Source: a virus. From it: a DNA stretch of 25,567 nucleotides. The number at the start of each line of letters is the position of its first letter. Position 1 is the stretch's first letter. Where the stretch lies: the IMG/VR virus record IMGVR_UViG_3300037089_000888, positions 1 to 25,567 of that record; one strand, written 5' to 3'. Positions 1 to 25,567 of the stretch are shown in pieces. The notes beneath the pieces are model-generated. The model had not been told where the DNA came from, did not search any database, and saw only the letters and a list, made by a program, of their open reading frames with translations. Position numbers and translations under genes: made by a program.

Positions 1-127
1 TATCAAAAGCAGCAGTTGCTAATTTGGTATCAGTTACACCGCTAATAAAAGAAACATCTCCTTCAATACCTTCTAATTCTATTTTAGTTGCACCACTGTA
101 AATATCAAAAGCAGCAGTTGCTAATTT
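1..127. repeat. 25-bp direct repeat, 102 bp apart, in the fibre-like gene
   Basis: The 25 bases at 1-25 (beginning tatcaaaagcagcagttgct) recur exactly at 103-127. The 102-bp period equals 34 codons and keeps the frame, so this is a repeated protein module of the partial gene. More copies may lie to the left, outside the window. Confidence 0.85.
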
Positions 128-403
128 TTGAACTGTTATGCCAGTTACCTCACCATATGTTATATTATCTTTTGATTGTGGTGCTGGTGCAATACTTATT
201 TCATAAGCATCTATGTTTGGGTCGGTATTGGGAATAACCGTACCAGCACTGACTTGCCATAAGTATAATGGTTGAATTGCAGGAATAATAAAATCAGTAT
301 ATAATGCTGCTTCGTTACCTCCCGGATTATTAGTTGCACTTTCTCTTACGATTGTACCGCTAAAGGTTGTGCCTGTGCTGTAAATTAAATATCTGTATGC
401 CAT
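1..403 (-). CDS. Tail-appendage-like protein, C-terminus cut by window edge
   Basis: An open - strand frame starts at ATG 403-401 (MAYRYLIYSTGTTFSG) and runs off the left edge without a stop, giving at least 134 residues. The N-terminal part is rich in T, G, I and small residues, as in phage fibres. From about residue 90 the protein enters a repeat: the nine residues KLATAAFDI recur 34 residues apart, separated by a G-E-G-x-x-G-D stretch typical of repetitive fibre shafts. It is the last of three same-strand genes, 44 bp after the one before. The leader is purely A-rich with no Shine-Dalgarno and no promoter-like motif close by. A structural or fibre role is inferred from composition, repeats and neighbours; no specific family was recognised. 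Confidence 0.7.
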   Translation of the reverse strand, partial: MAYRYLIYSTGTTFSGTIVRESATNNPGGNEAALYTDFIIPAIQPLYLWQVSAGTVIPNTDPNIDAYEISIAPAPQSKDNITYGEVTGITVQKLATAAFDIYSGATKIELEGIEGDVSFISGVTDTKLATAAFD

Positions 404-447
404 TTTTTCGTTTTTTTATTTTATACTGTTATTTTTTTATTTTTATT

Positions 448-1203
448 TTATGCCGTTATTTTTATTATTTTTATCCATGAACAATTTTTTTTCGTTATTA
501 AAGTACCACCATATTCAATTCTAAATGCCATCAATTCGATATAATCACCGTCTGAGAGAGTTACCAAATATTCTGGCATCATATTAGTGCTTGAATCATT
601 TTGTAAATTTAAAACGAATGAAACACTGCTCATCGAAGTTATATCTGTATTTCCATTTTTTCGAATAACTGTGCCAATATTTTTTCCATCATTACTGTCA
701 CTGTTAACAACATTTAATACATATGAAATACCATATACGCCTTTTGCTCGAATATAAATACGTGAACCACCTGTAAAAGTTAAACTTGTTCCAGTAAAAA
801 TTTTCTGTGACCAAATAATTGGTGTTGCAATAATGTTATTTACATTAACGCCTCCAATAGTATCAAGCAATTGAAGTGTTGCATTTAATGTACTACCGCT
901 TCCACCAATTGCATTAATGGTGTTATCTACAATAGAAATTCCAGAACCAGCAATTAATACATCTTGTTTATTATTAATTAATATATTTGTTGCACCAGTA
1001 TAGTTATTAATTCGAAGTTTGTTGTAATAATTCTTGAATAATGCAATAATATCAAGGAGTTTTATATTGGATGTTTTTGGATTATTCTCGGAAATAATAA
1101 TTACATCATCAGTACTATCTACAATTTTAAGAGTAGGGTTAGTTGCTTCAGTATATTCAACAGTATTTGAATCAGTGTCTGTAATAATAATTTCATCACT
1201 CAC
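448..1203 (-). CDS. Fibre-tip / appendage-like structural protein
   Basis: A 251-residue protein. It starts at GTG 1203 one base after the TAA of the upstream gene (TAATGTG), so translation is probably coupled; the overlapping ATG reads straight into TGA and cannot be the start. The first 60 residues are acidic and rich in I, T, D and S. Residues from about 95 to the end alternate short hydrophobic strands with loops (FTGTSLTFTGGSRIYIRAKG, then YLVTLSDGDYIELMAFRI), the look of a C-terminal beta-sandwich head domain such as those at phage fibre tips or in C1q/TNF-like folds. The ending SWIKIIKITA resembles the last strand of such a domain. The fold assignment is from pattern only. Its place between two other fibre-like genes supports a role in the appendage. 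Confidence 0.65.
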   Translation of the reverse strand: MSDEIIITDTDSNTVEYTEATNPTLKIVDSTDDVIIISENNPKTSNIKLLDIIALFKNYYNKLRINNYTGATNILINNKQDVLIAGSGISIVDNTINAIGGSGSTLNATLQLLDTIGGVNVNNIIATPIIWSQKIFTGTSLTFTGGSRIYIRAKGVYGISYVLNVVNSDSNDGKNIGTVIRKNGNTDITSMSSVSFVLNLQNDSSTNMMPEYLVTLSDGDYIELMAFRIEYGGTLITKKNCSWIKIIKITA

Positions 1204-1204
1204 A

Positions 1205-3712
1205 TTAATAATTTTTTATTGTATTATCCAATAAATTTGTTGTTATATTTACCACAATTATTTTATCAAGAACACCGTCAATGTCGTCTGGGTCTATCCA
1301 TTGAAATTTAATTTCTGCAAATAATATTTCGTTCGGATGTAATTTTGTTATTGTGTCTGGAACTATGAAATCATATGTAGTATTGTTAACATATATTAAA
1401 CTTGTCCATCCTGATATTTGTCCTGTCCATCCTGTTATTCCACTTATAGTTTTTTCAAATTTAACTAATACATTTGTTGGATTTGTTCTACTCATAACAA
1501 GGACTTTAATATCAATCATCTTTGTCAAATCTTTAAATGTGCCATCAGCATTTTTATATCGAATAGATTTTCTTATGTCAGAACCAGCACTTTCTTGCGG
1601 AACATATGTTGGAATTTTATATCGGGTAGTAACCTTACCACCACCACCATAAATAATTCTTCCACCTTTACTTACTGGTAAATTTAAATTCGGATTTGAT
1701 TTTGCTTCAATTAATGCATTATGTAGAACTTCTGGAGAAGTTAATGCGTTATTATACACTCTTAATTTTTGAATTCCACCAATAAATGATGAATCAAAAT
1801 TTTCTTGAATTAATAAATTATCTTTTCTTTCGTCTTGTACTAATATATCAGATGCGGTATAAGTAAAGTCGTTAATAAATAACGGTTTGTTCTGGTTAGG
1901 TGCATTGTCACTTTCAATTAACAAACCAATATGTACCTCTTGTTTTCCAGTATTATCTTTTGTACTGAAAATAGTTTTCATTGGTATCCAAGTATTGTCA
2001 CCAGTTACTATTGTTTCTTGTGTTGATATTGCATCAATACCGCTACCAGAAAATATTGTAAACTGACAAAAAACAGGTTTTCCTGTCACCCCATAATATA
2101 ATCTGCCGTTTTTTGAATATTCGAATTCTTGTGTATCAAGATTTGGATTTGAACTAATTAATTGCATTGCAGCATACTGTGCTGCTGTCAGTGGATAATA
2201 ATATTGTGCTTCATTTAAAATATTAACGTCAACACTACCATAAATCAATAGAGATATTTTATTAGTACCAGAATTTTTAAAAAAGTCATTATTAAAAATC
2301 GACAAATTAATTTCATAATCCCTGTTTGATAATACGGTAATAGGGTGATTAAATTTTACAAAATATGTATTTGCTGAAGTACCAGTAGTTCCAGTTACTC
2401 CAGTGTATTCAATGCGCATTACTGTAAGTGGATGTTCGATAGTTGCATTACATTTATCTACAACTTTAAATGTTGTACTATCTGCACTAAATGATAAACC
2501 ACTTAAACGAGTATTTCCAGTTGGTGCTGTATAACATTCGGTTGAAATCGGGTCTGCTTCAACAAAGAAATTATTATTTATATAATTTGTATCCTGACCT
2601 TTATAAAGGATATATGTTTGGTAATCATAATGCCATGAATTCTTTAATCCAAATGAACCACCTCCCCAGCTAATTGAATATGGTACACCTATTTGTTTTT
2701 CTTTATCGTTACTAAGTGCACTAAAATAATATTCAGGAAATTCATGAATTATCCAAATAGCACGACCATTAACATAAAAAATTAATTTACCCATTCTTTG
2801 TGGTTCGCATTCTAATAATGAAGGCAATTCAACAAAATAATTTGGTAAAAACACAACATCAATCATTGTAAAGCCAGTAGCGGTAACGGTAGCCACTGAT
2901 GTATTAGTTACTATAAGTCCGTTATTATCAACATATTTATATGCGATTTTTCTATCTTGAGTTAATTCAAATGCAATTACATTGTTTTTAGTGCTACCAG
3001 TTGCTGGTAATTCAACATATTTTGTTTCATATCTATCTTCAAATGATCTAAAAGCCTTTTTCAATACTTTTTTTGGTTCATAACCGTTTAAATAATTACC
3101 AAAACTTGTAGTAACACCTGTAGTTATGTTAGTAACACCAGTTATTGTTTCACCAGAGAAATACGGATTATATTTATCTTCTGCACGTAAACCCATCATA
3201 TAAAATATACCGTGAGAATCTGGATTTAAGTATACTAATGTTTCAATTGTTATACCATAATTATATCGTGGTGGCAATAATTCATAATTATAACCATCCA
3301 ATTTGAAAAATCCCTGCAAATATCCACCATTAAGACTGAAATAATTTCCTGTTGTGGCTGATGCTCCTGTTACTCCGCTTATGGTATATCCTGAATATGC
3401 TGTTGTTGCAGTATACCCGCTTGTATTACCAGTTGATGGATTAATAACATTATTATATCCAATCCTGTACATTGAAAATAATGTGTCTGATGGAGTAAGT
3501 GTTATACCTGTCCACATTAAATTGGTTCTGCCATTATCAAATTCGGTTAAACCAAAATCAATAAGATTAATATTGTCAGATACAGCACCCGCCCATTTGG
3601 TTAAACTAAATGCAGTAAAACCAGTGTTTAAATCCCATGATTTTAACTGAGTTAAATCAATTTGTATTGCTAAATTATCTGTAATTATACCATTTAGGCA
3701 CTCTAAATTCAT
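1205..3712 (-). CDS. Large tail-fibre/adhesin-like protein with ConA/LamG-like domain
   Basis: The frame is open from an ATG at 3760, but the promoter-like CTATTTATA lies at 3735-3727, inside that extension. I therefore take the ATG at 3712 (MNLECLNGII), 14 bp below the motif, giving 835 residues. The protein is rich in G, T, N, Y and S with many short beta strands and GVTG/TGATG-type turns, as in phage adhesins. Around residues 640-670 the sequence GGIQKLRVYNNALTSPEVLH matches the closing strand of concanavalin/laminin-G-like domains; an earlier FYVNGRAIWI segment also fits a lectin-like sandwich. A likely role is host-surface glycan binding at the tail. The gene is followed one base later by the next appendage gene. 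The family call is moderate; the host receptor is unknown. Confidence 0.68.
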   Translation of the reverse strand: MNLECLNGIITDNLAIQIDLTQLKSWDLNTGFTAFSLTKWAGAVSDNINLIDFGLTEFDNGRTNLMWTGITLTPSDTLFSMYRIGYNNVINPSTGNTSGYTATTAYSGYTISGVTGASATTGNYFSLNGGYLQGFFKLDGYNYELLPPRYNYGITIETLVYLNPDSHGIFYMMGLRAEDKYNPYFSGETITGVTNITTGVTTSFGNYLNGYEPKKVLKKAFRSFEDRYETKYVELPATGSTKNNVIAFELTQDRKIAYKYVDNNGLIVTNTSVATVTATGFTMIDVVFLPNYFVELPSLLECEPQRMGKLIFYVNGRAIWIIHEFPEYYFSALSNDKEKQIGVPYSISWGGGSFGLKNSWHYDYQTYILYKGQDTNYINNNFFVEADPISTECYTAPTGNTRLSGLSFSADSTTFKVVDKCNATIEHPLTVMRIEYTGVTGTTGTSANTYFVKFNHPITVLSNRDYEINLSIFNNDFFKNSGTNKISLLIYGSVDVNILNEAQYYYPLTAAQYAAMQLISSNPNLDTQEFEYSKNGRLYYGVTGKPVFCQFTIFSGSGIDAISTQETIVTGDNTWIPMKTIFSTKDNTGKQEVHIGLLIESDNAPNQNKPLFINDFTYTASDILVQDERKDNLLIQENFDSSFIGGIQKLRVYNNALTSPEVLHNALIEAKSNPNLNLPVSKGGRIIYGGGGKVTTRYKIPTYVPQESAGSDIRKSIRYKNADGTFKDLTKMIDIKVLVMSRTNPTNVLVKFEKTISGITGWTGQISGWTSLIYVNNTTYDFIVPDTITKLHPNEILFAEIKFQWIDPDDIDGVLDKIIVVNITTNLLDNTIKNY

Positions 3713-3726
3713 TTTAATTAATTTCT

Positions 3727-3735
3727 TATAAATAG
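3727..3735 (-). promoter_or_regulatory. Late-promoter-like motif CTATTTATA for the adhesin gene
   Basis: Reads CTATTTATA on the - strand and ends 14 bp before the ATG at 3712. It matches the motif found before most genes here and lies downstream of the longer alternative start at 3760, which argues against that start. Confidence 0.55.
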
Positions 3736-3772
3736 TTTTATTTTCTATTAAAAATACCATTTAAACATTGTG

Positions 3773-3860
3773 AACTACTAATAATAGTTTCTTAGGCTGA
3801 ACGAGTAATCTCGTTCATATCTCCATAAGCGTGAATTTCGGCAGTTCCTGCCGTATTATT
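3773..3860 (-). ncRNA. Candidate omega (reRNA) guide-RNA scaffold at tnpB 3' end
   Basis: TnpB proteins use an RNA formed from the 3' part of their own gene and the adjacent element end. Over the tnpB 3' end I see three compact hairpins: CGGCAG-TTC-CTGCCG at 3839-3853, TGAACGAG-taat-CTCGTTCA at 3798-3817, and an imperfect AACTA...TAGTT palindrome at 3773-3789, just past the tnpB stop, where an IS200/IS605 right-end hairpin would lie. The first two overlap the C-terminal codons, as expected. Exact ends and the guide segment cannot be set from sequence alone. Confidence 0.35.
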
Positions 3861-4961
3861 TTTTAAAAAAGCAAAATGTTTGATGTTATTTGCTGCCAAT
3901 AAATCCCTGTCATGAGTAACACTACAACTTTTACATGTCCATGTCCTATCGCTTAGTTTTAATTCTTTATTTATAACACCACAACTACACATTTTACTAC
4001 TTGGCTCAAACTGACCTATTTTTAATACATTACAACCATACCATTCAGCTTTATAATCAAGTATTTCATTAAATTTACCAATAGCAATGTCATTTAATGC
4101 TTGTGCCAACTTATGATTTTTAATCATATTACAAGGTTTTAATGTTTCTAAACATAATGTATCGTAATTAGTTGTTAAATAATGTGTTGTTTTATGTAAG
4201 AAATCCAAACGTTTATTAGCCACTTTTTCATGTAAAATTGCTAAATTTTTAACAGATTTTTTATAATTATTACTTCCGTTTATTTTTTTGCTCATTTTAC
4301 GATGTGCTTTTTTTAAATTATTAAGTGACTTACGTAAGTATTTAGGATTTTTAATTTCAACACTATTAGATAATGTTGCAAATGTTTTAATACCCAAATC
4401 AATACCAATTGCTTGACTTTCACAAATTGGTTTTTTTATTGGATTATTTTCATTTAATTCAACTAAAATTGATATAAAATATTTATCTGTTGATGTTTTG
4501 TTTATTGTTGATGTTTTTATTTTACCTTCGAATTTTCTGTGTAGTATAATTTTAATCGATTTTTTAAATTTAGGAATATCAATAGTATTATTCTCAAAAT
4601 TAACTATTGTACTTTGTGGTATTGAAAAAGTTTGACGGTTATTCTTTTTTGATTTAAATTTAGGAAATCCCTTTTTTTCTTTAAAAAACTTAGTAAATGC
4701 TTTATCTAAATGAACCAATGATTCTTGTAATGATTGAGAATTAACTTCCTTTAACCATTTAGTATCTTCAGATTTCTTTAGTATTGGTAATTCTTTTTTA
4801 ATATCAAACATTGACAATCCTTTACCTGTTTCTTGATATGATTTAATTTTTTTCTCTAAACCATAATTATATATCCAACGAGAACAACCAATATGTCTTA
4901 ATATTAATTCTTGTTGTTCATTATTTGGATATATCCTATATTTAAATGTTTTATATTTCAT
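3792..4961 (-). CDS. tnpB: TnpB (IS200/IS605 OrfB) RNA-guided nuclease, stand-alone
   Basis: A 389-residue protein with the full TnpB layout and usual length. An N-terminal OrfB helix-turn-helix region begins KYRIYPNNEQQ. The RuvC-like core has candidate catalytic residues D188 in IGIDLGIKTFA, E272 in LCLETLK and D353 (or D351) in HDRDLLAANNI. A zinc-ribbon has Cys 325, 327, 343 and 346, with the first pair spaced C-x-C rather than the commoner C-x-x-C. All key residues are present, so it is probably active. Family knowledge: TnpB is an RNA-guided DNA nuclease ancestral to Cas12 that helps IS605-type elements persist. No TnpA (Y1 transposase) is in the window, so this is either a TnpA-less element or a phage-adopted nuclease, possibly acting like a homing endonuclease. 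It has its own promoter-like motif. Confidence 0.93.
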   Translation of the reverse strand: MKYKTFKYRIYPNNEQQELILRHIGCSRWIYNYGLEKKIKSYQETGKGLSMFDIKKELPILKKSEDTKWLKEVNSQSLQESLVHLDKAFTKFFKEKKGFPKFKSKKNNRQTFSIPQSTIVNFENNTIDIPKFKKSIKIILHRKFEGKIKTSTINKTSTDKYFISILVELNENNPIKKPICESQAIGIDLGIKTFATLSNSVEIKNPKYLRKSLNNLKKAHRKMSKKINGSNNYKKSVKNLAILHEKVANKRLDFLHKTTHYLTTNYDTLCLETLKPCNMIKNHKLAQALNDIAIGKFNEILDYKAEWYGCNVLKIGQFEPSSKMCSCGVINKELKLSDRTWTCKSCSVTHDRDLLAANNIKHFAFLKNNTAGTAEIHAYGDMNEITRSA

Positions 4962-4967
4962 ATCAAT

Positions 4968-4976
4968 AATAAATAC
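4968..4976 (-). promoter_or_regulatory. Late-promoter-like motif GTATTTATT before tnpB
   Basis: Reads GTATTTATT on the - strand, 6 bp before the tnpB ATG. It matches the consensus except for the last base (also seen before terL). If used, the mRNA would be nearly leaderless; it may instead be chance in AT-rich DNA. Confidence 0.35.
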
Positions 4977-5005
4977 GAATAATTTTATAAAAATTTAGAG
5001 AAATG

Positions 5006-5060
5006 TTAATTATTTTCTAAAATATTTTATACTTATAAGTCATTTTAGAAAATTAATTAA
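5006..5060. repeat. Long near-perfect inverted repeat 5' of tnpB
   Basis: An 18-base left arm (5006-5023) pairs with a 19-base right arm (5042-5060), with a single bulged base; the inner 12 bp ATTTTCTAAAAT/ATTTTAGAAAAT are perfect. The 18-nt loop contains the perfect palindrome ACTTATAAGT (5031-5040). It lies in the 184-bp divergent gap between tnpB and the + strand gene at 5146. It could be the left-end hairpin of an IS200/IS605-type element (these often carry a bulged base) or an operator for the divergent promoters. The rest of this gap holds only the two promoter-like motifs. Confidence 0.6.
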
Positions 5061-5102
5061 ATATGATTGTGTTAATACTCATGCATTTTAATTAATAGTT
5101 TT

Positions 5103-5111
5103 GTATTTATA
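5103..5111 (+). promoter_or_regulatory. Late-promoter-like motif GTATTTATA
   Basis: Perfect GTATTTATA, 34 bp before the ATG at 5146. It would drive the 5146-6647 gene group. Confidence 0.55.
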
Positions 5112-5145
5112 GAAAATATCATTATAGAGATAAAAAATATATAAC

Positions 5146-5574
5146 ATGGCAATTTCTGAAGATAGTAAACAAAAAATGTTTATATTAATGGCAAAATTAA
5201 ACCCGACTTTTAAAAAAAGACAGGTGATTTTAAACGAAGATGAAGATAAATGGATTCAGCAAGCAGTTAATCCAGAGCATAAAGGTTATTGCACTCCAAT
5301 GACTAAACCAACTTGTACACCAGCACGTAAAGCATTGGCTAAAAGATTTAAAAAAGGTATTGACGAAGAATATAGTGAATCTACTCCTGAAGATTTAAAA
5401 ATTAAAGCTGAAAGAGTTAAAGCTGCTATTGATGAATTGGTAAGTAGTAATGATGAATTTGGAATATTAAGAACATTATATAGATTGCTTGTTGAAAGAA
5501 AAAAAGCAAGTGGAATTCCTCAACCTGCAATTACTTCGGAAGTGGCAGAAGTAAAAAAGCCAAAAATATCTTAA
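5146..5574 (+). CDS. Small conserved-looking phage protein, function unknown
   Basis: A 142-residue basic, mainly helical, soluble protein. Residues 45-70 form a compact segment with two cysteines (HKGYCTPMTKPTCTPARKAL) followed by a KRFKKG basic patch. I have the impression of similar segments in other phage hypothetical proteins, but cannot name a family. The C-terminal third is helical and charged and ends in a flexible P/K-rich tail. The start is preceded by an A-rich leader and a promoter-like motif. It is the first gene of a + strand group, 9 bp before the nucleotidyltransferase-like gene, so the two are probably co-transcribed. The two cysteines and basic patch could bind metal or nucleic acid; that is a guess. 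Confidence 0.7.
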   Translation: MAISEDSKQKMFILMAKLNPTFKKRQVILNEDEDKWIQQAVNPEHKGYCTPMTKPTCTPARKALAKRFKKGIDEEYSESTPEDLKIKAERVKAAIDELVSSNDEFGILRTLYRLLVERKKASGIPQPAITSEVAEVKKPKIS

Positions 5575-5583
5575 TTAAAAGAA

Positions 5584-6399
5584 ATGATTGAAAACGAAAA
5601 AACTCCAAGATTTTGGTCAAGCAGATATTGGTCAAGAAATAACATTTCAGATGTTTTAAAAGAAGTTGTTGAACCTGAAACTGTTGACGTATCATCAATT
5701 AAAATGAATGAAACGTTAAATCCACTTATTTGGGAATCAGATGAAAAAATAAAACCTGAAGTAAGAAATATATTGTTAAAAAATGCCAAAAGATTTATTG
5801 AATTTTCAGACGTTGAAAATTTAAATTTTAATGATGTTATGTTAACTGGCAGTATGGCAAATTATAATTTTAATGATGAATCAGATTTAGATGTACATAT
5901 TGTCATGGATTTCAATCAAATCTCTGAAAATAAAGAATTTGTTGGCGACTTTTTTAAATTAAAAAAAGCATTGTGGGCAGATAAACTTCCAATACAAGTA
6001 AAAGGTCATGATGTTGAAATGTATTTTCAGGATGCTGGAGAACCACATCATTCATCTGGTACATATTCATTAGCTAAAGATGAATGGATTAGAAAACCGA
6101 CAAAAAAAATCATAAATGTTGATTCTGCTGATGTTCAATTAAAGTCTGCAGATATAATGAATGCAATTGATGATCTTGATAGTAATAAAAATCAAAACGA
6201 TTTCTTAAAAAAACACGAACAATTAAAAAATAAAATAAAAAAATACAGACAAGCAGGACTTGATAGTAATGCTGGTGAATTTTCAACAGAAAATCTTGTA
6301 TTTAAGGTATTGAGAAATACTGGTTACTTAGAAAAAATGGTTGAATTTAAAAATGACTATTTAACCAAAGAATTGAGTTTAAATGAATTTATGGTATGA
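5584..6399 (+). CDS. Nucleotidyltransferase-fold (Pol beta superfamily) protein
   Basis: A 271-residue protein. Residues 86-104 (VMLTGSMANYNFNDESDLDV) carry the signature of the polymerase-beta-like nucleotidyltransferase fold: G89-S90, then D101-x-D103 for metal binding. A third acid follows in GHDVEMYF (D143 or E145). The superfamily transfers nucleotides to proteins, RNA or small molecules, or makes oligonucleotides; the substrate here is unknown. All three acidic positions are present, so activity is plausible. The first 40 residues are an extra arm ending in KMNE(43)-T, which resembles a prohead-protease cleavage site, so it might be a processed virion protein. The C-terminal half is helical and charged. 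It follows the previous gene by 9 bp and overlaps the next by four bases. Confidence 0.72.
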   Translation: MIENEKTPRFWSSRYWSRNNISDVLKEVVEPETVDVSSIKMNETLNPLIWESDEKIKPEVRNILLKNAKRFIEFSDVENLNFNDVMLTGSMANYNFNDESDLDVHIVMDFNQISENKEFVGDFFKLKKALWADKLPIQVKGHDVEMYFQDAGEPHHSSGTYSLAKDEWIRKPTKKIINVDSADVQLKSADIMNAIDDLDSNKNQNDFLKKHEQLKNKIKKYRQAGLDSNAGEFSTENLVFKVLRNTGYLEKMVEFKNDYLTKELSLNEFMV

Positions 6400-6647
6400 G
6401 CAGATATATCTTAAGAGAGGCACAATTATATGAGTATGTTGAAACAAAAAAATCCGAAAAGATTTTTTATGACATATTAGAAGATTTGCATAAAAATGTG
6501 AAATTTTTAAAGGAAAATATTTCACGTCAAAGAGCAAGCCAGACAATTATTGAGAACTACAAGAGAAAAGACTTATTAACTCCCAGAGTTATTGAAATGC
6601 TAATTAAGAATAAAATAATCAATGAAAAGCATGAAATAATACTCTAA
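6396..6647 (+). CDS. Small helical protein, coupled to the NTase gene
   Basis: An 83-residue protein, charged and predicted mostly alpha-helical by composition, with no membrane segment or cysteine. Its ATG overlaps the TGA of the nucleotidyltransferase gene (ATGA at 6396-6399; the only TGA stop in the window), a classic arrangement for coupled translation. It may therefore act with that protein, for example as a partner or inhibitor, but no family is recognised. The N-terminal ILREAQLYEY and the ending INEKHEIIL are unremarkable. After the stop is a T-rich stretch (TTGTATTTTTTTG) with no hairpin. Confidence 0.65.
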   Translation: MSRYILREAQLYEYVETKKSEKIFYDILEDLHKNVKFLKENISRQRASQTIIENYKRKDLLTPRVIEMLIKNKIINEKHEIIL

Positions 6648-6671
6648 TTGTATTTTTTTGTTCATAATAAA

Positions 6672-6680
6672 GTATTTATA
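6672..6680 (+). promoter_or_regulatory. Late-promoter-like motif GTATTTATA
   Basis: Perfect GTATTTATA, 44 bp before the ATG at 6725. The 20 bases at 6671-6690 are identical to those at 12585-12604 before the portal gene. Confidence 0.55.
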
Positions 6681-6724
6681 AAAAAATATATAACGTACAT
6701 AATACATATTTTAAAAATATTCAC

Positions 6725-9292
6725 ATGAAAAAACATGCAACACAAGAAGCATTTTACCAAAGACTTAAAGAATTGGCAGAAGTAAATAAACCTGTAATAA
6801 AGGATAATACCCGTAATTTGGGTACTTTGATTGATTACAAAAGAGCAGCAGATGGTATTGCTTATGGTATTATAAAAGAACAACATCATTACTATATTAA
6901 AAAAGCTGGCACAAAACAAGACCCTAATGTTGCTGATTTTGCATATATCGGTGGATTATCGAATATAACAGAATTTCAATATTCTAAATTGTCAGAAGCT
7001 GATAAACAAAGAAATATGATCTTTGGTACTATCAATGAAGCTGTTTCTCATAGACCAAGTTTAACTGGCAGTAAGAAAAAAAGACTTAATGAAGACAAAG
7101 TAGGAAAAGAAATTGATAATGCTGAAAGTAAATTAGGTGATTTAGATGCAGCAACAAGTGCTGAAACAACTCCTGAAACACCGGGTGCTCCGTTAGAAAC
7201 TGGTGCAGAACCTTCAACGCCTGATGCAGTTTCCAGTGAACCAATTGCTGGTACAGAAGAACCTGCTCCTGCAGATAATGCAGAACCTGTTCCTGCTGGC
7301 GGTGAAGAAACTGATGTTACTACTGGTGATGAAACTCCAACTGGTGAAGAAAATCCTGAAGGTATAGCTCCTGAAGGTGACGAAACTCCTGCTGGTGATG
7401 AAGAAGTTGCAAAATTGATTGGTAAATTAACAAATAAAGTTAGAAAAACTGAAATGGAAGACCCTGAAGTTAAAGGTGAATTGAAATCACTCATATCAGG
7501 ATATAAAGATAAGCTCAAAAAAATGGATATTGAAGACAGAAAAGAAATTGCTGACGGTATCCTTAAAGTTGTTGGTGATGATGAAATTGAAGATTTAGGT
7601 AATAGTGTAGATCAAGGTGAACCAAAAGGAGTTAATCCTGAAGGTGGAATTGAAGAAGAACAATGCGCAGAATGCGGTGGATTTGGTAAATATGCTGAAT
7701 CAAGAGGTTATGGCAGTCCAGAAAAATTTATGGAATGTGATAGTGAAGAACAAGCAAACGTAGTAAATGGTTACGTGGGCGCACAGGAAGATGGTATGAA
7801 TGATGGTGATGAAAAAACAATTAGTTTAATTATAAAATTATCTCCAGAAGTTCTTGATAAATTAAAATCAGACTATGGTCGTGATGATTATGCAGAAAAA
7901 ATGCAACCACAAGTTGATACGATGAATGAATCTGAAGAAGATACAATGGCTCAACTTAATGAACTTTGGGGTGGATTAGGTGCTTTAGGTAAAGCTGCAG
8001 GTCAAGGTATTGGTAAAGCTGCTGGCGCAGTAGGTAATGCAATTGGTGGTGCTGCTAAAGGTGCATATAATGCTGTTGGTAATGCTGCAAGTAACGTTAA
8101 GACAGGTGTTCAGAATGCTGTATCAAATGTTAAAAAGACATATAATCAAGGTGAAATAAATCCTGAAGTATCAAAACTTGAAGGTGTTGCTGCTGATTTA
8201 GGAAAACAAATCGCTGCTTTAAATAAAAGAATGGTTGGTGCTGGTCAGCAACCTGTTAATGTTAAAAGTATTTTAGCAACAATTCAAAATCAACTTGGTG
8301 CTGGTGGTCAGGCAAACTTAGGTAAGTTAAGAACTGCTGAAGGTGTTGTAGACCCTGCAAATGTTGAAGTTCAACCAAATGTATTAAAAGAAGAAGAAGA
8401 AGAAGTTGAAGAACCTGAAACTGAAAAAACTGGTGAAGAGACTCCAGAAGAAACTCCAGAAGTAGACGTTGAAGCTCCAGAAACTGGTGAAGAAAGTCCA
8501 GAAGAAACTCCTGCAGAGGAAACTCCAGAAGTTAATTTCTTTGGAAAAGATTCTCAATCATTAGGTGGTGGTGTTGTTAAACCAGATGGTGCTCCAACAA
8601 CTGCTGTTGATGTTACAATTGAACCAGATAAAACTATCCAAATTACAATGAATGAAGCTAAGAAAAAACTGATCAAACAAATAGCTGAAGGTGTTAATGC
8701 TTATATGAGTGAAATTTCACCTGTGAAAAAATTTGAACCAGTAAAAACTCTTCCACCAGTAATGAACGAAAGTGAAAAGAAATTAAGAAAATATATTCGT
8801 ACTCGTCTTGAAGAAAAAGCAGGTTTGAGAAAAGCAAATCTTAATGAAAGCAAAAAATCAGTAACATTGAAAAAACTTGACGAAGTAATTGACAAACAAT
8901 TTAAATTGTTCGAATCTGTTGTACTTAAAAAAAAAGATAAATTGAATGAGGTATTAGGACTTGAAAAATTAGGACTTAATATCACTCCTCAAGAAAAAGT
9001 TGCTGCTGGTTATAAAAATTTAAATTCAAATGATCAAGGCAAAATTGATGAATTGTTTCAACTTGCATTTAAAAACATTTTGATAAACCCTCATATGAGT
9101 AGTATTGGAAATGCTGCAAAAAAAGCAACACCAGAAGAAAAATACGAACTTCTTAAACAATATGTTGCTGGTGGCGGTGGCACATTAAGAGTAGATAAAG
9201 CAGGTAAATTAATTTACGCTTCAAAACAATTTCAAGATAAGGGAATTATGCCTCCAAAGGGTGGTGGTAGTACAGGAATACCCGGTATATAA
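6725..9292 (+). CDS. Large acidic, multi-segment head-internal-like protein
   Basis: An 855-residue protein of clearly distinct segments. Residues 1-110 are a folded-looking domain (DYKRAADGIAYGIIKEQ...). Residues 140-230 are an E/P/T/G-rich acidic linker. A C-A-E-C pair (314/317) with C338 suggests a small metal site. Residues 414-475 are G/A-rich (GALGKAAGQGIGKAAG), with glycine-zipper spacing as in membrane-inserting segments. A second E/P/T-repeat linker is at about 554-604, and a basic helical tail at 640-855. Seven [L/M]NE tripeptides (E at 123, 402, 413, 644, 682, 708, 742) match prohead-protease preference and tend to flank segments. I infer a virion protein carried in the head, cut during maturation and possibly ejected with DNA. 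No named family. The terminator at 9303 follows. Confidence 0.75.
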   Translation: MKKHATQEAFYQRLKELAEVNKPVIKDNTRNLGTLIDYKRAADGIAYGIIKEQHHYYIKKAGTKQDPNVADFAYIGGLSNITEFQYSKLSEADKQRNMIFGTINEAVSHRPSLTGSKKKRLNEDKVGKEIDNAESKLGDLDAATSAETTPETPGAPLETGAEPSTPDAVSSEPIAGTEEPAPADNAEPVPAGGEETDVTTGDETPTGEENPEGIAPEGDETPAGDEEVAKLIGKLTNKVRKTEMEDPEVKGELKSLISGYKDKLKKMDIEDRKEIADGILKVVGDDEIEDLGNSVDQGEPKGVNPEGGIEEEQCAECGGFGKYAESRGYGSPEKFMECDSEEQANVVNGYVGAQEDGMNDGDEKTISLIIKLSPEVLDKLKSDYGRDDYAEKMQPQVDTMNESEEDTMAQLNELWGGLGALGKAAGQGIGKAAGAVGNAIGGAAKGAYNAVGNAASNVKTGVQNAVSNVKKTYNQGEINPEVSKLEGVAADLGKQIAALNKRMVGAGQQPVNVKSILATIQNQLGAGGQANLGKLRTAEGVVDPANVEVQPNVLKEEEEEVEEPETEKTGEETPEETPEVDVEAPETGEESPEETPAEETPEVNFFGKDSQSLGGGVVKPDGAPTTAVDVTIEPDKTIQITMNEAKKKLIKQIAEGVNAYMSEISPVKKFEPVKTLPPVMNESEKKLRKYIRTRLEEKAGLRKANLNESKKSVTLKKLDEVIDKQFKLFESVVLKKKDKLNEVLGLEKLGLNITPQEKVAAGYKNLNSNDQGKIDELFQLAFKNILINPHMSSIGNAAKKATPEEKYELLKQYVAGGGGTLRVDKAGKLIYASKQFQDKGIMPPKGGGSTGIPGI

Positions 9293-9302
9293 ATCAAATA
9301 AA

Positions 9303-9330
9303 TAAAACCCGAAAATATTTTCGGGTTTTA
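9303..9330. terminator. Bidirectional hairpin terminator
   Basis: A perfect 28-base palindrome beginning 11 bases after the stop at 9292. Arms TAAAACCCGAAAAT and ATTTTCGGGTTTTA include a CCCG/CGGG core and end in TTTTATT on + and in A-rich sequence (T-rich on the - strand). It is the clearest rho-independent terminator in the window and closes the 6725 gene. Confidence 0.9.
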
Positions 9331-9378
9331 TTGTAACCTTTTCTCATTTATTTCCGTATAAGTACATAAATCTAATAT

Positions 9379-9795
9379 ATGACACAAATTGAAATTATAG
9401 AAAATAAATACCGCAGAACATATGCTGGTGGGTCAAGGAAAAAAGAAAATGAAATTTTTCTTAAAGTGCAAGGCACAAAGGGAGACAATTCTGATTGTGA
9501 TTGGCTTGAATATAGAAGAATATTACTGGCATATCTGAAAGATATTATAATTGTTTTATCTTCATGGAAACAATATTGTTTGATCGAAAGCTATCTTTTT
9601 TTAATTTCCTCAATAATATTTTTTAAAACGCAATATGCTTTATTTATTTTATTAGGCATTGCAATTATATTTCAAACTCTTTATTTTATTTTTTCTGAAA
9701 AAGAAAAAGAATTTCTTAGGGCATATGATATGAGCCAGACAATACTCTTAAGCGAAATAAGAAAAAATTTGGGATTCGATCTTGATAAAATTTAA
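9379..9795 (+). CDS. Small membrane protein with a C-half transmembrane hairpin
   Basis: A 138-residue protein. The first 45 residues are polar and basic (YRRTYAGGSRKKENEIF). Residues 46-62 are amphipathic, and residues about 66-105 form two closely spaced hydrophobic segments (SYLFLISSIIFF, then YALFILLGIAIIFQTLYFIF), followed by a charged helical tail. There is no signal peptide. It lies alone between the terminator and the next promoter-like motif; its own leader has only a weaker variant (agtacataaatct). A holin, a superinfection-related membrane protein or an SLATT-like two-helix membrane protein are all possible; none is shown by the sequence. Confidence 0.65.
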   Translation: MTQIEIIENKYRRTYAGGSRKKENEIFLKVQGTKGDNSDCDWLEYRRILLAYLKDIIIVLSSWKQYCLIESYLFLISSIIFFKTQYALFILLGIAIIFQTLYFIFSEKEKEFLRAYDMSQTILLSEIRKNLGFDLDKI

Positions 9796-9815
9796 GATTA
9801 ACTTAAACATTTACA

Positions 9816-9824
9816 GTATTTATG
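9816..9824 (+). promoter_or_regulatory. Late-promoter-like motif GTATTTATG
   Basis: GTATTTATG, 13 bp before the ATG at 9838; it differs from the consensus in the last base only. Confidence 0.45.
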
Positions 9825-9837
9825 GTAAAATAACATC

Positions 9838-10320
9838 ATGGAATACGAAGACAGTAAATTAAAGTTAATTTATGTACATAAAATCGGGTACAATGTAAAT
9901 TATGAGGGATTATATGAATTTATTTTTTCTCTTGATGAAACCAATGTTGATATGGAAGGCTGGTGTTGGGATATGTCACCTGCATGCGATCATGCAATGC
10001 CACCAACTGATGAATATATCAATGCAATTTTTAATTTAAAAACAAGTTCATTTGATTTATTTTGCTTACATGAAGCTACTGATAGAGAATACATGCATGG
10101 CTATCATACTATTCATTGTTTAGCATATGAAGTTGAGAAGAAGGATGAAAATAATAATGTTAGCGATTATCATGAAATGTTTGAAACTGAAAATAGTGAT
10201 ATACCATTACTGGTATTTCATTATGGTATGACGTTATCAAAAGTTAAAGACTTACTTAATTCAAGAAAAATTATTCTGAAAAATAATGAATTCGTAGAAA
10301 CATCTTCCATAAAATTCTAA
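9838..10320 (+). CDS. Conserved-looking phage hypothetical protein
   Basis: A 160-residue soluble acidic protein, mixed alpha/beta. A striking segment at residues about 40-60 (EGWCWDMSPACDHAMPPTDE) has two cysteines and aromatic and proline residues. Further on come several histidines (LHEATDREYMHGYHTIHC), so a metal site built from Cys/His is possible. The C-terminal part contains VFHYGMTLSKVKDLLNSRKI, which reads like a turn plus helix. I cannot name the family. It has its own promoter-like motif 13 bp upstream and sits immediately before the structured non-coding stretch upstream of terL, with which it shares orientation. Confidence 0.65.
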   Translation: MEYEDSKLKLIYVHKIGYNVNYEGLYEFIFSLDETNVDMEGWCWDMSPACDHAMPPTDEYINAIFNLKTSSFDLFCLHEATDREYMHGYHTIHCLAYEVEKKDENNNVSDYHEMFETENSDIPLLVFHYGMTLSKVKDLLNSRKIILKNNEFVETSSIKF

Positions 10321-10321
10321 C

Positions 10322-10330
10322 GTATTTATA
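10322..10330 (+). promoter_or_regulatory. Late-promoter-like motif GTATTTATA before a non-coding stretch
   Basis: Perfect GTATTTATA one base after the stop at 10320. No gene begins within the next 100 bp; the next element is the structured stretch at 10335-10413. It may drive that RNA or provide a second start for terL. Confidence 0.5.
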
Positions 10331-10334
10331 ATTG

Positions 10335-10413
10335 CCTATCCTACCATATTCGGAGGAAAAGGTTTCGAAGCGGGATAAGTCAAGATACTTACCCCGCTTT
10401 GCGGTTTTATAGG
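10335..10413 (+). ncRNA. Candidate structured small RNA or terL leader
   Basis: Within the 121-bp gap before terL is a stretch much richer in G+C than the surrounding intergenic DNA. CCTAT (10335-10339) can pair with ATAGG (10409-10413) and close the whole element. Inside, a 13-bp stem with one A-C mismatch pairs AAGCGGGATAAGT (10368-10380) with ACTTACCCCGCTT (10387-10399). A second, mutually exclusive hairpin CCGC-TTT-GCGG (10394-10404) is followed by TTTTAT. A promoter-like motif lies just upstream and another just downstream. This fits a small RNA of about 75 nt with its own promoter and terminator, or an attenuator-type leader. No known RNA family is recognised, and it is not a tRNA. Confidence 0.4.
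10394..10410 (+). terminator. Short terminator-like hairpin CCGC-TTT-GCGG + TTTTAT
   Basis: A four-base-pair G+C stem with a three-base loop followed by TTTTAT. It is short for an efficient terminator. Its left arm overlaps the right arm of the longer upstream stem, so the two structures cannot form together. Confidence 0.4.
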
Positions 10414-10419
10414 GTGAGA

Positions 10420-10428
10420 GTATTTATT
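10420..10428 (+). promoter_or_regulatory. Late-promoter-like motif GTATTTATT before terL
   Basis: GTATTTATT, 13 bp before the terL ATG at 10442, with an A/T-rich leader and no Shine-Dalgarno. Confidence 0.5.
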
Positions 10429-10441
10429 ATAAAAATTTATA

Positions 10442-12544
10442 ATGAGTCTTAAAAATATCGACCCTGATAATATTCCTGAAAAAGATAATGATGAATCATT
10501 ATTTCCTGAACACATACCGTTAATCCCTCTTAATATACAAAGAGAAAAAGAAAAAGAGGAACTTAGAAAAAAAGCCAAAGAACTTAGAAAAAAAATTGGT
10601 AAAATTGAACCAATCATTGTTACTAAGGATGGTACTGCAAAAAAAGCCAGTGAATTACTTAAATCAGAACAAGAATATGAAATAGTTCGTTGCGGTATAA
10701 ATCCAGTTTATTTTATTGAAACATATTTAACAATTTTTGATCAGACAAGAGGTGTTGCAGGTCTTATTGTGCCATTTATATTATTTGATTTTCAGGTGAA
10801 ACTCATTAAAACATATATGGAAAATAGATTTGTTGTTGCTAATAAATATCGTCAGGCAGGTGTTACAACAACAACTTGTGCATATATTGCATGGTATGTA
10901 ATGTTCAATCAAAACAGACAGGTTGCTATTGTTGCAGATAGACTTGAAACTGCTCGTGATGAAATTATGAATGATGTTGTTGATTTTATTGAAACTTGTC
11001 CTAAATGGTTAAGACCAAAAACTGGTAGAGATACGGGTGAAAGAAATTTAAAAGATACTCAAAAATTAAAAGTATATGATAATAATTCAAAATTAGGTGC
11101 TTTCTCGTCTAAAGGTCTTCGTGGTTATACACCAACATTATTATTCTGGGATGAAACTGCATGGACAGAAAAAGGTGATAAATTCTGGACATCAGCAAAA
11201 CCAACATTACAAACTGGTGGTTCTGCAATTATGGTATCAACGCCTTCTGGTCTTGATGCTGTGTTCTATAAAACTTTTAATGGTGCTCGTAGAAATGAAA
11301 ATAATTTTAAAGCAGTTGAATTATGGTGGTATAATGACCCAAGATATAATAAAGATTTGAGTTGGATTAAGAATAAAGGTAAAGAAACCGAAAATAAAAT
11401 ATTTGATCAGAATTGGGATAATACAACAAGAATTAAGATGATGGATGATGGCTGGGAAGCCAGTTCTCCTTGGTTTGAAGATCAGATAAGAGAGGCAGAT
11501 GGGGATATGCGTAAGATTGCGCAGGAATTATTATGTTCTTTCTTAGGTTCTGGTGATAATTTTATTGCTGAAGAATACTTAAAACGTATTGAAGATGAAG
11601 AAATAAAACCACCAATTCGTCAGGAATATATTGATTTAAATACATGGATTTGGGAAGACCCAATTGTGGGAGAAGATTATATTATGACATTAGATGCTTC
11701 TGCAGGACATGGAGAAGATAATTCAACAATGAATATGCTTAAAACTGTTGAAATTATTGAAGAAAAGGTAATTACAAAAAATGGTAGAACTAAAAAAGTT
11801 AAGATTAGACGACATAAAGTAGAACAAGTTGCAGAATATTATGGCAAAGTAACTCCGCAAACATTAGCTGAAATAGCATATCATTATGGAAGAGAATATA
11901 ATAATGCATATTGTGTAGTTGATATCACTGGTGGTTATGGCGTTCAAACAGTTGAAAAATTACTTGATTCAGGATATGAAAATATCCATTATGCCGAAGT
12001 AACGCATAAACCAAGTAGAGACAGATTACAGGGTTACATTAAAAAAGGTCAAAAGACAATGAGTGATGGTGCAGTTATGAACGTGGACTTAATCCCCGGA
12101 TTTTTCATTGGTGGTAATCGTGCTTCAGTGGTACTTGAAATGCAAAGAGCAATTCATTTAAAAGATGTTATTATTCATTCTGTCAGATTATTAAATGAAT
12201 TAAAAACATTTGTCACCGTAGCAGGAAATCGTGTTGCAGATCATAAACGCTCATTTCATGACGATTCAATTATGGGACTATCAATTGGCTTATACGTGTT
12301 GAATTTTGATATGGCACGATATAAACAAAGTAAAGGAATTACCGAAAAATTACTTAATGCAATTATTACTATCAATGACATAAATGAAATTGGAAAGAGA
12401 ATACCTACTGGTCATACTCTTACAATTAGAGATACCAGTGTTAAGAATAGACCCATGATTTCACCTGATAATATATCACCATTAAATCCATATGGAGCAA
12501 ATGCATGGTTATTTGATGGATTGAAAGAGAAAAAGAAAAAATAA
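10442..12544 (+). CDS. terL: Terminase large subunit (T4 gp17-like), DNA packaging motor
   Basis: A 700-residue protein with both terminase domains. ATPase: a deviant Walker A, NKYRQAGVTTTT, where the usual P-loop lysine is V141 and the lysine sits upstream at K135, as in lambda gpA-type motifs; Walker B LLFWDE (D237, E238); coupling motif MVSTPSG near residue 265. RuvC-like nuclease: D418 in LDASAGHGED, D494 in VVDITGGYG and D607/D608 in HDDS. The protein docks on the portal, translocates DNA into the prohead using ATP and cuts the concatemer. An N-terminal charged arm of about 85 residues and a C-terminal tail after the nuclease are extra. Portal follows after 73 bp. No small terminase is recognisable in the window. 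Confidence 0.95.
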   Translation: MSLKNIDPDNIPEKDNDESLFPEHIPLIPLNIQREKEKEELRKKAKELRKKIGKIEPIIVTKDGTAKKASELLKSEQEYEIVRCGINPVYFIETYLTIFDQTRGVAGLIVPFILFDFQVKLIKTYMENRFVVANKYRQAGVTTTTCAYIAWYVMFNQNRQVAIVADRLETARDEIMNDVVDFIETCPKWLRPKTGRDTGERNLKDTQKLKVYDNNSKLGAFSSKGLRGYTPTLLFWDETAWTEKGDKFWTSAKPTLQTGGSAIMVSTPSGLDAVFYKTFNGARRNENNFKAVELWWYNDPRYNKDLSWIKNKGKETENKIFDQNWDNTTRIKMMDDGWEASSPWFEDQIREADGDMRKIAQELLCSFLGSGDNFIAEEYLKRIEDEEIKPPIRQEYIDLNTWIWEDPIVGEDYIMTLDASAGHGEDNSTMNMLKTVEIIEEKVITKNGRTKKVKIRRHKVEQVAEYYGKVTPQTLAEIAYHYGREYNNAYCVVDITGGYGVQTVEKLLDSGYENIHYAEVTHKPSRDRLQGYIKKGQKTMSDGAVMNVDLIPGFFIGGNRASVVLEMQRAIHLKDVIIHSVRLLNELKTFVTVAGNRVADHKRSFHDDSIMGLSIGLYVLNFDMARYKQSKGITEKLLNAIITINDINEIGKRIPTGHTLTIRDTSVKNRPMISPDNISPLNPYGANAWLFDGLKEKKKK

Positions 12545-12547
12545 TAT

Positions 12548-12556
12548 GTATTTATA
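12548..12556 (+). promoter_or_regulatory. Late-promoter-like motif GTATTTATA (distal, portal)
   Basis: Perfect GTATTTATA just after the terL stop, 61 bp before the portal ATG; the first of two copies in this 73-bp gap. Confidence 0.45.
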
Positions 12557-12585
12557 TTTAGTAACGACTTTTCAGAGAATTCTGA

Positions 12586-12594
12586 GTATTTATA
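12586..12594 (+). promoter_or_regulatory. Late-promoter-like motif GTATTTATA (proximal, portal)
   Basis: Perfect GTATTTATA, 23 bp before the portal ATG. It is embedded in 20 bases identical to those before the 6725 gene. A small TCAGA/TCTGA hairpin lies just upstream (12572-12585). Confidence 0.55.
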
Positions 12595-12617
12595 AAAAAA
12601 TATAAAAAATTATAAAA

Positions 12618-14642
12618 ATGGCTGAAGAAAAAAAAGGTGGAACAATATATCAACAACTTAATTCATTTTTGAATCTCGGTAGTATGGATGTGCAAACTGC
12701 ACAACCAACTGTATCTGCAAGTACACCACCAAAAGAAACAAAAATTATTATTAAGGGTGCATCTCCTGAAGAAATCCACAAAAAAGGTTTGGAGTTAGAG
12801 CAAAAAAGAGAACTTCAAAATAAATTCTTTCGTACAACAGACAGAGGTTTCCAAAAAGCACTTCAATATGAAGCAGCCAGATTACCTGCATATATTGATT
12901 ATGAAGGTATGGAGTATTACCCAATCATTTCAAGTGCTTTGGATTTATTTATGGAAGAATCCACAACAATTGGCATGAACGGCAAAATGTTGAATATTTA
13001 TTCCAATAAAGAACGTATAAAATTTTTACTTGAAGAATTTTTCTATGATATTGTTAATGTTAATGTTAACTTACCGTTCTGGGTAAGAAATTTGGTTAAA
13101 TATGGAGACAATTTTGTGTTATTATATGGTGAGAGAAAAAAAGGTATTACACACGTAAAACAATTGGTGAACTATGAAATTGAAAGATTTGAAAGAATTC
13201 AAAATGGTAAGCCATATGTTAAGTTCAAAGAAAGAATGACTGGTGATGAATTCAATACATTTGAAATTGCTCACTTCAGATTACTTGGTGATGATAAATA
13301 TCTTCCTTATGGTTCATCAGTACTTAATAAAGTACGTAGAGTTTTCAGACAATTAGTTATGGCTGAAGATGCTATGTTAACTTATCGTATTATCAGGGCA
13401 GGTGAAAAGAAAGTATTCAAAATTGACGTTGGTAATATAGATGAAGATGATATTGATGAATATATTTATAAAGTTGCTACCAAGTTTAAAAAAACTGCAC
13501 AGGTACAACCAAATGACGGACAAATCGATTATCGTTTTAATATACTTGGTAATGATGAAGATTATTTCTTACCAGTAAGAAATGCAAATACTCAAACAGG
13601 TATTGATACACTCCCGGGAGCAACTAATCTGGATGCTATTCAGGACATTGAATATCTTCGTGATAATTTATTTGTTGGTCTTGGTATTCCAAAACCTTTC
13701 TTATCATTTCAGGATGCTGCTGGTGCTGGTAAAAACATGGCACAATATGATATAAGATTCTCAAAGAAAATTAATCGTATACAACAGGCAATAATTCAAG
13801 AACTCAATAAGATGGCAATGATACATTTGTATCTATTGGGTTATACTGGTGAAGATTTAAGTGATTTCACCATGACATTAACAAATCCATCAACACAGGC
13901 AGAATTAATGAAAGCTGAATTGATGCGTGAAAAAGCACAAACATATACTGAATTAACTCGTGCAGAAGGTGGTATTGCTGCAATGTCACATACAAATGCT
14001 AAGAGATTAATGTTCAATTGGAGTGACAGAGAAATTGTTAATGATTTGAAACAACAGAAAATGGAAAAGGTTGTTATGCAAGAACTTCAAGATTCTCCTG
14101 TTACTATTAAGAAATCAGGTTTATTTACAGATATTGATGCAAGATTCGGTGAACCCGAAGCTGCAATGATTGGCGGTGCACAAACTGGCGGAACTGAACA
14201 GGATGGTGGAATGCCTCCTGCTGCTGGTGCTGGCGGTGGAATACCTCCTGCTGCTGGTGGAATGCCTCCTGCTGCTGGTGGTGCTGGTGCTGCTCCTGCT
14301 GGCGGTGGTGGTATGCCTCCTGCTGCTGGTGCTGGCGGTGGAATACCTCCTTTAGCTGAAAATCGTAAACGTATGTTAACTGAAGCAGAATATGATATAT
14401 ATCTTGAAAATATGGTGGCAATTACAAATGGAGAGCCATCACGCAAAAAAGAAATTAGGCATAAGGAAATAATTAAAGAAAATAGTGAAATTAACGAAAA
14501 CTTAAATAGAAATGCTCAAACCATGATCGAAGAAATCAGCGTTTTATTAAAAAACACTGAAAGCATTAATAAAGAACAAAAAATTGATGAAGGAGAAGAT
14601 GTTGATTTTGAATCTATTGAGAATATTGAAATAATTGAATAA
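12618..14642 (+). CDS. Portal protein (T4 gp20-like)
   Basis: A 674-residue protein. The core resembles T4 gp20: an N-terminal clip/wing region with RLPAYIDYEGMEYYPIISSA and VNLPFWVRNLVKYGDNFVLL, then a stem/crown part around NLFVGLGIPKPFLSFQDAAG. Twelve copies would form the ring at one head vertex through which TerL pumps DNA and to which the neck attaches. It is longer than T4 gp20 (about 520 residues) because of a C-terminal extension. This extension has a G/P/A repeat (about 530-580), then MLTE(589)-AEYD, a good match to a prohead-protease cut site, then an acidic helical tail of about 85 residues. Cleavage there would remove the tail. It follows terL and has two promoter-like motifs upstream. 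Confidence 0.9.
   Translation: MAEEKKGGTIYQQLNSFLNLGSMDVQTAQPTVSASTPPKETKIIIKGASPEEIHKKGLELEQKRELQNKFFRTTDRGFQKALQYEAARLPAYIDYEGMEYYPIISSALDLFMEESTTIGMNGKMLNIYSNKERIKFLLEEFFYDIVNVNVNLPFWVRNLVKYGDNFVLLYGERKKGITHVKQLVNYEIERFERIQNGKPYVKFKERMTGDEFNTFEIAHFRLLGDDKYLPYGSSVLNKVRRVFRQLVMAEDAMLTYRIIRAGEKKVFKIDVGNIDEDDIDEYIYKVATKFKKTAQVQPNDGQIDYRFNILGNDEDYFLPVRNANTQTGIDTLPGATNLDAIQDIEYLRDNLFVGLGIPKPFLSFQDAAGAGKNMAQYDIRFSKKINRIQQAIIQELNKMAMIHLYLLGYTGEDLSDFTMTLTNPSTQAELMKAELMREKAQTYTELTRAEGGIAAMSHTNAKRLMFNWSDREIVNDLKQQKMEKVVMQELQDSPVTIKKSGLFTDIDARFGEPEAAMIGGAQTGGTEQDGGMPPAAGAGGGIPPAAGGMPPAAGGAGAAPAGGGGMPPAAGAGGGIPPLAENRKRMLTEAEYDIYLENMVAITNGEPSRKKEIRHKEIIKENSEINENLNRNAQTMIEEISVLLKNTESINKEQKIDEGEDVDFESIENIEIIE
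14204..14352 (+). repeat. G/P/A-rich tandem repeat in portal C-terminus
   Basis: Units encoding (G)GMPPAAG or GGIPPAAG are repeated five times. The 39 bases at 14211-14249 recur exactly at 14313-14351. Bases are nearly all from CCTCCTGCTGCTGGTGG-type codons, making it a local G+C peak and a likely site of copy-number change. Confidence 0.9.
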
Positions 14643-14670
14643 TTAATATTAACGTTTATAACTAATTACA

Positions 14671-14679
14671 GTATTTATA
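14671..14679 (+). promoter_or_regulatory. Late-promoter-like motif GTATTTATA
   Basis: Perfect GTATTTATA, 19 bp before the ATG at 14699. A weaker TTTATA variant lies about 20 bp further upstream. Confidence 0.55.
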
Positions 14680-14698
14680 ATAAATCGAATTAATTCAT

Positions 14699-15475
14699 AT
14701 GAAAAGTATCAATATAGGAATTGTTAATTTAGTAGTTTCCAAGAAATTAAAGGATGCTTATTTTAGTAATTCTTTAATTGAAGAATCAAAAGAAATAACA
14801 AACGATTTTTTCAATGTTCTGAAAAACTCACCAATTTTACAGTTAGAATTTAAAGTGTTTAACAATATAGAAAATAAACACATTGAGAATGATTTGGTTG
14901 CAACACGTTATATTGATAACAACATTAAATTATTTGAAGTTTGGACACTTCAGGAAGTTGAAAAAGAACATAATAAATTAAAACCATTTTTAACTGAAGA
15001 TATTCAGGTTGACGATAATAAAGTTCAATTATATATAGCCATTGGCAATTTGATTAAAGAGTCTCTGAGCAATTATGATGCTGTGGACGTAGATGACATC
15101 CATGAATCCTTTACATTGGTCTTAGATCACGTTAAAAGCACCAAACAAAGTCTTACTGAAAGCGTAGATACTGATTTTATAGATGAAAACGTAATTGAAA
15201 TTGCTGTTAATAAATTTAATGCCAGATATGAATCATTAACTGATGGTGATAAAGGTTTACTTCAAAAACTTATCAGATATGATAATGATAAAAAATCTGA
15301 TCTTCTTGAAGAATATAGAAACGAAGATTTAAAATTATTGGAAAGTATCGATAAGGAAATCATTAATGATGTCAAAATAAAAGCAGTTCAAAAAATCAAA
15401 GAAATGAAATTCAATCCACAAACTGTGGATGATGATATTATCGGTCTACATGAACTTAAAAAAGATTTATTGTAA
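14699..15475 (+). CDS. Head-region protein of unknown function
   Basis: A 258-residue acidic, largely helical soluble protein with no cysteine, no signal peptide and no membrane segment. It contains SLTE(154)-SVDT, the same type of [L]-[T]-E-[S] site found in the scaffold and portal, separating an N-terminal half (with a possible beta strand region, VATRYIDNNIKLFEVWTLQE) from a helical C-terminal half. Position directly after portal suggests a head or packaging role; T4 has small prohead core proteins near this place, but I see no sequence likeness. Its stop lies 2 bp from the stop of the convergent hub gene, with no terminator between. Confidence 0.7.
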   Translation: MKSINIGIVNLVVSKKLKDAYFSNSLIEESKEITNDFFNVLKNSPILQLEFKVFNNIENKHIENDLVATRYIDNNIKLFEVWTLQEVEKEHNKLKPFLTEDIQVDDNKVQLYIAIGNLIKESLSNYDAVDVDDIHESFTLVLDHVKSTKQSLTESVDTDFIDENVIEIAVNKFNARYESLTDGDKGLLQKLIRYDNDKKSDLLEEYRNEDLKLLESIDKEIINDVKIKAVQKIKEMKFNPQTVDDDIIGLHELKKDLL

Positions 15476-15477
15476 AA

Positions 15478-18400
15478 TTAAGTTAATGGTGGTGAATCAA
15501 AAAAATCTTTTTTCATTACATTTAAATCCTGTTTATTATTAGAACTGGTAAATTGCCAAATTTTCCAATTACTCCATCCTTTTGCGATTATTGGTGCATC
15601 CCATTCTGGAGAATGTTTTGGTGCTGTTGGATACGCTGCATGCCAAAGTGGTTGTGACCCAAAATTATTACTTGTTTTAAGAGTATAAAAACTATTATTA
15701 CCATAAAGAATAGTATTATTATATCCTTTATTTTTCAATATAGAAAGAAACGTATTAATCCATAAATCATTAGTGTGTGTGGATGGTGACCAATGTATGT
15801 GTATATTTTTATCATCATTATCATTATCTTCCATGTCTAACATAAGTGGAAAATCAGGTTTATTTATTTTTTGAACTACATTAACGAAATGTGTTGCTTG
15901 TGCTGTAGCATCTTTAATGGCTTCATCATCAGTACCACCTACAAATTGTTGTGCATAGTGATAATATCCTATTTTAAGACCCACTGCTTTTGCACCAACA
16001 GAATTTAATGTTCCCTGCTCATCGGTATGACCAGTTCCTTGACTAACTTTTATAATTGCAAATTTAGGAGTACGATAATCTGGATTAGTATTACTAATTG
16101 CTTGTTTCCAAGAAAATTGTCCTTGAGCATATGAAACATCAATTCCAAAAACAGAATCCAATGCATCCAATCTACTTTGTGATATTGTTACTGCTTCTAA
16201 TCCTTTTGTAGTATCACCAGCAGACATGTTGGTAGGACTTGTACTCTCAGAATCGCCACCTTCAAATCCCATAATTGCTGCGGGATTTAATACTCTTGGT
16301 ACAGGATATCTCAATATTTTAGTACCACTGAAACTTGTTACCATTTTATTTCCTTCAATGTTGTGTTCAACAGTTAAAATAATATATGCACCGCTAAATA
16401 ACGGTACATTTTCTAATTGAAAATATTGTGTAGGTTGTATCATAGCATTTCCCAAACCGATAACTGTAGCTCTATACGCTCTGTTTTCGTACAAACTAAA
16501 TAAGTTTTGACCTTTAGGTATTGGTGATTGTATTTTATTGTCACCTACTAATCTTGCCAATATCTGTATCGATTCATTTGTTTCTGGGTACTCTTTACTA
16601 TCAATTTTAATGTCGGTAAACATTGATTGGTTTTGTTCTCCAAATCTAACTCTGAATGCCCTTACTTGTCCCCAAGGAAATTTTTTATTATTGTTTACTT
16701 GTTTTCCATCTTCAGAATTTGGGTCAATATTTTTTATTAAATTATTATTTGCATCAAGTGGCGGTTTTGTATTAAAATCAACTACAGATACAGTTGCTAA
16801 ATCGGTAACACCGTCATCAATAAATCCATTAGCAACACCTGTTGGGTAACTTGACGAACCACCAATATACATACAAACATATGCTGCGTTTTGTATTGTA
16901 TTTATGCTTGGAGTAACCTTAAAAGAATCAGTCCAGCTTTGTTGTGTGTATGACATAAAATTCTGTAACGGGAAAAATTCAAATCCATTTAATGATAATA
17001 TTTGGGACAATACACTAAATACCGAAATGTTAGGGTCGTCAAACATTTGAGATAAAATTTCAACATTTAATATTGTGTCACCAATAGGATTCATTGCTCT
17101 ATCGACAAAAACAAATGAGTCAATCAATGCTTTATTATCTTCATTTGAAGGATAACCTCTACCACTTTTGTTTTTAGCATCAGGATTTGTAAGCCATTTA
17201 TCATTAATATTTTTAAATGAATAATATGTTTGTGTTATAATGTCTTCATCGCCACTTAATTTAAGATTTTCGGTGTCTTCTTTTTTTAAATCATCTTGTT
17301 TTGCATTTAAATTACTTAAAAGTTCAGAAAAAAATGTATTGAAAAAAGAATCATTGGTTTGTTTAATTTTAGGGTGTACAGTATCTGCATTTAATGCTTT
17401 AAGTGATGTATATCCAGCGTTTGTTGCACCACTACTAAAAGTTATTTCACTATAATTTAAAATATTCGTTCTGGTTATTAATGATGAAAGAATTGTGAAA
17501 TATTCAGAACCAGCACCATCTTCTTTTGATTTTGGATTTAAATTATATTCATATTCTTTTTGTTTTTCTTTTATAATTGCTGCTTTATCAGTAATACCTT
17601 TATATTGAATGTTTTGCTTAACAGTATTATACATTTTAAAAACCCCAGCCAATATATCGCCATACTTACCGCTTTCAAATATATCAAATTCATTTTCATA
17701 ATTATCCTTATCCTGTTGTGACAAATAATTCTTTATGTCATGAAGATCAGCAAAAATAAAAACTCCTGAACTATCTAAACTTTTACCAGCACCAGTTGTG
17801 AAAAAATCCTGTATTGTTTGTACGTTAAATGTTGGGTCAGTACCTTTTAATGCATATACCAATATGCCAATATATGCTGGTAAGAATGTTGGCACTTGCA
17901 TAACTCCAGCGATATTGAATATTAATGAATTTAATTTGTTTGGATATACATTAAATGGACTTAACGTAAAACCATAGTTTGATAAAAACATTAATTCACT
18001 TAATTTTTTGTTATATGAACCACTGCTATTATTAATTATGGTATCATATATTTCATCATCATGGTTAGATAATTGAGAAATCCACGAATTAATAATGTTA
18101 TCAAAATTTCTTAAATAACTTGCAGAGCTATATGGAACATTACTGATTTTTTGAAAATATGCGTTACCGTATAATAAGAAATTCGGAATATTTTTTTTAT
18201 CTTTATTAGCACTTACATTATACTTATTGGATGTGTTAATAAACGCAGTTGAATTCAAATATCTTGTATTCATATTATTACCATATGGGTCAACAACAAG
18301 ATCGCTTGTAACAACGCTGTTGTTTTCCACCAAACTGTCACTTATATATATCAAATTTTCTTTAGTAAATAAATAAAAGGTTTGAACTGGTTTGCCTGAA

Positions 18401-20859
18401 AATATGGTTTTAATTTTTCCACGTAATTGGGTTGCATCATTTTGAAATTTATCAACAGGTTTTGTAGATGCACCAGTTGTATCAAAAGTTTGTGTTGAAA
18501 TATCCTGTTTTTTAATCACACTGCCAACATATTTTGAGTTTTTCTTATCAACATAAGCACTAATAGAACTCAAATTATCGTTAGCTAATGGAAATGAAGT
18601 ATTTCCAGTGTTGTTAAAAGCGTAATGATCGAGCATATCATTTTTTGGGTCATTCAAATAATTATAAAAAGTACTTAAATTACCATTAAACATGGTGGCA
18701 GTGCTTATTAAATTTTTTGCATAATTTGTTTGATTTACAGAATTCGCTAAATTCACTGCTTCTGCTCTTCCATAAAGATCAACAAATGCTTTACTAACAC
18801 CTTTTTCTGTACTGTAAAAACTTGTTGGATATGAACTTTGTGATAATATGTAAAATCTATCCAATACTATTTTTAATATTTGTGATAATCTTTTATCGGC
18901 ACTTAAATTAATTGGCATTCCAGTACCGCCATCATTTGTATCCACTCCAAAAAACGGACCCATATATGCACTTTCTGTTTCATCGCTTCCAAGTTTTGAA
19001 TCAATCGGTGATATTGGTATCCATTTGTATGTGCCATCATCATTTAATACATTTTTTTGATTCATTACTTCATTAAATTTTCTTTGTCTGTTGAATGTAT
19101 CAATGAAACCTTGAATCAATGTGAGTTCGGGAAATGGTTGTGTCAATTGCTGACTTAATTTAACTGGTGCAACTCTTATTTCTTTTATACCACCAGTAAC
19201 ATGTTGTTGATCAATCACCAAAGGAAATGAATATATTTTTTTATCAGTTGTTTTATGATTGATGTCAACATATTGATTACTACTCAATATAAGATTATTA
19301 TATTCTGGGGTGTTATGATGATTTTCTGCTTTAATTGATGTGGCATTAAGTGTTCTGAAGAAAGTGTCAACATCGTCTAAAATTATTTTAAATATATTAT
19401 ATATTGTAGGCATCATACCAAGTTTAGTCATAATTGTTTGGTTAATGATGGTATTAATTGCAGTACTTAATGTGGCTTTTGTTTGATTTAATAAACTTTG
19501 ATTTTTATATAAACTCATATAAAGATCAGTAACATCAAGTCCTGTATAAATTGTAGGTTGTTTACTGTTGATGAGAGTAATTACATCATAGGGATTGGTA
19601 AAATATACTGACGGTATAGCAGCATTACTGTTTGAAATTCCAATGTCTTTGTAACTGGTTAACAATTCATTTTTATATCCACCTAAAATCAAATCAAAAT
19701 TACTGTTTTTGGTTTCAGTCGTAGAAACATATGGGATTGTATCTACTTTACCTGCTATATATACAATATAAAGTTTTTTATTCACATTTGTTGATTTAGC
19801 AGGTGTTGCAGCCATTTTAATTATTTCATTATAATCAGAAAAAGTCGTTGGTGCAATTACTTCGCTTCCATTTATTGGATTTGATTGTACTTTACTATCG
19901 AATATATTTATATTGTCCAACAACGAACTGCTGGCTGCTGCTGATGTTGATGGTTTTGAAGTATCCACCAATAATAAATATGAATCGCCATTTTCTCCCA
20001 ATTTATTTTTATAATCAGCTAATATTGAAAACGTTGAATTGTTTTTTACTAATTGATTTAGTGTAAGATCATATTTTTGAGTTTCATTAAGAGATTTAAT
20101 TTTTGTTGCAATTTCATCATATAATACTTTTAATTTCAATATTAATTCGTATGTGTCTCGTGGCGGAGTATTAGGGTCTGGCACAAGTGATGGTGAAGTA
20201 TTTCCAGTTGCAATTAATGGAAAATTAACAACATATCTAAATAACACATCTGTTAATGGTGCAAATGTAACCGCTACAAATTGTGCGTCAATAATAAAAT
20301 TGCCATTTTCTGCTTTAAATTCAGAAGTATATTTAACTAAATGTAATTTATAATTTAATGCTCTGCCATAATAACCTTTAATTGTAAGATAAAATATTGG
20401 TGGTGGAAAATCAAACAATATTCTGTATGGAGAATTTTCACGATTAAAGAATGCCATACCTCTTACGTCAATAAACTGAATGCTTACTTGTGGAATAAAT
20501 GATGAGTTTATAATTACTTTAATGTTGCTCATGCCAAATCCTTCAAATTGAATATTATCACCATTACTGCCATCATAATATCTTGTGGTAAAATTTAAAT
20601 AGTTTGGACTGTTTTTATTTTGATCAATACCAATAAAATTAACTTCATCAATATTTTTTTCTAATCCCGTTTTTGAGACGTTACTTCCACTGCCTTTTTC
20701 GCTTGATGTCACCAAAACCGTTCTTTCTTTTCGTACTGCTCTTAGTTCTGCAAAAATGAACATATCCTGATATTGTGGAATACTATTACTGATGTTTGGA
20801 TTGGTATTCACATCATTGGGGTCAAGTAATATTATATTGCCATTATTTATTATTGCCAT
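15478..20859 (-). CDS. Giant baseplate-hub-like protein with C-terminal GH25 muramidase
   Basis: A 1793-residue protein. Residues 1-220 contain beta-rich segments (FGMSNIKVIINSSFIPQVSI, FPPPIFYLTIKGYYGRALNY) fitting the first barrel of a tail hub. The long middle is rich in N, S, T and Y and unrecognised. At about residues 1400-1510, NAMIQPTQYFQLENVPLFSG followed by AYIILTVEHNIEGNKMVTSF closely resembles the hub fold of gp27/gpD/VgrG proteins. Residues 1570-1785 are a GH25 lysozyme: D1574 in GIDVSYAQG, the L-D-x-E pair D1675/E1677 in LMLDMEDN, and a late WKIWQF. It would sit at the tail tip and cut peptidoglycan during infection. T4 splits these jobs among gp27 and gp5. The gene runs opposite to the head genes and has its own promoter-like motif. 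Confidence 0.82.
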   Translation of the reverse strand: MAIINNGNIILLDPNDVNTNPNISNSIPQYQDMFIFAELRAVRKERTVLVTSSEKGSGSNVSKTGLEKNIDEVNFIGIDQNKNSPNYLNFTTRYYDGSNGDNIQFEGFGMSNIKVIINSSFIPQVSIQFIDVRGMAFFNRENSPYRILFDFPPPIFYLTIKGYYGRALNYKLHLVKYTSEFKAENGNFIIDAQFVAVTFAPLTDVLFRYVVNFPLIATGNTSPSLVPDPNTPPRDTYELILKLKVLYDEIATKIKSLNETQKYDLTLNQLVKNNSTFSILADYKNKLGENGDSYLLLVDTSKPSTSAAASSSLLDNINIFDSKVQSNPINGSEVIAPTTFSDYNEIIKMAATPAKSTNVNKKLYIVYIAGKVDTIPYVSTTETKNSNFDLILGGYKNELLTSYKDIGISNSNAAIPSVYFTNPYDVITLINSKQPTIYTGLDVTDLYMSLYKNQSLLNQTKATLSTAINTIINQTIMTKLGMMPTIYNIFKIILDDVDTFFRTLNATSIKAENHHNTPEYNNLILSSNQYVDINHKTTDKKIYSFPLVIDQQHVTGGIKEIRVAPVKLSQQLTQPFPELTLIQGFIDTFNRQRKFNEVMNQKNVLNDDGTYKWIPISPIDSKLGSDETESAYMGPFFGVDTNDGGTGMPINLSADKRLSQILKIVLDRFYILSQSSYPTSFYSTEKGVSKAFVDLYGRAEAVNLANSVNQTNYAKNLISTATMFNGNLSTFYNYLNDPKNDMLDHYAFNNTGNTSFPLANDNLSSISAYVDKKNSKYVGSVIKKQDISTQTFDTTGASTKPVDKFQNDATQLRGKIKTIFSGKPVQTFYLFTKENLIYISDSLVENNSVVTSDLVVDPYGNNMNTRYLNSTAFINTSNKYNVSANKDKKNIPNFLLYGNAYFQKISNVPYSSASYLRNFDNIINSWISQLSNHDDEIYDTIINNSSGSYNKKLSELMFLSNYGFTLSPFNVYPNKLNSLIFNIAGVMQVPTFLPAYIGILVYALKGTDPTFNVQTIQDFFTTGAGKSLDSSGVFIFADLHDIKNYLSQQDKDNYENEFDIFESGKYGDILAGVFKMYNTVKQNIQYKGITDKAAIIKEKQKEYEYNLNPKSKEDGAGSEYFTILSSLITRTNILNYSEITFSSGATNAGYTSLKALNADTVHPKIKQTNDSFFNTFFSELLSNLNAKQDDLKKEDTENLKLSGDEDIITQTYYSFKNINDKWLTNPDAKNKSGRGYPSNEDNKALIDSFVFVDRAMNPIGDTILNVEILSQMFDDPNISVFSVLSQILSLNGFEFFPLQNFMSYTQQSWTDSFKVTPSINTIQNAAYVCMYIGGSSSYPTGVANGFIDDGVTDLATVSVVDFNTKPPLDANNNLIKNIDPNSEDGKQVNNNKKFPWGQVRAFRVRFGEQNQSMFTDIKIDSKEYPETNESIQILARLVGDNKIQSPIPKGQNLFSLYENRAYRATVIGLGNAMIQPTQYFQLENVPLFSGAYIILTVEHNIEGNKMVTSFSGTKILRYPVPRVLNPAAIMGFEGGDSESTSPTNMSAGDTTKGLEAVTISQSRLDALDSVFGIDVSYAQGQFSWKQAISNTNPDYRTPKFAIIKVSQGTGHTDEQGTLNSVGAKAVGLKIGYYHYAQQFVGGTDDEAIKDATAQATHFVNVVQKINKPDFPLMLDMEDNDNDDKNIHIHWSPSTHTNDLWINTFLSILKNKGYNNTILYGNNSFYTLKTSNNFGSQPLWHAAYPTAPKHSPEWDAPIIAKGWSNWKIWQFTSSNNKQDLNVMKKDFFDSPPLT

Positions 20860-20874
20860 TCTTCAGGTTTTTAC

Positions 20875-20883
20875 TATAAATAC
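20875..20883 (-). promoter_or_regulatory. Late-promoter-like motif GTATTTATA for the hub gene
   Basis: Perfect GTATTTATA on the - strand, 15 bp before the hub ATG at 20859. It is one of a divergent pair with 20931-20939. Confidence 0.6.
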
Positions 20884-20930
20884 ATAATTATAAAAAATGT
20901 AAAATAATAATGCCAATTGAGTTATTTAAA

Positions 20931-20939
20931 CTATTTATA
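20931..20939 (+). promoter_or_regulatory. Late-promoter-like motif CTATTTATA fixing the 20955 start
   Basis: CTATTTATA, 15 bp before ATG 20955. The longer in-frame start at 20910 lies upstream of it and would not be in the transcript. Confidence 0.55.
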
Positions 20940-20954
20940 TTTAAAAGTAAAAAC

Positions 20955-21527
20955 ATGGGATTGATAAACATATTGTTACAGACAGAATTGGCAACCAATG
21001 CTCAACAGCATCAAATTATTTTACTAATCTTAATAGATATTGGCATTCTATTGGGAGTGATATTTTTATCAATGAGACGATTAAGAAAAAAAAATCAAGA
21101 AGTTAAATTAATACAAGATCAACACATTGCTAAAATTGATCTGATCAGAAAAGATCAGACAGATACTTTGGAAAAAATTAGAGTGGAAATGTTAAAACGT
21201 GAAGAAGAAAGAACACGTCAATGGATGGAATCTGAAAAAGAAACATTACATGTATTGAATGGCGTTTCAACTTTATTGGATTTAAGTGATAAGATTGGTA
21301 AAATTGAATCAGAAAAAATACTCTTAAAATTATTTGAAATTCAAGCTAAAGTAGAAGGTTTAACAAGTTTTGATGACAAATTAGAAGTATTGTCAGTGAT
21401 TAAAGAGAAAATTGAAGTATTGGCAATAATAAAAGAGAAGGTTGAAGCATTAGACATTATAAAAGAAAAGGTAGAAAAATTAGACATTATAAAAGAAAAG
21501 GTAGAAAAATTAGCACTACCAGAATAA
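20955..21527 (+). CDS. Membrane-anchored coiled-coil protein
   Basis: The frame opens at ATG 20910, but the promoter-like motif at 20931-20939 favours ATG 20955 (MGLINILLQTELATNAQQHQ), giving 190 residues. Residues about 19-40 are one transmembrane helix (IILLILIDIGILLGVIFLSM) followed by RRLRKK, so the positive-inside rule puts the long C-terminal part in the cytoplasm. Residues 45-190 are continuous charged helix with four 10-residue repeats of the type LDIIKEKVEK near the end. This is a coiled-coil rod on a membrane anchor. A role in lysis, head assembly at the membrane or host-cell remodelling is possible; no family recognised. It lies 9 bp before a 53-residue ORF and then the prohead protease. 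Confidence 0.72.
   Translation: MGLINILLQTELATNAQQHQIILLILIDIGILLGVIFLSMRRLRKKNQEVKLIQDQHIAKIDLIRKDQTDTLEKIRVEMLKREEERTRQWMESEKETLHVLNGVSTLLDLSDKIGKIESEKILLKLFEIQAKVEGLTSFDDKLEVLSVIKEKIEVLAIIKEKVEALDIIKEKVEKLDIIKEKVEKLALPE
21391..21510 (+). repeat. Four 30-bp tandem repeats in the coiled-coil gene
   Basis: Four units of 30 bp, the last two (21451-21480 and 21481-21510) identical and the first two diverged. Each encodes ten residues around I-I-K-E-K-V-E. The identity of the last pair suggests recent duplication. Confidence 0.9.
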
Positions 21528-21536
21528 TTTATTTTT

Positions 21537-21698
21537 ATGAACAAGTTAGAGAAACTTAAAGAAATTCATGCGCAAATCAATAAAATAATAAGTAAGATAG
21601 AAACACGCATGTTTATTGAAAATATCTCGGATATTAAAGAGAAGATTATTCAAGAAGAAAAGCCTAAAGCTATTACTGAAACAAATCAACAAGTATAA
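21537..21698 (+). CDS. Small helical protein before the prohead protease
   Basis: A 53-residue ORF from ATG 21537 to TAA 21698 (MNKLEKLKEIHAQINKIISK...). It is lysine/glutamate-rich, fully helical by composition and could form a short coiled coil; its last ten residues are polar. It fits tightly between the coiled-coil gene (9 bp before) and the protease's promoter-like motif (adjacent), which supports a real gene. In T4, the small prohead core proteins gp67 and gp68 are encoded just upstream of protease gene 21, so a core-protein role is possible by position only; sequence likeness is not evident. Confidence 0.55.
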   Translation: MNKLEKLKEIHAQINKIISKIETRMFIENISDIKEKIIQEEKPKAITETNQQV

Positions 21699-21707
21699 CT
21701 ATTTATA
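21699..21707 (+). promoter_or_regulatory. Late-promoter-like motif CTATTTATA for the protease
   Basis: CTATTTATA directly after the stop of the 53-residue ORF and 16 bp before ATG 21724. Confidence 0.55.
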
Positions 21708-21723
21708 GATAAAGATATTTAAT

Positions 21724-22446
21724 ATGGGTAACATATATCAATTAAGAGAGAGTAGAATATTACAAAAAGATGAAACTGGATTTGGAATTCTAATAGAGTC
21801 AGATGCAGGTTATGTTAATTCAGATTTAAACCCACAATTTTTAACAGAAGGATTTGTACTTAAACCAAATGAACCTGTTTTAATTAATTGTATTTTACAG
21901 AAGTGGGGCATAAAAAATAAAAATGGACGTATCTACCCTAAAGATGTTTTAGTACCACAGGTTGATTTATATAAAGAATTGGTTAGTACCAACAGTGCTG
22001 TTTCTGAAGCAGATCATCCTGATTCAAGTATTATTTCCTTGCAGAATATCTCTCACATGATTGTAAAAATGTGGTGGGGTACTGGTCAACAAGAAAATGT
22101 TTTATATGGACAATTAAAAATACTTGTAACAAAAGGTTATATAAATTATGGTATTTGTTCAGTTATTGGTGATAAGATTGTTTTTTATCTTGAAAATAAA
22201 ATAAGATTAGGTATTTCTTCTCGTGGTGTTGGTACGCTTAAGGAAATTAGTGGCGAAAATCTTGTACAAAATGATTTTGAATTAATTGGTTTTGACTTAG
22301 TTATAACACCAAGTACTCCGGGTGGATATTTATTTCCTGAAAAATTAGGTGTTAAATTTGGAGAAAATTATGTAATGAAAAATGGTATTTATCTTAAGGA
22401 AGAAGATAATAAACTATTGAAAGGCATTAATAAGTTCTTATTATAA
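21724..22446 (+). CDS. Prohead core protease (T4 gp21-like, family S80)
   Basis: A 240-residue protein with the herpes-assemblin-like protease pattern of T4 gp21: NKNGRIYPKDVL near residue 60, histidine H98 in SEADHPDSS, and the serine segment LGISSRGVG (S165/S166), followed by FELIGFDLVITPSTPGGYLF. The H and S are the expected catalytic pair. It is made inside the prohead, activates on assembly, degrades the scaffold and trims capsid proteins, mostly after L/I-x-E; many neighbouring proteins carry such sites. It is slightly longer than T4 gp21. Order protease-scaffold-capsid is the same as T4 21-22-23. Start chosen at the first ATG after the promoter-like motif. Confidence 0.92.
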   Translation: MGNIYQLRESRILQKDETGFGILIESDAGYVNSDLNPQFLTEGFVLKPNEPVLINCILQKWGIKNKNGRIYPKDVLVPQVDLYKELVSTNSAVSEADHPDSSIISLQNISHMIVKMWWGTGQQENVLYGQLKILVTKGYINYGICSVIGDKIVFYLENKIRLGISSRGVGTLKEISGENLVQNDFELIGFDLVITPSTPGGYLFPEKLGVKFGENYVMKNGIYLKEEDNKLLKGINKFLL

Positions 22447-22545
22447 AGAATTTTAAAATTGGCAAAAATATAATGATTATTCTTTTAAAAAGCAAGAAAA
22501 ATAAACAGGAAATTATAAAAAAATATGCTTTTTCACAAAAATAAT

Positions 22546-22554
22546 GTATTTATA
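22546..22554 (+). promoter_or_regulatory. Late-promoter-like motif GTATTTATA for the scaffold
   Basis: Perfect GTATTTATA, 35 bp before ATG 22590, in a 143-bp gap that otherwise holds only AT-rich DNA and a weak AAAAAGC/GCTTTTT inverted repeat (22487-22533). Confidence 0.55.
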
Positions 22555-22589
22555 TAAAAATTATAGTATTACATACGGCATTAAATAAA

Positions 22590-24215
22590 ATGAAGGACGA
22601 AAAAAATTCGATAGTAAAAGAAGCCTTGGCTGACTATAAAGATATTCAACAAGCTGCGGATGCTAATGCTAAAAAAAGATTGGCTGATGAATTCCCAAAG
22701 GAATTTAAGAATATATTAAAAGAAGAATTAAATAAAAATAAACCAGCAAAAGAATCTAATGTAGATAGTGCTGAAGCAAATAAAGAATTTGATATGAAAA
22801 ATTTAACTAAAGAGACCCCAAAGGTTGTTAAGGAAACTGCTGGTAGCGGTAAACCATTTGATGAAAAACCAAAAAATGTACCGAAAGTAGAAGAAGATGT
22901 AAAAATCACTGACACTGTTGGTAAAGGTGACCCATTTGATGAAAAAGCTAAAAAAGCTGCTAAAATTGACGAAGAACGTGAAAAAGATTTCATGGGCGAT
23001 GTTGAAAGTGCAACACCAAATCAGGGTAAAGGTGAAGCTGAAAAAGGTAAAATTTTTAATGAAAAACTTAAAGGACCAACTTCAGGTAAACCAATAGCAA
23101 ATACCAAAAAGGGTGTTTCAGAAAACTTCAATCTTTCAGGGACTGATACAACTGGCGTGAATAAATCTTTAGATAATGCACAACCAATGGATGAACTTCT
23201 TACAATGGAACAAATTGAAGAAGAAATTAATGCAATGTCAAGTGTAGAAGAAGAACTTGGTGGTGTTAGTGCAAGTGCAACTCCAAATCAGGGTACTAAA
23301 GAAGGTGGTATTCCATATCAGGAACTTGTTGAAATGAGAAATAAACTCGACAGCATACTTAAAGGTGTTGACGAACAAAAAAATAATGGTGGGCAAGGTG
23401 CTAACAGAGTAAATGCTGGCGGACCGACCACAGCAATGATTGATGAAAAATCAGTCGATGAAATGCATGCTGGTAATTTCCCATTAGATAAAATGCATCA
23501 GGGTCAATATGATTCAAAACTTATTGATGAATTAGGTGAAAGCATGGAAATATCAGAAGAAGATATTAATGCAGTATTGGGTAGTGCAAATGAAGCACCA
23601 GTTGAAGAAAGTTTAACACAGACTTTAGGAAATATGAAAAAAGTTCCTTCTACTTCAATTCCCGGTAAAGAATATAAATCTACGGCTGCTGCTGAAAAAA
23701 TGCGTAGTGGTCTTAGAACAGAATCAGAGAAAAAGATTAGTAGTTTAATTGAGGAAAACAAAAAGTTGACCAAAAAAGTAAACGAAACTAAGAAATATAA
23801 AGAAACCGCTACGGTTTTAGTTGAAAGTTACAAATCCGCACTGGACAAATATCGTGGACAGTTAAAAGAAATGGCAATTTTCAATACCAATTTATCTCAT
23901 GTAAATAATTTATTGGTAAACGAAGAATTGGCATTAACACAAGAGGATAAAATTAAAATTATCAATGAATTTAAAAAAGTTGATAATATCGTTTCATCTG
24001 GAGAAGTCTATAAGAATTTTCTTACAGAAATGAAAGGTGGAAAGAAAACACTTACTGAAAGTATTGAGACTAAAGTATCAGCTTCTATACAACCGTCTTC
24101 AAAACAAAAACTTGATGAAGTGATAGAAAAAACAGCTTATGCAGACGATAAACATATTCAGAGAATGAAGAAAATTATCGAAACCATAGAAAAAAGAGGC
24201 AAAAAAATAATTTAA
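22590..24215 (+). CDS. Prohead scaffold / core protein (T4 gp22 position)
   Basis: A 541-residue protein, highly charged (K/E), low in hydrophobics and with no cysteines seen, as expected for an internal scaffold. N-terminal residues 75-175 contain repeats of G-x-x-PFDEK-x-K type (GSGKPFDEKPK, GKGDPFDEKAKK, KGKIFNEKLK) and two ATPNQG segments. The C-terminal half (about 370-460) is a predicted coiled coil (KISSLIEENKKLTKKVNETK). Sites FLTE(480) and TLTE(490)-S resemble protease cuts. It sits between protease and capsid, exactly where T4 has gp22, and is about twice as long. The assignment rests on position, composition and coiled coil rather than on clear sequence likeness. Confidence 0.8.
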   Translation: MKDEKNSIVKEALADYKDIQQAADANAKKRLADEFPKEFKNILKEELNKNKPAKESNVDSAEANKEFDMKNLTKETPKVVKETAGSGKPFDEKPKNVPKVEEDVKITDTVGKGDPFDEKAKKAAKIDEEREKDFMGDVESATPNQGKGEAEKGKIFNEKLKGPTSGKPIANTKKGVSENFNLSGTDTTGVNKSLDNAQPMDELLTMEQIEEEINAMSSVEEELGGVSASATPNQGTKEGGIPYQELVEMRNKLDSILKGVDEQKNNGGQGANRVNAGGPTTAMIDEKSVDEMHAGNFPLDKMHQGQYDSKLIDELGESMEISEEDINAVLGSANEAPVEESLTQTLGNMKKVPSTSIPGKEYKSTAAAEKMRSGLRTESEKKISSLIEENKKLTKKVNETKKYKETATVLVESYKSALDKYRGQLKEMAIFNTNLSHVNNLLVNEELALTQEDKIKIINEFKKVDNIVSSGEVYKNFLTEMKGGKKTLTESIETKVSASIQPSSKQKLDEVIEKTAYADDKHIQRMKKIIETIEKRGKKII

Positions 24216-24236
24216 AAAAATTAAAACATTTATAAA

Positions 24237-25567
24237 ATGGGATTTTTAATGGAAAGTGCGGAAGTTGGTAACATTGGTTTAAAACAACTCCGTGAACAAA
24301 GAGAAATAACAACAAATCGTTGGGAAAAGATCGGACTTTTGGAAGGTCTTGAAGGTAACGTAAAAGAAAACTGTGCTCAGTTATTCGAAAACCAGTTGTC
24401 ACATATGATCAATGAGTCATCAGATTCATCTTCAAGTGGACAATTCGAAACCGTTGCATTCCCCGTAATTCGTAGAGTATTTGCTAAATTGTTAGCAAAT
24501 GACATCGTGTCTGTACAGGCACTTAACTTACCGATTGGTAAATTGTACTACATCAATCCAAAAGCAAGTGTAAGAGTCGAAGAGGCTTCTCCTTTTGCTA
24601 ATAACTTTGACCATACATCACCTGATGGTGCATATGGAAATGCTGCTCAAAAAGCACTTAGTGCAAAAACACAGTTCGAAAGCCGTTCATTATACGATGC
24701 ATTCTATGCAACAAAATATAATGAAGAAGGTACATCATTGTTTGATCGTTCAAAAGGCGAAATGACAATTGTAACAGGTCATACAACAGTATCTCCAGCT
24801 TATACAGTTGGCGATAAATTTGTTAGCATAATTCTTAGTGGTTTCAGTACTACTAATGAAGGTAAATTGATCGGTCCTGCTGGCGTGCCAATGGATACCG
24901 AATCATTCCTTGCTGGTTTAAGAATTACCACAAATGTAGCACTTACTGCTCCTTCAGCATATGCTGATCAGACAATTGCTATTGGTGGTGCTGTTCCTTT
25001 CAATGTAAAGGTTCAAAAATATGGACAGGCAATGGTTAACAAATTAGGACAAATTGTTCTTTTGGTTGACTTGCAATACGCTGGAACTAATGGTTATCAA
25101 GCATTCACTGGCTTAACTGGAACTACACTTAAATTCAATTATACTTACAGAGTATACAGCGATCTTGAAGAAGATTCAAGAATGGCTGAAGTAACCTTCG
25201 TACTTGACCAAGTAACAGTATCTGTAGAAACACGTAAAATGCGTGCTATGTGGACACCTGAATTGGCACAGGACGTTAGTGCATTCCACAACATTGACGC
25301 TGAAGCAGAGTTAACAGCTTTACTTTCAGAACAAATGGCTGCTGAAATTGACCGTGAAATTCTTCGTGACCTTAGACGTGGCGCAGCATGGACAGCAAGA
25401 TGGGACTATAATGGTCTTCGTAAAGGAACTAACACCTACTACGGTGTACAGAAAGACTGGAATCAAACATTGATCACAAAGATCAACCAGATTTCAGCAC
25501 AGATTCATAAAGCTACCCTTCGTGGTGGTGCTTCTTGGGTAGTAGTATCTCCTGAAGTTAGTGCAGT
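24237..25567 (+). CDS. Major capsid protein (T4 gp23-like), 3' end outside window
   Basis: An open frame from ATG 24237 (MGFLMESAEVGNIGLKQLRE) to the right edge with no stop, 443 complete codons. Segments FETVAFPVIRRVFAKLLAND and WTPELAQDVSAFHNIDAEAE are characteristic of T4 gp23 and its HK97-fold relatives. MINE(60)-SSDSS closely matches, in place and sequence, the T4 maturation site (after residue 65), so the first 60 residues are probably removed by the protease. Hexamers of it form the shell. Codon choice is visibly richer in C-ending codons (TTC, AAC, GAC) than in the neighbours, as for a highly made protein. It starts 21 bp after the scaffold; a partial motif (ACATTTATA, 24226-24234) lies only 2 bp before the ATG. 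T4 gp23 length suggests roughly 70-80 residues are missing. Confidence 0.95.
   Translation, partial: MGFLMESAEVGNIGLKQLREQREITTNRWEKIGLLEGLEGNVKENCAQLFENQLSHMINESSDSSSSGQFETVAFPVIRRVFAKLLANDIVSVQALNLPIGKLYYINPKASVRVEEASPFANNFDHTSPDGAYGNAAQKALSAKTQFESRSLYDAFYATKYNEEGTSLFDRSKGEMTIVTGHTTVSPAYTVGDKFVSIILSGFSTTNEGKLIGPAGVPMDTESFLAGLRITTNVALTAPSAYADQTIAIGGAVPFNVKVQKYGQAMVNKLGQIVLLVDLQYAGTNGYQAFTGLTGTTLKFNYTYRVYSDLEEDSRMAEVTFVLDQVTVSVETRKMRAMWTPELAQDVSAFHNIDAEAELTALLSEQMAAEIDREILRDLRRGAAWTARWDYNGLRKGTNTYYGVQKDWNQTLITKINQISAQIHKATLRGGASWVVVSPEVSA

Follow-up and report, generated by a model that had tools for sequence, protein, structure and literature searches.

The window, that is, the whole stretch of 25,567 nucleotides analysed, is an IMG/VR virus record (25.6 kb) whose head module is T4-like. 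The TerL and portal proteins are 27-39% identical to those of the closest annotated phages, which include Microcystis and Flavobacterium phages. An RNA element sits in the 121-bp gap between terL and an upstream ORF (ORF160) that stays the neighbour of the RNA across most related phages. The features of the locus are as follows.

9838-10320, plus strand: conserved ORF of unknown function (ORF160), 5' neighbour of the RNA; no match in Pfam or PHROG
10322-10329, plus strand: GTATTTAT, putative phage promoter motif 5' of the RNA; enriched in the window and at fixed spacing to the RNA
10330-10408, plus strand: type A structured RNA of about 75-80 nt; R1 model match, bacterial type A homologues and covariation
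10334-10363, plus strand: hairpin 1; P1 paired in 100% and P2 in 99% of alignment cells, five pairs with double changes
10334-10337/10360-10363, plus strand: P1 of hairpin 1
10339-10342/10354-10357 and 10344-10345/10352-10353, plus strand: P2 of hairpin 1, with bulged 10343
10366-10380 with 10387-10401, plus strand: hairpin 2 (P3); 97% of cells paired, double changes in 10 of 14 pairs
10381-10386, plus strand: hexaloop CAAGAU of hairpin 2, which also has a conserved A.C mismatch at 10375/10392
10400-10408, plus strand: conserved 3' tail UGCGGUUUU, the type A signature, common to phage and most bacterial type A copies
10420-10427, plus strand: second GTATTTAT, 3' of the RNA, presumed terL promoter (motif enrichment)
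10442-12544, plus strand: terL, T4-like terminase large subunit (phrog_5989, E 2.1e-32; phrog_2, E 1.8e-31)
12618-14642: portal gene of the head module
21724-22446: head maturation protease gene of the head module

Elsewhere in the window a gene of the TnpB/OrfB transposase family (3792-4961, minus strand; phrog_506) is flanked by structural genes. In relatives of the phage, intein-like sequences split the TerL and portal genes (L059 299-4011; L078 808-5102 and 5174-8083), and in L059 a separate ORF, possibly a homing endonuclease gene, lies within the split at about TerL residue 365. The RNA element was also considered as a MITE or a TnpB end and this was rejected, the element being single in the window and a repeat search having found no copy near the TnpB gene.

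A first-pass annotation of the sequence had described a compact structured stretch directly upstream of terL, flanked by two promoter-like motifs, and both observations were upheld. The window contains 15 copies of the motif GTATTTAT, where 3.4 were expected, and none of 100 shuffles reached 15; the motif stands before most of the window ORFs and is probably the promoter of this phage group. In 14 of the 18 type A phage loci the distance from the end of TATTTAT to the RNA is constant. Folded alone, the stretch has a minimum free energy of -31.3 kcal/mol (z -2.2), with 6 of 200 shuffles equally stable. The long stem noted at first reading is real and contains one A.C mismatch (hairpin 2), while a second conserved hairpin, formed by 10334-10345 with 10352-10363, had been overlooked. 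The AT-rich closing helix joins the two promoter-motif copies and, by reading, lies outside the conserved structure.

A comparison covered 80 IMG/VR loci encoding TerL relatives. Homologous elements were present before terL in most of the loci for which upstream DNA was in the record, amounting to dozens of phages, and fell into two types. The consensus of type A, to which the window belongs, is GCCY-AUCNUACC..GGARGA..RGGUUUCGA followed by the UUGCGGUUUU tail, whereas that of type B is GUUCAUCNNACCNNNNGG..GAAGGAAAUCGA with a tail that is usually UUGCUAUUUU-like. The types share a fold composed of hairpin 1 (P1, P2 and the bulged base) and hairpin 2 (the long P3 with a CNRGAW hexaloop). In the type A alignment 98.0% of cells were paired and both sides had changed in 15 of 24 pairs, a level of covariation reached in none of 500 shuffles; the corresponding values for type B were 100% and 13 of 24 pairs. 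Across the pairing and covariation measures for both types, the observed values were reached by 0 or 1 of 500 shuffles. Sliding the partner strand by one base halved the pairing in both types, and RNAalifold, given no structure beforehand, returned essentially the same folds. Since type B contained numerous G.U cells and no A.C mismatches, the results indicate that selection acts on the plus-strand RNA. Both hairpins were conserved through the loop, and nothing like a variable guide region was visible. Kissing of the two hairpin loops was checked by eye in type B and consistent covariation was not found.

The R1 covariance model scored the window copy at 106 bits (E 2.5e-23), the copy being one of the training sequences; bacterial type A homologues outside the R1 training set scored 56-95 bits. 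As the first-pass annotation had stated, no known family fits as regards Rfam: neither the window copy nor its bacterial and phage homologues had a relevant match at gathering or relaxed thresholds. A blastn search against annotated phages gave no meaningful match for the element.

The proposal of a switch or attenuator with mutually exclusive hairpins depended on an alternative terminator-like hairpin (CCGC/GCGG, 10394-10404). Covariation was absent from this hairpin, its outermost pair was broken in 8 of 17 relatives and a terminator scan found none. The proposal fails because the alternative hairpin lacks conservation, and neither a conserved GC hairpin running straight into a T run nor two conserved exclusive hairpins were found in the element. 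Another suggestion of the first-pass annotation, a small RNA gene, is supported by the covariation it had called for, the plus-strand G.U bias, the promoter motif belonging to the RNA itself at a fixed distance, and bacterial homologues preceded by a Bacteroidota-type promoter. The element is thus a gene-like structured RNA of about 80 nt and not a switch.

In 21 virus records of up to 349 kb, strong covariance-model matches stood before terL only (two weak matches, E 0.06-0.07, were disregarded). Pattern scans of 2.9 million viral contigs retrieved 17 type A and 61 type B stretches, nearly all on the same strand between an ORF160 homologue and terL. Several phages carry the types in tandem, A then B (for example L005, L007, L012, L019 and L058), with the reverse order in L017, and the element is missing before terL in relatives L010, L014, L032 and L043. 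Copies were also found at other sites. A 326-kb phage (L151) has two at different positions with no such terL nearby, L158 has one before a groEL-like gene, a third phage type (L160, L175, L184) has the RNA about 1.7 kb before a gene resembling a different terminase, and the copy of L182 lies close to the end of a tRNA and to an integrase-like gene. In all, orphan copies occupy differing sites in four phage lineages or more; those outside the window lineage include L151/L243, L158 and L160/L175/L184. The window copy is likewise an orphan in that no M04B or DUF3800 gene, the bacterial neighbours of the RNA described below, adjoins it. A search for DUF3800 (PF12686) and M04B (PDLC04358) matched none of 25 phage records, the window record included, so that these records have the RNA and lack the proteins. 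In the PDLC04358 search the control genomes gave no match; the same model matched M04B in other bacterial-genome searches.

Some phage loci were rearranged. In L018 (1372-2200) an inserted GIY-YIG-like ORF (1527-2048, minus strand) adjoins or interrupts the type B element that precedes terL, and L033 and L034 seemingly retain just the 3' part of the element. In L245, from the phage of L149, the hairpin 2 loop of the type B element carries a large insertion, and a type A-like element comes next. L006 (607-690) is a hybrid in which hairpin 1 is of type B and the tail of type A, resembling a recombinant of A and B.

The type B pattern also matched 16 Bacteroidota genome records, all 16 of which were confirmed by the R2 covariance model (E <= 2.2e-15). 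In 13 of the 16 the RNA is convergent with a gene of 165-171 aa, overlapping the 3' end of the gene by a few bases, and this gene lies 3' of a DUF3800 gene wherever the contig is long enough. The neighbours correspond to PDC-M04A and PDC-M04B by PADLOC models (E to 2e-83 and 4e-71), M04A being the DUF3800 protein (PF12686). Inspection of two cases placed the pair inside or next to restriction-modification loci of types III and I. For an unbiased sample, M04B and the RNA were searched separately in 299 Flavobacteriaceae genomes. Six full-length M04Bs (E <= 1.5e-57) and six strong RNA matches (E <= 7.2e-9) were obtained, in the same six genomes, with the RNA at the 3' end of M04B in each. None of the remaining 293 had an RNA match at E < 1e-3; one further genome has a divergent M04B alone, with no RNA match. 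Weak R2 matches (E 0.003-0.008) in four genomes lacking M04B were treated as chance. A phylum-wide sample added three intact close M04Bs (L225-L227), all with the RNA, and two loci (L228, L231) in which the RNA is kept and M04B matched as a piece only. More divergent M04Bs have, by eye, other candidate RNAs at the same place; a scan of IMG/VR for two other M04-type RNAs found nothing. In Bacteroidota the RNA thus occurs almost only beside the candidate defence pair PDC-M04.

Three bacterial copies (L187, L190, L198) are orphans without M04A or M04B, and in L187 and L190 the orphan converges on a KilA-N-like gene that neighbours type III restriction-modification genes. In L225 an Rfam DUF3800-VIII RNA (2255-2319, minus strand) is flanked by a TIR-domain-like gene on one side and the PDC-M04 RNA on the other. 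An unrelated viral contig (L242, 3882-3960, minus strand) carries an orphan of another RNA type found beside divergent M04Bs (L236-L239). The contig matches neither DUF3800 nor M04B and may reflect the same strategy for a further subtype.

Both RNA types are present in bacteria. Type A was found in L212, L213, L214, L226, L227 and L228, the other bacterial copies being type B, and in the M04B tree the type A M04Bs form one group (support 91/84) nested among the type B M04Bs. Within each type, the phage and bacterial alignments have conserved positions in common, and by eye the hairpin 2 sequence of the phage orphan in L158 is identical to that of bacterial L188. In 20 of 24 bacterial copies TAnnTTTG, the Bacteroidota -7 consensus, lies a few bases upstream, at the place where the window copy has the phage promoter motif. 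The presence of promoter motifs before phage and bacterial copies suggests that both kinds of genome transcribe a separate RNA.

The link of the bacterial RNA with M04B makes M04B, the DUF3800 protein or both the most likely partner. For DUF3800 an RNase H fold has been predicted (PMC10910872). Pfam assigned M04B to no family above cut-off; a sub-threshold PBECR3 match (E 0.034) was obtained for one member. The predicted structure of M04B is poor (pLDDT 55) and the fold cannot be named from the model, whose best whole-domain structural neighbours were a CdiA toxin, at Z 5.9, and the tRNase colicin D, at Z 5.2-5.3. As a low-confidence hint from this modelling, M04B may be a colicin-D-like ribonuclease of the BECR fold.

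Because the phage carries an RNA that bacteria have beside a candidate defence, the phage RNA is probably a stand-alone copy that switches the defence off. The best explanation of the locus, to which we assign a probability of about 0.62, is that the window RNA is a phage-encoded mimic or decoy neutralizing a host DUF3800/M04B RNA-protein defence. The structure of the RNA, its homology with the bacterial RNA, the linkage of the latter to M04B and the lack of M04A/B in the phage records are established by the sequence comparisons; binding to the proteins, their inhibition and a gain for the phage are inferred. In bacteria the RNA would probably be the third component of M04, serving as inhibitor or cofactor and bound by M04B, the DUF3800 protein or both. 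The phage would transcribe its orphan copy from its own promoter and flood the cell, keeping the host M04 proteins bound and inactive to the benefit of the phage, and the tandem A and B copies of some phages would match both RNA subtypes used by bacteria. Against this, PDC-M04 is a candidate system only, the host of the window phage can be judged only indirectly from its nearest annotated relatives, among them a Flavobacterium phage at 27-36% identity, several type B-only phage copies have no promoter motif directly upstream, and the constant position of the RNA at the terL junction in the window lineage fits a cis role too.

Such a cis role is the main rival and is considered unlikely. An RNA of bacterial origin would now act as a leader or 3' UTR element governing how the ORF160-terL junction is transcribed, processed or translated, consistent with its position there throughout the window lineage, with the lack of strong matches elsewhere in records of up to 349 kb, and with terminator-like hairpins seen by eye at that place in distant relatives L046, L048 and L050. 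However, one phage promoter motif starts the RNA and another separates it from terL, L010, L032 and L043 have neither the element nor a terminator, and cis regulation has no need of the bacterial type-specific sequence. The rival is weakened further because other phages have copies at other genes, including the groEL-like gene. Recruitment of the host M04 proteins by the phage RNA, for example against competing phages or host RNA, is quite improbable: a bacterial RNA that served as guide or activator could be redirected through a phage copy, and the predicted RNase H fold of DUF3800 is compatible with this, but the hairpins are conserved through the loop and leave no variable guide region. A mere intrinsic terminator of the upstream operon is very improbable; a stem followed by UUUU and the canonical-looking hairpins of L046, L048 and L050 point that way, but the scan detected no terminator, and hairpin 1, the CNRGAW loop and two conserved types shared with bacteria would all be unnecessary. 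A packaging signal (pac/cos) or other DNA-level element, raised in the first-pass annotation and in keeping with the adjoining terL, has almost no probability given selection on RNA pairing, with G.U states confined to one strand and type B free of A.C mismatches, and given that the element is missing before terL in the four relatives named above and lies away from the terL junction in other phages.

For the mimic or decoy reading there are precedents for both parts, DUF3800-associated RNAs and phage RNA mimicry. DUF3800 was earlier tied to putative ncRNAs (PMC10910872). The Rfam DUF3800 RNAs (DUF3800-I, -VIII, -IX and others) resemble the present RNA in being small structured RNAs beside a DUF3800 gene, and an RF03075 match lies near one bacterial copy of the PDC-M04 RNA; however, no DUF3800 model matches this RNA and the phage copy has no DUF3800 gene. 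PDC-M04 was represented in PADLOC by the protein models used, without a visible RNA component, whereas all the intact close systems examined had the RNA in convergent orientation at the 3' end of M04B, and the phage has the RNA only. Phage PhiTE opposes the type III toxin-antitoxin system ToxIN with pseudo-ToxI, a phage copy of the RNA part of the host system that is sometimes in tandem (PMC3475682). The two cases differ in that ToxI is a repeat RNA co-transcribed with toxN, whereas the bacterial M04 RNA consists of one unit of two hairpins and is encoded on the opposite strand; it is convergent at the M04B 3' end and not upstream of and co-transcribed with a ToxN, CptN or TenpN toxin as in type III systems. 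The ToxIN proteins are unrelated to M04A/B by Pfam, and escape from M04 is a predicted parallel. Phage neutralization of toxin-type host defences is likewise described for TifA against ToxIN (PMC10853763) and for a DarTG antitoxin mimic (PMC11481870). The window phage would differ in using RNA. In the open-licence PMC literature, no report joining DUF3800-associated RNAs with phage RNA mimicry and no paper naming PDC-M04 was found.

A wider reading, tentative and somewhat short of an even chance, is that the RNAs form a widespread natural class of decoys repeatedly taken up by unrelated Bacteroidota phages, stacked as A and B against two subtypes of the system and driven by phage promoters, and that PDC-M04 is a three-part system in which the RNA restrains a tRNase-like toxin. 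To our knowledge few cases of RNA counter-defence are known, chiefly the pseudo-ToxI of PhiTE, the expansions of which were reportedly selected in the laboratory; TifA and the DarTG counter-defence appear to act through phage proteins. If the mimic or decoy reading is true, RNA mimicry would be fixed in nature across many phages, directed against a candidate defence. The finding gives PDC-M04 an RNA partner and two subtypes, and suggests a possible function for DUF3800-associated RNAs.
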